Part shown: positions 1 through 64,000 of the stretch, in pieces
Layout of the letters: each line of letters begins with the position of its first letter
Numbering within the stretch: position 1 is the first letter of the stretch
Assembly (NCBI GenBank): GCA_947488305.1
Contig: CANKZM010000006.1
Location: forward strand, 186,001 to 250,000
Source of the DNA: an uncultured Roseobacter sp.
Lineage (GTDB): Bacteria > Pseudomonadota > Alphaproteobacteria > Rhodobacterales > Rhodobacteraceae
Direction: 5' to 3'
Length of the DNA: 64,000 nt
Translations under genes and position numbers: made by a program
Notes under the pieces: generated by a model
What the model was told of the DNA's origin: nothing
Database searches by the model: none
Seen by the model: the letters and a program-made list of their open reading frames with translations, nothing else

Positions 1-1
1 T

Positions 2-229
2 GTGATCATGTCGCCGGATGTGATCATCGCTGATGAACCGACTGGAAATGTGGACTGGGAGATGTCGCAACGCCTGCTGAGGTTGCTTGTTGAGTTAAAC
101 AAGATGGGCAAAACCGTTCTGGTGGCAACGCATGATCTCAGCCTGATACGGGCCGCGAAAACGCAGGTTCAGGCCCGCGTCCTGCGCATTGCAAATCACC
201 GCGTTCAATTGGCGGGGGCAGATTTGTGA
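2..229 (+). CDS. ftsE: Cell-division ABC transporter ATPase FtsE, 3' fragment
   Basis: This is the C-terminal part of an ABC ATPase; the gene begins before the window. The visible Walker B stretch VIIADEPTGNVD and the H-loop VATHD are characteristic of FtsE, which with FtsX forms the membrane complex controlling septal peptidoglycan hydrolases. The next gene is ftsX and overlaps it by 4 nt (GTGA), the usual ftsEX arrangement. The first in-frame ATG in the window is internal and should not be read as the start. Confidence 0.9.
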   Translation: MIMSPDVIIADEPTGNVDWEMSQRLLRLLVELNKMGKTVLVATHDLSLIRAAKTQVQARVLRIANHRVQLAGADL

Positions 230-1128
230 GATTGTTCGCCGACCTGAAAGCATTGATCGTGCGTGATCGCCGAACCGACGGTATCGTGCCATCGTCCGGG
301 TTCACGGCGCATCTTGTGATTCTTTCGGCGGCGGCAATGGCGTTTCTTGCGGTCTTTGCCCTTGCCCTCAGCCTGGCATCGGGACGGCTCGCGGTGCGTT
401 GGGGGGACGAGCTGGCACAATCCGCAACGATCCGGATTGTGGCACCGGTAGAGCAGCGTGCCGCCCAAACCGAAACAACCTTGCGCATTCTGGAAACAAC
501 GACCGGGGTCGCCTTTGCGCGGGCCTTGGACAGCAGCGAACAACAGGCCCTTTTGGAGCCTTGGTTCGGATCAGGTCTGGACCTCGAAAAGCTTCCCGTA
601 CCGCAACTGATTGAGATCATTCAGGAGGATAATGGGTTTGATGCAGCAGGATTGCGGTTGCGCCTTGCCGCAGAAGTGCCCGGCGCCACATTGGACGATC
701 ATTCGCAATGGCGCGCGCCGCTGGTGCAATCCGCGAACCGGCTCAAAGCGCTTGGCGTTGTTTCGGTTTTTCTTTTGGCCGTCACGCTGGCGGCCATGGT
801 GACGCTCGCCGCTAACGCTTCGCTGGCTGCGAACGTGCAGGTCATCAGGGTGCTGCGTCTTGTCGGGGCAACTGATGGCTTGATTGCGCGCGCTTTTGTG
901 CGGCGATTTACAGTGCGGGCCTTTGCTGGCGCGGCGCTCGGAATGGTTTTCGGCATGATATCCGTACTGCTTTTGCCCTCCGCTTCCGAAGCAAGCGGAT
1001 TTCTGACCGGGCTTGGTTTTCAAGGTTTGGAATGGGCATTGCCATTGCTGATACCGCTATTCGCTGCAACCGTTGCCTTTTTTGCGACCGGCTGGTCAGC
1101 GCGGCGCGTCATGGGAGATCTCGCCTGA
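226..1128 (+). CDS. ftsX: Cell-division protein FtsX
   Basis: 300 aa. A cytoplasmic N-terminus is followed by TM1 (about residues 30-50), a roughly 120-residue periplasmic loop, and three C-terminal TM segments (about 178-198, 232-250 and 270-288). This is the FtsX topology. The gene starts with GTG overlapping the ftsE stop, so the two are translationally coupled. It is the membrane partner that passes FtsE ATP hydrolysis to periplasmic murein hydrolase activators. The sequence is diverged, as usual for alphaproteobacterial FtsX; the call rests on topology plus synteny. Confidence 0.88.
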   Translation: MRLFADLKALIVRDRRTDGIVPSSGFTAHLVILSAAAMAFLAVFALALSLASGRLAVRWGDELAQSATIRIVAPVEQRAAQTETTLRILETTTGVAFARALDSSEQQALLEPWFGSGLDLEKLPVPQLIEIIQEDNGFDAAGLRLRLAAEVPGATLDDHSQWRAPLVQSANRLKALGVVSVFLLAVTLAAMVTLAANASLAANVQVIRVLRLVGATDGLIARAFVRRFTVRAFAGAALGMVFGMISVLLLPSASEASGFLTGLGFQGLEWALPLLIPLFAATVAFFATGWSARRVMGDLA

Positions 1129-1859
1129 TGTTTCAATATGTTCGCTCCGTTCTCTTTATTGTTCAGATGTACATTGCGATGCCAATTTTTGGCCTCGTCC
1201 TTGCGCCTTGGGCGTTGTTCAGCAGACGCGGTGCATATGCAGCGTGCAAAGGCTACAGCCGCTGGGTCTTCTGGACCGCAGGCTGGATGGTCGGGATGAA
1301 GTGCGAAGTACGCGGAGAGATTCCCTCGGGTGAAGCATTGATCGCTGCCAAACATCAGTCATTCCTCGACATCATGATGATTTTCACCGCGTTGCCAGCG
1401 GGCAAATTCATCATGAAAAAGGAAATATTGATGATGCCAGTGATCGGGCAATACGCGCGACTTTTGGGTTGTGTTTCCGTGGACAGGGGCAAGCGTGGCG
1501 CAGCCATTGAAAAAATGGTCGCCGATGTCGAGGCCGGGCGCAGTGAACCGGGTCAGCTGATCATCTACTCTCAGGGCACACGCGTCGCGCCCGGCGTGAA
1601 AATGCCGTATAAAGTTGGCACGGGTGTTTTGTATGAGCAATTGAACCAGACTTGCGTTCCGGTCGCCACAAATGTCGGCGTGCTTTGGCCGAAACGTGGC
1701 TTGTTGCGCAAGCCTGGTGTTGCGGTGGTTGAGTTTCTGCCGGCCATTCCACCCGGATTGTCGCGTGATGAATTCATGTCACAGCTGGAAGAGGGTGTCG
1801 AAAGCCGCTCAGATGCACTAATGATCGAGGCAGGGTTCAATAATGTCTCAGAAAGCTGA
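1128..1859 (+). CDS. plsC: 1-acyl-sn-glycerol-3-phosphate acyltransferase (PlsC family)
   Basis: 243 aa starting at the ATG that overlaps the ftsX stop (TGATG); an in-frame upstream extension to 1032 lies wholly inside ftsX and is rejected. The N-terminal hydrophobic anchor is about residues 6-30. The catalytic HX4D motif is H76-QSFL-D81, and the second substrate motif is SQGTR at 148-152, a variant of the usual PEGTR. The family acylates lysophosphatidic acid at sn-2 to give phosphatidic acid at the inner membrane. Co-transcription with ftsEX is common in related genomes. The exact acyl acceptor cannot be proven from sequence. Confidence 0.88.
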   Translation: MFQYVRSVLFIVQMYIAMPIFGLVLAPWALFSRRGAYAACKGYSRWVFWTAGWMVGMKCEVRGEIPSGEALIAAKHQSFLDIMMIFTALPAGKFIMKKEILMMPVIGQYARLLGCVSVDRGKRGAAIEKMVADVEAGRSEPGQLIIYSQGTRVAPGVKMPYKVGTGVLYEQLNQTCVPVATNVGVLWPKRGLLRKPGVAVVEFLPAIPPGLSRDEFMSQLEEGVESRSDALMIEAGFNNVSES

Positions 1860-2460
1860 ATGCATAGACACTATCGAAAAGCTGGAAGCGCTCTATGGCA
1901 CTCCAGGGGCACCAGCATTGCGTAAAGTGGCGCGTCGTCTGACCCCGCTTTATCGCAAGTGGATCATGGCCTCAAAGCTCTGTGTCCTAAGCACCGTTGG
2001 ACCGGACGGGACTGACGGGAGCCCACGTGGCGACGATGGCCCGGTGGTGCAGGAACTGGACCCGGGCACGCTTTTGATGCCGGATTGGCGTGGAAACAAT
2101 CGCTTGGATTCGCTTCGAAACATCGTTGCTGATGGCCGTGTGTCCCTGATGTTCCTTGTGCCAAATTCCAATAACGTGGTGCGGATCAACGCGCAGGCGT
2201 GGCTGACCGATGCGCATGAAATGCGGGCTCGCTTTGAAAAGGGCGGTCGATTGCCTGCGACCGTAATCGTCTTCGAAATCGGTGAAATTTATACGCAATG
2301 CGCCCGCGCGCTGATGCGGGCGGACATCTGGGGCAATGCCGATCAAACACCCGCTCTACCAACCGTCGGCGAAATCCTTGCGGAGATGACGGATGGCGAA
2401 GAGGGCGGCAAACCTTATGATGAGGCGTGGGGCGCGCGTGCCGCCAAGACGATGTGGTAG
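1843..2460 (+). CDS. Pyridoxamine 5'-phosphate oxidase-type FMN flavoprotein
   Basis: 205 aa, overlapping the end of plsC by 17 nt, so probably co-transcribed. The core (CVLSTVGPDGTDGSPRGDDG, then the DWRGNNRLDSLRNI and VSLMFLVP strands) has the split-barrel flavin-binding fold of the PPOX superfamily, closest in style to the MSMEG_1061-like subgroup. These proteins bind FMN or F420 and usually have unknown substrates; classical PdxH activity should not be assumed. It converges on lpdA with an 88-bp gap in which I see no clear terminator. Confidence 0.8.
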   Translation: MSQKAECIDTIEKLEALYGTPGAPALRKVARRLTPLYRKWIMASKLCVLSTVGPDGTDGSPRGDDGPVVQELDPGTLLMPDWRGNNRLDSLRNIVADGRVSLMFLVPNSNNVVRINAQAWLTDAHEMRARFEKGGRLPATVIVFEIGEIYTQCARALMRADIWGNADQTPALPTVGEILAEMTDGEEGGKPYDEAWGARAAKTMW

Positions 2461-2548
2461 CGGAGAGCAAAACCCGTCTTTACCCACATCAGTCTACCAT
2501 TCGATCACCGTCACCTGACCCCGAAACCGCCCTCATAAAGCGCGCCAA

Positions 2549-3937
2549 CTACATGTGGATTGGTCCATCCCCGCAAGCAAGCGCGGCCTCTCGCACCGCT
2601 TCGGAATAGGTCGGGTGCGCATGGCAGGTCATCGCCAGATCCTCAGCTGAAGCGCCAAACTCCATTGCAACGCAAATCTCGTGGATCAGGTCGCCTGCTG
2701 CGGGCCCGATGATATGCGCGCCCAAAATGCGGTCGGTGTCCTTGTCGGCAATGATCTTGACGAAACCGTCGCCAGCAAAGTTCGCCTTGGCACGTCCGTT
2801 GCCCATGAAGCTGAATTTGCCGACCTTATAGGCGTGCCCCGCCTCTTTGAGGCTTTCTTCCGTAGCGCCGACATTCGCCACTTCAGGATGGGTGTAGATC
2901 ACGCCGGGGATCACACCGTAGTTCACGTGACCATGCTTGCCAGCGACCTGTTCCGCTGCGGCCATGCCTTCGTCCTCGGCCTTGTGCGCGAGCATGGGGC
3001 CATCAATCACATCGCCGATCGCGTAAATGCCGGGGACATTGGTTTCCCACTTGTCATTCACCTCGATCTGACCGCGCTTCGACATGGTGACGCCCAACGC
3101 TTCCAGGCCCAGGCCTTCGGTAAAGGGTTTCCGACCAGTCGCTACCAGAACCACATCAGCATCCAGCACATGATCACTGTCATCCTTGCGCAATTTGTAA
3201 TGCACCTTGGCCTTGGTCTTCAGGGATTCGGTCTTCTGTACTGCGGCACCCATAATGAACTTCAGGCCCTGCTTCTTAAGCGTGCGCTGGAAGGTTTTTT
3301 GAACCTCTCCGTCCATGCCAGGTGTTACCACATTGAGAAATTCGACGACGGTGACCTCGGCGCCCAACCGCGCATAGACGGACCCAAGCTCAAGCCCGAT
3401 CACTCCCGCTCCGATCACGACCATTTTCTTTGGCACCTTACCAAGTTCCAAAGCACCGGTCGAAGTGACCACGACTTTTTCGTCCACTTCAACACCCGGA
3501 AGGGAGGCGGGCTCAGAGCCCGAGGCGATAATGATGTTCTTGGCGTCATGGGTTTCATCCCCCACTTTCACCTTGCCGGCTTGCGGAATGGATCCCCAGC
3601 CTTTCAGCCAATCGATCTTGTTCTTTTTGAACAGGAATTCGATGCCCTTGGTGTTCTGACCAATGGTATCCTGCTTGTAGGACATCATTTGTTTCCAGTC
3701 GACGGACGGGCTTTTACCTTTCAGTCCCATTGCCGCAAAGTTGTGTTCAGCTTCATGCAGCATGTGGCTTGCATGAAGGAGCGCCTTTGACGGAATACAT
3801 CCGACGTTGAGGCAGGTCCCGCCAAGTGTTTCGCGCCCTTCAACACAGGCCACTTTCAATCCCAGTTGGGCGCAGCGGATTGCGCAAACATAACCGCCGG
3901 GACCCGAACCGATGATGATAACGTCGTAACTTGCCAT
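2549..3937 (-). CDS. lpdA: Dihydrolipoyl dehydrogenase (E3)
   Basis: 462 aa flavoprotein disulfide reductase. It has an FAD-binding GSGPGG at residues 10-15, redox-active C42/C47 in [13 protein letters not shown], a second dinucleotide fold ([19 protein letters not shown]) for NAD, and a C-terminal catalytic His-Glu pair in HAHPTYSE. It reoxidises the lipoyl groups of 2-oxo-acid dehydrogenases. As the last gene of the sucC-to-lpdA operon it most likely serves the 2-oxoglutarate dehydrogenase complex. A good Shine-Dalgarno (AAGGAAG) precedes the ATG, 12 bp after the stop of a 32-codon ORF. Confidence 0.96.
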
Positions 3938-3949
3938 GAAAGACTTCCT

Positions 3950-4048
3950 TTAGTTGTGGGTGTGGCCAGCGCGGAACATCCACGCAAGCAAATCTGGTGT
4001 CTGGGTCGCGCGCCAGAAAAGCGCAAGTGCTGGGTTTGATGCTGCCAT
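3950..4048 (-). CDS. Small 32-aa protein between the MAPEG gene and lpdA
   Basis: The ATG overlaps the MAPEG stop codon as ATGA, and the ORF ends 12 bp before the lpdA start, exactly filling the gap. The peptide begins MAASNPALALFWRATQTPD and ends MFRAGHTHN. It is amphipathic, Trp/Ala-rich, and has no recognisable domain or clear TM helix. The 4-nt overlap matches other couplings in this operon (DUF805/sucA and the two secreted proteins), which is the main evidence that it is translated. Function is unknown, and it could be only a leader for lpdA. Confidence 0.55.
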   Translation of the reverse strand: MAASNPALALFWRATQTPDLLAWMFRAGHTHN

Positions 4049-4437
4049 CAAATCAGCCCCGCGATCAACATCACTGTTGTCGCTGCAAATCCCACAAACC
4101 AGATAATTGATCGCCAAGGACTCAATCCTAAGGCGTAGGCGGGCACATAGAGGATCCGTGCCAACAGGTATATCCATGCGCATCCTGTCGTAACAGCGGT
4201 GGATCCATCTCCCATCGTGGTGATCACGCAGGCGATTGTAAAAAGGATCAGCGCTTCGAAATGGTTGTTCATCGCACGTTGAAACCGGCCCGGAACACCA
4301 GTGAGCTGGATTGGATCGTCTCTTGGCCCGAGCGCCTTTTGCGCGCCCACCTGTTGGTTGGCGGTCACGGAAAAGGCCACGAACTGCAGTATCTGCAGGA
4401 GAGTGGCCAATCCGAGGACCGTAAGCTCCGGGGTCAT
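4048..4437 (-). CDS. MAPEG family membrane protein
   Basis: 129 aa, starting at MTPELTVLG; upstream codons in the same frame are poorly coding. It has four hydrophobic segments and MAPEG-type features: RFQRAMNNHFEALILF after the first helix and ARILYVPAYALG in helix 3. The MAPEG superfamily covers membrane glutathione transferases and leukotriene C4 synthase-like proteins; bacterial members of this short type are mostly uncharacterised. It lies inside the suc operon between a four-helix membrane protein and a tiny ORF before lpdA, so it is expressed with TCA-cycle genes. Confidence 0.85.
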   Translation of the reverse strand: MTPELTVLGLATLLQILQFVAFSVTANQQVGAQKALGPRDDPIQLTGVPGRFQRAMNNHFEALILFTIACVITTMGDGSTAVTTGCAWIYLLARILYVPAYALGLSPWRSIIWFVGFAATTVMLIAGLI

Positions 4438-4502
4438 GGGCGGCCTTCGATGCGTTGTCGCGACATGTTCAATGTGACAGGTCGGGAATATGTGAACACG
4501 AT

Positions 4503-4964
4503 CTAATCCTCCTGCCGCAGTTGATCCAGGCTGATCGTTGCCAGCGATCCGCAGAGAAAAAGGGCAGCTGCGTAGGCTGCACCAATGCTCAAAAACATGA
4601 ACCAAGGATACAAGGCGCTAGATGTGCCCTGTACGCGCAGGCTGGCATCAATTGCCAAAACGACCACATTCGAGATGTTCCACAGAATGAACGCGGTCAC
4701 GAGCGCCTCTGAGTGCGCACGTATCCATCGCCACAATGGGATAAGTTGCCAAAGGTTCCGATCAATACTCCAGAGGTGGAAATGAAGGGCCAGTATCCCT
4801 GCCGCGATCCAGATCATGAAGCTGAGCCAGAGCATCGTGCCGCCGGGAAGCTGACCAAAGACCGATGCGGCCCAAAAATACAAAAACCCGGCAAACGACA
4901 AAGCGTAGAGGCAAAAGCTGCGAAATGCTTGCTTTACGTCTAGCTGTCGGTCACTGGGATGCAC
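4503..4964 (-). CDS. Hypothetical four-helix membrane protein
   Basis: 153 aa. Hydrophobic segments lie at about residues 16-36, 44-64, 88-106 and 122-142. A Trp-rich central loop (WSIDRNLWQLIPLWRWIRAH) separates helices 2 and 3. I do not recognise a family. It sits between sucB and the MAPEG gene on the same strand with gaps of 55 and 65 bp, so it is a passenger of the 2-oxoglutarate dehydrogenase operon. Confidence 0.7.
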   Translation of the reverse strand: MHPSDRQLDVKQAFRSFCLYALSFAGFLYFWAASVFGQLPGGTMLWLSFMIWIAAGILALHFHLWSIDRNLWQLIPLWRWIRAHSEALVTAFILWNISNVVVLAIDASLRVQGTSSALYPWFMFLSIGAAYAAALFLCGSLATISLDQLRQED

Positions 4965-5019
4965 GGGCCCGCCTTTCCAAGGGGCAGGGCGCGCAAATCT
5001 GGCGCACCCTGCAAATGAC

Positions 5020-6522
5020 TTACAGGTCCATCAACAGACGGCGTGGATCTTCAAGTGCTTCCTTAACGCGGACAAGGAATGTAACCGCTCCTTTGCCGTC
5101 CACGATACGGTGGTCGTAGCTCAGCGCGAGATACATCATCGGGCGGATCACCACCTGACCTTTGATTGCCATTGGCCTGTCCTGGATCTTGTGCATACCC
5201 AAGATGCCGGACTGCGGCGGATTGAGGATGGGCGACGACATGAGCGAGCCATAAACACCGCCGTTTGAGATGGTGAAGGTACCGCCCTGCATTTCCGCCA
5301 TCGAAAGCTTGCCATCGCGGGCGCGTGCGCCCTTTTCCGCGATCGCTTTCTCGATTGCGGCAAAGGACATTGCATCCGCATCACGAATGACCGGTACCAC
5401 GAGGCCCGTGGGGGTGCCCGCAGCAATTCCCATGTGCACGAAGTTCTTGTAAACGATGTCGGTGCCATCGATTTCAGCATTCACCTCGGGCACTTCTTTC
5501 AACGCGTGGACACAAGCCTTGGTGAAGAAGGACATGAAACCAAGTTTCACACCGTGCTTTTTCAGGAACAGGTCTTTGTATTCATTGCGCAAAGCCATCA
5601 CCTCGGTCATGTCGACCTCGTTGTAGGTGGTGAGCATTGCAGCCGTGTTCTGGCTGTCCTTGAGGCGTTTTGCGATTGTTTGGCGCAAACGGGTCATTTT
5701 GACCCGCTCCTCCCGGCTTGCGTCGTCCGCAGAAACAGGGGCCCGAGGCACAGCAGGTGCGGCGGCGGGCGCGGGGGCCGCGCTGGCCGCTGCGATGGCG
5801 CTGGCCACATCTTCCTTCATGATACGTCCGTCACGACCGGAACCTGTAACCTGATCGCGATTGATGCCCGCCTCAGCCATGGCTTTCTTGGCAGATGGGG
5901 CGTCCTCGACATCCTTGCCGGTCGCCGCAGCAGGTGCTGCCGCTGGTGCCGTGGCCGCCGCAGGCGCCGCAGCGGCACCCCCTGCGCCTGCCGACATGAC
6001 AGCGAGTTTGCCACCCGCCGCAACAGTGCTGCCTTCGGCTGCCAGAATTTCAGTCAGGGTTCCGGCGGCAGGGGCCGGCACTTCGACTGAAACCTTGTCG
6101 GTTTCAAGCTCACAAAGCATCTCGTCCTGTGCGACCGTATCGCCTACGGCCTTGAACCATGTACTGACAGTTGCCTCGGTCACGCTTTCGCCCAAGGTCG
6201 GGACCATGACATCCACGGATGCACCACCGGACGGGGCAGTGGGTGCGGGCGCCTCTTTGGCGGCGGGTGCGGCTTCGGCTCCTTCGCCCTCCAGGATGGT
6301 CGCCAGTAACGCATCGACGCCGACGGTTTCGCCCTCATTGGCAACAATCTCGCCCAGCTTTCCTGCGGCAGGTGAAGGGACCTCAACCGTTACCTTGTCG
6401 GTTTCCAGTTCACAGAGCATCTCATCCACCGCGACAGCCTCTCCGGGTTTCTTGAACCAGGTCGCAACCGTTGCCTCGGTCACGGACTCGCCCAGGGTGG
6501 GTACACGTACTTCGGTTGTCAT
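5020..6522 (-). CDS. sucB: Dihydrolipoyllysine succinyltransferase (2-oxoglutarate dehydrogenase E2) with two lipoyl domains
   Basis: 500 aa. Two lipoyl domains carry lipoylation lysines K43 and K143 in near-identical ELETDKV contexts exactly 100 residues apart. Ala/Pro-rich linkers follow, then a peripheral subunit-binding domain (about 210-245, with a [13 protein letters not shown] signature) and the C-terminal acyltransferase domain with catalytic motif DHRIVDG. It transfers succinyl groups to CoA in the E1-E2-E3 complex. Many E2o proteins have one lipoyl domain; two is a lineage variation. It starts 3 bp after the sucA stop. Confidence 0.97.
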
Positions 6523-6525
6523 TTC

Positions 6526-9483
6526 TTAGTTCCCTTCAATCGTCAGCGCTTCGTTCACGAGTGCTGCTTGCTGTGCTTTGTGTTGGCTTGCCAACCCGGT
6601 TGCAGGGCTGGCGGATGTGGCACGTCCGACATAGCGCGGGCGTGGGTGTTTCGATTTGATGCGCCCGAGAACCCATTCGATGTTCGGTTCGATGAACGTC
6701 CAGGCCCCCTGATTTTTGGGCTCTTCCTGGCACCAGACAACTTCCGCCTGTTTGAAGCGTTCAAGTTCCTTAACCGCCGACTGCGCAGGGAACGGATAGA
6801 ATTGCTCCACTCTCAACAGGTACACATCGTCGATGCCACGTGCGTCTCGCTCTTCCAGCAGGTCATAGTAAACCTTGCCGGAGCACATAACGACCCGTTT
6901 GATCTTGCTGTCCGCGACCAGTTTGGTGTCGGAGTTACCATGTTGTGCGTCGTCCCACATCAACCGGTGGAAGCTGGAACCGCTGGTAAACTCCGCCGCA
7001 GTACTGATCGCCATCTTGTGCCGCAACAGCGACTTTGGCGTCATCAGGATCAACGGTTTGCGGAAGGAACGGTGAATCTGGCGACGCAGGATGTGGAAGT
7101 AGTTCGCAGGCGTTGTACAGTTGGCCACGATCCAGTTGTCTTGACCACACATCTGCAAGAATCTTTCCAGTCGCGCAGAAGAGTGCTCTGGGCCCTGGCC
7201 TTCAAAGCCATGCGGCAGGAGGCAGACGAGGCCTGACATGCGCAGCCACTTGCTTTCGCCAGATGAGATGAACTGGTCGAACATGATTTGAGCGCCGTTG
7301 GCGAAATCGCCAAATTGGGCTTCCCAAAGCGTCAAGGCGTTCGGCTCTGCCATCGAGTACCCATACTCAAACCCGAGAACCGCATATTCCGAAAGCATGG
7401 AGTCAATGACTTCATACTGTGCTTGCCCTGATTTGATATTGTTGAGCGGATAGTACCGCTCTTCGGTGTTCTGGTTCACCAGACCGGAGTGCCGCTGTGA
7501 GAATGTCCCGCGCGTGGAATCCTGCCCTGCCAGTCGCACCGGAAACCCTTCGGTCAGCAGCGACCCGAACGCGAGCGCTTCGGCAGTGGCCCAGTCAAAC
7601 CCCTTGCCGCTGGCGAACATTTCCTTTTTCGCATCAAGAAGGCGACCCACTGTCTTGTGGATCGGGTACCCTTCCGGTGCGGTAAACAGCGCCTTGCCCA
7701 CTTCGGCCATTGTCTCTTTGGAGATGGCCGTCTTGCCGCGCTGGTACCTGTTCTTCTGCTTGTCGAGGTGGGACCATTTGCCATCCAGCCAGTCAGCCTT
7801 GTTGGGGCGGAATTCTTTGCCAGCCTCAAATTCCTCGTTCATGTAGGCTTGGAAGGCTGCCTTCATATCCTCGATCTCGCCTTCCGGGATCAACCCGTCC
7901 TTGACCAGACGTTCAGTATAAAGGCTCAGGGTCGTCTTATGGCCCTTGATCTTCTTGTACATGATCGGGTTGGTGAACATGGGCTCGTCGCCCTCGTTGT
8001 GGCCAAACCGGCGGTAGCAGAAGATGTCGATCACCACATCCTTGTGGAACTTCTGACGGAATTCCGTTGCGACCTTGGCCGCGTGCACAACCGCTTCCGG
8101 GTCATCGCCGTTTACGTGGAAGATGGGAGATTCGACCACCAAAGCGTTATCGGTGGGATAGGGGGAGGAGCGACTGAAGTGCGGGGCCGTGGTGAAACCG
8201 ATCTGGTTGTTCACCACGAGGTGCATCGTGCCGCCGGTCCTGTGACCGCGCAGGCCCGAAAGGGCAAAACACTCTGCCACTACACCCTGTCCGGCAAATG
8301 CTGCGTCACCGTGGAGCAGGATTGGCATGCAACTCGTACGGTCCGGGTCGTTGTTCTGGTCTTGCTTGGCGCGGCACTTGCCAAGCACAACCGGGTTTAC
8401 GGCTTCGAGGTGGCTGGGATTGGCTGTCAGACTGAGGTGGACGGTGTTTCCGTCGAATTCCCGATCCGAGGACGCACCCAAGTGATATTTCACATCCCCC
8501 GAACCATCCACATCTTCTGGCTTGAAACTGCCGCCCTGAAATTCGTTGAAGATCGCGCGATAGGGCTTGGCCATCACATTCGCGAGCACCGAGAGGCGCC
8601 CCCGGTGAGGCATGCCGATCACGATGTCTCTGACACCAAGCGCGCCACCGCGTTTGATGATCTGCTCCATCGCGGGCACGAGGCTTTCGCCGCCATCGAG
8701 ACCAAAACGCTTGGTGCCCATGTATTTGACGTGCAGGAATTTCTCGAACCCTTCCGCCTCAACCAGTTTGGCGAGAATGGCTTTGCGCCCTTCGCGGGTG
8801 AAGGAGACTTCCTTGCCAAACCCTTCAATCCGTTCCTTTAGCCAGCCCGCCTGCTCGGGGTCGGAGATGTGCATGTATTGCAGCGCAAAGGTGCCGCAAT
8901 ACGTCCGCTTCACGATCGACAGGATTTCCCGCATCGACGCAACATCGAGACCCAGCACCTTGTCGATAAAGATCGGCCGGTCCATGTCGGCTTCAGTGAA
9001 CCCGTAGGACTTCGGATCAAGCTCCGGATGTGGATCGGTGCTACGCATCCCAAGCGGGTCGAGGTCCGCAACAAGATGCCCCCGGATACGGTATGCCCGG
9101 ATGATCATCAGCGCGCGGATACTGTCGAGCACCGCGCGCTTGATCTGTTCGTCGGAGACAGCGACGCCTTGTTCGGCGGCCTTGGCCTTTATCTTGTTGC
9201 CAGCGCTTTTCACTTCCGGTTCGGGTGCCCATTCCCCGGTGAGCGCTGCGGTCCAATCGTCATCCGGTTGCGGTGGCCAGTCCGTGCGTGCCCAGGAGGG
9301 ACCAGTGGCCTCGCGCTTGACCGACACCTCGTCGTCGCCCATGGCCTTGAAGAATGCCTGCCAGGCCTCATCCACCGCTGCCGGATCATTGGCGTATCTG
9401 GCGTACATCTGTTCGAGGTATTCCGCATTGTGCCCCTGCATGAAGCTGGAGGCGTGGAATTGGTCATTTCTTTGTTCGGTCAT
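6526..9483 (-). CDS. sucA: 2-oxoglutarate dehydrogenase E1 component
   Basis: 985 aa, typical for SucA. The thiamine diphosphate-binding region includes GDAAFAGQGVVAECFALS and a downstream NNQIGFTT. The N-terminus (FMQGHNAEYLEQMYARYAND) is the E2-binding region usual for E1o, and the C-terminal transketolase-like domain has HGFEGQGPEHSSARLERFLQ. It decarboxylates 2-oxoglutarate and succinylates lipoyl-E2. The start codon overlaps the DUF805 stop as ATGA, so translation is coupled to that membrane protein. Confidence 0.97.
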   Translation of the reverse strand: MTEQRNDQFHASSFMQGHNAEYLEQMYARYANDPAAVDEAWQAFFKAMGDDEVSVKREATGPSWARTDWPPQPDDDWTAALTGEWAPEPEVKSAGNKIKAKAAEQGVAVSDEQIKRAVLDSIRALMIIRAYRIRGHLVADLDPLGMRSTDPHPELDPKSYGFTEADMDRPIFIDKVLGLDVASMREILSIVKRTYCGTFALQYMHISDPEQAGWLKERIEGFGKEVSFTREGRKAILAKLVEAEGFEKFLHVKYMGTKRFGLDGGESLVPAMEQIIKRGGALGVRDIVIGMPHRGRLSVLANVMAKPYRAIFNEFQGGSFKPEDVDGSGDVKYHLGASSDREFDGNTVHLSLTANPSHLEAVNPVVLGKCRAKQDQNNDPDRTSCMPILLHGDAAFAGQGVVAECFALSGLRGHRTGGTMHLVVNNQIGFTTAPHFSRSSPYPTDNALVVESPIFHVNGDDPEAVVHAAKVATEFRQKFHKDVVIDIFCYRRFGHNEGDEPMFTNPIMYKKIKGHKTTLSLYTERLVKDGLIPEGEIEDMKAAFQAYMNEEFEAGKEFRPNKADWLDGKWSHLDKQKNRYQRGKTAISKETMAEVGKALFTAPEGYPIHKTVGRLLDAKKEMFASGKGFDWATAEALAFGSLLTEGFPVRLAGQDSTRGTFSQRHSGLVNQNTEERYYPLNNIKSGQAQYEVIDSMLSEYAVLGFEYGYSMAEPNALTLWEAQFGDFANGAQIMFDQFISSGESKWLRMSGLVCLLPHGFEGQGPEHSSARLERFLQMCGQDNWIVANCTTPANYFHILRRQIHRSFRKPLILMTPKSLLRHKMAISTAAEFTSGSSFHRLMWDDAQHGNSDTKLVADSKIKRVVMCSGKVYYDLLEERDARGIDDVYLLRVEQFYPFPAQSAVKELERFKQAEVVWCQEEPKNQGAWTFIEPNIEWVLGRIKSKHPRPRYVGRATSASPATGLASQHKAQQAALVNEALTIEGN

Positions 9484-9983
9484 GAAAGCACCTCATAAGG
9501 ATTGGGACCGTATTGGTTCTGGCCGGGTTGGCTGGGGCGAGTGAGCCACCAGAGGACGAAAAGGGGAGAGAGCGCAATGATGATACCTGCAATGACCATG
9601 ATCGCGCCCACGATCCCGTCTGGCATGATAAACTCACCACTGGCACCCAGTTCATCGGGCCCAAAAAGGCCGATGAAAGTGATAAATCCAATGATCGCGA
9701 TCAAAGGGTAAAAGAGATACAGGCCCGAGCGGCCCGTGTCGTGCATGCGGCGAAAGCCGACGGCGATACTGGGGATGAAGGTCGCGATGTTGAAGGCCCC
9801 AGAAAGCAGCGTCGGTCCGTCTTGGGCGCCTGTAATGCCGTTGATGAAGCTTTCGGTGAACCCGGCAACGAAACCGCCAAGAAGACAGAACAGAAAGAAC
9901 CACCAGTATTCCGACCGCGAGGCACGACCGGAGAAGGTAAAATACTTGCGCAAACAGGTGATGATGGATTGGCGGAAGGTCAT
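9480..9983 (-). CDS. DUF805 family membrane protein
   Basis: 167 aa. The N-terminus (CLRKYFTFSGRASRSEYWWF) is the DUF805 signature, followed by four or five hydrophobic helices and the conserved RRMHDTGRSGLY motif in the central loop. DUF805 proteins are inner-membrane proteins of unknown role. It sits between sucD (118-bp gap) and sucA (4-nt overlap). The gap contains a strong GC-rich dyad (about 9985-10015) that may act at RNA level. Confidence 0.88.
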   Translation of the reverse strand: MTFRQSIITCLRKYFTFSGRASRSEYWWFFLFCLLGGFVAGFTESFINGITGAQDGPTLLSGAFNIATFIPSIAVGFRRMHDTGRSGLYLFYPLIAIIGFITFIGLFGPDELGASGEFIMPDGIVGAIMVIAGIIIALSPLFVLWWLTRPSQPGQNQYGPNPYEVLS

Positions 9984-10101
9984 TGGCGCGCCCCTCTTAT
10001 CGGGCAGGGGTGCGCGACCGCACGGGGTACTTTCCCGCGTGGCGCGCCTCGCATCCGGTTGGGCGTTGCTCTCGGCTTATGTGACCATCTCACCTGCAAT
10101 T

Positions 10102-10989
10102 TCAGCCCTTCGAAATTGCCTCTTGCACGGCTTCACCGAGCGTTGCGGGGCTGTCCGCCACGACGATACCGGCGGCGCGCATAGCTTCGATCTTGTCCTC
10201 GGCACCACCTTTGCCACCGGCAACAATTGCGCCCGCGTGGCCCATGCGGCGGCCCGGAGGGGCGGTGCGGCCAGCGATAAACCCGGCGGTGGGCTTCCAG
10301 CGGCCTGCCTTCTTTTCGTCGGCCAGGAATTGCGCCGCGTCTTCCTCAGCTGAGCCGCCGATTTCGCCGATCATGATGATGCTCTCGGTTTCGGGGTCGG
10401 CAAGGAACATCTCCAGCACGTCGATATGCTCGGTGCCCTTGATCGGGTCGCCCCCGATGCCTACCGCCGTGGACTGCCCGTAGCCCAGATCAGTCGTCTG
10501 TTTCACTGCCTCGTAGGTCAGCGTGCCCGAACGCGAGACGACACCGCAGGAACCACGCTTGTGGATATGTCCCGGCATGATGCCGATCTTGCAGGCATCC
10601 GGCGTGATGACACCTGGGCAGTTTGGCCCGATCAACCGGCTCGAAGATCCTTCAAGCGACCGCTGCACTTTCATCATGTCGAGCACCGGGATGCCTTCGG
10701 TGATGCAGACGATCAGTTCCATTTCGGCGTCGATGGCCTCCAGGATCGAATCCGCGGCAAAGGGGGGTGGAACGTAGATCACGGACGCGTTCGCTTCGGT
10801 TTTGGCCTTGGCCTCATGCACGGAGTTAAAGACCGGCAAGTCGAGGTGCGTCTGTCCGCCCTTGCCGGGCGTCACGCCACCGACCATCTTGGTGCCGTAA
10901 GCGATCGCCTGTTCGGTGTGGAACGTGCCCTGCGAGCCGGTCAGGCCCTGGCAGATCACCTTGGTGTTTTCGTCAATAAGTACGGCCAT
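10102..10989 (-). CDS. sucD: Succinyl-CoA synthetase alpha subunit (ADP-forming)
   Basis: 295 aa. A CoA-binding Rossmann domain occupies the N-terminal half ([20 protein letters not shown]). The ligase domain contains the phosphorylated histidine H251 in [14 protein letters not shown], and GPNCPG at about 121-126. It pairs with SucC to make ATP or GTP from succinyl-CoA. Unusually it is separated from sucC by two secreted-protein genes. A strong purine-rich Shine-Dalgarno (GAAGAAGGAAG) precedes the ATG. Confidence 0.97.
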
Positions 10990-11010
10990 GTTGCTTCCTT
11001 CTTCTTTCGA

Positions 11011-11994
11011 TTACCCGACCACGCTCACGGTGATCCGGCTTGTTCCATTTTCGATACAGGTTGCCCGACCTTGGGAATGTGCGTCCTCGAAGGTCAGGAA
11101 TACGGGCGGGTCAATGCGGCCCTCGGCATAGTAGCCGCCGCACCCATAGTGGTTGTCCGGGGTGTAGACGTATATGCCCGGCGCAACCGAGTTCAGCGCG
11201 GCACCGGCGATTTGAACGGTGACGGCGGGGCCAACGTAATTTGTCTCGACAGTGCAGACGCCGGATCCGACTTCCACCGAGACGGCGTTATCCGGCGTGA
11301 AATAGACCTTGTCCGTGTCCGAGCCGCCGGTCTCGAAGCCGAACTCGAACCCATGGGCTTCAAGCGCTGTGGCGACAGTGTCGCGGCTGAAGAACTGGCG
11401 CAGGCAGACATCTACCGCCTTCGACAGTGCGGTTCGGACCTGCGGCAGCGAGACGCTGGCGTCGCCCTGCGAAAGTTTGCGCGTAGTCAGCCCCTGTGGC
11501 ACTCCCGAAAAGGCAAAGCCCACGACGTCACCCTGCGCCGTCGGATAGGCGATCAGATCCGCCTGGTAGGGTGCGCCGGTGACCGTGTAGCGTCGGCTCA
11601 TGCCCTGCGGAACCGGCGCGGGCACAAGCCCGGTGAGAAAGCTCAACTCCACGAATTTGTCTGCTGTCAGGGCGCCGAGGCCGCGCCTGATGCTGGGACC
11701 AAAGGCCATACAATGCGCAGCACCGCTGGCGTCTGGCAGCTTGATCTCGATGGTGCGGTCGGTGCCGTTCCTGGCCATCCGAAACACGCCCGGCGCGATC
11801 TCGGTCAGGGCGCCCCAGTTGCGGGTCCGAATCTGCTCAAGCGATGCGTCCAGTTGCGCCAGACGCGTGGCGTCCCGGAAGCCTTGCGCGCTCAGAAGAC
11901 AAACGCGCAGATCGTTGGCCGCGCTGATTTCCACGGGCGTTTGCGCCGCGAGAGGTGCGGCGAGAAGAAGGGATATGACGAGCGTGCGGATCAT
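11011..11994 (-). CDS. Secreted hypothetical protein within the suc operon
   Basis: 327 aa with a signal peptide (MIRTLVISLLLAAPLAAQ, likely cut near residue 17). The mature protein has about six cysteines and a two-part, beta-rich character; I recognise no named domain. The start overlaps the stop of the upstream secreted-protein gene as ATGA. It lies between sucC and sucD, so it is probably exported to the periplasm during TCA-cycle expression. Function unknown. Confidence 0.75.
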   Translation of the reverse strand: MIRTLVISLLLAAPLAAQTPVEISAANDLRVCLLSAQGFRDATRLAQLDASLEQIRTRNWGALTEIAPGVFRMARNGTDRTIEIKLPDASGAAHCMAFGPSIRRGLGALTADKFVELSFLTGLVPAPVPQGMSRRYTVTGAPYQADLIAYPTAQGDVVGFAFSGVPQGLTTRKLSQGDASVSLPQVRTALSKAVDVCLRQFFSRDTVATALEAHGFEFGFETGGSDTDKVYFTPDNAVSVEVGSGVCTVETNYVGPAVTVQIAGAALNSVAPGIYVYTPDNHYGCGGYYAEGRIDPPVFLTFEDAHSQGRATCIENGTSRITVSVVG

Positions 11995-12608
11995 TGCCAG
12001 TCCTCACGCAACACTGTCGCCGCCATGTAAAGCGACAGTAAACCTTGCCCGAAACTGAATTCGATAAACTCTGGTCGCGTGCCTAAAGCACCTTCAAGAA
12101 AATAAGTTGTCGCGCCCTCCAGCCCATCGTAGTTTGGCTCCGCCTGTCCGTTTCGAACAGCTGCATCGACAAGGGACATCTTGCCGCCAAACAATTCTAC
12201 GCCATCAGACTGCGAAACGAGTTGCTGCAAGGCTTCGGCCAGACTTTCGGACGAAAACGGCTGGTTGTCTTCTAATCGACCGATCTCGCATTGCACGCTT
12301 GCGGCGCGACTGCCGATGAGAATCACCACGTTTCGAGATCGTTCCACGAAACCATTGAAGCCTTCAATTCGATCTGTCACTTCGCCGCCGTCGGTTCCGT
12401 ATTGAAAGTACCCCAAGTCGGCAGATGGAAAATTGTCGCGCGCGGTTTCAGGGTTTACCAACAAAGGAGCACAGACTTCGGAAAACTCGGCCCATGCAGA
12501 TAGCAACAGTGCCTGCGGTGAAGACGTGTCAGCGCCAGCAGGACAGACAAGTGCTGACGACAGGCACCAAGCCGTCAGCAATGTCGTTTTTGAACGAAGA
12601 CGCAGCAA
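11991..12608 (-). CDS. Secreted hypothetical protein following sucC
   Basis: 205 aa reading from a TTG codon 3 nt after the sucC stop, with AAGGG upstream as a plausible ribosome-binding site. It has a signal peptide (hydrophobic TTLLTAWCLSSALV, cleavage near PAGA-DT) and two or three cysteines. There is no family I can name. It is probably coupled to sucC upstream and to the secreted protein downstream (ATGA overlap). The TTG start is the best available because no ATG lies in frame upstream of the signal peptide. Confidence 0.65.
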   Translation of the reverse strand: MLRLRSKTTLLTAWCLSSALVCPAGADTSSPQALLLSAWAEFSEVCAPLLVNPETARDNFPSADLGYFQYGTDGGEVTDRIEGFNGFVERSRNVVILIGSRAASVQCEIGRLEDNQPFSSESLAEALQQLVSQSDGVELFGGKMSLVDAAVRNGQAEPNYDGLEGATTYFLEGALGTRPEFIEFSFGQGLLSLYMAATVLREDWQ

Positions 12609-12611
12609 CGT

Positions 12612-13805
12612 TCAGCCCTTGACGGCTTTCACGATCTTCTGAGCGCCGTCTTTCAGATCATCCGCGGCGATGACATCAACATCGGAGTTGTTGATGATGT
12701 CCTTACCCTGCTGCACGTTAGTGCCCTCAAGGCGCACGACAAGAGGCACTTGCAAACCGACTTCTTTCACTGCAGCGACCACGCCTTCCGCGATGACATC
12801 ACAGCGCATGATCCCACCGAAGATGTTGACGAGGATGCCTTTGACATTCGGATCCGAGGTGATGATCTTAAACGCCTCGGTTACTTTCTCCTTGGTTGCA
12901 CCACCGCCCACGTCGAGGAAGTTCGCAGGTTCCGCCCCATAGAGCTTGATGATGTCCATCGTCGCCATCGCAAGCCCCGCGCCGTTCACCATACAGCCGA
13001 TCTCACCATCCAGCGCGATGTAGTTCAGGTCGTATTTTGACGCTTCAAGTTCCTTGGGGTCTTCTTCGGTCACATCGCGCAGTTCGGAAACATCCGCATG
13101 CCGATAAATCGCATTCCCGTCGAAGGCCACTTTGGCATCCAGTACTTTGAGATCACCGCTGTCGGTCACGATCAACGGATTGATCTCCAGCATTTCCATG
13201 TCTTTTTCCACAAAGGCTTTGTAAAGCAGCCCCATCAGACCGACGCATTGTTTGACCTGCTTGCCTTCCAGACCCAGCGCGAATGCGACGCGCCGACCAT
13301 GAAAGGCCTGGTACCCGGTCGCTGGGTCAACAGAAAAGCTCAGAATCTTTTCCGGTGTTGCTGCGGCAACCTCTTCGATGTCCATGCCGCCTTCGGTTGA
13401 GCACACAAAACTGATGCGGCTGGTCTGACGATCAACAAGCAGTGCCAGGTACATTTCGGTTTCGATGCCAGAGCCGTCTTCGATGTAGATACGGTTGACT
13501 TGCTTTCCGGCAGGGCCGGTCTGGTGCGTGACAAGAGTGCGTCCCAGCATCTTCTTGGCTTCCTCAGACGCCTCTTCCACCGATTTCGTCAGCCGGACCC
13601 CGCCCTTTTCGCCAGCGTCTGCCTCCTTGAAGCTGCCCTTGCCACGGCCGCCCGCGTGAATCTGAGCTTTGACAACCCACATTGGCCCATCGAGCGCCCC
13701 GGCGGCTGTTTTGGCGTCTTCTGCCTTGAGCACAACGCGTCCGTCTGAAACAGGTGCGCCGTAGCTGCGCAAAAGTGCCTTGGCTTGATATTCGTGGATG
13801 TTCAT
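12612..13805 (-). CDS. sucC: Succinyl-CoA synthetase beta subunit
   Basis: 397 aa, the usual SucC length, starting [19 protein letters not shown]; a 25-codon in-frame extension upstream is rejected because this N-terminus is canonical. It has an N-terminal ATP-grasp domain ([12 protein letters not shown]) and a C-terminal CoA-ligase domain ([29 protein letters not shown]). It is the first gene of the operon running to lpdA, with a paired palindromic operator 105-143 bp upstream. Confidence 0.97.
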
Positions 13806-13909
13806 GAGGTGTGTCCCGACTAGCTTCGTTTGACCACTTATAGGCACGTCAAAAACCAGTCTGAAAAGACCTTTTCGCAAAATTCACCGATTAGCGCTCG
13901 AAAATCTAA

Positions 13910-13948
13910 TTTTTGTGATCACACGGTCAAAAAGTGTGATCACAAAAA
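13910..13948. promoter_or_regulatory. Paired TGTGATCACA operator upstream of sucC
   Basis: TGTGATCACA occurs at 13914-13923 and again at 13935-13944, 21 bp apart (about two helical turns). Together they form a perfect 15-bp inverted repeat (arms TTTTTGTGATCACAC and its complement, 9-nt spacer). The same double site with the same 21-bp spacing lies upstream of sdhC. Spacing and symmetry suggest two dimers binding one face of the DNA. The regulator is unidentified; GT-GATC-AC half-site geometry would suit a GntR/FadR-type protein, but this is inference. Confidence 0.75.
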
Positions 13949-14042
13949 TCCTTGGCTCCCGGAAATGCTGTAGAATCAACTTGTTTTCTTAAAAATATTG
14001 CGACCTTCGGAGTTCGCGGATTGCTGTGCCAGACAAAGGAAC

Positions 14043-14069
14043 AAAAAAGCCGGCCCATTTGGGCCGGCT
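14043..14069 (-). terminator. Rho-independent terminator of mdh
   Basis: Read on the minus strand, a 9-bp stem AGCCGGCCC / GGGCCGGCT with a 4-nt loop is followed by a run of six T, 23 bp after the mdh stop codon. This separates the mdh transcript from the sucC operon downstream, so sucC needs its own promoter, consistent with the operator at 13910-13948. Confidence 0.9.
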
Positions 14070-14091
14070 CGATGTTGGGCGTAAGGCTCGC

Positions 14092-15945
<1,854 letters not shown>

Positions 15946-15979
15946 CCGGGCGTCGCTGCTGTGCGAAGTCGGTCCTATT

Positions 15980-16002
15980 GGTGGCGCAGCTTGCGCGCCA
16001 CC
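15980..16002. terminator. Hairpin between convergent genes
   Basis: An 8-bp inverted repeat GGTGGCGC / GCGCCACC with a 7-nt loop lies between the convergent TSUP gene and the secreted-protein gene ending at 16015. A short T-containing tract follows on the + strand. It is a plausible terminator for the TSUP transcript, but the U-tract is weak. Confidence 0.5.
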
Positions 16003-16014
16003 TTTACCGGGGCC

Positions 16015-16350
16015 TCAGACGTCTTCTTTGCCCTTCGCCGGCAGAACTTCTGCAAGTGTCTCGAAGGACTGGCCGGATGCTACTAAGCATGTCAAACCGT
16101 TCGGGGTGGTCACGGTAATTGTCCAAGTGCCGGTCTCGTCAGATGCAAAAACCTCGACGACAGAGTTGTTTGCGCCGAGCCCCATGGACTGACGTGTCTC
16201 TCCATAACCATCTGCCAAGCGGTCAACAACCGCTTCGCGAGGGCCGCAATTACGCGCGTTTTGCGCTGCTGCGTCCGTCACGGAGGCAATATACAGTGCG
16301 GCGGCCGCAGTCAGCGCGCCCAAATGTAAAGCTTTCACAGTACGGTTCAT
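16015..16350 (-). CDS. Small secreted hypothetical protein
   Basis: 111 aa from MNRTVKALHL, with GAGGCAG upstream; 13 extra in-frame codons are possible but would spoil the signal peptide. It has a signal peptide (GALTAAAALYIASVTDAAAQ) followed by a small domain with two cysteines (NCGPREAVVDRLADGYGE and TPNGLTCLVASGQSFE) that could form one disulfide. I know no characterised family. Confidence 0.7.
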   Translation of the reverse strand: MNRTVKALHLGALTAAAALYIASVTDAAAQNARNCGPREAVVDRLADGYGETRQSMGLGANNSVVEVFASDETGTWTITVTTPNGLTCLVASGQSFETLAEVLPAKGKEDV

Positions 16351-16573
16351 TTCAAACTGCCTCATTTCAAGGGCGGTACCTTTGGTCATCTGGCCGAGCC
16401 GGTTACCCGGCGATGACCGGGCAACCCCGGTTCAAGAAACATCGAGCGCACCCAATTCTGTCGAGCCTCGAGCGGTTTTACCGCTTTGGCCTTGGCTCCG
16501 GTGTTCGATGCCCAACCATCCCGTGCAGGATTGAAATAATGGTTAATCCTGCGCACGCAAAAGATTCCAATTT

Positions 16574-16600
16574 GAATTTTGCTGCGGTGCGGCAAAATTC
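16574..16600. promoter_or_regulatory. Inverted repeat GAATTTTGC-N9-GCAAAATTC upstream of mcl2
   Basis: Perfect 9-bp arms are separated by 9 nt. As RNA, further GC pairing inside the spacer would extend the stem to about 12 bp. It lies 15 bp upstream of the element shared with ccr and about 110 bp upstream of the mcl2 start. The inward-facing TTTTGC / GCAAAA halves resemble in style the TTTGC/GCAAA sites of RamB/PccR-type (ScfR) regulators of acyl-CoA metabolism. That link is inference. Confidence 0.5.
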
Positions 16601-16614
16601 CTCTTGAAGTTTCG

Positions 16615-16630
16615 TTAAAAAAATGCACCT
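16615..16630 (+). promoter_or_regulatory. EMC-pathway promoter element upstream of mcl2
   Basis: TTAAAAAAATGCACCT here matches TTACAAAAATGCACCT upstream of ccr (30970-30985) at 15 of 16 positions, including 12 consecutive bases. Both copies are in the same orientation, 80 and 94 bp from the respective start codons. GCAA and AT-rich stretches follow in both. It is a candidate activator site or promoter box for ethylmalonyl-CoA pathway genes. Confidence 0.55.
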
Positions 16631-16710
16631 GTGCGCGCAACTTTATAACGCGTCGAAAATGGTGAGTACCGTCGTCGTTTGCGGCGTCTTAAAAAACAAG
16701 AGGTCCCTTT

Positions 16711-17568
16711 ATGCCCCTTCGTGCCAATCCATTGCGATCCGTTCTCTACATTCCGGGGTCGAAGCCAAGAGCCTTGGAAAAGGCACGCAAGCTCGATGTT
16801 GATGCCATAATCTTTGATCTGGAAGATGCTGTGGCGCCTGATGAAAAGGAAGCGGCCCGGGCAACACTGTCTGACGCGTTGACGAATGGGGGCTACGGCG
16901 GGCGGCTAAAGATCATTCGCATCAATGGTCTGGATACCGAATGGGGTCCGGAGGATGCCAGACTGGCAGGCGCCATGAGACCGGACGCAGTCCTTTTGCC
17001 AAAGGTGAACGGGACAAACGATCTGGATGCACTGGCAGAAATCACGGGAGATACGCCGCTTTGGGCGATGATGGAAACACCGCTGGGCATAATGAATGCC
17101 CCAGACATCGCCGCGCATCGCCTGTGTAGCGGAATGGTCATGGGCACCAATGATCTGGCGAAAGACATGGGCGCGCGTTTCCGCGCGGACCGTCTGCCGT
17201 TGCTGACTGGTCTGGGCTTGTGCGTTCTGGCTGCGAAGGCCCACGGCGTTGCAATTGTTGATGGCGTCTACAATGCTTTCAAGGATGACGCAGGCCTTGC
17301 AGAAGAATGCGAACAAGGCCGTGATATGGGTTTTGACGGAAAAACATTGATCCATCCGGCCCAAATCGACATCACCAATGCTGCCTTCGCACCAAGCGAT
17401 ACAGAGATTGATCTGGCCGAGCGTCAAATCGCTGCCTACACCGCAGCTCTTTGCGAAGGACAGGCGGTTGCGGTGGTCGACGGCAGGATCGTCGAAAACC
17501 TACATGTTGCAACTGCCCGCGAAACACTGGCAAAGAGGGACGCTATAGCAGCGTCAAAAGCGGAATGA
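16711..17568 (+). CDS. mcl2: (3S)-malyl-CoA thioesterase (Mcl2-like, HpcH/HpaI family)
   Basis: 285 aa citrate lyase beta-like protein. The N-terminus (RSVLYIPGSKPRALEKARKL) and metal-site regions (DAIIFDLEDAVAPDEKEAAR, AMMETPLGIMNAPDIA, GKTLIHPAQID) are family hallmarks. Length and sequence fit the short malyl-CoA thioesterase of Rhodobacter (Mcl2) rather than the roughly 318-aa malyl-CoA/methylmalyl-CoA lyase Mcl1. It hydrolyses malyl-CoA to malate and CoA, the last step of glyoxylate plus acetyl-CoA condensation in the EMC pathway. Being in one operon with mch supports this role. A malyl/citramalyl-CoA lyase is the alternative. Confidence 0.82.
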   Translation: MPLRANPLRSVLYIPGSKPRALEKARKLDVDAIIFDLEDAVAPDEKEAARATLSDALTNGGYGGRLKIIRINGLDTEWGPEDARLAGAMRPDAVLLPKVNGTNDLDALAEITGDTPLWAMMETPLGIMNAPDIAAHRLCSGMVMGTNDLAKDMGARFRADRLPLLTGLGLCVLAAKAHGVAIVDGVYNAFKDDAGLAEECEQGRDMGFDGKTLIHPAQIDITNAAFAPSDTEIDLAERQIAAYTAALCEGQAVAVVDGRIVENLHVATARETLAKRDAIAASKAE

Positions 17569-17572
17569 ACCG

Positions 17573-18130
17573 ATGCCATTATTGATACTAGGACTCGTCC
17601 TCTGGACACTCGCCCATTACTTCAAACGTCTCATGCCGGAGGTCCGCGCATCTTTGGGCAATGCCGGAAAAGGTCTCGTCGCTGCAGCCATTCTCGGTAG
17701 TTTGGTGCTGATGGTGATGGGATATCGATCGGCAGATTTCATCCCGGTCTGGACGCCTCCGACGTTCATGGTGCATATCAACAACACGCTGATGTTGCTG
17801 GCATTCTGGGTCTACGGATCAGGTGCTGCAAAGGGGGCAAAAGTCTGGCCAGGTTACAAGATGCGCCACCCCCAGCTGACTGCGGTCAAAATCTGGGCAG
17901 CCGCGCATTTATTGGCAAATGGTGATCTGGCGTCGATCTTGTTGTTTGGCGGTATTCTGGCCTGGGCAGTCGGGTCCGTCATTCTGATCAACAAGGCGGA
18001 GCCGGAGTGGACGCCGTCGGAACACGCCGGATCGGCTGGATATATCCGACACGCGGTGATCACTTTGGTCATTTTTGCAGTTGTGGCCGGCATTCACATT
18101 TGGCTTGGGGTATGGCCTTTCCCGGTCTGA
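17573..18130 (+). CDS. NnrU family membrane protein
   Basis: 185 aa with about five to six TM helices. LGLVLWTLAHYFKRLMPEVR at the N-terminus and MRHPQLTAVKIWAAAHLLANGDLASILLFGG are NnrU signatures. Characterised NnrU is associated with nitric-oxide reduction in Rhodobacter, but many members occur away from denitrification genes. Here it is 4 bp after mcl2 and upstream of mch, so it is co-expressed with EMC enzymes. A haem or methyltransferase-like role related to isoprenylcysteine methyltransferases is possible but unproven. Confidence 0.88.
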   Translation: MPLLILGLVLWTLAHYFKRLMPEVRASLGNAGKGLVAAAILGSLVLMVMGYRSADFIPVWTPPTFMVHINNTLMLLAFWVYGSGAAKGAKVWPGYKMRHPQLTAVKIWAAAHLLANGDLASILLFGGILAWAVGSVILINKAEPEWTPSEHAGSAGYIRHAVITLVIFAVVAGIHIWLGVWPFPV

Positions 18131-18143
18131 GTTGGAGGACATC

Positions 18144-18347
18144 ATGAAGCTCTATCGCTTCCTTTCCGCGGAAGACACGTCTGCCTTCTGCCACAAGGTG
18201 ACCGAGGCCTTGAACAAGGGCTGGGCGCTCCACGGCAGCCCCACGCAAACCTGGGATCATGCGGCGGGCGTGATGCGGTGCGGTCAGGCTGTCACAAAAG
18301 AGGCGCCCGGGACATACAGCGCTGATATCAGGCTGGGAGAGCAGTAG
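18144..18347 (+). CDS. DUF1737 domain small protein
   Basis: 67 aa starting MKLYRFLSAEDTSAFCHKV after a GGAGG ribosome-binding site. The segment VTEALNKGWALHGSPTQTWD is the DUF1737 core. Function is unknown; DUF1737 proteins are small soluble proteins often found next to metabolic genes. The stop overlaps the GTG start of mch (TAGTG), so translation is coupled. Confidence 0.8.
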   Translation: MKLYRFLSAEDTSAFCHKVTEALNKGWALHGSPTQTWDHAAGVMRCGQAVTKEAPGTYSADIRLGEQ

Positions 18348-19381
18348 TGGCCACCAAAACCAATTCCGGCCGGCTCTTTGAAGACTACGCGCTGGGGCAG
18401 GTCATCCATCATGCCGTACCAAGGACGGTAAAGATGGGTGAGCGAGCGCTTTACCATATGCTTTATCCTGCAAGGCATGCGTTTTATTCCTCGGATCAGT
18501 TTGCACAAGACTGTGGGCTCCCGTTCAGTCCGCTTGACGATATGATCGCTTTCCACGTTGTCTTTGGCAAAACCGTGCCAGATATCTCTCTCAATGCGAT
18601 TGCAAACCTTGGCTATGCCGAAGGGCGATGGATCACGCCTGTCTGGCCCGGCGACACGCTACGATCTCAGTCAGAAGTCATTGGCCTGAAACAAAATTCC
18701 AACGGCAAGAGCGGCGTGGTCTGGGTTCGGACAACCGGTCTCAATCAGCATGACGAAACGGTTCTGGATTACGTACGCTGGGTCATGGTCCGCAAGCGCG
18801 ATCCGGAAGCACCCGCCCCAGAGACCACGGTGCCAGATCTGGCAAAGGCGGTTAGCGCGGATCGATTGGTGGTGCCAAAGGGCCTCGACTTCACCAACTA
18901 CAACTTCACGCTGGCAGGTGAGCCTCACCGTTGGGGCGACTACGAGGTCGGCGAAACGATTGACCACGTGGATGGCGTAACCATCGAAGAAGCAGAACAC
19001 ATGATGGCGACAAGGCTTTGGCAAAATACGGCCAAGGTTCATTTTGACACCTCCGCCCGGCCCGACGGATCGCGATTGATCTACGGTGGCCACGTCATTT
19101 CCTTGGCCCGCGCATTGTCGTTCAATGGTTTGGCCAATGCGCAGATGGTTGTTGGCCTGAACGGTGGCGCTCATGCGAATCCTTGCATCAGCGGCGACAC
19201 GGTGCGGGCGTGGTCGGAGGTATTGGAAAAAGCCGAAACCAATGCGCCAGGCGTCGGTGCAATTCGGCTGCGGCTGGTTGCCACGAAAGGGGGCGCGCCA
19301 TTCCGATTGCGTGGTGAGGACGGAAAATACCTACCGGAGGTCCTGCTCGATCTCGACTACTGGGCGTTGATGCCGATGTAA
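18347..19381 (+). CDS. mch: Mesaconyl-CoA hydratase (beta-methylmalyl-CoA dehydratase)
   Basis: 344 aa, matching the Rhodobacter Mch length, and built of two MaoC-like hotdog halves. The N-terminal half has GRLFEDYALGQVIHHAVPRTV; the C-terminal half has WGDYEVGETIDHVDGVTIEEAEH and GGHVISLARALSFNGLANA. It interconverts mesaconyl-CoA and beta-methylmalyl-CoA in the ethylmalonyl-CoA pathway. The start is GTG overlapping the DUF1737 stop. With mcl2 in the same operon and ccr and ecm nearby, the pathway assignment is strong. Confidence 0.92.
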   Translation: MATKTNSGRLFEDYALGQVIHHAVPRTVKMGERALYHMLYPARHAFYSSDQFAQDCGLPFSPLDDMIAFHVVFGKTVPDISLNAIANLGYAEGRWITPVWPGDTLRSQSEVIGLKQNSNGKSGVVWVRTTGLNQHDETVLDYVRWVMVRKRDPEAPAPETTVPDLAKAVSADRLVVPKGLDFTNYNFTLAGEPHRWGDYEVGETIDHVDGVTIEEAEHMMATRLWQNTAKVHFDTSARPDGSRLIYGGHVISLARALSFNGLANAQMVVGLNGGAHANPCISGDTVRAWSEVLEKAETNAPGVGAIRLRLVATKGGAPFRLRGEDGKYLPEVLLDLDYWALMPM

Positions 19382-19455
19382 GCGTGGCGCGATTGAGGCA
19401 CTGGAGTTTTTGAAATTCCGCTCCTAGGTTGTCTGAAACTGAGCGGAGACGTTGA

Positions 19456-19869
19456 ATGCTGAACGCAGCCATCGCTTGCAATTGTCTTGCAGCCATTCTC
19501 TTTTTTCTAGCTGCCATGAAGTATGGGCGCGGGCCGGTACCTGTCACATATCACCGGCTCATACTGGACAAAGAGGGAGAAGACCTTTCCCCGCACATGA
19601 CGTTGATCTTGAAGGCGATGTATCGCGCGTTTTCCGGTGCGGCGCTTGCCATCGGGTTGCTGATCGTTGCGTTGAGCCTTGGGCCGGTGCGGGCGGGTGA
19701 GTTCTGGGCTGAAGTGGCATTGCTGCTGGCCGGAGCAGCCTTTGTTTCAGGCTCCAGTTTCACGCCTTACAATATCGAGCAGGCAACCGAAGTGCAAACG
19801 CCTTGGCGCCTGTCGCTGTTGATGGGGGGATTACTGGGCGCGGGTTTTCTGCTGGCGCAACTTGCCTAG
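19456..19869 (+). CDS. Hypothetical four-helix membrane protein
   Basis: 137 aa. Hydrophobic helices lie at about 5-20, 55-75, 85-105 and 117-135. A short charged loop (YHRLILDKEGEDLSPH) follows helix 1, and FVSGSSFTPYNIEQATEVQTP is the most distinctive stretch. No family is recognised. It ends 8 bp before the ATG chosen for the following DUF1194 gene, with which it is likely co-transcribed. Confidence 0.65.
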   Translation: MLNAAIACNCLAAILFFLAAMKYGRGPVPVTYHRLILDKEGEDLSPHMTLILKAMYRAFSGAALAIGLLIVALSLGPVRAGEFWAEVALLLAGAAFVSGSSFTPYNIEQATEVQTPWRLSLLMGGLLGAGFLLAQLA

Positions 19870-19876
19870 GAAACGG

Positions 19877-20596
19877 ATGTCGAAATTGTCAGATGCAAGT
19901 TGGTCTGGCTTCGCTAAGCTAGGCAATATGATCTGGCGCGGAGTTTTGACGGCGATATGGCTCGTGGCGGGTGCGGGGATGGTACGGGCCTGCGAGCTGG
20001 CCCTTGTTCTCGCCGTCGATGTTTCCGGATCGGTGGACGGGCGCGAATACCGCATTCAGATGGATGGTTTGGCGGCGGCACTTCGGGACGGGATAGTCGT
20101 GGAAGCGCTCATCAGCCAACAGGCACAGGTGACGCTGATACAGTGGACAGGTTCAAGTAGACAGCAGCAGACCATTCCCTGGACAAAAATGGAAACGGGG
20201 CAGGATCTTGAGCGTTTCGCGTCGCAAATCGAAACCGACGAGCGCGTCTGGCGAAGTTTTTCCACGGCTATCGGTGAAGCATTGATTGCATCTGAAATGG
20301 CGCTCGCACAGGTGCCGACCTGTAGGCGGAAAGTCATCGATGTTTCGGGTGACGGCATTTCGAACGAAGGGATAGAGCCACGGACCCGGCATGCGGCCCT
20401 GGACGAGCTGGGGGTAACCGTCAACGCGCTTGCCATCGAAACCGGTGACGAGGATTTGACCGGCTGGTTCTTTGAAAACCTGATCCGTGGCGAAGGTGCC
20501 TTTGTGGTCACAGCCAATGGGTTTGAAGATTATCCCGAACAGATAAAGCGAAAGCTGCAACGGGAAACGACTAGACAGGTCAGTGGCTTGAGATAA
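19877..20596 (+). CDS. DUF1194 (von Willebrand factor A-like) secreted protein
   Basis: 239 aa from the ATG after TAGGAAACGG; an ATG at 19928 (MIWRGVLTAIW) would give a tidier signal peptide and is an alternative. After the signal peptide, LALVLAVDVSGSVDGREYRIQMDGL is a MIDAS-like DxSxS motif, and KVIDVSGDGISNEGIEPR is the conserved second half of DUF1194. It is probably a periplasmic metal-ion-dependent adhesion-type domain of unknown partner. Its stop lies immediately before the sdhC operator. Confidence 0.85.
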   Translation: MSKLSDASWSGFAKLGNMIWRGVLTAIWLVAGAGMVRACELALVLAVDVSGSVDGREYRIQMDGLAAALRDGIVVEALISQQAQVTLIQWTGSSRQQQTIPWTKMETGQDLERFASQIETDERVWRSFSTAIGEALIASEMALAQVPTCRRKVIDVSGDGISNEGIEPRTRHAALDELGVTVNALAIETGDEDLTGWFFENLIRGEGAFVVTANGFEDYPEQIKRKLQRETTRQVSGLR

Positions 20597-20627
20597 TGTG
20601 ATCACGGTTTCCCGAGGTGTGATCACA
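20597..20627. promoter_or_regulatory. Paired TGTGATCAC(A) operator upstream of sdhC
   Basis: TGTGATCACG at 20597-20606 (one mismatch) and a perfect TGTGATCACA at 20618-20627, again 21 bp apart. The copy upstream of sucC has identical spacing. It sits 124-154 bp upstream of the sdhC start, directly after the DUF1194 stop. Shared geometry upstream of two TCA operons supports co-regulation by one factor. Confidence 0.75.
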
Positions 20628-20750
20628 AATTCGAATTAATTGGATTTTTTGGCCAAATCGCGCCAATTTAACGCGGTTTTCCTACCATGCTTTGCGTGAC
20701 AAGAATTATTATAAGAGTAAAAAGGTGTCAGGGAACAAAAGGAATCTATT

Positions 20751-21134
20751 ATGGCCGATGTAAATCGGGGCAACCGACCCTTATCGCCGCATTTGACGAT
20801 ATATCGCCCTCAGCTCACCTCTGTGACGTCAATCCTGACACGTATTACCGGAAATGCATTGCTGATTTCTGCGTTGCTGGTGGTCTGGTGGTTTCTGGCA
20901 GCTGCAACGTCGCCGGAGTATTTCGCGGTAGCAAATGGGGTGTTGACCAGCTGGTTCGGTGATCTTGTCTTGACCCTTTCTCTTTTGGGGCTTTGGTATC
21001 ACACGCTGGCAGGCTTGCGGCATTTGATCTGGGATCAGGGCATCGGCCTCGATCTCGAGACAGCATACAAACTCGGTTACGCTGTGATTGGCGGATCGGT
21101 CCTGCTGACCCTATTGACTCTTGTCCTGATCTGA
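20751..21134 (+). CDS. sdhC: Succinate dehydrogenase cytochrome b556 subunit
   Basis: 127 aa with three TM helices. RPLSPHLTIYRPQLTSVTSI is the SdhC signature, and YHTLAGLRHLIWDQG in helix 2 carries the haem b ligand histidine. It anchors the SdhAB catalytic dimer to the inner membrane and contributes to quinone binding. First gene of sdhCDA-x-y-sdhB; AAAGGA precedes the ATG. Confidence 0.95.
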   Translation: MADVNRGNRPLSPHLTIYRPQLTSVTSILTRITGNALLISALLVVWWFLAAATSPEYFAVANGVLTSWFGDLVLTLSLLGLWYHTLAGLRHLIWDQGIGLDLETAYKLGYAVIGGSVLLTLLTLVLI

Positions 21135-21148
21135 AAAGGAGGCGAGTT

Positions 21149-21520
21149 ATGAGTTATCTTACTGACCGCAAACGCGCCACCGGGATGGGTTCGGCAAAGT
21201 CTGGCACCGAACACCACTGGTCAATGACCGTCAGTTCAGGGGCGCTTTTGATCCTGATCCCGCTCTTTATCTTCACTTTCGGACCAATGCTTGGCGCCTC
21301 TTACGAAGAGGTGACCGCCTATTTCGCACGACCCTTTCCCGCGGTCATTGCCGGGCTGACAATCGTCGTGACGTTCAAGCATTTCGCGGACGGGGTGCAG
21401 GCCGTGATCGAGGACTATGTGCACGGGTTGTCCCAGAAAGTGGCGATGATCCTGATGACCTGCATAAGCTATGCGGCGATGGGTTTCGGGCTTTACGCGA
21501 TCATCCGGCTGGCCCTCTAA
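21149..21520 (+). CDS. sdhD: Succinate dehydrogenase hydrophobic anchor subunit
   Basis: 123 aa, starting MSYLTDRKRATGMGSAKSGT behind an excellent AAAGGAGG ribosome-binding site; the longer in-frame reading overlaps sdhC and is rejected. It has three TM helices, with GTEHHWSMTVSSG before helix 1 and FKHFADGVQAVIEDYVHG holding the haem/quinone-site His and Asp-Tyr. It is the membrane partner of SdhC. Confidence 0.94.
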   Translation: MSYLTDRKRATGMGSAKSGTEHHWSMTVSSGALLILIPLFIFTFGPMLGASYEEVTAYFARPFPAVIAGLTIVVTFKHFADGVQAVIEDYVHGLSQKVAMILMTCISYAAMGFGLYAIIRLAL

Positions 21521-21574
21521 GAATACAAATCTGGCGCTGGCAAGAGTGCCAACCAAGATCCAGGAGAAACATCC

Positions 21575-23380
21575 ATGGCTTCATACGAATACGAAACGCA
21601 CGAATACGACGTAGTGGTCGTGGGTGCTGGGGGCGCGGGTTTGCGAGCCACACTTGGCATGGCAGAGCAGGGCCTGCGCACAGCCTGTATTAGCAAGGTT
21701 TTCCCAACCCGGTCGCATACCGTGGCGGCACAGGGCGGGATTGCCGCTTCGTTGTCGAATATGGGGCCGGATAACTGGCAGTGGCACATGTATGACACTG
21801 TTAAGGGGTCGGACTGGCTGGGCGATACCGACGCAATGGAATACCTCGCCCGCGAAGCGCCCAAGGCGGTGTACGAGTTGGAGCATTACGGTGTACCGTT
21901 TTCCCGTACCGAAGAGGGAAAAATCTATCAACGTCCCTTTGGCGGCCATACCACGGAATTCGGTGAAGGCCCTGCAGTTCAGCGGACCTGTGCTGCGGCG
22001 GACCGCACGGGCCACGCGATCCTGCACACGCTTTATGGGCAGTCGCTGAAGAACAACGCGGAATTCTACATCGAGTATTTTGCCATCGACCTCATCATGT
22101 CCGATGATGGCGTGTGTCAGGGCGTGTTGTGTTGGAAGCTTGATGACGGAACGCTTCACCTTTTCGCATCAAAGATGGTCGTTCTTGCAACAGGTGGATA
22201 TGGCCGCGCCTACTTCTCCGCCACCTCTGCGCATACCTGCACTGGCGACGGCGGCGGGATGACCGCGCGCGCAGGATTGCCATTGCAGGATATGGAATTC
22301 GTACAGTTCCACCCGACCGGCATTTACGGTGCAGGCTGCCTCATCACCGAAGGGGCGCGGGGTGAGGGGGGCTATTTGACCAACTCCGAAGGCGAGCGGT
22401 TTATGGAGCGGTACGCTCCGCAGTATAAGGACCTGGCGCCGCGCGACTATGTGAGCCGCTGTATGACCATGGAAATCCGTGAAGGACGTGGCGTCGGCGC
22501 AAATGGCGATCATATCCACCTGAACCTCAACCACCTGCCGCCGGAAACGCTCAAGCTGCGTCTGCCCGGAATTTCAGAAAGCGCCCGAGTATTCGCGGGT
22601 GTGAACCTGAACAAGGAACCGATCCCGGTTCTGCCGACAGTGCACTACAATATGGGCGGCATCCCGACGAACTACTGGGGCGAAGTGCTCGCGCCCACGT
22701 CAGACGATCCCGACCGCGTCTCCCCCGGCTTGATGGCCGTGGGTGAAGCAGGTTGTGCTTCGGTACATGGGGCAAACCGACTTGGCTCAAATTCGCTCAT
22801 CGACCTTGTTGTCTTTGGCAGGGCTGCTGCCATTCGCGCAGGCAAGATCGTCGATCCCGAGAGCGCGGTTCCAACGCCTAACCTCGCTTCGGTCGAAGCG
22901 GCGTTGGATCGTTTCGACAACACCCGCTTCGCCAAGGGGGCCATGCCAACGGCTGAGTTGCGTCTTGAGATGCAGCAGACCATGCAGAAAGATGCGGCCG
23001 TGTTCAGGGCTAATGACACATTGGCCGAAGGCAAGAAGGCGATGGAAGAAGTCGCAGGAAAATGGGCCGATGTCGGCGTCACTGACCGAAGCCTCGTGTG
23101 GAATTCCGACCTGATGGAGACGCTGGAGCTTGCCAACCTCATCCCGAATGCTGTGGCAACAATCATCGGGGCCGAAGCCCGCAAGGAAAGCCGAGGCGCG
23201 CATGCCCACGAGGACTTCCCCGAACGGGATGACGAGAACTGGCGTAAGCACTCTCTGATCTGGTTCAAAGGCAATAAGGCGACGCTGGGCTATCGGGGTG
23301 TGCACGAGCAACCACTGACAAGCCATAACGATGGCGGTATCGATCCCAAGAAAATTGCGCCGAAGAAAAGGACGTTTTGA
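21575..23380 (+). CDS. sdhA: Succinate dehydrogenase flavoprotein subunit
   Basis: 601 aa. It has an FAD-binding [15 protein letters not shown] near the N-terminus, the covalent FAD histidine H48 in [15 protein letters not shown], and a catalytic core with [23 protein letters not shown] and [17 protein letters not shown]. It oxidises succinate to fumarate. The stop overlaps the ATG of a small secreted-protein gene (TGATG), an unusual break between sdhA and sdhB. Confidence 0.97.
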
Positions 23381-23682
23381 TGAGACGTATAGCTACTTTT
23401 TGCACGACCGCACTCCTGTGCGCGGCGACAGCCCTGCCAGCGCTAGCGGACCAAAGTCGTGGTGTTGCGATCTCAGATCAGCGGTACCAGGGTGGCAAAT
23501 ATTCAGCGCAACAACGGGCGCATGTATTAGCCAATTGTCCGCGCGAATACCGCGATATCTATCGTGGTGATCTTTATTGCCGCAAACCCGAATTCCGGGT
23601 TCTGGCACAACGGCATCCTGCTTGCCCCAGTGACGTCTGGGGGATGTACAGGGGAGATCTCTATTGTTTTGGGCGCCGGTAG
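23380..23682 (+). CDS. Small secreted cysteine protein with two CP-x6-YRGDLYC repeats
   Basis: 100 aa starting at the ATG overlapping the sdhA stop. The signal peptide ([23 protein letters not shown]) is followed by a roughly 77-residue mature protein. It contains two units of identical length, CPREYRDIYRGDLYC and CPSDVWGMYRGDLYC, at about residues 49-63 and 82-96. The spacing suggests two similar disulfide-closed loops. No family is recognised. It is expressed between sdhA and sdhB. Confidence 0.75.
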   Translation: MRRIATFCTTALLCAATALPALADQSRGVAISDQRYQGGKYSAQQRAHVLANCPREYRDIYRGDLYCRKPEFRVLAQRHPACPSDVWGMYRGDLYCFGRR

Positions 23683-23743
23683 TTTTGTCAGGCGAGCGGA
23701 AACACTCCACAGATATCGACGTATTATTCACGAGGCGAGCGTC

Positions 23744-24073
23744 ATGAAAAAATTTGTTATTCCGATGGTTCTGGTTGTGAGCGCTTGCGCCCAGGTTCAG
23801 ACCGCGACCGATCAGGCGGGCCGGGATGCTGCAAAGACTATTATGCCCGAGGCCCTGGCGGTGTATTTTCCGCAGGTTCCGAAGGCACTTTTCACACCGT
23901 TCACCGATTGTGTTGTAGACAACGCCGATGCCAAAGAAGTGCAGGCGCTCGCGTCTGATGCGATCGTGGGCGTCGATACAGGCACCGCCGATACAATCCG
24001 CGCCGTTCTGGCACGGCCCGCCACACAAGACTGCTTGCGACAGGCTGCTCCGTCGGCCGCGCTCGCGCTTTGA
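23744..24073 (+). CDS. Predicted lipoprotein between sdhA and sdhB
   Basis: 109 aa starting MKKFVIPMVLVVSACAQVQ. A lipobox (VSA-C16) predicts an outer- or inner-membrane lipoprotein. The mature part is helical and acidic, with two later cysteines (FTDCVVDNADAKEVQALASD, ATQDCLRQAAP). I know no characterised family. It lies 24 bp before sdhB in the operon. Confidence 0.72.
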   Translation: MKKFVIPMVLVVSACAQVQTATDQAGRDAAKTIMPEALAVYFPQVPKALFTPFTDCVVDNADAKEVQALASDAIVGVDTGTADTIRAVLARPATQDCLRQAAPSAALAL

Positions 24074-24097
24074 GATGAAAAGACAGGAGACCTGAGC

Positions 24098-24877
24098 ATG
24101 GTTCAACTGACGCTTCCGAAGAATTCACGCATGACCACGGGCACCACGTGGCCCAAACCGGAAGGCGCCACCAATCTGCGCAAGTTCCAGATCTACCGCT
24201 GGAATCCGGATGACGGGAAAAACCCTCGGGTCGACACTTATTTCGTGGATATGGACACCTGTGGTCCGATGATCCTCGACGCGCTCATCAAGATCAAGAA
24301 TGAGATCGACCCGACACTGACCTTCCGTCGCTCCTGTCGTGAGGGCATTTGTGGGTCTTGCGCGATGAATATTGACGGCATCAACACGCTGGCGTGCATC
24401 TATGGGATGGACGAGGTCAAAGGCGACGTGAAGATCTACCCACTACCGCATATGCCGGTCGTGAAAGATTTGATCCCTGATCTGACCCATTTCTATGCGC
24501 AGCATGCTTCCATCATGCCCTGGCTCGAAACCAAGACCAACCGCCCGGCGAAAGAATGGAAGCAATCCATAGAGGACCGGAAAAAGCTCGACGGGCTGTA
24601 TGAATGTGTCATGTGTGCATCCTGCTCCACGTCCTGCCCGAGCTATTGGTGGAATGGTGATCGCTACCTCGGGCCAGCGGCGTTGCTGCATGCCTACCGC
24701 TGGATCATTGACAGCAGGGATGAAGCGACGGGTGAGCGCCTCGATGAACTTGAGGATCCATTCAAACTGTATCGCTGCCACACGATCATGAATTGCGCCA
24801 AGACCTGTCCCAAGGGGCTGAACCCCGCAGAAGCCATTGCAAACATCAAGAAAATGATGGTGGAGCGTCGCGTCTAA
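24098..24877 (+). CDS. sdhB: Succinate dehydrogenase iron-sulfur subunit
   Basis: 259 aa. The [2Fe-2S] site is formed by [16 protein letters not shown] plus NTLAC. The [4Fe-4S] and [3Fe-4S] sites are formed by [17 protein letters not shown] and [17 protein letters not shown]. It conducts electrons from SdhA flavin to the membrane quinone. Full length, last core gene of the operon. Confidence 0.97.
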
Positions 24878-24970
24878 AACCGTGCTGTTGAGGAAATCGA
24901 TTGCCACAGTCCGAACTCGTTAACGGGACAGGTGAATTGAGTGCCATCCTCTGCTCAGTAGGGTGATCTG

Positions 24971-25183
24971 ATGCTTGTTGTCATTGGTCTCATCGTCGCT
25001 TTCGTTTTGGTGGCCATATATTCCCGCCAGAACCGATTGACGCGTGATTGCAGATGGCGCGCGGATCGTTCTGGCGATAACGCCGCGATGCACAAATACC
25101 GATGCGCCGCTTGTGGAGCTGTGGCCTACTCAGCGGACAACAAACCACCACGAACCTGCAAGTCGCGGCAGGGTAGTTCTTAA
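24971..25183 (+). CDS. Small membrane-anchored Cys-motif protein
   Basis: 70 aa: an N-terminal TM helix (LVVIGLIVAFVLVAIYS), a basic WR-rich stretch, then YRCAACGAVAYSADNKPPRTC. The CxxC followed by a third Cys resembles an incomplete zinc-ribbon. It starts 93 bp after sdhB on the same strand. The organised layout of TM then metal-like knuckle argues for a real gene. Confidence 0.6.
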   Translation: MLVVIGLIVAFVLVAIYSRQNRLTRDCRWRADRSGDNAAMHKYRCAACGAVAYSADNKPPRTCKSRQGSS

Positions 25184-25629
25184 TCTAGCTGTGTTGCGAC
25201 GCCATTTGTCACGTCGATGGACCACCTTGTGGCCACACTCGGACAGCAGCGTGGGTCATAGGGGCCCAAAGTCGTTGTAGTCACTTCAATCCGGTCATCA
25301 TAAAACACCGCATTCGACGGCGACATTCCGAAAAGCCCTGTGATTTCGTGATTTATGGACCATCCGGTCGGGTAGAGAAGGAAAATTCCGGCATGAATGG
25401 AAACCGTTCCCGCGGAACCGGGCACGTGAACATAAATGATACCAAGGCCTATGGCTCCGGTCTCCGGAACGGGCGGATCCGTGAACCATTGCCCAGTTTC
25501 CATTGCCCCTGTCGGCGACAAATCGGTGACCAGCATTCGGGAGATCTCTTCAGCAGACGCCTCTTGTGCCTCCGCCTTCAAAGCGAAAAACGTCAAAGTT
25601 CCAGCAAGTAACATCATGCAGAAGCGCAT
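25180..25629 (-). CDS. Secreted hypothetical protein
   Basis: 149 aa from MRFCMMLLAGTLTFFALKAEA, a clear signal peptide; a start 18 codons earlier is possible but spoils it. The mature region is beta-rich with VTDLSPTGAMETGQWF and DPRCCPSVATRWSIDV near the C-terminus (adjacent cysteines). No known family. It overlaps the stop of the preceding + strand ORF by 4 nt, tail to tail. Confidence 0.65.
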   Translation of the reverse strand: MRFCMMLLAGTLTFFALKAEAQEASAEEISRMLVTDLSPTGAMETGQWFTDPPVPETGAIGLGIIYVHVPGSAGTVSIHAGIFLLYPTGWSINHEITGLFGMSPSNAVFYDDRIEVTTTTLGPYDPRCCPSVATRWSIDVTNGVATQLD

Positions 25630-25727
25630 CGTCTTTCCTTTCCACCTTGACCCAAGTTGAAGCGATATAGAATGGTTGGTCAAGTTTACGGATAGAACCT
25701 CTGCCGCGAGAGCTCACGGGAGTACAT

Positions 25728-26573
25728 ATGACAAGACCTTTGGACGCCGACGCTCGTCGCTCTGTTGAACCGGTGATTTGTTACTCGGTCGAAACCCTGC
25801 CGCATCCCGATATGGCGCTATATGACAAAGCGCGTTCAACCTTGACGAAAACAGATGAAGTTGTTGTGCCACCTCGCGAGGCGAAGTGCTTCACGGTACC
25901 TGAGGGCCACTTCTTTCGGATCGTTTCAGTAGAAGGGTCCCAAGTTGGGGATCTGAACCTGCATAATGTCGATGATGTGACGGAGCGGTTCTATTCGGGA
26001 AAAACCCGGGCGTTACACGGAACGCATATTACGACAGGCGAGAGGATGTGGTCAGGGTTCCCGCATCTGCGTCCAATGGCGACAGTCACATATGATACCT
26101 TGGGTTGGTATGGGATCGACCCCTACGGCGGGTCTGTCCACGATGTGATCGGAACCCGATGTGATCCTTACACGCACGCGCTTTTGTCAGATGGCGGACA
26201 GTATCACCACTGCTGCCATTCTAATTTGATACGTGCGTTGGCAGATCATCTTGGCGTGTCACGCGCCGATGCTGAACCATTGGTTCATGACGTTCTTAAT
26301 GTATTCATGTGCACAGGGTTCACCCGCGATACCGGTCAGTACTTCATGAAGGCCAGCCCGGTCCGGCCTGGTGACTACATTGAGTTCTTTGCGGAAATCC
26401 CCTTGCTCGGGAACCTGTCAGCTTGTCCGGGGGGCGATTGTTCTTCGACGCATTCCAGCGATACCGCCTCTTGCTATCCGCTTCTGGTTGAAGTCTTCGC
26501 TCCTGATCCGGAGGTGATGTCAGAATGGGTGCCGCCGCCGCGGAATGCATACAATGGCAGCCACGGCGACTAA
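25728..26573 (+). CDS. DUF1989 (urea carboxylase-associated type) protein
   Basis: 281 aa. EVVVPPREAKCFTVPEGHFF, VGDLNLHN, HCCHSNLIRAL, FMCTGFT and the Cys-rich CPGGDCSSTHSSDTASCYPL are DUF1989 hallmarks. Family members near urea carboxylase are linked to guanidine/urea or glycine-related metabolism, and conserved Cys/His residues suggest a metal site. No urea carboxylase genes are in the window, so the role here is open. Confidence 0.85.
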   Translation: MTRPLDADARRSVEPVICYSVETLPHPDMALYDKARSTLTKTDEVVVPPREAKCFTVPEGHFFRIVSVEGSQVGDLNLHNVDDVTERFYSGKTRALHGTHITTGERMWSGFPHLRPMATVTYDTLGWYGIDPYGGSVHDVIGTRCDPYTHALLSDGGQYHHCCHSNLIRALADHLGVSRADAEPLVHDVLNVFMCTGFTRDTGQYFMKASPVRPGDYIEFFAEIPLLGNLSACPGGDCSSTHSSDTASCYPLLVEVFAPDPEVMSEWVPPPRNAYNGSHGD

Positions 26574-26600
26574 CCTCGCTTTGTAGGCCCCTTTAGTGGC

Positions 26601-27305
26601 CTAGGCAAAGGCAGCGTCGAGCGCAATTTCCACCATATCCCCAAAGGTCTTCTCACGATCTTCCGAGGGCAATGCTTCGCCGGTTTGCAGATGATCACTC
26701 ACGGTCAGAACGGCCAGTGCACGTCGCCCGTGGCGCGCGGCCAGAGTGTAGAGTTCGGCCGCTTCCATTTCGACGCCCAGGATGCCGTGGCGGACCATTT
26801 GTTCATCCAGATCAGGACGCTCTGCATAGAAAACATCTGACGAATAGATGCTTCCAACATGCGTTTTGACCCCTTTGGCTTTGGCGGCTTCTACGGCAGC
26901 GGCCAGCAGATCGTAGGATGCTGTCGGTGCGAAATTGATGTCACGGAAGATGACAGAGGACGGAGAAGTGATGGTTGTAGCGGACATCGCCAGAACAACG
27001 TCACGGACGGCAACATGGGGTTGCATGCCGCCGCAGGACCCAATCCGGATCAACGTTTGAGCGTTGTAGTCGGAAATCAGTTCGTTTGCGTAGATGGAAA
27101 GCGAAGGCATCCCCATACCGGAACCCTGGATGGTCACCCGCTCGCCCTTGTATGTGCCCGTAAACCCGAGCATGCCGCGCACTTCATTCACGAGCTTCGC
27201 ATCCGTGAGGAAGGTTTCGGCTGCCCAACGCGCGCGGTAGGGGTCTCCGGGCATCAGAACGGTTTCCGCGATTTCACCGGGTGCGGCACCGATATGGATC
27301 GTCAT
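26601..27305 (-). CDS. deoD: Purine-nucleoside phosphorylase
   Basis: 234 aa starting [22 protein letters not shown], the canonical DeoD N-terminus. It has phosphate-site and nucleoside-site motifs RIGSCGG and [14 protein letters not shown], and a catalytic Asp in TVSDHL. It phosphorolyses purine (deoxy)ribonucleosides to free base and sugar-1-phosphate. It follows ecm by 64 bp on the same strand with a structured intergenic sequence (see 27306-27361). A BMP-type nucleoside transporter elsewhere in the window could supply substrate. Confidence 0.95.
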
Positions 27306-27361
27306 TTGCAGGCTCCTTTGGTCAACGGGTGCAGTTAACTGCACTCCACTCCCGCCTGCAA
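27306..27361 (-). promoter_or_regulatory. Structured leader of deoD with nested palindromes
   Basis: A 16-bp perfect palindrome GTGCAGTTAACTGCAC (27329-27344) lies inside an 8-bp inverted repeat TTGCAGGC (27306-27313) / GCCTGCAA (27354-27361). In the minus-strand RNA the inner part can fold as a 6-bp hairpin. The outer stem would pair the segment between the Shine-Dalgarno and the start codon. The palindrome alone could be a protein operator. Confidence 0.5.
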
Positions 27362-27369
27362 GCCAAAGA

Positions 27370-29337
27370 CTATTCCGCAGCTACTGCCTGTGGATCAGCA
27401 AGTGTGACGATATCCATCATGATGGTGTTCAGCTCGAAATCCTTGGGCGTGTAGACCCGTGAGACACCCATGGCCCTCAGGCGGTCGGCGTCATCGTCCG
27501 GGATGATCCCGCCGACAATGACCGGGATATGTCCGAGGCCAGCTTCCCGCATCCTGTTCATCATATCTTCTACCAACGGGATATGACTTCCAGAGAGGAT
27601 CGACAGACCAACCACATGAGCCTGATCTTCCACAGCGGCCCCGACGATTTCTTCCGGCGTCAGCCGAATACCTTCATAGGCAATATCCATCCCGCAATCG
27701 CGCGCGCGCACCGCGATCTGTTCGGCGCCATTGGAATGGCCATCCAGTCCGGGCTTACCGACTAGGAACTTCAGACGACGGCCCAACTTGTCGCTCACGA
27801 CATCGACGGCGTCACGCAAGTCGTCCAGACCTTCTGTCTTGTTGGACCGCGCCGCAGAAACACCGGTTGGGCCGCGGTATTCTCCGTGAACTCCCCGCAT
27901 TTGGGCCGCCCATTCGCCGGTGGTTACGCCAGCCTTGGCTGCCGCGATGGAAGCCGGCATGATGTTGTCCCCGGCGTGGGCTGCTGCGCGCAGGTCTTCG
28001 AGAGATTTCCTGACCGCAGCAGCATCGCGGTTCGCGCGCCACTCGTCCAGGCGGTTGATCTGCTCGGCTTCGACGGCCGGGTCCACAACCATGATGCCCC
28101 CATCTCCAGTCATCAAAGGTGACGGCTCACCCTGTTGCCATTTGTTCACGCCAACAACAATGGTCTCCCCGGCTTCGATACGGCCCAACCGCTCGGCATT
28201 GCTGTCGACCAGACGGGCCTTCATGTAATCAATGGCCTCAATCGCGCCGCCCATGCTGTCGAGCGTCGCAAGCTCCTGACGCGCGCCGTCCTTCAGGGCT
28301 TCAACCTTGGCATCGACAGCGGGGTTTCCATCGAAAAGGTCGTCGAATTCGAGGAGATCGGTTTCATACGCCATGATCTGCTGCATCCGCATGGACCACT
28401 GCTGGTCCCAGGGGCGTGGCAGTCCCAGCGCTTCGTTCCAGGCAGGAAGCTGTACGGCGCGGGCGCGGGCCTTTTTGGAAAGCGTTACGGCCAACATTTC
28501 GATCAGGATGCGGTAGACGTTGTTTTCGGGCTGCTGTTCGGTGAGCCCAAGCGAATTCACCTGAACGCCGTAGCGAAAACGACGATACTTGGGGTCTTCT
28601 ACCCCATATCTCTCGTGACAGATCTCGTCCCAGAGATCCACAAAGGCCCGCATCTTGCACATCTCGGTCACAAACCGGATACCCGCGTTCACGAAGAACG
28701 AAATACGCCCCACCAGCGCCGGAAAATCCTCCGCCGGGACGCGGGGTTCCAGGGCATCCAAAACGGCTGTGGCTGTGGCGAGTGCAAAGGCCAGTTCCTG
28801 CTCTGGCGTCGCACCTGCTTCCTGCAAATGGTAGGAACACACGTTCATCGGGTTCCACTTTGGCGCGTTGGTGTAGCAGTATTCTGCTACATCAGCGATC
28901 ATCTTGAGGCTTGGAGCCGGAGGGCAGATATAGGTGCCACGGCTGAGATACTCTTTGATCAGGTCGTTTTGGACGGTGCCTTGTAGCTTAGAGATGTCCG
29001 CGCCCTGTTCCTCGGCAACCGCGATGTAGAGCGACAACAGCCACGGAGCGGTCGCATTGATCGTCATTGAGGTGTTCATCTGATCCAGTGGGATCTGGTC
29101 AAAGAGCGTCCGCATGTCTCCCAGATGGCTCACGGGTACGCCGACTTTGCCGACTTCGCCCCGGCTGAGGACATGGTCACTGTCGTAGCCGGTTTGCGTT
29201 GGCAAATCGAAAGCTACTGAAAGCCCCGTTTGACCTTTTGCGAGGTTGGAGCGGTATAGGGCGTTGGAGGCTTTCGCAGTGGAGTGCCCTGCATAGGTTC
29301 GGATCAGCCATGGGCGGTCTTTCTGCGGTTGCGTCAT
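27370..29337 (-). CDS. ecm: Ethylmalonyl-CoA mutase (coenzyme B12-dependent)
   Basis: 655 aa, starting [20 protein letters not shown]. The catalytic TIM-barrel domain has [25 protein letters not shown] and a CoA-site segment [14 protein letters not shown]. The C-terminal cobalamin-binding domain has [13 protein letters not shown] (DxHxxG), SILSGSH and [10 protein letters not shown]. The single-chain form and substrate-site style fit Ecm/MeaA rather than methylmalonyl-CoA mutase. Proximity of ccr, mch and mcl2 supports Ecm. It is divergent from an acyltransferase gene. Confidence 0.93.
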
Positions 29338-29574
29338 GTTCGGATCCTTCGAGTCACTTTGGGTAATTTTCTGTCGTGCAAGCTGCCATACGCGGAAGAT
29401 TATATCAATCGCAAATTTGCCGCGCCGCAGCAATCTGCCTGTGGGAAAGGTGATCTGGCTCCAATCCGTCTCCGCAACGCCCACACTGCAACTGCATGGC
29501 ACCGTTCAGCGTCCTCATGCAGCGGCAGCCACAAAAAAGGTTTACCAAGCGGCCAATTCTTGAAACAAACCAGC

Positions 29575-30945
29575 ATGACTTCGACGGTGGAATTGCCACT
29601 TTGGTTTTTCGTTCTGATCCTGCTGTTCGCGGCGGTGACCTTTGCATCGCATTTTCTGTTCCCTTCTGTGCGGTGGTTTTTTCGCAGACGGCTGGAAAGA
29701 GCTGTTTCTCGGTTGAACAATCGGCTTGTACGCCCGATTGAACCCTTCAAACTTGCCCGCCGGTACGACATGATCCAGCGCCTGATTTACGATCCGGGTG
29801 TTACGCAAGAGATCGTCAACTACGCCAAAGAACACAAAGTTCCGGAAAACGTGGGCTTCGAAAGGGCCCGTGCCTACGCCCGGGAAATCGTGCCGAGCTT
29901 CAGCGCCTTTACCTATTTCAGCCTCGGGACACGCATGGCCCGCATGTTGGTCAATTCCATTTACGAGGTCTGGACAGGGCCCAAGAACAACGAGGTTATC
30001 CAATCCATTCCGAAAGATGCCACGATTGTCTTCATCATGAACCACCGCTCGAACATGGATTATGTCCTTGTGACCTACCTTGCGGCTCAGACATCTGCTT
30101 TGTCCTATGCTGTTGGCGAATGGGCGCGTGTCTGGCCATTGAGCCGTCTCATCCGGATGATGGGCGCGTATTTTATCCGTCGAAAGTCGCGCGGCGCTCT
30201 CTATCGCAAGGTACTTGCGCGATATGTTCAGATGGCGACAGCGGGGGGCGTGGCGCAGGGTATTTTCCCGGAGGGCGGCTTGAGCCTGACCGGCCGTCTG
30301 ATGCCACCCAAACTTGGGTTATTGTCCTATTTGACTGAGCCTCGGTCGGCATCAGACAGGGATGTTGTTTTTGTTCCGGTTGCGATCAATTACGACCGGG
30401 TGCTTGAAGACCGGGTCTTGATTGCAGCAGCCCAACGCGGCGACCGTCGGTTTGGCGCACGCATTTCGGTTGTAGTTGGCTTCATTCTGCGCAAGTTCTG
30501 GCAAGCGGTTCGGGGTCGCTATGTACGGTTCGGAAAGGCCGCCGTTGTCTTTGGCACGCCGCTTTCACTGCGCGACTTTGGAGAAACAAGACCAGTAGAG
30601 GATTTGGCGAGTGCGCTCATGTCCCGGATCGAGGATGCCATGCCTGTCCTATTGGTTCCTTTGCTCGCACGATATTTTCTGGAGGCTCCTGCTGGTCTGA
30701 AAGAAGATGAGCTGGTTGATTTCGCCTCGCGTGATGTGTTGCATATCGGACAGCACATGCCTGCCATGAGCCCGCAGGAAATCGTTCCGGAAATTCAGCG
30801 GGCGTTGACGCGGATGAAGCGTAACCGACTGGTCGCGCAAATGGACGGTCGATGGTGTATTGAACCCGGTGAAGAGGCGGCAGTGGCGTTTTATGCGAAT
30901 TCGATTTCTCATCGGTTCACGGAAAAGGATGCTGCTGCAGAATAA
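29575..30945 (+). CDS. PlsB-like glycerol-phosphate acyltransferase family protein
   Basis: 456 aa from MTSTVELPLWFFVL; the 97 codons upstream in frame overlap the ecm start region and look non-coding. It has an N-terminal TM helix (about 8-30) and basic juxtamembrane segments. The acyltransferase motifs are NHRSNMDYVL (HX4D), GAYFIRRKSRGALYRKVLARY, FPEGGLSLTGRLMPPKLG (PEG) and FVPVAINYDRVLEDR. These fit the PlsB/GPAT family but the protein is much shorter than E. coli PlsB (about 800 aa). It may acylate glycerol-3-phosphate or a related acceptor. Confidence 0.82.
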   Translation: MTSTVELPLWFFVLILLFAAVTFASHFLFPSVRWFFRRRLERAVSRLNNRLVRPIEPFKLARRYDMIQRLIYDPGVTQEIVNYAKEHKVPENVGFERARAYAREIVPSFSAFTYFSLGTRMARMLVNSIYEVWTGPKNNEVIQSIPKDATIVFIMNHRSNMDYVLVTYLAAQTSALSYAVGEWARVWPLSRLIRMMGAYFIRRKSRGALYRKVLARYVQMATAGGVAQGIFPEGGLSLTGRLMPPKLGLLSYLTEPRSASDRDVVFVPVAINYDRVLEDRVLIAAAQRGDRRFGARISVVVGFILRKFWQAVRGRYVRFGKAAVVFGTPLSLRDFGETRPVEDLASALMSRIEDAMPVLLVPLLARYFLEAPAGLKEDELVDFASRDVLHIGQHMPAMSPQEIVPEIQRALTRMKRNRLVAQMDGRWCIEPGEEAAVAFYANSISHRFTEKDAAAE

Positions 30946-30969
30946 TTCTGCACCCGCTCGGTTATAAAA

Positions 30970-30985
30970 TTACAAAAATGCACCT
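30970..30985 (+). promoter_or_regulatory. EMC-pathway promoter element upstream of ccr
   Basis: TTACAAAAATGCACCT, 94 bp upstream of the ccr ATG, is the partner of the element at 16615-16630. TTGCAATATTT follows 9 nt later, comparable to GCAACTTTATA after the mcl2 copy. The contained ATG opens an in-frame extension of ccr, but the mcl2 copy is out of frame with its gene, so the conservation is not coding. Confidence 0.55.
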
Positions 30986-31079
30986 CCCAGTGTTGCAATA
31001 TTTCGTTCGAGGACATATTCAAATCTCAGAGCGTTGCGATTCTGCGGCGCGGCATGTGTTTAACTGGCTGGAGAGATCA

Positions 31080-32360
31080 ATGGCCCTTGATACGACCATC
31101 GCGCAATACGACGCGCCTGAAAAAGACCTGTATGAGGTCGGCGAGATGCCCCCAATGGGTTACGTGCCCAAGCAGATGTACGCGTGGGCCATCCGTCGAG
31201 AGCGCCATGGTGAGCCTGACAAGGCCATGCTGCAAGAGGTCGTGGATGTGCCGGAACTCGACAGCCAGGACGTGCTTGTCTTGGTCATGGCGGCAGGGAT
31301 CAATTACAATGGGGTATGGGCTGCTCTTGGCGTGCCGATCAGTCCTTTTGATGGCCACAAGCAACCCTATCACATTGCCGGGTCGGATGCCGCTGGCATC
31401 GTCTGGGCTGTGGGCGACAAGGTTACGCGGTGGAAGGTCGGCGATGAGGTTGTCATTCACTGCAATCAGGATGACGGCGACGATGAAGAGTGTAACGGCG
31501 GCGATCCGATGTATTCGCCAAGCCAACGCATCTGGGGGTATGAAACGCCGGACGGGTCTTTTTCCCAGTTCACTCGGGTCCAAAGCCAGCAATTGATGCC
31601 ACGGCCCAAACATCTGACTTGGGAAGAGGCAGCTTGCTATACTTTGACGCTGGCGACCGCCTACCGCATGTTGTTCGGCCATGAGCCGCATGACCTGAAG
31701 CCTGGCCAAAACGTTCTGGTCTGGGGCGCGTCCGGAGGGCTGGGCTCCTACGCGATCCAGCTGATCAATACTGCCGGGGCCAATGCAATTGGTGTGATTT
31801 CCGATGAGAGCAAGCGCCAGTTTGTGATGGACCTGGGCGCGAAAGGCGTCCTGAACCGCAAGGATTTCAATTGCTGGGGGCAATTGCCCACCGTCAACAC
31901 GCCAGAATATGCCGCATGGTTCACCGAAGCGCGCAAATTCGGCAAGGCGATCTGGGATATCACCGGCAAAGGCGTGAACGTTGACATGGTGTTTGAACAC
32001 CCGGGAGAGAGCACTTTCCCTGTTTCTACCTTTGTGGTGAAGAAAGGTGGCATGGTCGTCATTTGCGCGGGGACCACCGGTTTCAACCTGACATTCGATG
32101 TGCGCTACATGTGGATGCATCAGAAGCGTTTGCAGGGCAGCCACTTTGCGCATCTCAAGCAGGCAAGTGCAGCCAACAAGCTGATGTTGGAACGTCGCCT
32201 TGATCCCTGCATGTCCGAGGTCTTTACCTGGTCCGATCTGCCACAGGCGCATATCAAGATGATGAACAACCAGCACAAGCCCGGCAACATGTCCGTTCTG
32301 GTGCAGGCGCCGACAACAGGATTGCGCACGCTGGAAGACGCGCTGGAGGCCCGTCGTTAA
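31080..32360 (+). CDS. ccr: Crotonyl-CoA carboxylase/reductase
   Basis: 426 aa starting MALDTTIAQYDAPEKDLYEVG after GGAGAG. It is a medium-chain dehydrogenase/reductase with VLVWGASGGLGSYAIQLINTAGA (NADPH fold), HIAGSDAAGIVWAVGD, and Ccr-typical segments HCNQDDGDDEECNGGDPM and RMLFGHEPHDLKPGQN. It reductively carboxylates crotonyl-CoA to ethylmalonyl-CoA with NADPH and CO2, the signature reaction of the EMC pathway for acetate assimilation. A terminator follows. Confidence 0.96.
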   Translation: MALDTTIAQYDAPEKDLYEVGEMPPMGYVPKQMYAWAIRRERHGEPDKAMLQEVVDVPELDSQDVLVLVMAAGINYNGVWAALGVPISPFDGHKQPYHIAGSDAAGIVWAVGDKVTRWKVGDEVVIHCNQDDGDDEECNGGDPMYSPSQRIWGYETPDGSFSQFTRVQSQQLMPRPKHLTWEEAACYTLTLATAYRMLFGHEPHDLKPGQNVLVWGASGGLGSYAIQLINTAGANAIGVISDESKRQFVMDLGAKGVLNRKDFNCWGQLPTVNTPEYAAWFTEARKFGKAIWDITGKGVNVDMVFEHPGESTFPVSTFVVKKGGMVVICAGTTGFNLTFDVRYMWMHQKRLQGSHFAHLKQASAANKLMLERRLDPCMSEVFTWSDLPQAHIKMMNNQHKPGNMSVLVQAPTTGLRTLEDALEARR

Positions 32361-32390
32361 ACTTTTGGTTGAGTCGCTCGACCTCTTCGG

Positions 32391-32430
32391 AACGCCCGCG
32401 AATCAAGTGTTTGGCTCGCGGGCGTTTCGT
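32391..32430 (+). terminator. Terminator hairpin after ccr
   Basis: A perfect 11-bp inverted repeat AACGCCCGCGA (32391-32401) / TCGCGGGCGTT (32416-32426) with a 14-nt loop, followed by TTCGTATTTT, begins 30 bp after the ccr stop. The U-tract is interrupted, so termination may be partial. The remaining region to 32577 carries the promoter of the quorum-sensing genes. Confidence 0.7.
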
Positions 32431-32577
32431 ATTTTGCGTGCCATGCCAATAGTATCAACGGCTTGAAAATCGTACCCTCACCATTTCTGGGGAGTAAATA
32501 ACCGCGAATTTCAAGAAAGGTTAGCACATGGTAGAGTTGTATTAATCTTTCGTTAACCTTAGAGAGGCGACTCTACG

Positions 32578-32793
32578 ATGCGTAGTGACTGGATACTGGA
32601 CGTTCTGACGGATTTGAAGACATTTGCGACAGCCAACGACTTGCCTGTATTAGCCGAGCAGTTGGATGATACCGCGATTGTTGCTCTGGCCGAGATCGCT
32701 GCGTTGCACGAAAGGACACAAAGCAACTCTCATGGCGACGAGCAAGGTAGTGGAGGAAGTGTTAGCGGAGCTGGAGCAAGCGGACACGCTTGA
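32578..32793 (+). CDS. Small ORF preceding and overlapping luxR
   Basis: 71 aa. The first roughly 45 residues (MRSDWILDVLTDLKTFATAN, then LPVLAEQLDDTAIVALAEIA) form an amphipathic helical, acidic segment that looks like genuine protein. The last roughly 20 residues are Gly/Ser-rich and encoded in the 62-nt overlap with luxR in another frame. AGAGAGG precedes the ATG. Such a small gene before a LuxR-type regulator would be translationally coupled to it. Function unknown. Confidence 0.65.
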   Translation: MRSDWILDVLTDLKTFATANDLPVLAEQLDDTAIVALAEIAALHERTQSNSHGDEQGSGGSVSGAGASGHA

Positions 32794-33451
32794 GGGCATC
32801 AATGATGCCATTTTCAAACTGCGCAAACACTTCAATATCGAAAACATGGTCTATCATTGGGTGGACAGCGCCGGGGACCAATATGGCTACGGCACGTACT
32901 CATTGGAATGGGCCGCAAGATATCAGGAGCAGAACTATATCCGAATAGATCCGGTTGTGGTGGGGTGCTATCAGCGGTTCCATCCGGTTGACTGGAAGCG
33001 TCTGGATTGGTCGAGCAAGGCAGCAAGAGCCTTTAAGGCGGAGGCAGCTGAATTCGGCGTCGGGAATCAGGGGTATTCAATTCCGATCCGTGGACCTAAC
33101 GGGCAGTTCGCGCTCTTTACCGTAAATACAACTTGCGATGACACTGAATGGGAGGCGTTTACGGAAGAGCACCGTCGTGAACTGATCCTGATCGCGCACT
33201 ATTTTAACCAGAAGGCGCTCGAGTTCGAACCGAACAAGACGCCAGAGCAATTGCAGCCTTTGTCACCCCGCGAAATTGATGCAATGACATTGCTGGCAAT
33301 TGGGTACAGCAGGGCGCAAGTCGCTGAAACGCTTTCGATTTCTGAGCATACGCTTCGGGTTTACATTGAAAGCGCGCGTTTCAAATTGGGGGCGGCAAAT
33401 ACCACGCACGCCGTCGCCCGGGCTCTGAGTCGAGGCCTGATTGTGGTCTGA
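32732..33451 (+). CDS. luxR: LuxR-type acyl-homoserine-lactone responsive regulator
   Basis: 239 aa from MATSKVVEEVLAELEQADTL. The autoinducer-binding domain (about 15-160) keeps the family residues: Trp and Tyr in EWAARYQEQNY, Asp-Pro in RIDPVV, Trp in PVDWKRLDW, and Gly in GNQGYSIPIRG. The GerE/LuxR helix-turn-helix is at about 175-235 (LSPREIDAMTLLAIGYSRAQ, then VAETLSISEHTLRVYIESAR). It senses the signal made by the LuxI homologue encoded 115 bp downstream. The symbol is generic; local names vary by species. Confidence 0.93.
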   Translation: MATSKVVEEVLAELEQADTLEGINDAIFKLRKHFNIENMVYHWVDSAGDQYGYGTYSLEWAARYQEQNYIRIDPVVVGCYQRFHPVDWKRLDWSSKAARAFKAEAAEFGVGNQGYSIPIRGPNGQFALFTVNTTCDDTEWEAFTEEHRRELILIAHYFNQKALEFEPNKTPEQLQPLSPREIDAMTLLAIGYSRAQVAETLSISEHTLRVYIESARFKLGAANTTHAVARALSRGLIVV

Positions 33452-33527
33452 ATCATGGGGTGCTGTTGCGCCCAATGGTTAAAAAATCGCGCGTCGAGGT
33501 CGCCGCCTGTTAAGCAGCCTCAAGTTA

Positions 33528-33562
33528 TTCCTTTGATCGTCCAACGCATCGACCAAAGGAAA
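33528..33562 (+). promoter_or_regulatory. Hairpin sequestering the luxI ribosome-binding site
   Basis: TTCCTTTGATCG (33528-33539) is complementary at 11 of 12 positions to CGACCAAAGGAA (33550-33562 region), with a 10-nt loop. The right arm contains the luxI Shine-Dalgarno AAAGGA, 6 nt before the ATG at 33567. In the mRNA the site would be buried unless the stem is opened. As DNA the same dyad could be an operator. Confidence 0.65.
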
Positions 33563-33566
33563 TACC

Positions 33567-34205
33567 ATGATCCGCTATCTTTATGCCGACCAACTTGACC
33601 AACACCCAACTCTGCGGGATTCCATGTTTCGGGATCGTGCAGACCAGTTCAAAACAAGACTTGGTTGGGACGTCAGCATTGATGAGAACGGTTACGAGCG
33701 GGATCAATATGATGCCCTCAACCCGTTGTACGTGATCTGGGAAAACGCCGATGGAAGCCATGGTGGTTCCATGCGGTTTCTGCCCACGACGGGGCGTACG
33801 ATGATCAACGAACACTTCACCGATATTCTGGGTGGCGGTACGATCACCAGTCCCTTGATCTGGGAATGCACCCGTTTCTGCTTGAGCCGCGATGCGGAAA
33901 GCCGCGTGGCCGCAGCCCTTATGCTTGCGGGCGGTGAAATCATGCAAGGCTTTGGTGTTGCTCACTTTGCCGGTGTGTTTGATGCGCGTATGGTCCGGAT
34001 TTATCGTCTGATTGGGTCTTCGCCAGAAGTCTTGGGCAGCACCGGCGATGGTCGCGACAAGATCAGCGTCGGTCTCTGGGAGTTTACGCCGGAGGCTCAG
34101 GCGAAGGTATCCTCAAAAGCAGGTGTCCCGCTAGAATTATCGCGTCATTGGTTTGAGATGTCATTTGGTAAAGCCGAAACGGTTCAACTGCAAAAAGTTG
34201 GCTGA
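33567..34205 (+). CDS. luxI: Acyl-homoserine-lactone synthase (LuxI family)
   Basis: 212 aa, typical LuxI size. Conserved catalytic-pocket residues are visible: Arg in MFRDRADQFKTRLGW, Trp35 region, paired Asp in ERDQYDALNPLYVIW, Arg in GSMRFLPTTG, and Glu/Arg in IWECTRFCLS. It makes an N-acyl-homoserine lactone from S-adenosylmethionine and acyl-ACP; chain length cannot be read from the sequence. It is downstream of luxR and preceded by an RBS-masking hairpin. Confidence 0.95.
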   Translation: MIRYLYADQLDQHPTLRDSMFRDRADQFKTRLGWDVSIDENGYERDQYDALNPLYVIWENADGSHGGSMRFLPTTGRTMINEHFTDILGGGTITSPLIWECTRFCLSRDAESRVAAALMLAGGEIMQGFGVAHFAGVFDARMVRIYRLIGSSPEVLGSTGDGRDKISVGLWEFTPEAQAKVSSKAGVPLELSRHWFEMSFGKAETVQLQKVG

Positions 34206-34258
34206 TACGGGTCTCTTCCTCTCTGGTGCAGATCCTGCCCTGACTGTAGGGTCGCGCT

Positions 34259-35797
34259 ATGGTAGCGCCGGTTGTCCAATATTCCGAAGATCAGGCCGCG
34301 GCGCATGATGCCGTGGCGGCACTATTGCAGGAAGCGGGTATCAATCTTGACGACCAGCTTCTGACACCACCCAAGAGTTCAAAGACCGCCGTTATGGCGA
34401 TTACCGGCAAGGCCGGGTCGGGCAAGACGCTGCTTTTGGCTGAGCTTTTCAAGACCCTGAAGGACGCCGGGGTCGAGATCGTCTCGGGTGACTACGAGCC
34501 CAGGAAAAAGCGCGATCGCCGGACACTCGCCATTCTGGCACCAACGAATAAGGCGGCATCCGTGTTGCGGTTTCGCGGTGTTCCGGCAACGACGATCCAC
34601 CGGATACTCTACACGCCGGTCTATGATCCTGAATACGAAAAAATCGCCGAATGGCTGGCGGGAACCGGTGAGCGGCCGGAGATCGAAGGTTTGACGGATG
34701 TCGCTTTGGATCGCGCCGCAGAATTCTATGCAAACAACAAATCGATCCCCGGTGCATTGGCCGCTGCGGGGCTGCGTGGTTCCGATTTCATAACCGGCTG
34801 GAAGCGTCGGGAGGAGCCTTTGGACATAGGCTTCGTGGACGAGTCCTCGATGCTGGATGACCGTCAATTCGAAGACCTGCGAGAGATTTTTCCAACGCTT
34901 GTCCTCTTTGGTGACCCTGCTCAATTGGCGCCGGTCAACCAGTCCGGAACGATGGTTTTTGAGAAACTGCCCGCCCCTCGTGTTTTGAATCTGAACCGCA
35001 TTCACCGCCAGCAAGCGGATAATCCTATCCTAGATTTGGCGCATGCCCTTTCTGACCCGGATCTGGGGTTTGAGCAGTTTGAGCGTATGGTCGAACAGGC
35101 GGCACAGCGCGACGAGCGGGTTGTTTGGGGCCAACGCGTCGAAGTCGACCTTATGGCGCGCAGCCCGGTACTGGTCTGGCGAAACGCGACACGCATCCGA
35201 CTGATCAATGCGTTTCGTCATGTTCACGATGCGCCTGAAGATGCGTTGCTGCCCGGTGAGCCCCTGATCTGTGATGGCCTTGAACTGCCTTTGAAACACC
35301 GTAAGAAGCGGCTCGATCTGGAGGCCCGCGGTCTCATAAAAGGGGCGCAGGTTGTCTATCTGGGAGAGGGAAATCGTTCCGGTTTCAGTCGCTTACACGT
35401 TATGGGGGCTGAAGATCCGCAGGTTTCCGTGGCCTCTATCGTGAAAATCGAGAAACCTGACGAAGAGGAACCGTTTATCCCTTTCGCCGCTCGGATGGGT
35501 GCGGTTTTTTTGCATGGCGCGGCGGTGACAATTCACAAAGCGCAGGGCAGCCAGTGGGATACAGTCCAGGTTTTTGCACCCGATCTCTATGCTGCCGCAC
35601 GTATGGGGCGGTCCGAGGCGGGGCAGCCGCTTTGGAAACGTTTGGCCTATGTTGCGATTACCCGCGCGCAGGAGCGGTTGATCTGGGTGGTCCGAAACCG
35701 GTTGGCCAAACCCTTCGAAGCGCTTCGGGTGGATGATTTGCGTGCAGTCCCGGCCGCGCTGCTCTCGTTGGAAAGCCCCGAAGAGCCCGACGTTTGA
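34259..35797 (+). CDS. RecD-like superfamily 1 DNA helicase / ATPase
   Basis: 512 aa. It has Walker A GKAGSGKT (50-57), motif Ia LAPTNKAASVLR, motif II DESSML, motif III LVLFGDPAQLAPV, motif IV-like NLNRIHRQ, motif V/VI HGAAVTIHKAQGSQWDTVQV and YVAITRAQERLIWV. This is a compact 5'-3' SF1B helicase core without the long N-terminal domain of RecD2. It probably unwinds DNA in repair. It follows luxI by 53 bp on the same strand and could be co-transcribed. Confidence 0.88.
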   Translation: MVAPVVQYSEDQAAAHDAVAALLQEAGINLDDQLLTPPKSSKTAVMAITGKAGSGKTLLLAELFKTLKDAGVEIVSGDYEPRKKRDRRTLAILAPTNKAASVLRFRGVPATTIHRILYTPVYDPEYEKIAEWLAGTGERPEIEGLTDVALDRAAEFYANNKSIPGALAAAGLRGSDFITGWKRREEPLDIGFVDESSMLDDRQFEDLREIFPTLVLFGDPAQLAPVNQSGTMVFEKLPAPRVLNLNRIHRQQADNPILDLAHALSDPDLGFEQFERMVEQAAQRDERVVWGQRVEVDLMARSPVLVWRNATRIRLINAFRHVHDAPEDALLPGEPLICDGLELPLKHRKKRLDLEARGLIKGAQVVYLGEGNRSGFSRLHVMGAEDPQVSVASIVKIEKPDEEEPFIPFAARMGAVFLHGAAVTIHKAQGSQWDTVQVFAPDLYAAARMGRSEAGQPLWKRLAYVAITRAQERLIWVVRNRLAKPFEALRVDDLRAVPAALLSLESPEEPDV

Positions 35798-35828
35798 TCT
35801 GGCGGACGGCTCAGGAAAGGGTCTTCGC

Positions 35829-36605
35829 TCAGGACAGGCGCAGCAACCGGAAAGCCGCGGAGGCACCCCATCCGGCAGCAATTGCAATGGCAAGCGACAT
35901 AAGGCCATAGATCAGCGGTTGCTGCCGAGAGAGCTCGTAGAGCCAACGTTCCAACCCGACTTTTTCAACGTCGATGGTGGTCTCGTATTGCCCAACGACA
36001 GTTCCGCCACGTGTCAGGAAAATGCGAGTCCTATAGTCGCCCTCGGTCAACGCAGCAGGCAATCGCACAGAGGTGCGGAAAAGTGTCTGCTCCTCCACGA
36101 CGACGCTGTTTTCATTGAGTTGGTAAATCTCCGATCCTTTACGAATGCGGATCAAGGCCTCGGTGAAGCTCATTGAGTCGGCAATATGTGAAGGCGCTCC
36201 AACCGAGCGGATCGCGCGCGGAACAGAAATTTTGTGCCGCAAATCCTCAACGTTTTTCAGCACCTCATTCAAAGGTCCGCTGGAATGCACGGCATAAAAG
36301 CTCGGAGCCTGATCAACCTCGACAGCATCGGTGTTGACCCAAATGCCAAGCCGTTTTTCCTTGCGGCGCACTGTAATCGGCGTGGAGGGTCCTGCAACGG
36401 TCACAATCACCTGCAAGGGATCTCCGGAGGGGATCGGGTCCTCACGTTTGATAGCGCCAAATATCAGGATTTCCGAGCCGTCGAAATTCGTGGTGATGGA
36501 TACGCGATCCTTACTCAATCCAAGAACAACAGCCTCGTCAGCGACTGCCAAGGTAGCCAGGCTAAGTGAAACGAAAGTAAGGAATGCGAAGATCTGGCGC
36601 ACCAT
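35829..36605 (-). CDS. TIGR02186 family membrane-anchored protein
   Basis: 258 aa with a signal peptide (QIFAFLTFVSLSLATLAVA), a beta-rich extracytoplasmic domain (VLGLSKDRVSITTNFDGSEI, IFGAIKR) and a C-terminal TM helix (about 230-250). This layout and the FDGSEILIFGAI motif fit the alphaproteobacterial TIGR02186 family. It ends convergent with the helicase and starts 2 bp after the TSUP stop, so the two are co-translated. Confidence 0.82.
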   Translation of the reverse strand: MVRQIFAFLTFVSLSLATLAVADEAVVLGLSKDRVSITTNFDGSEILIFGAIKREDPIPSGDPLQVIVTVAGPSTPITVRRKEKRLGIWVNTDAVEVDQAPSFYAVHSSGPLNEVLKNVEDLRHKISVPRAIRSVGAPSHIADSMSFTEALIRIRKGSEIYQLNENSVVVEEQTLFRTSVRLPAALTEGDYRTRIFLTRGGTVVGQYETTIDVEKVGLERWLYELSRQQPLIYGLMSLAIAIAAGWGASAAFRLLRLS

Positions 36606-36607
36606 TT

Positions 36608-37522
36608 CTAATGCCCCTCAGTTGCGCCGATAGAGTATAACTCTGAAGGCATTAGCAACAGGTCCAGCGCGAGCTTGCCACAGACGACAAGCACCATGAT
36701 GGCGAGCAAAATGCGCAACTGTTCGGCTTTGAGTTTGACGCCGATGCGGGTCCCGATCTGCGCGCCGATTACCCCGCCCACAAGCAGCAAAACGGCCAAC
36801 ACGATGTCCACCGTAAAGTTCGTTGTTGCGTGCAGAAGCGTCGTGAAACCCGTCACGAAAATAATCTGAAAGAGCGATGTCCCAACCACCACTTTTGTCG
36901 GCATGCCAAGCAGGTAGATCATTGCTGGCACCATGATAAAGCCACCGCCGACACCCATAATGGCGGCCAGAATGCCCACACAAACCCCTACGATAAGCGG
37001 CGGGATCACTGAGATATAAAGACCAGATACGCGGAAACGCATCTTGAAAGGCAGGCCGTGTATCCAGTTGTGTTTCTTGCGAGGGGGGGGCTTGCCGGAC
37101 TTCGTGTTCCGGATCGCACGCAAGCTTTCCACGAACATCAGGCTGCCGATGATGCCTAGAAAGACAACATAGCAAAGCTTGACCAGCAGATCGACCTGAC
37201 CCTGCGCTTTGAGGTAGTTGAAGATCACAACACCCAACGCCGCCCCGGCGAGCCCTCCTATGAGCAGCACCGTGCCCATTTTGAGGTCCACCGTCTTTCG
37301 CTTCAGGTGTGCCAGGACCCCCGAAAAGGAAGACGCAACAATCTGGTTCGCTTCGGTCGCGACGGCGACAGCGGGGGGAATGCCGATGAAAAACAGAAGC
37401 GGGGTCATCAGGAAACCGCCACCAACCCCGAACATGCCCGACAGCACGCCGACGATCCCGCCCAGACCAAGCAGCAGGAATGCGTTAACCGATACTTCGG
37501 CGATGGGGAGGTAAATCTGCAT
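36608..37522 (-). CDS. TSUP (TauE/SafE) family transporter
   Basis: 304 aa starting MQIYLPIAEVSVNAFLLLGL; codons before it in frame are rejected. The duplicated TSUP motifs are VLSGMFGVGGGFLMTPLLFF and GILAAIMGVGGGFIMVPAMI, within eight or more TM helices. Members move small sulfur-containing or organic anions. The consistent pairing with a TIGR02186 protein suggests a transporter plus extracytoplasmic partner. Not closely similar to the TSUP gene at 15190. Confidence 0.9.
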   Translation of the reverse strand: MQIYLPIAEVSVNAFLLLGLGGIVGVLSGMFGVGGGFLMTPLLFFIGIPPAVAVATEANQIVASSFSGVLAHLKRKTVDLKMGTVLLIGGLAGAALGVVIFNYLKAQGQVDLLVKLCYVVFLGIIGSLMFVESLRAIRNTKSGKPPPRKKHNWIHGLPFKMRFRVSGLYISVIPPLIVGVCVGILAAIMGVGGGFIMVPAMIYLLGMPTKVVVGTSLFQIIFVTGFTTLLHATTNFTVDIVLAVLLLVGGVIGAQIGTRIGVKLKAEQLRILLAIMVLVVCGKLALDLLLMPSELYSIGATEGH

Positions 37523-37617
37523 GGTCTCGTTTAGGCAGACTGGAACGCAAAAGCAATGCCTCGCGCTGCCGCGCAGCAATCAGGACCGATCTAATTTTTT
37601 AAACTGGCCTTATGTGA

Positions 37618-38586
37618 TCAGCGTTCCTTGACATAAGGTTCGCCGCCCGCGCGTGGCGGCACAGCTTTGCCGACGAACCCCGCGAGAATAATGACCGTCA
37701 TGATGTACGGCAGCGCCCCTAGAAGCTGGCCCTGCACTTTCATGCCGATGATGTTCTGAATGACGTCTGGCCGTGTTTCCAGCGCGCCAAAAAGTCCAAA
37801 GAGCAGGGTGGCATAAAGTGCATACCAAGGGCGCCATTTTGCAAAAATCAGCGCGGCCAGTGCGATAAAGCCGCGCCCCGCTGACATGTCTTTGACAAAC
37901 CCGGCCTGAAGCGCTGTGGACAGATACGCGCCGGCGATGCCACAGAGGATGCCGCAGATAAGAACCGCTGCATAGCGCAAGCCAACGACCGAAACCCCGG
38001 CGGTATCGACGGCTGCCGGGTTTTCCCCGACAGCACGCAATCTCAAACCAAAGCGGGTTCGGAACAGGATCCACCAGGTCAATGGCACCATGGCAAAGGC
38101 GACGTAGACGAGAATGGAGTGGCCCGAAATCAGTTCAGAATAAATTGGGCCAAGAAAGGGAACTGCTGCGAGGTTCTCCGCAAAGGGCAGGGTGATAGGT
38201 TCAAACCTTCCGCCGCCCATCAGGGAGGGCGTGCGTCCGCCTTGTTGGAACCAGTCCTGAGCGATCAGCACTGTCAGCCCTGCGGCGAGGAAATTAATCG
38301 CGACCCCAGAGATGAGTTGATTGCCGCGAAACGTAATGGATGCGACGCCATGCAACAGACTCAGGGCGACCGAGGCTGCCATACCTGCGAGCAGTCCCAA
38401 CCAAACCGAACCGGTGATGGCAGCAATCGCAGCCGAGAAAAAAGCCGCTGCCAGCATCTTGCCCTCCAGCCCGATATCAAAAATGCCAGCACGTTCGGAA
38501 AAGAGGCCTGCGAGGCAGGCCAGAAGCAGCGGTGTCGCCAAACGAATGGTGCTGTCAAACAGCTGGATCAGCGTCAGGAAATCCAT
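37618..38586 (-). CDS. BMP-family nucleoside ABC transporter, permease 2
   Basis: 322 aa, about eight TM helices. FSERAGIFDIGLEGKMLAAAF, GNQLISGVAINFLAAGLT and GLRLRAVGENPAAVDTAGVSV are signatures of the BPD_transp_2 permease partner in BmpDEFG/NupABC-type purine nucleoside importers. Its start overlaps the last base of the preceding permease gene (TGATG). Last gene of the operon. Confidence 0.92.
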   Translation of the reverse strand: MDFLTLIQLFDSTIRLATPLLLACLAGLFSERAGIFDIGLEGKMLAAAFFSAAIAAITGSVWLGLLAGMAASVALSLLHGVASITFRGNQLISGVAINFLAAGLTVLIAQDWFQQGGRTPSLMGGGRFEPITLPFAENLAAVPFLGPIYSELISGHSILVYVAFAMVPLTWWILFRTRFGLRLRAVGENPAAVDTAGVSVVGLRYAAVLICGILCGIAGAYLSTALQAGFVKDMSAGRGFIALAALIFAKWRPWYALYATLLFGLFGALETRPDVIQNIIGMKVQGQLLGALPYIMTVIILAGFVGKAVPPRAGGEPYVKER

Positions 38587-39680
38587 CAGGCATCCCTCCG
38601 CCGCAGCATCAGAAACAGCTTCTCTAGCGGCATCCGCACCATGTTGTCCAAAGCCCCGGTGAAAAGGATCACCAGCGCTTGAATGACCACGATCAATTCG
38701 CGGGGGATCGACGTCCAGAGCGCGAGTTCTGCGCCGCCCTGATAGAGGAACCCGAACAGGATCGCCGCAAGGAAGACACCGAAGGGGTGGCTGCGCCCCA
38801 TCAGGGCCACGGCGATGCCGATAAAGCCCGCGCCTTCCACCGCGTTCAAAACCAATCTCTCGGCCTCACCCATCACGTTGTTGATCGCCATCATGCCCGC
38901 CAGCGCGCCCGAAATCAGCATCGCGATCATGGTGATCGCAACAGGCGAAATCCCTGCATATTTTGCGGCGGGCTCAGACTTGCCATAGCTGCGGATTTCA
39001 TACCCCAGCCAAGTGCGCCAAAGCAGGAGCCAAACCAGAAAACAGGCGGCGATTGCGATGAGAAAAGTTATGTTCGCGGGCGCTGCTTTGGAAAAGCTGA
39101 TTCCGACGACGCCAAGGATGTCATGCAGCGTCGGCAGATGAACAGCTTCGGGAAATCTTGCCGACGCCGGATCCATACTGCCTGGCGGGCGCATGACGTT
39201 GACGAGGATGTAGTTCAGGACTGCTGCAGCAATAAAGTTGAACATGATCGTGGTGATCACGATGTGGCTGCCGCGTTTGGCTTGGAGAAAGGCAGGAATA
39301 GCGGCCCAGGCCGCCCCAAAAAGCCCCGCCATTACTGTCGCTGCCAACAGGGCAATCGTCCAGTGTGGCCATGGGATCAACAGACAAGCCAGCGCTACCC
39401 CCAAACCGCCCAGCATCGCCTGACCTTCGCCACCGATGTTGAACAATCCCGCGTGGAAAGCGACAGAAACAGCAAGCCCGGTAAAGAGGAAATTCGTCGC
39501 GTAATAAAGGGTGTAGCCCCACCCATATGTGCTGCCCAACGCGCCCGTGACCATCAGGTTTACCGCCGCAACCGGGTCCTCCCCAATGGCCAGAATAACC
39601 AACGCTGACAGGATCGCAGCGAGGATCAGGGAGATCAGAGGAACGAGAATGACCTCAGCCCACTTCGGAATAACATCCAT
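38586..39680 (-). CDS. BMP-family nucleoside ABC transporter, permease 1
   Basis: 364 aa. FHAGLFNIGGEGQAMLGGLG, GSHIVITTIMFNFIAAAVLNYILV and GYEIRSYGKSEPAAKYAGIS identify the longer permease of this transporter class. It forms the heterodimeric channel with the following gene. It starts 3 bp after the ATPase stop. Confidence 0.93.
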   Translation of the reverse strand: MDVIPKWAEVILVPLISLILAAILSALVILAIGEDPVAAVNLMVTGALGSTYGWGYTLYYATNFLFTGLAVSVAFHAGLFNIGGEGQAMLGGLGVALACLLIPWPHWTIALLAATVMAGLFGAAWAAIPAFLQAKRGSHIVITTIMFNFIAAAVLNYILVNVMRPPGSMDPASARFPEAVHLPTLHDILGVVGISFSKAAPANITFLIAIAACFLVWLLLWRTWLGYEIRSYGKSEPAAKYAGISPVAITMIAMLISGALAGMMAINNVMGEAERLVLNAVEGAGFIGIAVALMGRSHPFGVFLAAILFGFLYQGGAELALWTSIPRELIVVIQALVILFTGALDNMVRMPLEKLFLMLRRRDA

Positions 39681-39683
39681 GCG

Positions 39684-41210
39684 TCAGCTCCCAACACCGG
39701 CCATCAGCAGGCCCAGTTCTTTTTCGTCGGTTTCCGCCGACTGCCGCTCGCCCATGATGTGCCCGTCAAACATGACGGCGACACGGTCGGCCAACGCGAG
39801 GATTTCTTCCAGTTCGACCGACACCAGCAAAATGGCCTTGCCCTGATCGCGCAGAGCGACGATCTGCTGGTGAATGAACTCAATGGCGCCGATGTCGACT
39901 CCGCGCGTCGGTTGCCCCACGAGCAACAGTTCAGGATTACGTTCGATTTCGCGCGCCAGGACCACCTTTTGCTGGTTGCCGCCCGAAAAGCTCTTGGCGG
40001 CCAGTGCCGGGTTCGGAGGGCGTACGTCAAAACGTTCCATCTTCCCGGCTGTATCGTCGCGAATGGCCGCGTTGTTCAGCAGCAGGCCCGATTGGTAGGC
40101 TTCTGACCTATGATAGCCGAATGCGGTGTTTTCCCAGGCGGAAAAATCCATGATGAGGCCTTCACGCTGCCTGTCTTCGGGCACGTGACCGATCCCTCTT
40201 TTCCTGCGCGACCGACCATCGGCTTCCTTTCCGGTCAGATCCAGCGCTTCCCCATTCAGTGAAACAGAGCCCGTGGCCTTGGCATAGCCGCCCAGCACTT
40301 CAAGCAGCTCCGACTGACCGTTCCCGGCAACACCTGCAATGCCGACGATCTCACCTGCGCGCACCTGCAGATCAATGCCTTTAACACGTTCTACCTTTTG
40401 CTCATCGACAACCCGCAGCCCTTTGATGTCGAGAACCACATCCCCCGGGGTCGCGGGCTTTTTATCTACGCGCAGCAATACTTTACGCCCGACCATCAGC
40501 TCAGCCAGTTCAGCTGGCGATGTGTCCGAGGTTTTAACGGTTGCGGTCATTTCGCCCCGTCGCATGACACTCACGGTATCCGTCGCTTCCATGATCTCAC
40601 GCAGCTTGTGGGTGATCAGGATGATGGTCTTACCTTCCTCGCGCAGCCGGTCGAGGATACGAAAAAGCTGGTCTGCTTCTGCTGGGGTCAACACGCCGGT
40701 CGGCTCATCAAGGATCAGAATGTCGGCCTTGCGATATAGAGCTTTGAGGATTTCGACACGCTGCTGCATGCCAACTCCGAGGTCTTCGATCACAGCGTCT
40801 GGATCGACGTTCAACCCATATTCCTGCTCAAGCTCAAGGAGCGACTTTCGTGCCTTCGCAAGCGAGGGTCGCAGCAGTCCACCGTCTTCAGCGCCAAGGA
40901 TGATGTTTTCCAGTACCGTAAAGTTCTCAACCAGCTTGAAGTGCTGAAAAACCATACCGATACCGGCGGAAATCGCGGCCTGGCTGTCGGGAATTTCTGT
41001 CTTTTGTCCGGCGATAAAAATCTCGCCTTTGTCCGCCTTGTAAAACCCGTAGAGAATGGACATCAGCGTTGATTTGCCCGCGCCGTTCTCACCAATGATC
41101 CCGTGAATGGTTCCGGGCATCACACGGATGGAGATGTCTTTGTTGGCCTGAACCGGTCCGAAGGCTTTGGATATGCCTTTCAGTTCAATTGCCGGCGCCG
41201 TTTCGGCCAT
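39684..41210 (-). CDS. BMP-family nucleoside ABC transporter, tandem ATPase
   Basis: 508 aa with two ABC domains. The first has Walker A GENGAGKST, signature LGVGMQQRVEILK and Walker B ILILDEPT; the second has GVAGNGQSE in place of a normal Walker A and signature FSGGNQQKV. A degenerate second P-loop is usual for sugar/nucleoside-type duplicated ATPases. It energises import with the two permeases downstream. The gap before it holds a strong hairpin. Confidence 0.94.
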   Translation of the reverse strand: MAETAPAIELKGISKAFGPVQANKDISIRVMPGTIHGIIGENGAGKSTLMSILYGFYKADKGEIFIAGQKTEIPDSQAAISAGIGMVFQHFKLVENFTVLENIILGAEDGGLLRPSLAKARKSLLELEQEYGLNVDPDAVIEDLGVGMQQRVEILKALYRKADILILDEPTGVLTPAEADQLFRILDRLREEGKTIILITHKLREIMEATDTVSVMRRGEMTATVKTSDTSPAELAELMVGRKVLLRVDKKPATPGDVVLDIKGLRVVDEQKVERVKGIDLQVRAGEIVGIAGVAGNGQSELLEVLGGYAKATGSVSLNGEALDLTGKEADGRSRRKRGIGHVPEDRQREGLIMDFSAWENTAFGYHRSEAYQSGLLLNNAAIRDDTAGKMERFDVRPPNPALAAKSFSGGNQQKVVLAREIERNPELLLVGQPTRGVDIGAIEFIHQQIVALRDQGKAILLVSVELEEILALADRVAVMFDGHIMGERQSAETDEKELGLLMAGVGS

Positions 41211-41230
41211 AACTCACCCCCTGTCGTCTG

Positions 41231-41260
41231 CGGGCCACGCCAACCCCTTGGCATGGCCCG
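41231..41260. repeat. Intergenic stem-loop between binding-protein and ATPase genes
   Basis: CGGGCCACGCCAA and TTGGCATGGCCCG pair with one mismatch around a CCCC loop. The T-run lies on the + strand side, not downstream on the transcribed minus strand. It is therefore better explained as an mRNA-stabilising or processing hairpin protecting the abundant binding-protein message than as a terminator. Confidence 0.6.
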
Positions 41261-41279
41261 TTTTTTGAACCTTTCCCGA

Positions 41280-42278
41280 TCAGAAGTCGAGAACGGGGCA
41301 GCTGTCGTTCGTGTAATAGGCGGCCACTTCGATCTCGCCAGCCATGATCTTTTCACGCGCGCCTTCGACCGCAGCTTTCATCTCATCACTGACCAGCGGG
41401 GCGTTATGTTCATCCAGAGCATATCCGACGCCCTCTTCGGCGAGGCCCATCTGGAAGACGCCGGTCTCAAGGCCAGTTCCGGCAACCAATGCGTCATAAA
41501 CAGCAACATCTACTCGCTTCAACATGGATGTCAGAACCTTACCTGAATGCAGGTAGTTCTGGTTGCTATCGACGCCGATGGAAAGAATGCCTTCGTCAGC
41601 TGCGGTCTGCAGGACACCTACGCCTGTGCCGCCTGCAGCAGCATAAACCACATCAGCACCTTGGCTGATCTGCGCTTTGGTCAGTTCCGATCCTTTCACC
41701 GGGTCATTCCAGGCTGCGGGGGTTGTGCCGGTCATATTGGCGACAACCGTTGCATCCGGGTTTACAGCTTTGACGCCCTGTGCGTATCCGCAACCAAAGT
41801 GACGGATAAGCGGAATATCCATTCCACCGATGAAACCGACGGTGCCTGATTCCGATGCCATAGCGGCCATCATGCCGACGAGGTATGAGCCTTCGTGCTC
41901 GGCAAAGCCGATTTGGCGAATGTTGGGGGCATCAAGCCAGGTAACATCGATCGCGACGAATTTCGTGTCCGGGTAATCTGGTGCCACGGCTGACAATGGG
42001 TCCGCCATCGCAAAACCCATGGTGATCACTGGGTTTGCGCCAGCTTCGGCAAAGCGGCGCAACGCCTGCTCGCGTTGGGCTTCCGACTGAAGCTCAATCT
42101 CGCGATAAGTTTTGCCGGTCTCGTCAGCCCAGCGTTTCGCTCCGTTGTAAGCCGCTTCGTTAAAGGATTTGTCGAACTTACCACCGAGATCGAAGATAAT
42201 CGCGGGTTCGGCCAGTGCTGCGCCTGCGGAGAGGGCAAGTGCGGCCGTAGCGCCAAAGAATTTTTTCATAAGGGTCAT
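41280..42278 (-). CDS. BMP family substrate-binding protein of the nucleoside ABC transporter
   Basis: 332 aa from MTLMKKFFGATAALALSAG, behind a GGAGACCC ribosome-binding site. It has a signal peptide cleaved near ALA-EPA with no lipobox, so it is a free periplasmic protein. GGKFDKSFNEAAYNGAKRW, VGFIGGMDIPLIRHFGCGYAQG and GVGVLQTAADEGILSIGVDSNQ are BMP-family motifs; this family binds purine nucleosides. It heads the operon. Confidence 0.93.
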   Translation of the reverse strand: MTLMKKFFGATAALALSAGAALAEPAIIFDLGGKFDKSFNEAAYNGAKRWADETGKTYREIELQSEAQREQALRRFAEAGANPVITMGFAMADPLSAVAPDYPDTKFVAIDVTWLDAPNIRQIGFAEHEGSYLVGMMAAMASESGTVGFIGGMDIPLIRHFGCGYAQGVKAVNPDATVVANMTGTTPAAWNDPVKGSELTKAQISQGADVVYAAAGGTGVGVLQTAADEGILSIGVDSNQNYLHSGKVLTSMLKRVDVAVYDALVAGTGLETGVFQMGLAEEGVGYALDEHNAPLVSDEMKAAVEGAREKIMAGEIEVAAYYTNDSCPVLDF

Positions 42279-42413
42279 CAAGGGTCTCCCAGATTTTGAT
42301 TTTGGAGCGATCGGAGGACGTAATGCCCACCTATGCCCATTTTGAGCAGATGATTTCTGATCCTGCACGATTTAGGGCCCAAGGCACCGGCAGGGTCAAC
42401 CGGTTTTTAAGGA

Positions 42414-42845
42414 TCAGAGGGTGGTTTGGCCACCCAGATCGGGGGGCAATGCAGCTTGCATGAGCAATGCGTCCACGCGCGGCTCATTTTTACGGGCGTA
42501 ATAGGCCTTGCGCCGCCCGGCGATTTCGAAACCGAACTTGCAGTATAGCGCTATCGCAGATGTGTTGTCCGCGGCAACTTCCAGAAACGCGTTGGCCGCC
42601 TGACAGTTTGACATCCAATTACGCATCAATTCACTCGCAATACCCAAACGATGATGGTCTGGATCGACTGCAAGCGTCAAAAGTTCAGCTTCGTCCGCGA
42701 CGGCACGAACCAAAGCAAATCCATGCGGGGCGCAATAAAGGTGAACATGAGCGGATCCGCAAAGGGTCGCAAACTCGTCCTCGGCCCATCCACGTTGAGG
42801 TGCAAATGCCTTTGCGTGTAGGTGTGCCAGCTCTTTTGGCGTCAC
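42414..42845 (-). CDS. rimI: Ribosomal-protein-alanine N-acetyltransferase (RimI-like GNAT)
   Basis: 143 aa starting at a GTG that overlaps the tsaB stop (GTGA); the ATG-initiated longer reading is inside tsaB. GNAT motif A is LTLAVDPDHHRLGIASELM, followed by AFLEVAADNTSAIALYCKFGF and AGRRKAYY, the RimI pattern. It N-terminally acetylates a ribosomal protein (S18 in E. coli) or serves other N-alpha targets. Adjacency to tsaB is the common bacterial arrangement. Confidence 0.88.
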   Translation of the reverse strand: MTPKELAHLHAKAFAPQRGWAEDEFATLCGSAHVHLYCAPHGFALVRAVADEAELLTLAVDPDHHRLGIASELMRNWMSNCQAANAFLEVAADNTSAIALYCKFGFEIAGRRKAYYARKNEPRVDALLMQAALPPDLGGQTTL

Positions 42846-43459
42846 GACAGGATCAGGGGTGGCGCATCGCGCGCGGGAGCAGCATCCGGCGGCCGGATGT
42901 ATACTGGGGCAGGGCGTGGTTGTGGTATGCCACACAGCTCACCCGCCACCCGGCAGATTGCGATTGCGGTTGGGTAGGCGGGGGCAGCGCCACCATGTCC
43001 GATCAAAGTACCTGTTGTCATGGGTAGATTGGCAGCAGGACAAAGCACCGGGTCGCTTGCCCGTCCCGTTTTGTCGAAGGATTGTAAGTAGACCTCGTCT
43101 CTGCGGGCATCAACGGCACAAGAACAGGCGGCTTTTTGCCCGTACTGCAAAGCGTCAAATGCGGAGACACCCAAGGCGGGCACGCCCAACCCCAACGCCA
43201 TACCGCGTGCCGCTGACACCGAGATTCTGATTCCCGTAAAATTTCCGGGTCCAGTTCCTACACCGATCGCCGTCAAATCGGTCGGCGCGACACCGGCTTC
43301 TTTCATGAGCTCTGAACAAAGGGTCAATAGGCGCTCAGCCTGACCTTTGGCCATTTCCTCCACGCGATGCATCAGCACGTCATCACCTCGCAATAATGCG
43401 ACCTTGCAGGCGGCAGTGCTGCTGTCGAACCCAAGAATGATTGGGGGGTGCTCTGTCAC
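42842..43459 (-). CDS. tsaB: tRNA threonylcarbamoyladenosine biosynthesis protein TsaB
   Basis: 205 aa. ILGFDSSTAACKVALLRGDD is the ASKHA phosphate-1 motif; GVGTGPGNFTGIRISVSAARGMAL is the conserved TsaB core. It supports t6A37 modification of ANN-decoding tRNAs with TsaC/D/E. Start and stop both overlap neighbours by 4 nt (ATGA with the GFA gene, GTGA with rimI). Confidence 0.94.
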   Translation of the reverse strand: MTEHPPIILGFDSSTAACKVALLRGDDVLMHRVEEMAKGQAERLLTLCSELMKEAGVAPTDLTAIGVGTGPGNFTGIRISVSAARGMALGLGVPALGVSAFDALQYGQKAACSCAVDARRDEVYLQSFDKTGRASDPVLCPAANLPMTTGTLIGHGGAAPAYPTAIAICRVAGELCGIPQPRPAPVYIRPPDAAPARDAPPLILS

Positions 43460-43893
43460 TTTTCATCCAGGTTGTGATTAAGGTGGACCCGTGCGCTTTG
43501 CGCATGACGTGGCAGACTACCCATGTTGTCGACCCAAGGTAGCATCGCCGCACTATGGCAATGCACATTCGGCGTCAGTGTGTCAGCGAAATCAAGGATG
43601 CCAACCGGCACGTAAATCTGGTCGGGCAGATAATCGAAAGTTGCGGCAAGGGGCGAGCCGCATTTCTGGCAAAACCAGCGTGTGACACCCGGTGTATGTT
43701 GATGGCCCGCGCCGGGGTCGGGTGAAATCTCGATTTGTTCCATGCCGAAAGCTGCGAATGCGGGTACCGCCGCGCCGGTCACGCGACGACAATCCTGGCA
43801 ATGGCATATCGCTACTTGGGCCGGCGGTGCGCTGGCTGTCAGCTCATATGCGCCGCAATAGCACCGTCCCGTCTTAGGACTTGCGTCAGACAT
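43456..43893 (-). CDS. GFA family (glutathione-dependent formaldehyde-activating-like) zinc protein
   Basis: 145 aa. Zinc-site motifs CYCGAYEL, CHCQDCRRVTGAAVPAF and WFCQKCGSPLAATF define the GFA/CENP-V fold. Only a few members have been tied to S-hydroxymethylglutathione formation; the substrate of this one is unknown. It is 10 bp downstream of the NifU-like gene and coupled to tsaB. Confidence 0.88.
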   Translation of the reverse strand: MSDASPKTGRCYCGAYELTASAPPAQVAICHCQDCRRVTGAAVPAFAAFGMEQIEISPDPGAGHQHTPGVTRWFCQKCGSPLAATFDYLPDQIYVPVGILDFADTLTPNVHCHSAAMLPWVDNMGSLPRHAQSARVHLNHNLDEK

Positions 43894-43903
43894 CGGGTCG
43901 GTT

Positions 43904-44467
43904 TCAGGTCGCGACCGGCCGCACTTCGGTGACTTCCGGGATGTAATGCCGCAACAGGTTCTCGATACCCATTTTCAGCGTCAGTGTGGAGGAGGGGCAC
44001 CCCGCGCATGCGCCCTGCATGTGCAGGTACACGACACCGCGATCAAATCCATGGAATGTGATATCACCGCCATCCTGAGCGACCGCTGGTCGTACTCGGC
44101 TGTCCAGCAACTCTTTGATTTGGTTGACAACTGGGCCGTCTTCTTCGTTGTGATCCGCATGACCGGAGACGGGTTCATGATCGCCGGACATGACTGGCTG
44201 ACCGGATTGGAAATGCTCCATGATTGCGCCCAGTAATGCTGGTTTGATGTGGTCCCAATCCACCGCGTCGGCCTTGGTAACCGTCACGAAGTCGTTTCCG
44301 AAAAACACCCCGGTCACGCCGTCAACCGCATAGACACGCATCGCAAGCGGCGACTGCTCTGCCGACTCCGCTGTGGGAAAATCAGCTGTCCCCATTTCCA
44401 ATACCGTCTGTCCGGGCAGGAATTTCAGCGTTGCGGGGTTCGGCGTGGATTCGGTCTGGATAAACAT
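43904..44467 (-). CDS. NifU-like iron-sulfur scaffold/carrier (NfuA type)
   Basis: 187 aa from MFIQTESTPNPATLKFLPG, chosen because AGGAG is 7 nt from this ATG but only 1 nt from the ATG two codons earlier. It has an N-terminal Nfu domain (degenerate A-type carrier-like) and a C-terminal NifU domain with CAGCPSSTLTLKMGIENLL, the cluster-binding CxxC. It transfers Fe-S clusters to client enzymes; the [4Fe-4S] proteins RimO and SdhB in this window could be clients. Confidence 0.92.
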   Translation of the reverse strand: MFIQTESTPNPATLKFLPGQTVLEMGTADFPTAESAEQSPLAMRVYAVDGVTGVFFGNDFVTVTKADAVDWDHIKPALLGAIMEHFQSGQPVMSGDHEPVSGHADHNEEDGPVVNQIKELLDSRVRPAVAQDGGDITFHGFDRGVVYLHMQGACAGCPSSTLTLKMGIENLLRHYIPEVTEVRPVAT

Positions 44468-44582
44468 CTGCATTCTCCTAAGGTCCGACTGATATGCGGA
44501 TCAGTTCCGCACAAGTCAAGGTTTGGAATCATTCTAAACTATCCGACCCGGGCCGTCACGCAGAATAGGTTGTTGTCTGTGG

Positions 44583-45038
44583 TCAGGTAATGGCTTCCAG
44601 CCGTTCCTTGCTAAGATCACCCGGAACGATCGTCATCGGGACGGGCAACCCGCCCGAGCTTTTTGTCAACTGTGTCACCAGAGGGCCGGGGCCCTTCTTG
44701 TCCGTACCTGCACCCAGTACGAGGACGCCGATTTCGGTATCATCATTAACCTGAGCGAGGATTTCATCGACCGGTCGTCCTTCTCGGATGACCAGTTCGG
44801 GGTCAACCTTCTGACGGTCGCGCATCCATTTCGCAAAAACCTCGAAATGCACCTGAATGCGTTCGCGCGCTTCTTCGCGCATCACCTCTCCAACGCCGAT
44901 CCAATGGTTGAATTCGTCTGGAGGGATGACTGAAAGTACCTGAACGCCACCCCCGGTATTCGCGGCACGCATTGCCGCAAACCGCATCGCATTCAGACAT
45001 TCGCGGCTGTCATCCAGTACCACCAGAAACTTACGCAT
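44583..45038 (-). CDS. Universal stress protein family
   Basis: 151 aa. The Rossmann-like start (RKFLVVLDDSRECLNAMRFA) and the late nucleotide-binding stretch GVLVLGAGTDKKGPGPLVTQ fit UspA-type proteins. The usual G-2x-G-9x-G-S/T motif is only approximate, so ATP binding is uncertain. It is divergent from the BLUF gene across a 129-bp gap. Confidence 0.85.
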   Translation of the reverse strand: MRKFLVVLDDSRECLNAMRFAAMRAANTGGGVQVLSVIPPDEFNHWIGVGEVMREEARERIQVHFEVFAKWMRDRQKVDPELVIREGRPVDEILAQVNDDTEIGVLVLGAGTDKKGPGPLVTQLTKSSGGLPVPMTIVPGDLSKERLEAIT

Positions 45039-45167
45039 GATTTGACGCCCTCTTTTTTCGCCCGATCATGACGAGCTTCAAACGATGACGCAATCGCATT
45101 CTCCACAGTGAAGTGACTGGACAGAGCACATAAAGCGTCGCAGAGTCGACGTTTTGAGGGAGGCCAG

Positions 45168-45575
45168 ATGCAAATGTCGATGCAACAGATCATCTATGCG
45201 TCGCGTCCATTTGGTTTCAGCGCGGATGTTTTGGCGGGAATTCTAGCGATTGCTCGGACGCGAAACGCTCAACAAAACATCACCGGCGCACTCATCTGCC
45301 GACCTGATGTCTATATTCAGTTACTCGAAGGGCCGGTTGGCCGCGTGGAAACGCTGATGGACAAAATATGCGAAGACGACAGGCATGTGGATGTCCAGGT
45401 TCTGGTGCGTTCGCGTATCGAAGATCGACTGTTTCCGGGGTGGTCGATGAAACATGATCCTGCCGTCACATGGCTTTGGACCCCTGATGAGATCGCCGAT
45501 GGCGCGCTTGAGAAGGCTTCTACACGCGAGGTGCGGTCGATTTTCGTTCGGGTGGCCAACCAATCGGCATCATAG
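45168..45575 (+). CDS. BLUF-domain blue-light photoreceptor
   Basis: 135 aa, essentially a stand-alone BLUF domain plus a short C-terminal extension. The photocycle residues are present: Tyr10 (QQIIYASRP), Asn and Gln in NITGALICRPDVYIQLLEG, and Trp/Met in FPGWSMKHD. BLUF domains bind FAD and signal by a hydrogen-bond switch. With no output domain in the chain, it must act through a partner. Start chosen after GGGAGG. Its stop overlaps the convergent aminotransferase gene by 6 nt. Confidence 0.93.
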   Translation: MQMSMQQIIYASRPFGFSADVLAGILAIARTRNAQQNITGALICRPDVYIQLLEGPVGRVETLMDKICEDDRHVDVQVLVRSRIEDRLFPGWSMKHDPAVTWLWTPDEIADGALEKASTREVRSIFVRVANQSAS

Positions 45576-46436
45576 GGTCTGCGAAGCGGCCCAGTCCCAA
45601 TACATCTCCCTCAGGCGACGCGCGATGGGGCCATTTTGATAACTCCGATCTTCGAAACCCGTCACCGGAGTTATCTTCGACATGTTTCCGGTCAGAAAGA
45701 CTTCATCCGCGTCTTCGAAGTCTGCAAAGGTTAGGACGGTTTCATGGATTGGAATGCCGTCGGACTTCATATTGTGGATATGTCTTGCGCGCGTGATGCC
45801 GGACAGGAAGGTTCCATTGGCGATAGGCGTAAAGACCTCGCCATCCTTGGCCATAAAGACGTTTGCAGTTGCGGATTCGGCCACGTTTCCCATCGCATCC
45901 GCGACCAGTGCGTTCTGGAACCCGCGGCTGCGAACGTCGACGAGCATACGGGCGTTATTGGGATAAAGGCACCCGGCCTTTGCATCGACAACATTGTCTT
46001 CCAGAACAGGTCGACGAAAGCGTGTTCGCCCCAGGGTGACGCTATCATCCGGCTTGGCCATCGGTATCTTTTCCAAGACAATCGCAAACCCGACTTCTGT
46101 TGCATCAGGAACAATTGCCGTCGCGTCCCCGTGAATGCCCCAGTAGGTGGGCCGGATGTAAATGGCATCCTCCGGGTCATAGGCTTTCAAACCTTCCGCG
46201 ACAATGTTCACCATCTCCGAGGCCGATACCGTTGGTTCAAGCATCAAGGCGCGGGCAGATCTGTTGACGCGCTCGCAATGGGCCAGCACATCAGGCGCAC
46301 ATCCGTTGAAATAGCGGGCACCATCAAACACACTGCTGCCAAGCCAGCTTGCGTGATCAGCTGCGCGCATTATCATGACATCGCCGCGATGCCACTGACC
46401 TTCAAACCACGTTGATATTTCCGTACCCGTCGCCAT
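45570..46436 (-). CDS. Branched-chain aminotransferase-like PLP enzyme (class IV)
   Basis: 288 aa. The class IV fold is visible: SSVFDGARYFNG at the N-terminus, VDAKAGCLYPNNARMLVDVR around the PLP lysine, ADAMGNVAESATANVFMAKD, and NGTFLSGITRARHI. The sequence is annotated in related genomes as branched-chain aminotransferase, but it is close in type to D-amino-acid and aminodeoxychorismate lyase relatives, so the substrate is not certain. Confidence 0.85.
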   Translation of the reverse strand: MATGTEISTWFEGQWHRGDVMIMRAADHASWLGSSVFDGARYFNGCAPDVLAHCERVNRSARALMLEPTVSASEMVNIVAEGLKAYDPEDAIYIRPTYWGIHGDATAIVPDATEVGFAIVLEKIPMAKPDDSVTLGRTRFRRPVLEDNVVDAKAGCLYPNNARMLVDVRSRGFQNALVADAMGNVAESATANVFMAKDGEVFTPIANGTFLSGITRARHIHNMKSDGIPIHETVLTFADFEDADEVFLTGNMSKITPVTGFEDRSYQNGPIARRLREMYWDWAASQTL

Positions 46437-46507
46437 TTACGCTCGCCTTTCATCTCTATCAGGGCAAACTTGCAGGCTTGTAGCGCAGGGTCAACGCCAG
46501 TGCAGTA

Positions 46508-46735
46508 TCAAGTTACCTTGTAAACGCCTTCGGGCAAGTTCAGCGCAGCGGTCAGGTCGCGCCATTGCTCTGGCGACAATCGGACCGAGACCGTCTGATC
46601 CGTTCGGGGATCATATTGATTCAGCAAAATAGCGCTCTCGGTCGCGTGAACAATCACATCTTCTTGCAAGGGTGCCGTGCCGTCGTCCACAAGGGTGACA
46701 ACTGTGGCGTCAAATTCGTGCTCAATGGTAAACAT
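46508..46735 (-). CDS. Small hypothetical protein
   Basis: 75 aa starting MFTIEHEFDATVVTLVDDGT; a start 14 codons earlier is less likely. It is acidic and beta-rich with VSVRLSPEQWRDLTAALNLPEG at the C-terminus, a compact one-domain look. No cysteines or TM segment. No family I can name. It is divergent from the M48 peptidase gene. Confidence 0.65.
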   Translation of the reverse strand: MFTIEHEFDATVVTLVDDGTAPLQEDVIVHATESAILLNQYDPRTDQTVSVRLSPEQWRDLTAALNLPEGVYKVT

Positions 46736-46860
46736 ATGCGACAGACTACGCGGTAAGCAGCGCAATGCAAGCGTCACAACCTTGTGTTCAATGGGTGGTG
46801 GCTGCCTCGAATAGTGCTACACTTAAAGGGTGTCCACGGAGGCTGGAGGCAACGAGCAGA

Positions 46861-47574
46861 ATGACAAAACGATTTGGGTTACTAGCGGTGCTGGCTCTGC
46901 TGGTATCCGGGTGTACGGTTGGGTCCGTTTCGACATCACCCGGCGACGGGGGAACACCTTCTGCAGGTGCACCTGAGACGTCGGGCACTTCATTGATCAG
47001 AGAATTTGTCGAGGTCGTCCGCACGGTTGAGCCCGTGGCAGAACGAGAATGCGAAGCGCGCACGAGCCAGATCAATTGCGATTTCAAAATCGTTGTGGAT
47101 GATCGTCCGGGGCAACCCGCCAATGCGTTCCAAACCGTTGATAAGTCTGGACGCCCGATCATCGCGTTCACCATTCAACTGATCGAAGATGCGCGCAACC
47201 GTGATGAGCTTGCCTTTGTTCTGGGCCACGAAGCCGCTCACCACATCGCAGGTCATATCGGACGGCAACAGCAAAACGCTGTCGCCGGGGCAGTAATTGC
47301 AGGCAGCCTCGCTGTTTTGTTGGGCGGTAACGCAGAGGCCGTGGAGGTCGCGCAGCAACAAGGCGCTCAGGTCGGGGCGCGCACTTATTCCAAGGATTTT
47401 GAACTGGAGGCCGATGCCTTGGGCACCGTGATCACGGTACGGGCCGGGTATGACGCGGTACGCGGCGCACAGTTCTTTACGCGTATTCCCGATCCGGGGG
47501 ATCGTTTCTTGGGAACGCACCCCCCCAACGCGCAGAGGATTGCCACGGTAAAGCGTGTGGCAGCGGGGTTATGA
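46861..47574 (+). CDS. M48 family metallopeptidase lipoprotein
   Basis: 237 aa from MTKRFGLLAVLALLVSGC, a lipoprotein signal with lipobox LVSG-C18. The zinc motif HEAAH in LAFVLGHEAAHHIAGHIG and the third-ligand glutamate in SKDFELEADALGTV define M48. Related to BepA/LoiP-type periplasmic proteases in envelope quality control. The GTHPPNAQRIATV tail is typical. Converges on a DUF393 gene with a 6-nt overlap. Confidence 0.92.
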   Translation: MTKRFGLLAVLALLVSGCTVGSVSTSPGDGGTPSAGAPETSGTSLIREFVEVVRTVEPVAERECEARTSQINCDFKIVVDDRPGQPANAFQTVDKSGRPIIAFTIQLIEDARNRDELAFVLGHEAAHHIAGHIGRQQQNAVAGAVIAGSLAVLLGGNAEAVEVAQQQGAQVGARTYSKDFELEADALGTVITVRAGYDAVRGAQFFTRIPDPGDRFLGTHPPNAQRIATVKRVAAGL

Positions 47575-47961
47575 TTGGTCAGTTTTGCGCCGCTGACGGC
47601 GTAAGTGCCAGCGGTAAATCAGCGGCGCGAGGACCAAGTCGTAGCTCCAGCAGGCAAGGCGATGAACCCCGGGTAGGCTGACCAAACGCGCGAGCCAACG
47701 GTATTTTGGCATTTCCTGCCACAAAACAATAAACGCAGGAATTCCCGTTTTAACAGTGTCACCTTTCACCACATGAAGTCGGCGGGCGGCGGTATCGGAG
47801 TCCACGCGCCACGTTGCCAGTTTTTCGGCGTCGTTCAGATCATCGAATGAAATCGGCAATGCCTGTGCCTGGCTGTAGGCGGCATACTGCTCCATCTCGA
47901 ACCGACAAACAGGGCATTCGGCATTGTAAAGAACGGATGTATTTGGGCTGCTGTCGCTCAT
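47569..47961 (-). CDS. DUF393 (DCC family) thiol-disulfide oxidoreductase-like protein
   Basis: 130 aa from MSDSSPNTSVLYNAECPVC; a start 10 codons earlier is possible. The N-terminal ECPVCRFEMEQYA replaces the usual DCPVC, keeping the CxxC. The downstream basic amphipathic helix fits DUF393. Members are thought to be thiol oxidoreductases, untested here. Confidence 0.82.
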   Translation of the reverse strand: MSDSSPNTSVLYNAECPVCRFEMEQYAAYSQAQALPISFDDLNDAEKLATWRVDSDTAARRLHVVKGDTVKTGIPAFIVLWQEMPKYRWLARLVSLPGVHRLACWSYDLVLAPLIYRWHLRRQRRKTDQS

Positions 47962-48026
47962 GCGCGGGATATATGCCGTGTCCGTCAGCATGCCAGCCTC
48001 AAGGACAATTCACCGCAGCAGACAGA

Positions 48027-48269
48027 CTACAGGCTGTTATGGGACCCGTCACAAAGAGGCGCATTTCCCGTGGCCTTGCACCCGCAGAAATACAGTGTCT
48101 TGTCCGCATCAGCCTCGTACTTCATTGGCGCGAAGCCTGTGTGTTTATGCGATCCGTCGCAGAAGGGCTGCTTTGAAGACCGCCCACAGGTACACCAGAA
48201 ATAGGATTTCCCTGCCGCCACTTCGACCGGATAGGGCGCTTTCTGCGCTATTTTTGCTGTTCTGGACAT
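48027..48269 (-). CDS. CDGSH-type iron-sulfur protein with two CDGSH motifs
   Basis: 80 aa after a GGGAGGGTT ribosome-binding site. Two zinc-finger-CDGSH units, WCTCGRSSKQPFCDGSH and FCGCKATGNAPLCDGSH, each provide three Cys and one His for a [2Fe-2S] cluster, the mitoNEET-related tandem bacterial type. Likely a redox or cluster-transfer protein. It is 67 bp downstream of rimO. Confidence 0.93.
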   Translation of the reverse strand: MSRTAKIAQKAPYPVEVAAGKSYFWCTCGRSSKQPFCDGSHKHTGFAPMKYEADADKTLYFCGCKATGNAPLCDGSHNSL

Positions 48270-48336
48270 GGTATGAACCCTCCCTTTTAGAACATTTAGG
48301 TAGGTCGTTCGACTGGGAAGGAAACATGAAACATGG

Positions 48337-49710
48337 TCAAGAGCTGACGGTGCCCCAAAGGTCATATTCGCCGGCTTCATCCACGTTCACAGTCACGATA
48401 TCGCCGGGAGACAAGGATTCATGGCCCTGGTCTATGAACAGGTTACCATCGATTTCCGGGGCGTCTGCCTTGGTTCGGCAAGTCGCCGCGTCTTCATCAA
48501 CCTCGTCCACGATAACTTGAAGCGTCTGACCGACCTTGGCCGCGAGTTTTGCTTCGGAGATGCTTTGCGCTTTCTCCATAAAACGGTTCCAACGGTCTTG
48601 TTTTAGGTCTGCGGGGACCTGCCCCGGCAGGGCATTTGACCGTGCGCCCTCTACATTCTCGTATTGGAAACAGCCCACACGGTCGAGTTGCGCCTCATCC
48701 AGCCAATCGAGCAAGGTTTGAAACTCCTGCTCAGTTTCGCCGGGGTAGCCGACAATAAAGGTCGAGCGCAGAACCAGGTCGGGGCATTCCAACCGCCACG
48801 CCGCTATTTCGTCAAGCGTTTTGGCTGCCGCTGCCGGACGAGCCATGCGTTTCAACACGTCCGGATGCGCATGCTGGAACGGGATGTCGAGGTATGGCAG
48901 GACAAGACCCTCCGCCATCAGAGGGATCAGCTGCCGCACGTGCGGGTAGGGGTAGACGTAGTGCAACCGTACCCAGGCCCCAAGGCTGCCCAAATCCCGT
49001 GCCAGATCCGTGATATGGGCACGGTGCCCGCGGTCTTCGGCATGTTTGATATCAACGCCATATGCCGAAGTATCTTGGCTGATGACCAGCAGTTCGCGCA
49101 CGCCGTTGTCCACCAGTTTCTCCGCTTCACGCATTACCGCGTGGGCAGGGCGGCTGACGAGGCGTCCGCGCATGTCCGGGATGATGCAGAACTTGCATTT
49201 ATGATTGCAGCCTTCGGAAATCTTCAGATAGCTGAAATGGCGGGGTGTCAGGCTGACCCCGGAAGCGGGCAACAGATCCACGAATGGGTCCGGGCTGGGC
49301 GGGACAGCTTGGTGCACCGCGTCCAGCACCTGTTCATACTGATGCGGCCCGGTGACGGCGAGCACGTTGGGATGCGCCCCCGTGATATACTCAGGTTCCG
49401 CCCCAAGGCAGCCCGTCACGATTACCCTGCCGTTCTCGTTGAGAGCTTCGCCAATGGCGGATAACGATTCTGCCTTCGCGCTGTCGAGAAAACCGCAGGT
49501 GTTCACAATGACCGCTTCCGCCCCTTGATAGTCGGACGAGATACCGTACCCTTCGGCGCGCAAACGGGTCAGGATGCGTTCACTGTCGACCAGCGCTTTC
49601 GGGCATCCAAGACTGACCATGCCGATCATTGGTTGATCTGCTCGCCGCGACTCGGAAATCTGCGTTTTTGGGGCCAAGTCCGGGCGCAATTCAGGGGGGT
49701 TTGTGCTCAT
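48337..49710 (-). CDS. rimO: Ribosomal protein S12 methylthiotransferase RimO
   Basis: 457 aa from [17 protein letters not shown]; a 59-codon in-frame extension has poor protein character. It has an N-terminal UPF0004 domain ([26 protein letters not shown]), a radical-SAM CNHKCKFC motif, and a C-terminal TRAM domain. It adds a methylthio group to Asp88 of S12 using S-adenosylmethionine and two [4Fe-4S] clusters. Divergent from the AsmA-family gene. Confidence 0.95.
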
Positions 49711-49776
49711 GTTTTGCGCTATACTGTAGAAGGGAGCGCCGCGAAAGGGGTTCGCGCCGCGTAAAGGGTTTTGAAC

Positions 49777-51747
49777 ATGAAATGGATTTTCCGCATTTTC
49801 GGACTGCTCATTGTTCTGGTGGTTTTCCTTGCCGGTGCAGTTTTCTTTTTGCCCGCCGAACGGTTGGCACGGATCGCAACGGATCAATTGTCAGCATCCA
49901 CGGGACGTACTGTGGCCATCAACGGTGACGTCGCATTGACATTTTGGCCGGTATTGGGTGTCAGCGCGGATGATCTGGAGGTTGGAAATGCGGAGTGGGC
50001 GGAACAAGGAGCCATGTTTCAGGCAGCAAATGCTGCCATTGGTGTTGATGTCTTAAGCCTGTTGCGGGGCGACATCAGGATCACCAATATCGAAGCCCAT
50101 AGCCCTACAATCCGGCTGGAACAGAAGCTTGATGGTCGTGCAAGTTGGCAGTTCACCGATGCCGGCGGCAGCGGAGAGATCAAGGCGGAGACAACACCGC
50201 AACCGGCGGACCAACCGGAAGCGTCTGTGCGACAGGCGCGTGAGTTCATCATCGAACAGCTCGACGTTACTGACGCAACGCTAATTTATGATGCCGAGGG
50301 CAGCGACCTCGTGTCGCTGAGCGGCGTGGACCTTGCGCTCGCATGGCCCGATCCGGCTGGACCGGCAGAGATAGAGGCTGTCGTGAGGCCAGCGTCAAGT
50401 GACGTGGTCATTGATCTGACTGTCGACGCTTTTGGAGCGTTCATCGCAGGGGAGGTCAGCCCACTGCGACTGGAGGTTATGACCGATGCCGGGCAGTTCT
50501 TGATTGACGGGCGCGCCAGTACAGACGGCGCTGTCGCAGGGAATGTCTCGCTAACAACAGAATCCACGGACGGATTATTGCGCGCCTTGGGCCTGCCTGC
50601 CCTGGATTTGCCGCCCAAACTGGGGCGTAGCATGGACGCAAAGACCGAAATTACCCTGACGCCAGACCGCAAGCTCGCCTTGCGCGGGCTGAGCGTGGAC
50701 CTGGATGGCAATGCCATTAGCGGGGACGCTGATATCTCGCTGAATGGGACGCCGCAAATCAACGCGCGCCTGGATGCAGGCGATCTGGATGTAAAACCCG
50801 CCTTTGCGCCGTCGCAGGGTGGCGGAAATGCGAGTAGTGGCAGCAGCGGTAACGGCGGCGGGGGTGGATCGACGCCGCGCCCGACAACAAGTGGCTGGTC
50901 GAAGGATGTGATCGATGCGAGTGGTCTGGCCGCGTTCAATGGCGACATCGCCCTGAGTGCGAACAGCATTGATCTGGGCGACTTTCAGCTGGGGAAAACC
51001 CGCGCCGTTTTGCGTAATGATAACTCCCGGATGGTCTTTGATCTGCGTGAGGTTGCCGCCTACGGCGGTGCAGTGACGGGAGAGTTCGTTGTCAACAACC
51101 GGGGCAGCCTGTCGATTGGTGGCAAAATGAATATTGCAGGCATTCAGATGCAGCCCCTTCTGCGGGATGCGATAGATCTCGACCGTCTCACCGGGCAAGG
51201 TGACCTGCGCCTGAATTTTCTCGGATCGGGGCCCAGCGTCGATGCGATCATGCGATCGTTGTCGGGCGATGGTCGTCTTGAGATTGGGCGTGGCACGTTG
51301 GAGGGCATCAACCTTGACCAACTGTTGAAAGGTGGCGCGACAAGCGGCACCACTATCTTCAACGACCTGACCGCAACCTGGACGATCGCTTCGGGCGTTC
51401 TTACAAACAAAGACCTGCTGTTGAGCCTTAAGAACTACAGCGCATCCGGGGCGGGTAATGTTGACCTCGGCAATCGCCGCGTTGACTACCGATTCACGCC
51501 CGTCGCCCTACGCGCGAACTCAGGTCAAGGACTGGCCGTGCCTGTGATGTTCAAAGGGCCTTGGTCAAATATCTCGATCCGCCCGGACGTCGAAGCCGTC
51601 CTTGAAGCGGAACTGGACGAGGAACGACGGCGCCTTGAGCGTAAGGCCAAGGAAAAAGCGCGCGAAGAGCTGGGTCTCGATAAATCGAAGGGGAAATCCT
51701 TGGAAGATGAGGTCAAAGACAAGCTGTTGCGCAGGCTCTTTGATTGA
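49777..51747 (+). CDS. AsmA family envelope protein
   Basis: 656 aa from [19 protein letters not shown], a TM anchor at about 4-25. A long periplasmic beta-rich AsmA domain follows, with a Gly/Ser-rich linker at about residues 348-373 and the AsmA C-terminal half ([40 protein letters not shown]). The tail is a charged helix rich in Arg/Lys/Glu (about 605-655). AsmA proteins are bridge-like lipid-transfer candidates between inner and outer membrane. Convergent with kdsA. Confidence 0.9.
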
Positions 51748-51754
51748 CGTTGAC

Positions 51755-52588
51755 CTAGAGCTGGATCGGGCTCGCTTTGGCCAAGGCATCGAACTGCATC
51801 AAGGTCGCAATAAGGTCCGGCATCTGGTCCAAATAGATCATATTAGGTCCGTCACAGGGTGCGTTATCGGGGTCCTGATGGGTTTCCATGAAGATCGCGC
51901 CCACACCAACGGCTGCCGCGGCGCGGGCCATGACCGGCGCAAATTCCCGTTGTCCGCCAGAGGAGCCGCCGCGTCCGCCGGGTTGCTGAACGGAATGCGT
52001 TGCATCCATAACGACGGGATATCCGGTCTGTGCCATTTGCGGCAGGGAGCGCATGTCCACAACCAGGGTGTTGTAACCAAAGGACGTCCCGCGTTCAGTC
52101 AGCAGAATGCGCTGGTTCCCGGTTGATTCAATCTTGGCCACGACATTGTCGATCTCCCAAGGGGCCAGGAATTGTCCCTTTTTGACGTTGATGGCGGCAC
52201 CGGTTTTTCCTGCTGCCAGCAACATGTCCGTCTGACGACAAAGAAAGGCCGGGATCTGTATGATATCAACGGCTTCGGCGGCAATGGCGCATTGCGCTTC
52301 ATTGTGCACATCTGTGATGACCGGAACGCCATTGGCTTTGCCGACCGACTGCAAGACCTTCAGGCCTTCGTCGATGCCCATGCCGCGCGCACCATCAAGC
52401 GATGTTCTGTTGGCCTTGTCGAAAGATGCCTTGAAAACGTACTGCGCCCCCGCCTTGTAACAGGCTTCTTTCATGTGCCCGGCGATCATTTGCGCGTGAT
52501 CTTCTGATTCCAACTGGCAGGGACCAGCAATGATGGTCAATGGGCGGTCATTCCCAATGACAAGGTCGCCAACAGTCACGTTTTTCAT
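51755..52588 (-). CDS. kdsA: 3-deoxy-8-phosphooctulonate (Kdo-8-P) synthase
   Basis: 277 aa. Family motifs GPCQLESEDHAQMIAGHMKE, FKASFDKANRTS, TDVHNEAQCAIAAE, GAIFMETHQDPDNAPCDGPN. It condenses arabinose-5-phosphate with phosphoenolpyruvate to Kdo-8-P for LPS inner core or capsule linkers. It lies 1 bp after the KpsE-like gene, suggesting a link to Kdo-containing capsule. The Asn in the ATP-free metal region is not resolved here, so metal dependence is left open. Confidence 0.95.
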   Translation of the reverse strand: MKNVTVGDLVIGNDRPLTIIAGPCQLESEDHAQMIAGHMKEACYKAGAQYVFKASFDKANRTSLDGARGMGIDEGLKVLQSVGKANGVPVITDVHNEAQCAIAAEAVDIIQIPAFLCRQTDMLLAAGKTGAAINVKKGQFLAPWEIDNVVAKIESTGNQRILLTERGTSFGYNTLVVDMRSLPQMAQTGYPVVMDATHSVQQPGGRGGSSGGQREFAPVMARAAAAVGVGAIFMETHQDPDNAPCDGPNMIYLDQMPDLIATLMQFDALAKASPIQL

Positions 52589-52589
52589 A

Positions 52590-54191
52590 TCAGGATGTTA
52601 CCTGTTCTCTCAGAATGGAAGCGGTCAAGGAAACCATGAGGTAGATACCGCCAAAGATCAGGAACGCCAAGATGGTATTCTCAAAACTACGGGGATAGCT
52701 TGCTTCCTCAGGTGCGACCGGCCTGACGCTGGTCGTCAGGTATCGCACTTGCCGGTTGGCCTCCATCCGGGTCTGTTCCATCTGTTGCAGAGCGGACTGC
52801 AACAGCATGTCGCGGGTAGCCAGATCGGCTTGTGCCATCTGGATGCGCACGCTGAGCTGCGCCAGCGAATCCTGACCTTCGCTTGCGTCGGTCATCTTTG
52901 AATTGAGGGCATCCAATTGCTGGTTCAGGCGGCGAATATCGCCCTCAACACCATCCACGCGAGATTGGTTGGGGCGGGCGTTGTCCAATAGGGCCGCAAG
53001 TTGGAGTTCTTTCTCCAGGATCTGAATCTCCACATTGCTGATCTGCTGACGCAAACTTACGATCACCGCTTCGGGATCAAGCGTCGCCCCTTCGACCTGC
53101 AACTGTACCAGCGCTTCCTGTGCGGCACGGCGTTCTGCTTCGGCTTTTTCAAAACTGGCGCGTGCGTCGGACATTTGGTCACCGCGCTTTTGCTCACTTA
53201 GACTGTTGACGCGGTCCTCAGCGTAACGGATCAGCGCCTCGCTGAACTGAGCGCTTGTCTGCGGGTCGGCTGCAACAACCTCCATGCGCAGCACGCCTTC
53301 GGTTGGATCATAGCCGATCTTGACCCGTTTCTGATAAGCTTTGAACGCTTCTTCATTCGTTGGGTTGTCGTTCAGTCTCTGGACCGGATCGATGAATTCT
53401 TGTGTGAAGTGAGACTTGAACCCGACATCTTCGTCGAGTTTCAGCATCGCTTCCTTGGATTCGAGGAATTCCTGCACTGCCGTACTGTCGCCGGATGTGG
53501 CAAATTGTGTGCCGGTCAGCAAACCGCCCATGCCGCCACCACCTTGCCCATCCGCTTGCAGGATCAGGAAGGCTGACTTTGTCGCGTACATGGGTGTAGC
53601 GACCTGATAGAAATACCATCCCGCAATAGCAGTTGGCAAAAACACGAAACACGCCAAACGCGCCAAAAGCATGCGTACTTTGCGGCGGCGCCTGCGCGTG
53701 ATGTCTGCCTGAATCTCAGAGATTTCACGGTTTCGCCTTTCGATAGGGCTTAATTCCGTTGCGGGCAAAGCATCGTCACCGTCGGGAACGGTTTGAGGCA
53801 ATTGGACCCTGGCGTCCCCAGCCTCATTTTTCTGGGCTTCTGCGTTCTTGCGGTCTTCGGCCTGTACCACCAGTTCCAGCATGTTTGTGCGCTTGAAGGG
53901 ATCAATGCCACGCAGACGCAACAACCGGACGGCATCGATATCCGAGGTCGGCGCAAGGCCATTCTTCTGGGCGACACGCCGCGCCATACGCAACTGGCGA
54001 CCGGTCAGACCCTCGCGGCGGATGGCATCAAGCTCTTGTGCGGCGCCGCCCTTACCGTCCGCAGCCGGTGTGGCCTTGGCGCTGGCGGAATCGCGCGCGA
54101 GTGGCCGCTCCGCAGGATCGACCTTTGCGTTTCCGGGTTTTGCAGCTGCCCGCTTGATGCGGAACTTTCTAGCCGTCGGTTTCGTAGTCAT
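52590..54191 (-). CDS. Capsule polysaccharide export inner-membrane protein (KpsE/BexC/CtrB type)
   Basis: 533 aa, longer than the roughly 380-aa E. coli KpsE. Residues 1-170 are a charged cytoplasmic extension rich in Ala/Lys/Arg, ending in RRRRRK. TM1 lies at about 174-195, a periplasmic coiled-coil domain at about 330-490 (ASFEKAEAERRAAQEALVQL, IRRLNQQLDALNSKM), and TM2 near the C-terminus (FENTILAFLIFGGIYLMVSL). This is a polysaccharide co-polymerase-type topology. It overlaps the ATPase gene by 23 nt. Confidence 0.87.
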   Translation of the reverse strand: MTTKPTARKFRIKRAAAKPGNAKVDPAERPLARDSASAKATPAADGKGGAAQELDAIRREGLTGRQLRMARRVAQKNGLAPTSDIDAVRLLRLRGIDPFKRTNMLELVVQAEDRKNAEAQKNEAGDARVQLPQTVPDGDDALPATELSPIERRNREISEIQADITRRRRRKVRMLLARLACFVFLPTAIAGWYFYQVATPMYATKSAFLILQADGQGGGGMGGLLTGTQFATSGDSTAVQEFLESKEAMLKLDEDVGFKSHFTQEFIDPVQRLNDNPTNEEAFKAYQKRVKIGYDPTEGVLRMEVVAADPQTSAQFSEALIRYAEDRVNSLSEQKRGDQMSDARASFEKAEAERRAAQEALVQLQVEGATLDPEAVIVSLRQQISNVEIQILEKELQLAALLDNARPNQSRVDGVEGDIRRLNQQLDALNSKMTDASEGQDSLAQLSVRIQMAQADLATRDMLLQSALQQMEQTRMEANRQVRYLTTSVRPVAPEEASYPRSFENTILAFLIFGGIYLMVSLTASILREQVTS

Positions 54192-54828
54192 AAAGCTGCT
54201 TCGCTTCTTCCAGAGTATCGAACATATGAATCTGCCCGTTCAGCAATACAGCCGCAGAACGCGCAAATTTTTCGATGGTTTTAGGTTGGTGTGAGACGAT
54301 GACAATTGTCGTGGTCCGCAGTCGTTCCTGCAGGATTTCGCCGGCCTTGCGATTGAATTCGGCGTCAGTGGTAGACGGCATCCCTTCGTCGATCAGGTAC
54401 ATGTCGAAATCAAGCGCGAGCATCAGTGAAAAACAAAACCGGGCGCGCATGCCCGCGGAGTAGGTGCCTAATGGCTGATCGAAGTATTCTTCCAGCCCAC
54501 AGAGCCAACGACAGAAACTTTCGACATAATCGGGGTCTAGCCCATAAAGCCGCGCAATATATCGGGAATTTTCAACGGCTGAAACCTTGTTGACCACGCC
54601 CCCCATAAAACCCAGCGGGAATGAAATTTTGCACCCTCTGCGGATATCGCCCTCATCCGGTTTTTCCAGCCCAGCCATCATATTTATCAGGGTCGTCTTG
54701 CCAGTGCCATTCGGCGCCAACACACCCAGCGAGTTGCCGAGCTCAACCTTAAAGGACACCTTGTCAAGGATGACCTTATGCTGAGTTCCTGTCCAAAAGG
54801 ACTTGGATACGTTTTCAAACGCCAGCAT
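54169..54828 (-). CDS. Capsule polysaccharide ABC exporter ATPase (KpsT type)
   Basis: 219 aa. Walker A APNGTGKTTL (38-47), a KpsT-style signature TYSAGMRARFCFSLML rather than LSGGQ, and Walker B MYLIDEGM followed by an H-loop VSHQP. It energises export of group 2-type capsule. No KpsM permease gene is adjacent, and no kpsC, kpsS or kpsD gene is in the window, so the rest of the exporter must lie elsewhere. Confidence 0.9.
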   Translation of the reverse strand: MLAFENVSKSFWTGTQHKVILDKVSFKVELGNSLGVLAPNGTGKTTLINMMAGLEKPDEGDIRRGCKISFPLGFMGGVVNKVSAVENSRYIARLYGLDPDYVESFCRWLCGLEEYFDQPLGTYSAGMRARFCFSLMLALDFDMYLIDEGMPSTTDAEFNRKAGEILQERLRTTTIVIVSHQPKTIEKFARSAAVLLNGQIHMFDTLEEAKQLYDYETDG

Positions 54829-55102
54829 GCCTGCTCCGATACCCCAAAGGTTCTGCTCTTGAACCTCTATCCCCTGATTTACCAGAGTTTGTTTACGGAT
54901 TTTCTACCGTCTTGCGATCAAGATGTCGCAAATTGAGACAAAAGTATACAAAATTGGCGAAACCTTGCGCGCAATCAGGCGAAATTACGCCATTATGCAT
55001 AATCATGGTGATTGCGGCGATGGACGGACGGGTTTCCGTGCTCGTGTGGCGGCCATTTTGAAATCCGGTTGTGCCCGGGTTTGTGGGGGCTAGGGTGGGC
55101 CC
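54829..55102. promoter_or_regulatory. Divergent intergenic region between kpsT-like and UDG genes
   Basis: 274 bp separating two divergent genes, so it should carry promoters both ways. It is relatively AT-rich around 54890-55010, including the dyad-like TTATGCATAATCATG. No open frame of note, no RNA gene recognised. Confidence 0.4.
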
Positions 55103-55690
55103 ATGACCAGCCTGGCGGAAGAAATCTCAAACTGTGCGCTATGCAAAGAACGATTTGCGGTAACCGCAACGGGTCATGCTCCGCGGCCGGTGACCTGGTT
55201 TGAACCTAAGGCGCGCATTCTGATCGCAGGTCAGGCGCCGGGCATGAAAGTGCATCATTCGGGCAAACCCTTTACCGACCCCTCCGGCGAACGACTGCGT
55301 GAGTGGATGGCCGTCAGCCCTGAGGTCTTTTATGACCGTGCGCGCATTGCCATCGTGCCGATGGCATTCTGTTTCCCGGGGTATTCCGCGTCCGGGAGCG
55401 ATTTGCCACCGCCGCGCATCTGCGCAGAAACCTGGCGAGACCGAGTGCTCACGACGTTGCCGGACATTCGGCTAAAGCTAGTGATTGGTGGCTACGCGAT
55501 GAAGTATCACCTTGGCCGGAAAATGCCTGTCACTGAGGCCGTCAAAGGGTGGCGATCGCATGGTCCTGATACCTTTGTCTTGCCGCATCCGAGCTGGCGC
55601 AATACAGGATGGCTCAAGAAGAACCCGTGGTTCGAGGCAGAGGTGCTGCCGCGGTTGCGTAAACGGATCAAGGACGCCTTGAATGACTGA
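55103..55690 (+). CDS. Uracil-DNA glycosylase family protein
   Basis: 195 aa. The UDG fold motifs are ILIAGQAPGMKVHHSGKPFT (active-site loop) and VLPHPSWRN (substrate-release loop with His). CALCKERF at the N-terminus is a CxxC not positioned as in classical family 4 Fe-S UDGs. It is probably a divergent DNA-repair glycosylase or a non-catalytic relative. Its stop overlaps the next gene by 8 nt. Confidence 0.82.
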   Translation: MTSLAEEISNCALCKERFAVTATGHAPRPVTWFEPKARILIAGQAPGMKVHHSGKPFTDPSGERLREWMAVSPEVFYDRARIAIVPMAFCFPGYSASGSDLPPPRICAETWRDRVLTTLPDIRLKLVIGGYAMKYHLGRKMPVTEAVKGWRSHGPDTFVLPHPSWRNTGWLKKNPWFEAEVLPRLRKRIKDALND

Positions 55691-56480
55691 ACACACGCCC
55701 TTGGACACGGCACATGCGCTGATGCAAGCCGCACCGGACGACCCGCATGCGCGTCTTGGATTCTACGAGAGGTTTGCGGCCAGCGAATTGTTTTTGATGC
55801 TGGCCACTGATGTGGATGACGCAGAAGAAACGATCACGCCGGAACTGTTTGAAGTTCAAGGGTCCAATTTCGTGCTGGTGTTCGATCGCGAAGATCGTCT
55901 GGCAGCTTTTGCAGAACAGGCGAAACCCTATGTCGCGCTGTCAGGGCGGGCGATTACGGAAATGCTTGCGGGGCAGGGGTTGGGTTTGGGGCTAAACCTT
56001 GAAGTAGCACCTTCCTCGATCCTGTTGCCACCAGAGGCGGTCGCGTGGCTAAACAGCACGGTTGGCAACACGCCGGATGCCTGGGAAGCGCGCATCTCGG
56101 AACTCAGCGCGCCTACCGGCTTGCCTGAGCGTCTGGTTACATCGCTTGATGCGCGTTTGGCGACAGCCATGGGGCTCGCAAGCGCTGCTTATCTTGCCGG
56201 CGCCACCTATGATGACGCTGCAAAAGGGCATTTGCTTGCCTTTGTCGGAGCTCTGCCCGAAGCGCAGGAAGCATTGGCGCGGCTCGCAGCAGAAGCGCTT
56301 TCGTTTTCTGGTATCGAAGCAGGTGCCATGGATGTGGCTTTTCTTCAGCCATCTGATCCAATGACCAAAACGCTGGACCGCGTCGGACTAAGATTTGATA
56401 TACCGCAGCTGCAAGAAGCCGTAACACAAACACGGCCGGCACCGGGCTCGGACCCGGAAAAACCTCCGATCTTGAAATAA
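55683..56480 (+). CDS. SseB-like protein
   Basis: 265 aa. LDTAHALMQAAPDDPHARLGF, FEVQGSNFVLVFDREDRLAAF and GQGLGLGLNLEVAPSSILLP match the SseB N-terminal domain layout; the C-terminal half (about 135-245) is Ala-rich and helical. The function of SseB-domain proteins outside Salmonella secretion is unknown. Co-transcribed with the glycosylase-like gene. Confidence 0.75.
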   Translation: MTEHTPLDTAHALMQAAPDDPHARLGFYERFAASELFLMLATDVDDAEETITPELFEVQGSNFVLVFDREDRLAAFAEQAKPYVALSGRAITEMLAGQGLGLGLNLEVAPSSILLPPEAVAWLNSTVGNTPDAWEARISELSAPTGLPERLVTSLDARLATAMGLASAAYLAGATYDDAAKGHLLAFVGALPEAQEALARLAAEALSFSGIEAGAMDVAFLQPSDPMTKTLDRVGLRFDIPQLQEAVTQTRPAPGSDPEKPPILK

Positions 56481-56650
56481 TTGCTGCGATTTCCGGGTAA
56501 ATCCTCACAAATCGTTCACACAGATGCCGGAATTCTCACAAGCCCGAGAGTCAGACCACTAAGGGGTGCAATGGGGCGCAACTTCGCTTTAGATCAATGC
56601 AACCGGGGCGCCTTGCCCCAACGATACCGCAACTTAACTGGAGATGTCCC

Positions 56651-57172
56651 ATGCGTATTCCCCGCCTCTTGCTATCAACCGCTGCAGCCTTGACCATCGC
56701 GACATCGGCTTTTGCCGGTGACCAATATGTAGACCCAACAGGTTATGCTGTTTCAGGCTATGACGTCGTCGCCTATTTCGACCTCAAGCAAGCGCCTGTA
56801 GGACAACCGCAACCGGCGGCCGTTCCTGGCAACAAGGATATCACCGCGACGTACAATGGCGCTACATTTGCGTTTTCCTCACAAGAAAACAAAGCGAAGT
56901 TCGAAGCCAATCCCGAAGCGTACGTGCCACAATACGACGGCCACTGTGCCTATGGTGTCTCGAAGGGCGGCAAGGTACCGGGCAACCCGAACCTGTGGCG
57001 CATCGTCGATGATAAATTGTACCTGAACATCACCAAGAACGTCGTGACATTCTGGGAAGAGGACGTACCAGGCAACATCACACTTGCTCAAAACAATTGG
57101 GTGAGCATCGAGCCAAAGGCAGCCTCGTCAAAGCCAATCCCGCAGTTTAGCAGCTCAGCGCCGGTGAATTGA
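56651..57172 (+). CDS. Secreted YHS-domain protein
   Basis: 173 aa from MRIPRLLLSTAAALTIATS, a signal peptide cleaved near AFA-GDQ. The YHS motif core is AVSGYDVVAYFDL, ATYNGATFAFSSQENKAKFE and YVPQYDGHCAYGVSKG. YHS domains may bind metal; the secreted bacterial type is uncharacterised. The stop is 2 bp from the ATG of the rhodanese gene. Confidence 0.88.
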   Translation: MRIPRLLLSTAAALTIATSAFAGDQYVDPTGYAVSGYDVVAYFDLKQAPVGQPQPAAVPGNKDITATYNGATFAFSSQENKAKFEANPEAYVPQYDGHCAYGVSKGGKVPGNPNLWRIVDDKLYLNITKNVVTFWEEDVPGNITLAQNNWVSIEPKAASSKPIPQFSSSAPVN

Positions 57173-57174
57173 AA

Positions 57175-57672
57175 ATGACTCTGCCGAACCCGGTAGAGCA
57201 AAGCGAAAAATCCCCGCTGCGTTTGTCGCGGCGGGGTATTCTCGTGTTGGGTTTGGCCGGGATTGCGACGGGCGGTGCTGTTGCTGCGCAGTGGTACAAC
57301 GTGCTTGCTGAGAACGGTGCGGAGGCTCTGAGCCCGCCGCAAGCGCATGAAGCCGCCGGAGCGGGTGCGCTCTTGCTGGTCGATATTCGTCGTCCTGATG
57401 AGTGGTCCCGTACTGGTGTCGGAGAAGGCGCAGTGCCACTCGACATGAGGCGTCAGGGTTTTGAGGATGCACTTCTGGTCGCAGCCCAAGGCGACAAGGC
57501 CCGTCCGATTGCTTTGATCTGCGCACGTGGCGTTCGGTCACGCCGCATGTCGGATCGCCTCAAGGCCGCTGGCTTCACGCGGATCATTGACGTGCCAGAA
57601 GGTATGCTGGGCTCTGGTGCCGGGCCTGGATGGCTCCGTCGTGGTCTGCCGGTCGTCGAAGCCAAGTCCTAA
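57175..57672 (+). CDS. Membrane-anchored rhodanese-like protein
   Basis: 165 aa from MTLPNPVEQSEKSP. LSRRGILVLGLAGIATGG is a twin-arginine-like signal or anchor (about 18-38). The rhodanese domain follows with DIRRPDEW and active loop ICARGVRS, whose Cys would carry the persulfide. Likely periplasmic sulfurtransferase or thiol-handling role; co-expressed with the YHS protein. Confidence 0.87.
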   Translation: MTLPNPVEQSEKSPLRLSRRGILVLGLAGIATGGAVAAQWYNVLAENGAEALSPPQAHEAAGAGALLLVDIRRPDEWSRTGVGEGAVPLDMRRQGFEDALLVAAQGDKARPIALICARGVRSRRMSDRLKAAGFTRIIDVPEGMLGSGAGPGWLRRGLPVVEAKS

Positions 57673-57718
57673 AATCCCAGGAAATTCTTGATTATGCTGT
57701 CCCTTGGGGCGGCTCCTT

Positions 57719-59611
57719 TCATTCGGCGGGCATGTGGGTCCCGTGAAGGACACGTTCCAGATGGCCCCGTTTGGTGCGTGCAGCGCGGACGATGCCCGGC
57801 TCACGCAACGTGACCGGACTATGCATGGCAAGCAGGCGCGGCAGATAGCGCGCGACTGGCAATGCACTTAATGCAGAAAGGGGTACAGCGAGCAGCAGGC
57901 TTGCCGCGATCGGGATCAACCAAAAAGAGACCAACCCGCTCGCAAGACCAATTGTGAGGACCAGACCGAGCAGCGTTTCCATCCAATGGAACCGCATCAA
58001 TTCCTGCAGGGGATATACCTTCGCGGATCGACGTTGCGGCACCCAATCCATCGGCCGCCCGAGCGCTGTCCGGGTCACAGCTTGCGTTTGCTGGACCATC
58101 ATGATCGGGGAATAGGCAATCGAAAGAATGACCTCGACCAGAAAAGCGGTCAGAAAAGCACCGCGACCGCCGTAGAGCCGCGTCGCCTTGGCGTTACTCG
58201 CGATAATCGCCGCGCCGACCAGTTTTGGCGTCAGCAGCATCGCGTACATGATGACCAGAAACACCGCAGAGTCGATGTGGCTCATCGAGGGTGGCCAATC
58301 CGGAAACAGGGGATTGGCTTCGTTGAAATAGCGGATCACGTTGGTTTCACTGTCTTTGCCAAGCAAAAACCAGATTACCAAAAGCAGGAACCAGGCTGGC
58401 GACAGCAAATAGCTGACGGCCCCATGCAGGAGGTGGAAGCGGGAAACCGGATGCAGCCCTGCCGTTCCCAGAAGGCGCAGATGCTGAAGGTTCCCTCGGC
58501 ACCAGCGCCTGTCGCGCAGAACATAGTCGATCAAAGTGCCCGGAGTCTCTTCGAAGCTGCCCGTCAGGCGCGGCATGAAACGCACGCGCCAGCCCGCGCG
58601 CCTGAGCAAACCGGCCTCGACAAAATCATGACTGAAGATCATTTCGGATTTGCCGCCACGCCCCTTGAGTCGCGGCAATCCGGCTGAAGCTGCAAAGGCA
58701 CGTGTGCGGATGATGGCGTTGTGACCCCAGTAGTTGCCCTCATTTCGCGACCAGTTTGCCAACCCCTCTGCCAAGAGCCAGCCATATGCGATGTTGGAAA
58801 ACTGCTGCAGGCGCGCGAAAAGTGTGTCCGCGCCGATTAACATCGGGCAGCTCTGGATCAGGCCGGTATCGGGATCGCCGCTCAAAACATCGGCCATGTG
58901 GTCGATAGCCCGCCCACTCATCAGGCTGTCGGCGTCGAGAATGACCATTGCTTCATAGGCAGCACCCCAACCGGTAATCCAGTCGACCAGATTGCCAACT
59001 TTCTTGTCCGTGTTCTGCTGGCGCCGCCGATAGTAGACATCGATGTTGCTTGGGGCCGTGACCTGAAGAAGGGAAAAGGCTTTGGCTTCCTGATCTGCAA
59101 TGGTTGCATCGCGTGTATCTGAAAGAACAAAGAGCGTATATTTGTGTGCGCTCTCGCGGCGCGCAAGGTCGTCGAGCATTGCTGCGGCGTTGCCGAAGAC
59201 ATCACTTGTGGGCTCATTGTAGATCGGGATGAGCAACGCGACGTCCATCGGCTGAGTTGCCGAAGAAGAAGTTGCGGAACTGGTACGTCCCAGGAGACCT
59301 GCAATTGCCAGGCCGATTGTGCTGACCGAAAGGGTTACCCAGACAAAGGTCAGACCAATCATTGACAGAAGAGCCCATTCCAGGCCGGACATGCCCATAT
59401 CTGACAACCAGCCATAGAGACCCCGCAAGAGCAGCCATGTTCCCAGCAAGGCGGGCACAATGAGCGCGATACGCCAAAGTAACGCATGTTCCGTGCGGGA
59501 TGTGCCAGATGCCTTTGTGTCGGTTTCATTGCGATTAAAGGCCTGCACCCGCATTTCCAGCGGCGCAGGGGGCGGCATCGCGACCAAAGTATCATGGGGG
59601 ACCATCGTCAT
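57719..59611 (-). CDS. opgH: Periplasmic glucan biosynthesis glucosyltransferase OpgH
   Basis: 630 aa from the ATG overlapping the opgG stop (ATGA); a GTG eight codons earlier is an alternative. It is a GT2 family processive transferase with VALLIPIYNEPTSDVFGNAA, DADSLMSG (D-x-D) and RRWCRGNLQH (QxxRW variant region), plus about six to eight TM helices. It makes the glucan backbone from UDP-glucose at the inner membrane. Confidence 0.92.
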   Translation of the reverse strand: MTMVPHDTLVAMPPPAPLEMRVQAFNRNETDTKASGTSRTEHALLWRIALIVPALLGTWLLLRGLYGWLSDMGMSGLEWALLSMIGLTFVWVTLSVSTIGLAIAGLLGRTSSATSSSATQPMDVALLIPIYNEPTSDVFGNAAAMLDDLARRESAHKYTLFVLSDTRDATIADQEAKAFSLLQVTAPSNIDVYYRRRQQNTDKKVGNLVDWITGWGAAYEAMVILDADSLMSGRAIDHMADVLSGDPDTGLIQSCPMLIGADTLFARLQQFSNIAYGWLLAEGLANWSRNEGNYWGHNAIIRTRAFAASAGLPRLKGRGGKSEMIFSHDFVEAGLLRRAGWRVRFMPRLTGSFEETPGTLIDYVLRDRRWCRGNLQHLRLLGTAGLHPVSRFHLLHGAVSYLLSPAWFLLLVIWFLLGKDSETNVIRYFNEANPLFPDWPPSMSHIDSAVFLVIMYAMLLTPKLVGAAIIASNAKATRLYGGRGAFLTAFLVEVILSIAYSPIMMVQQTQAVTRTALGRPMDWVPQRRSAKVYPLQELMRFHWMETLLGLVLTIGLASGLVSFWLIPIAASLLLAVPLSALSALPVARYLPRLLAMHSPVTLREPGIVRAARTKRGHLERVLHGTHMPAE

Positions 59612-61134
59612 GCGCGGGTCCACCTGTAAAGCCACACCTCCGTCAACGGCTCCCCGGCCAACCTCAGTTGCGCGCGAAACTCCACCAAGTCGGCGTCGCC
59701 CGGTTTGAATGTGAAGGCAAGCCGAGGCCCTCCGGTTTCAGGATTACGCTGAACCAACCCATCGGACACCTCACCGTTGCTGCTACGCAAAACGATATCC
59801 AGCAGGCTCAGATCGTCTGGCACGTCGTTGCGCGCTTCGAAGTCAATCGCGACAATCGTGCCACCCCATGGGTTATCTCCGACCGCGGTATCCAGCACGC
59901 GTAACGGCATATCTGTGCGCGGCGCGGGATCATCCGCCCAATCGAGTTGGTACGTCATCTTGTGGCTGGCACCAGCGGCAATTGGAGTGCTCGGTCGCCA
60001 ATACGCGACGATATTGTCGTAGATTTCCAAATCAGCCGGGATTTCCACGAGGGTCACGGAACCCGGGCCCCATCCCTCACCGGGGGTCACCCAAAGTGCG
60101 GGGCGATTGTGATAAAGGGCTTCAAGATCCGCAAAGTCGCTAAAGGCCCGCGCGCGCTGCATGAGCCCGAACCCCCGAGGGTTCATGTCGGAAAATGCAC
60201 TGATCTGCAACGTTTTGGGATTTGCCAACGGACGCCAGATGACCTCTCCTGCGCCGTTGTGGATCATCAAACCGTCGCTGTCATGCACCGCCGGGCGGAA
60301 ATCCGAAAACCGGTCCCGCATTGTTTCGTCGAACAGAAACATCGAGGTCAATGGCGCGATCCCAACATGCCGCATCTCTGTGCGCGCAAAGAGTTCGGCC
60401 TCGATCCGCATGGTCAACGTTTCGCCATGCGCGATGTCGAACCGATAGGCGCCAGTGCAACTTGGGCTGTCGAGGAGCGCATGCAGCACGACGCCGTTTG
60501 CCTCTGGAGCCGGTGTTTCCAGCCAAAATGCGACGAAGTCCGGAAATTCCTCACCCTCCGGATCAGCAGTCTTGAGGGCCAGCCCGCGTGCAGACAACCC
60601 ATAGGTTTCGCCAGTACCTATCCCGCGAAAATAGCTCGCACCCTGGAACACTGCGTATTCCTGAAAGATGCCGGGCTGCTCGAGCTCAGCGCGCAAGCGC
60701 AATCCAGAATACCCCAGGGTGTCATCAATCTCGACGTCGGGAAACTTGTCTGTGGTGTCGAATACCCCCATGTCGAACCGCAGTGGTTTCGAAACGCCGT
60801 TTTCGACCACATTAATTTCGACGGCCTGAGGAAAGTACAAACCGGGTGGAAAAACGTCGACACGCTGCGGTGCCTCTGTGCCTTCCCAAAGAGCGTTGCG
60901 ACTGTCGAACCAGATTTTCCGATATTGATCGTAGGTCAGGTTGCGCCAGCTTTCCGGAATTATCGGGCGCGGCGTGTAGGCCGCCTCAGCCATGGCTTTG
61001 GCTCTGACGCGAATGTCCGCGGGATCAAAACCGATTGCGTCGCCGAAGGACATGCCCGGTTCCGCACTCATTCCGGCGGTCGGCACAGCTGCGAGGGCCA
61101 AAAGGCTTTTGAGAACATCACGACGTAGCATCAT
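59608..61134 (-). CDS. opgG: Periplasmic glucan biosynthesis protein OpgG
   Basis: 508 aa from the ATG overlapping the opgC stop (ATGA). The leader LRRDVLKSLLALAAVPTAG resembles a twin-arginine signal (RR-x-x-L-K), as known for OpgD/OpgG relatives. Core motifs are YDQYRKIWFDSRNALW, FRGIGTGETYGLSARGLALK and TSMFLFDETMRDRFSDFRP. It acts on nascent glucan chains in the periplasm. Confidence 0.93.
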   Translation of the reverse strand: MMLRRDVLKSLLALAAVPTAGMSAEPGMSFGDAIGFDPADIRVRAKAMAEAAYTPRPIIPESWRNLTYDQYRKIWFDSRNALWEGTEAPQRVDVFPPGLYFPQAVEINVVENGVSKPLRFDMGVFDTTDKFPDVEIDDTLGYSGLRLRAELEQPGIFQEYAVFQGASYFRGIGTGETYGLSARGLALKTADPEGEEFPDFVAFWLETPAPEANGVVLHALLDSPSCTGAYRFDIAHGETLTMRIEAELFARTEMRHVGIAPLTSMFLFDETMRDRFSDFRPAVHDSDGLMIHNGAGEVIWRPLANPKTLQISAFSDMNPRGFGLMQRARAFSDFADLEALYHNRPALWVTPGEGWGPGSVTLVEIPADLEIYDNIVAYWRPSTPIAAGASHKMTYQLDWADDPAPRTDMPLRVLDTAVGDNPWGGTIVAIDFEARNDVPDDLSLLDIVLRSSNGEVSDGLVQRNPETGGPRLAFTFKPGDADLVEFRAQLRLAGEPLTEVWLYRWTRA

Positions 61135-62351
61135 GCGCCCTTTTTCTTTCGCCATGGCTGGGATTTGAACCAGCCAACACCGTAGGCGACACCAATGAGC
61201 ACTGCAAAACCAACCGCATTGACCAGGAGCTGATTAAACAAGGAATTGCGCCCCAATGTATCTAGGGCAACACCAAGAAGCCGAGCCGTGAACATCGAAG
61301 TTATGAACACCGCCAGTGATTGTTGTCCCACCTTCATGATGATCGCCAAAGCCCGGCGCCAGAACTCGGCCAGTGCGCCACCTGCCTGTGGTGGCAAAAT
61401 GCGTCTTCCGGCCTCTCCGACGGCGACCCAGCAGAGGTAGGCAAGCGCGAGGAAATGCACATAGCGCAGTATGCCAAAATCCGTTTTGGCGATCAGAAAC
61501 CTGTATTCCTTGCGCCAGGCCTGTACCTCCGGCAACTGGCGGGTAATCCGGTAATAGGCTAGCGGGATGATCACTAGTACAATGACAGCAGCCAATATGA
61601 TCAGGATCTTGTTGCGCGGCGGAGCCGGCAGCCAGCCTGACATAAAGGCAAACCCCGTGAAGAAAACCAATTGCCAGCCAAACGGGTTAAAGAACCACTC
61701 GCGCGCAGACCAGGGCTCGGCAGGCAGGGCAAAATAGTCCAGCTGCGCGCCGAACCAGACACCCGCGACAACCCCAAGCGCCAGAAGAGGGTGCGCTTTG
61801 TAGGACGCAATGACCACAGGCATCATGGCAAGGACCACAAGATACATGGGCAGGATGTCAAAGTAATTTGGTACGTAAGTCAGGGTCAAAAGCCCTAACA
61901 GGTTCTCTTCGGGACGTTTGAAGAACGGGTAGAGGTTCAATTGGCCGACATAGTCGCGTTCGAACAATTCCGTAGAATTCAAGAAAACCATCGTCCCGGC
62001 GATGGCAAAAAAGAGCGCGATATGTGCCCAGTATACCTGCCAGCACCTGAAGGCCACACGGGCGGCCCCCATCAAGAGACCCTGATCCCGAAACACGGCG
62101 CCAAATGCAATGGCCGATGCCATGCCAGAGCAGAATACGAACACCTCTGTCGCATCGGAAAAACCAAAGCGCGCGGGAATCCAAAGCGTCAACCAGTTGC
62201 CTGGTGTATGTGCAATCAGAATGATGAACATGACGATACCGCGGAAGAAATCCAACCGCGGATCACGAATGCGCGCGGCGGAGTTTGCAGCCGCCTGAGC
62301 GGCGGATGGTGCACGTGGTTGGCTCATCTGTGACGGGTCGGCAAGTGTCAT
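61131..62351 (-). CDS. opgC: OpgC-type membrane protein for glucan succinylation
   Basis: 406 aa. RDPRLDFFRGIVMFIILIAH is the OpgC family start, followed by about ten TM helices and YVGQLNLYPFFKRPEENLLG. OpgC proteins substitute osmoregulated periplasmic glucans, with succinate where tested in Rhodobacter. It is the first gene of opgC-opgG-opgH; 4-nt overlaps couple all three. Confidence 0.92.
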   Translation of the reverse strand: MTLADPSQMSQPRAPSAAQAAANSAARIRDPRLDFFRGIVMFIILIAHTPGNWLTLWIPARFGFSDATEVFVFCSGMASAIAFGAVFRDQGLLMGAARVAFRCWQVYWAHIALFFAIAGTMVFLNSTELFERDYVGQLNLYPFFKRPEENLLGLLTLTYVPNYFDILPMYLVVLAMMPVVIASYKAHPLLALGVVAGVWFGAQLDYFALPAEPWSAREWFFNPFGWQLVFFTGFAFMSGWLPAPPRNKILIILAAVIVLVIIPLAYYRITRQLPEVQAWRKEYRFLIAKTDFGILRYVHFLALAYLCWVAVGEAGRRILPPQAGGALAEFWRRALAIIMKVGQQSLAVFITSMFTARLLGVALDTLGRNSLFNQLLVNAVGFAVLIGVAYGVGWFKSQPWRKKKGA

Positions 62352-62399
62352 GGCCGGTCTTTATGCCTTCGAGTAGTTCTTGTCATCAGGACCGAATAT

Positions 62400-63749
62400 C
62401 TATTGAGCGGGTATGCGCCGGGTATCAACCAGTTGCGCCAGACGCGTGCGGGTAAAGCGGTCCGCCTGTCCAGCACGCCGCGAAAGCCGGTCCTCCAGAA
62501 TGGCTTCCGTCTGGTCTAACCGTCCCGCGCGCAAACCTGCGTCGATCGTGATCCGTTCAAAGACGTCGCGTTGGGCGTGGCTGCCTCCGATGGATTGCAT
62601 GTCTGGCCGCGCTGACGACAGCGCCGTGAAGGCTGCATCATATCGGCCTTCGGCGAAGGCATTCAATCCGTCAAGGGCCGAGAGGCCGGGTCGCGCGTAC
62701 CGTTGTTGCATTTCACCGGCCCGGGCTGCGTCCCGCTTGAAGCGATTTGCCATTGCTGCCTGTGCATCGGGCCGGTCGGCTCCGGTAAGCGCCAGCATGT
62801 AGTGCAGGTCAGCAAAGACCACACAGCCGTCGTCCGTCCGGCGCTGGGCGATATCTGCAAGTTCATTCCAGCGTGGTCCCACATCCACACCTTCCAGTTC
62901 GAGACGAACCAGCAGTGACGTGGCATTCGAGATGTCGCGGTAGTCATCGGTTTTTTCCGCGCGGACCTGCGCGTCATAAAGGCCAAGGGCCACGTCCATC
63001 TCACCGCGGTCCAGATGCAGCAGCGCCTTGTGCCACCAGACGTGGTAGCGAAAATTATTCGAATGTGTCCAGGCGCCGGCACTAGTCTCGATCAGTGAAA
63101 TGCCCATGTCGGGCCGGGCCGTCATATCGTAGACATGCGCGACCGCGTGGAGCCCCCATGCATCATCCATTGCCAATTCCAGGCCTGCGCGTCCTGCGGC
63201 TTCCGCCAGATCGTATTCGCCGGTTTCTTCGAGCGTGAACGCGTGGCATCCCAAGACATATCCCCGACAAGGATGATCTGAGCCATGCGCATCCAGTACG
63301 CGTTCGATTGAACGGCGCATCCCTTGCGCATCCCCAAGAATGAAACGGATGGCATGGCTGACCTTGGCCGAAAGCGTATCAGTGGGGTGGTTTTTTAGCA
63401 CGTCCTCCATCGCCGCGACTGCACCTGTAGGCTCCCCCTCCAGCCAGCGATCAAGCGCCGTCACCCAAAGCCTTTCACGTGGCGTGACCTCTTTGAAGGT
63501 CATGGCTGTGCGCGCGGCTTGCGCTGCCTCTCGTGCAGTTTGGACCAATTCCGCCCGACCCATCATCAGGGAGAAAAGGCCCCGGGCCGCGTGACCCATG
63601 GCGAATTGTGGCTCCGCTGTCATCACAGCGCCCAAGTGCATTGGGGTGGCTGTCCCATGTGCGAGAAAGGCGCGGATCATCGCATTCCATTCCGACAAGG
63701 TGTCGTTGGAGTCCAGTGAAACTGGAGCGTCACAAATATCAAACATCAT
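62400..63749 (-). CDS. Tetratricopeptide-repeat protein (TTC38-like)
   Basis: 449 aa, alpha-helical throughout, with repeated A-x-G/A pairs typical of TPRs (LAHGTATPMHLGAVMTAEPQ; YVLGCHAFTLEETGEYDLAE; GLHAVAHVYDMTARPDMGIS). The WTHSNNFRYHVWWHKALLHL stretch is characteristic of the TTC38 family. Function unknown. It lies 48 bp upstream of opgC on the same strand. Confidence 0.83.
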   Translation of the reverse strand: MMFDICDAPVSLDSNDTLSEWNAMIRAFLAHGTATPMHLGAVMTAEPQFAMGHAARGLFSLMMGRAELVQTAREAAQAARTAMTFKEVTPRERLWVTALDRWLEGEPTGAVAAMEDVLKNHPTDTLSAKVSHAIRFILGDAQGMRRSIERVLDAHGSDHPCRGYVLGCHAFTLEETGEYDLAEAAGRAGLELAMDDAWGLHAVAHVYDMTARPDMGISLIETSAGAWTHSNNFRYHVWWHKALLHLDRGEMDVALGLYDAQVRAEKTDDYRDISNATSLLVRLELEGVDVGPRWNELADIAQRRTDDGCVVFADLHYMLALTGADRPDAQAAMANRFKRDAARAGEMQQRYARPGLSALDGLNAFAEGRYDAAFTALSSARPDMQSIGGSHAQRDVFERITIDAGLRAGRLDQTEAILEDRLSRRAGQADRFTRTRLAQLVDTRRIPAQ

Positions 63750-63933
63750 GCGTTAGGCGCCTCTTTCTCGGTACTGCATTCGTTGTACCGAAATATGACC
63801 GCCGGCGAAGTCCTTGCCCCGTGGGCACACGCCAACGTGAAGCGTCGTGTTGTGAAACGCCTAATTTCTCACGTTTTTTTGCAAAAATCCGCGCATGAAA
63901 CGGCGTTGATCCGGGTCTGTGTGCCGAAACATT

Positions 63934-64000
63934 TCAATCCTTTTCGTCATCAAGACCATAACGTTTCAGGATATCTTGCGTATTCTCTCCAAAGCGCGGC
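63934..64000 (-). CDS. C-terminal end of a probable CaiB/BaiF-type CoA-transferase (partial)
   Basis: The minus strand entering at the right edge reads ...RFGENTQDILKRYGLDDEKD and stops at 63934. The pattern GENTQDILKRYG is the usual tail of class III CoA-transferases. Only about 21 residues are visible, so the family call is tentative. EMC pathway mesaconyl-CoA C1-C4 transferase belongs to this family, but nothing here shows which member it is. Confidence 0.5.
   Translation of the reverse strand, partial: PRFGENTQDILKRYGLDDEKD

Follow-up and report, generated by a model that had tools for sequence, protein, structure and literature searches.

Tandem palindromes ahead of the suc and sdh operons of a Roseobacter as probable binding sites for an orthologue of the activator AkgR

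Introduction

Within the 64,000-nucleotide stretch of an uncultured Roseobacter sp. genome analysed here (hereafter 'the window'), two groups of genes for TCA-cycle enzymes, suc and sdh, are each preceded by a closely spaced pair of palindromes; raising the question of which protein reads these elements, and whether it serves to couple the two groups. A first-pass annotation had proposed one regulator for both operons, acting through a motif that was not recognised as a well-known site. The latter point needs revision: in the accessible part of one publication, GTGATCAC is already named as a motif of AkgR, an activator of Rhodobacter sphaeroides (PMC6365646), and the accessible text of another predicts that a GntR regulator, RSP_0981, controls sucCD (RSP_0967-6), sdh (RSP_0974-6) and the genes for 2-oxoglutarate dehydrogenase (RSP_0965-62) (PMC4344238). 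The RSP numbering given there places RSP_0981 itself near both sdh and suc. We take AkgR to be RSP_0981, for which direct activation of TCA genes was reportedly described by Imam et al. in 2015.

Our preferred reading, to which we assign a probability of about 0.85, is that the pairs represent tandem sites for the AkgR orthologue of this organism (P0001), which would activate suc and sdh together whilst limiting its own synthesis through a site at akgR.

Results

Two tandem pairs in the window

Both pairs have the positions and letters reported in the first-pass annotation (13914/13935 for sucC; 20597/20618 for sdhC), and its exact 21-bp repeat is confirmed at each (Table 1). The GTGATCAC core lies 109 bp from the start codon of sucC and 124 bp from that of sdhC, with the distal sdhC palindrome directly abutting the end of an ORF for a DUF1194 / von Willebrand A-like protein (19862-20596). 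From gene order and strand we infer that the suc and sdh groups are operons; the former also includes two ORFs (11011-11994 and 9480-9983) without an NCBIfam match.

Table 1. Coordinates of the palindrome pairs, downstream genes, modelled promoters and candidate regulator (window positions unless indicated).
Feature	Position	Strand	Description
Tandem pair upstream of sucC	13914..13944	.	TGTGATCACA at 13914-13923 and 13935-13944; proposed AkgR sites
Tandem pair upstream of sdhC	20597..20627	.	TGTGATCACG at 20597-20606, TGTGATCACA at 20618-20627; proposed AkgR sites
sucC	12612..13805	-	succinate-CoA ligase beta subunit, first of suc group (NCBIfam)
sucD	10102..10989	-	succinate-CoA ligase alpha subunit (NCBIfam)
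sucA	6526..9483	-	2-oxoglutarate dehydrogenase E1 (NCBIfam)
sucB	5020..6522	-	dihydrolipoyllysine succinyltransferase (NCBIfam)
sdhC	20751..21134	+	succinate dehydrogenase cytochrome b556 subunit, first of sdh group (NCBIfam)
sdhA	21575..23380	+	succinate dehydrogenase flavoprotein subunit (NCBIfam)
sdhB	24098..24877	+	succinate dehydrogenase iron-sulfur subunit (NCBIfam)
Modelled sdhC promoter	20696..20723	+	GTGACA-N16-TAAAAA; posterior 0.94
Weakly modelled sucC promoter	13837..13867	-	TTTTCA-N19-TATAAG; posterior only 0.39
P0001, GntR-FCD regulator	G000:C2:327161-327808 (outside window)		216 aa; GntR and FCD domains

Across the whole genome (4,795,751 bases in 31 contigs), the pattern TGTGATCAC-N10-14-TGTGATCAC matches the sucC and sdhC pairs only. 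When up to three mismatches are allowed, tandem sites are found at 51 places per strand (3 for the control), the exact ones being the two already known; the next-best (L179-L182; one with a single mismatch, three with two) are located inside reading frames. TGTGATCACA occurs at seven places in the genome, three of which belong to the sucC and sdhC pairs and four of which lie outside the window. Single copies at C2:650400 and C8:149265 fall within long ORFs, and one at C8:105657 falls outside every ORF of at least 120 aa; none of these three has an evident target.

In 200 simulated 64-kb sequences (first-order Markov), no GTGATCAC pair appeared at a spacing of 19-23 bp. The window holds 33 single sites with up to two mismatches, which is no over-representation relative to shuffled sequence (mean 26.7, sd 5.0); exact GTGATCAC sites number nine, with a simulated mean of 1.2, and exact-core single sites are therefore commoner than the Markov model expects. 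The first-pass annotation had stated that, elsewhere, TGATCA occurs only singly and in coding regions. 'Singly' does not stand, since copies are found 18 bp apart (3/21) and 30 bp apart (61568/61598), the latter within a listed ORF (61131-62351, minus strand). The copies 18 bp apart are two instances of TGTGATCAT (3-28), apparently in a frame that by eye resembles an ABC ATPase.

The half-sites of CRP/FNR proteins are held 6 bp apart, as TGTGA-N6-TCACA or TTGA-N6-TCAA. We reject a site of this type for the window, as TGTGA and TCACA abut with zero spacer in both pairs.

Conservation of the pairs across the family and class

We looked for GTGATCAC-N11-15-GTGATCAC in 149 genomes of the Rhodobacteraceae, one per genus, and see the double pattern in 133 of them (two places in 106, one in 25 and three in 2), the genomes being related such that these counts are not independent events; a reversed control pattern gave no match in any of the 149. 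Within a sample of the class, the pair is present in five of 190 genomes, three of which belong to the same family, leaving 2/187 outside; here, one genome that lacks the pair (G222) has five matches to the reversed control. If the spacing is left free (17-25 bp), 40 pairs are found in 20/20 named relatives—picked from 80 loci, themselves the best 80 of 568 P0001 relatives—with 33 at 21 bp and seven at 20 bp.

To identify targets, we examined the window and 40 further regions from 36 of 40 listed genomes, the regions being chosen for possession of an exact pair rather than for their genes. All 70 pairs inspected, 66 with a step of 21 bp and four with one of 20 bp, precede TCA genes: sucC (36), sdhC (32), sucA (1) and fumC (1). 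The sucA case (G136, L168:4729-8882) has its pair between mdh and sucA, indicating that the element stays with the suc group even where sucC is not the first gene; the fumC case is a third pair in its genome (G042, L176:2794-4338), bringing fumarase into the predicted regulon of that organism. Between the palindromes, sequence conservation is low, as judged from the 64 pairs that precede sucC or sdhC at a spacing of 21 bp. The scan of related genomes proposed in the first-pass annotation thus finds the pair kept in 133/149 genomes, and 70/70 inspected pairs before TCA genes, not at random places.

Sixteen family genomes are without an exact pair, and 14 of these have a SucC-like match. The sequence ahead of sucC was inspected in 11 of the 16 (leaving out L194 and L198, in which the start was not readable, and G021, with a 50% SucC match); save in G040, no pair was apparent there at one mismatch per palindrome. 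The two out-of-family pairs (G162 and G295) are not located before suc or sdh genes, that of G162 having a 22-bp step and lying beside a TonB-receptor-like ORF (L209:1501-1530).

The candidate regulator

The gene for P0001 carries one palindrome, its core positioned 17 bp before the ATG. This arrangement is shared by its relatives: GTGATCAC is found upstream in 29/30 P0001 orthologue loci, within ~65 bp of the start and mostly at ~17 bp, and at 10-38 bp before the start in 79/80 named loci (the best 80 of 568 relatives), the two sets overlapping. Amongst the 19 FCD matches in the genome (P0001 and 18 others), the P0001 gene was the only one found adjoining an exact TGTGATCACA in the neighbourhoods of the four out-of-window sites.

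Close orthologues, defined as P0001 relatives at E <= 1e-80 (63% identity or more), are present in 131 of the 149 family genomes. The pair accompanies them in 129 of these 131, against 4 of the 18 genomes without one. The exceptions are G019, G033 (with a 47% relative), G096 and G114, which have a pair but no close orthologue; and G040 (a sucC pair with one mismatch) and G147 (73% complete, no sucC match), which have the orthologue but no exact pair. In 17/40 genomes an akgR-like gene is found within 20 kb of a pair, among the matches listed. A 1.73 Mb replicon of Paracoccus denitrificans encodes a protein related to P0001 at 75%, whose gene is preceded by one palindrome; the same replicon has no pair, and suc/sdh genes were not found within the 40 kb read.

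The single-regulator proposal is strongly supported by these data, because the pair is conserved before the same operons and co-occurs with one GntR-FCD regulator, whose own gene is likewise preceded by this palindrome. Very probably, then, the regulator of the pairs is P0001, and the motif, targets and gene neighbourhood together point to its being orthologous to RSP_0981/AkgR.

Modelled promoters lie downstream of the pairs

A bipartite promoter model was fitted to the DNA between pair and start codon in 32 sdhC and 36 sucC regions. For sdhC (GTGACA-N16-TA), the centre of the proximal palindrome falls 96-99 bp before the estimated transcription start in 24/32 regions, the window having 108 bp; for sucC, with a TTTGCA-like -35 element, the equivalent distance is 86-90 bp in 23/36 regions, the window having 89 bp at low posterior. 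The pair thus seems to be placed upstream of the modelled promoters, its distance from them varying rather little, which is the position expected of an activator acting from afar. The phase between pair and modelled promoter is 3.7 bp for sucC and 3.0 bp for sdhC, modulo 10.5 (21 and 27 regions, posterior at least 0.7); a likeness in helical phase that is suggestive only, as most regions are related and share one distance, and, of the four sdhC regions that fall off the main cluster, two do not fit.

Discussion

In our model, one AkgR dimer would occupy each GTGATCAC palindrome, with the 20/21-bp step placing two dimers on the same helix face, two turns apart and able to touch; cooperativity between the paired sites is thus predicted from their spacing. 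From their position ahead of a weak promoter, the dimers would then make contact with RNA polymerase, such that suc and sdh are switched on together when AkgR is active, whilst the lone palindrome at akgR, 17 bp from the start codon, would allow AkgR to limit its own synthesis. Binding and activation by P0001 in this genome are predictions, as are the mode of polymerase contact and the negative autoregulation; the FCD domain prompts the guess that the effector is a small carboxylate.

The same protein on the same sites might instead repress both operons, with a TCA intermediate lifting the repression. Repressors are common among GntR-FCD proteins, and the single site before akgR is compatible with autorepression. 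We nevertheless consider this reading very improbable, given that AkgR is termed an activator in the accessible part of PMC6365646 and that the pair sits upstream of the modelled promoters, its proximal centre 96-99 bp before the estimated start in 24/32 sdhC regions and 86-90 bp before it in 23/36 sucC regions. We also hold it very improbable that another protein, a paralogous GntR-FCD regulator for example, binds the pairs, with AkgR merely having the same motif. The other FCD proteins of the genome would furnish candidates, and in another family of the class a remote GntR-FCD relative, 29% identical to P0001, carries this tandem ahead of its gene, implying that the motif is common to the subfamily; against this, the neighbourhoods of the four TGTGATCACA sites outside the window included no FCD gene but that of P0001, and both co-occurrence and gene neighbourhood favour it.

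That the pairs are chance palindromes, or purely structural, has a near-zero likelihood in our estimation: the lack of excess among mismatched single sites in the window would fit such an origin, but the simulations yielded no pairs, the element is kept throughout most of the family, and its step is strict and the intervening bases are little conserved. We reject a chance origin on the grounds of simulation and conservation.

The AkgR regulon of R. sphaeroides, as far as the accessible text describes it, resembles the arrangement seen here in having GTGATCAC at target promoters, a GntR-family regulator (P0001 co-occurring with the sites in family genomes) and sucCD, 2-oxoglutarate dehydrogenase and sdh as (there predicted) targets; the host genus differs. 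With both the motif and the predicted targets of RSP_0981 in print, the finding is of a kind already known, a described activator having its regulon preserved throughout the family. The strict tandem geometry is not found in the accessible text. Neither the 20/21-bp tandem, nor the site at akgR itself, nor the promoter distance appears in the published AkgR passages available, although the main AkgR paper may contain them, and the words 'tandem' and 'palindrome' are absent from the accessible part of PMC4344238. A search on AkgR/RSP_0981 and GntR control of TCA enzymes in Rhodobacteraceae found no further account of the regulon, and literature naming TGTGATCACA held nothing on bacterial TCA regulation, as judged by titles and the openings of abstracts.

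Two other systems bear comparison, again from partial texts. PS417_07240, a GntR-like protein of Pseudomonas simiae 32% identical to AkgR, likewise has GTGATCAC before its own gene, but is the proposed regulator of a deoxyribonate cluster, with no tandem mentioned in the passage seen (PMC6365646). CceR (RSP_1663, LacI family) shares with RSP_0981 a predicted action on sdh, and also on mdh, in R. sphaeroides; its motif, GTT-N6-8-AAC, is unlike the window palindrome (PMC4344238), and the CceR regulon includes TCA enzymes in R. sphaeroides but not in Paracoccus denitrificans (PMC11323563).

Our preferred reading would give two TCA operons a likely regulator across the majority of Rhodobacteraceae genera, with a geometry—20/21 bp, at a fairly fixed distance from the promoter—that is easy to test; AkgR would thus be a convenient case for transcription activation by GntR-FCD proteins. 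More tentatively, and with the odds somewhat against it, AkgR may need to form a rigid unit of two dimers (20/21 bp, one helix face, family-wide) in order to act on metabolic operons, whereas its own gene has a single palindrome; one motif read in two ways. If so, pairs would give cooperative activation and the single site simple feedback, and the tandem of the distant relative in G295 would mark 21-bp stacking as an ancient trait of the GntR subfamily concerned. The G295 genome belongs to another family of the class; its GntR-FCD gene follows two GTGATCAC copies 21 bp apart (L210:940-1903), and a third TGATCAC lies ~20 bp upstream of that tandem.
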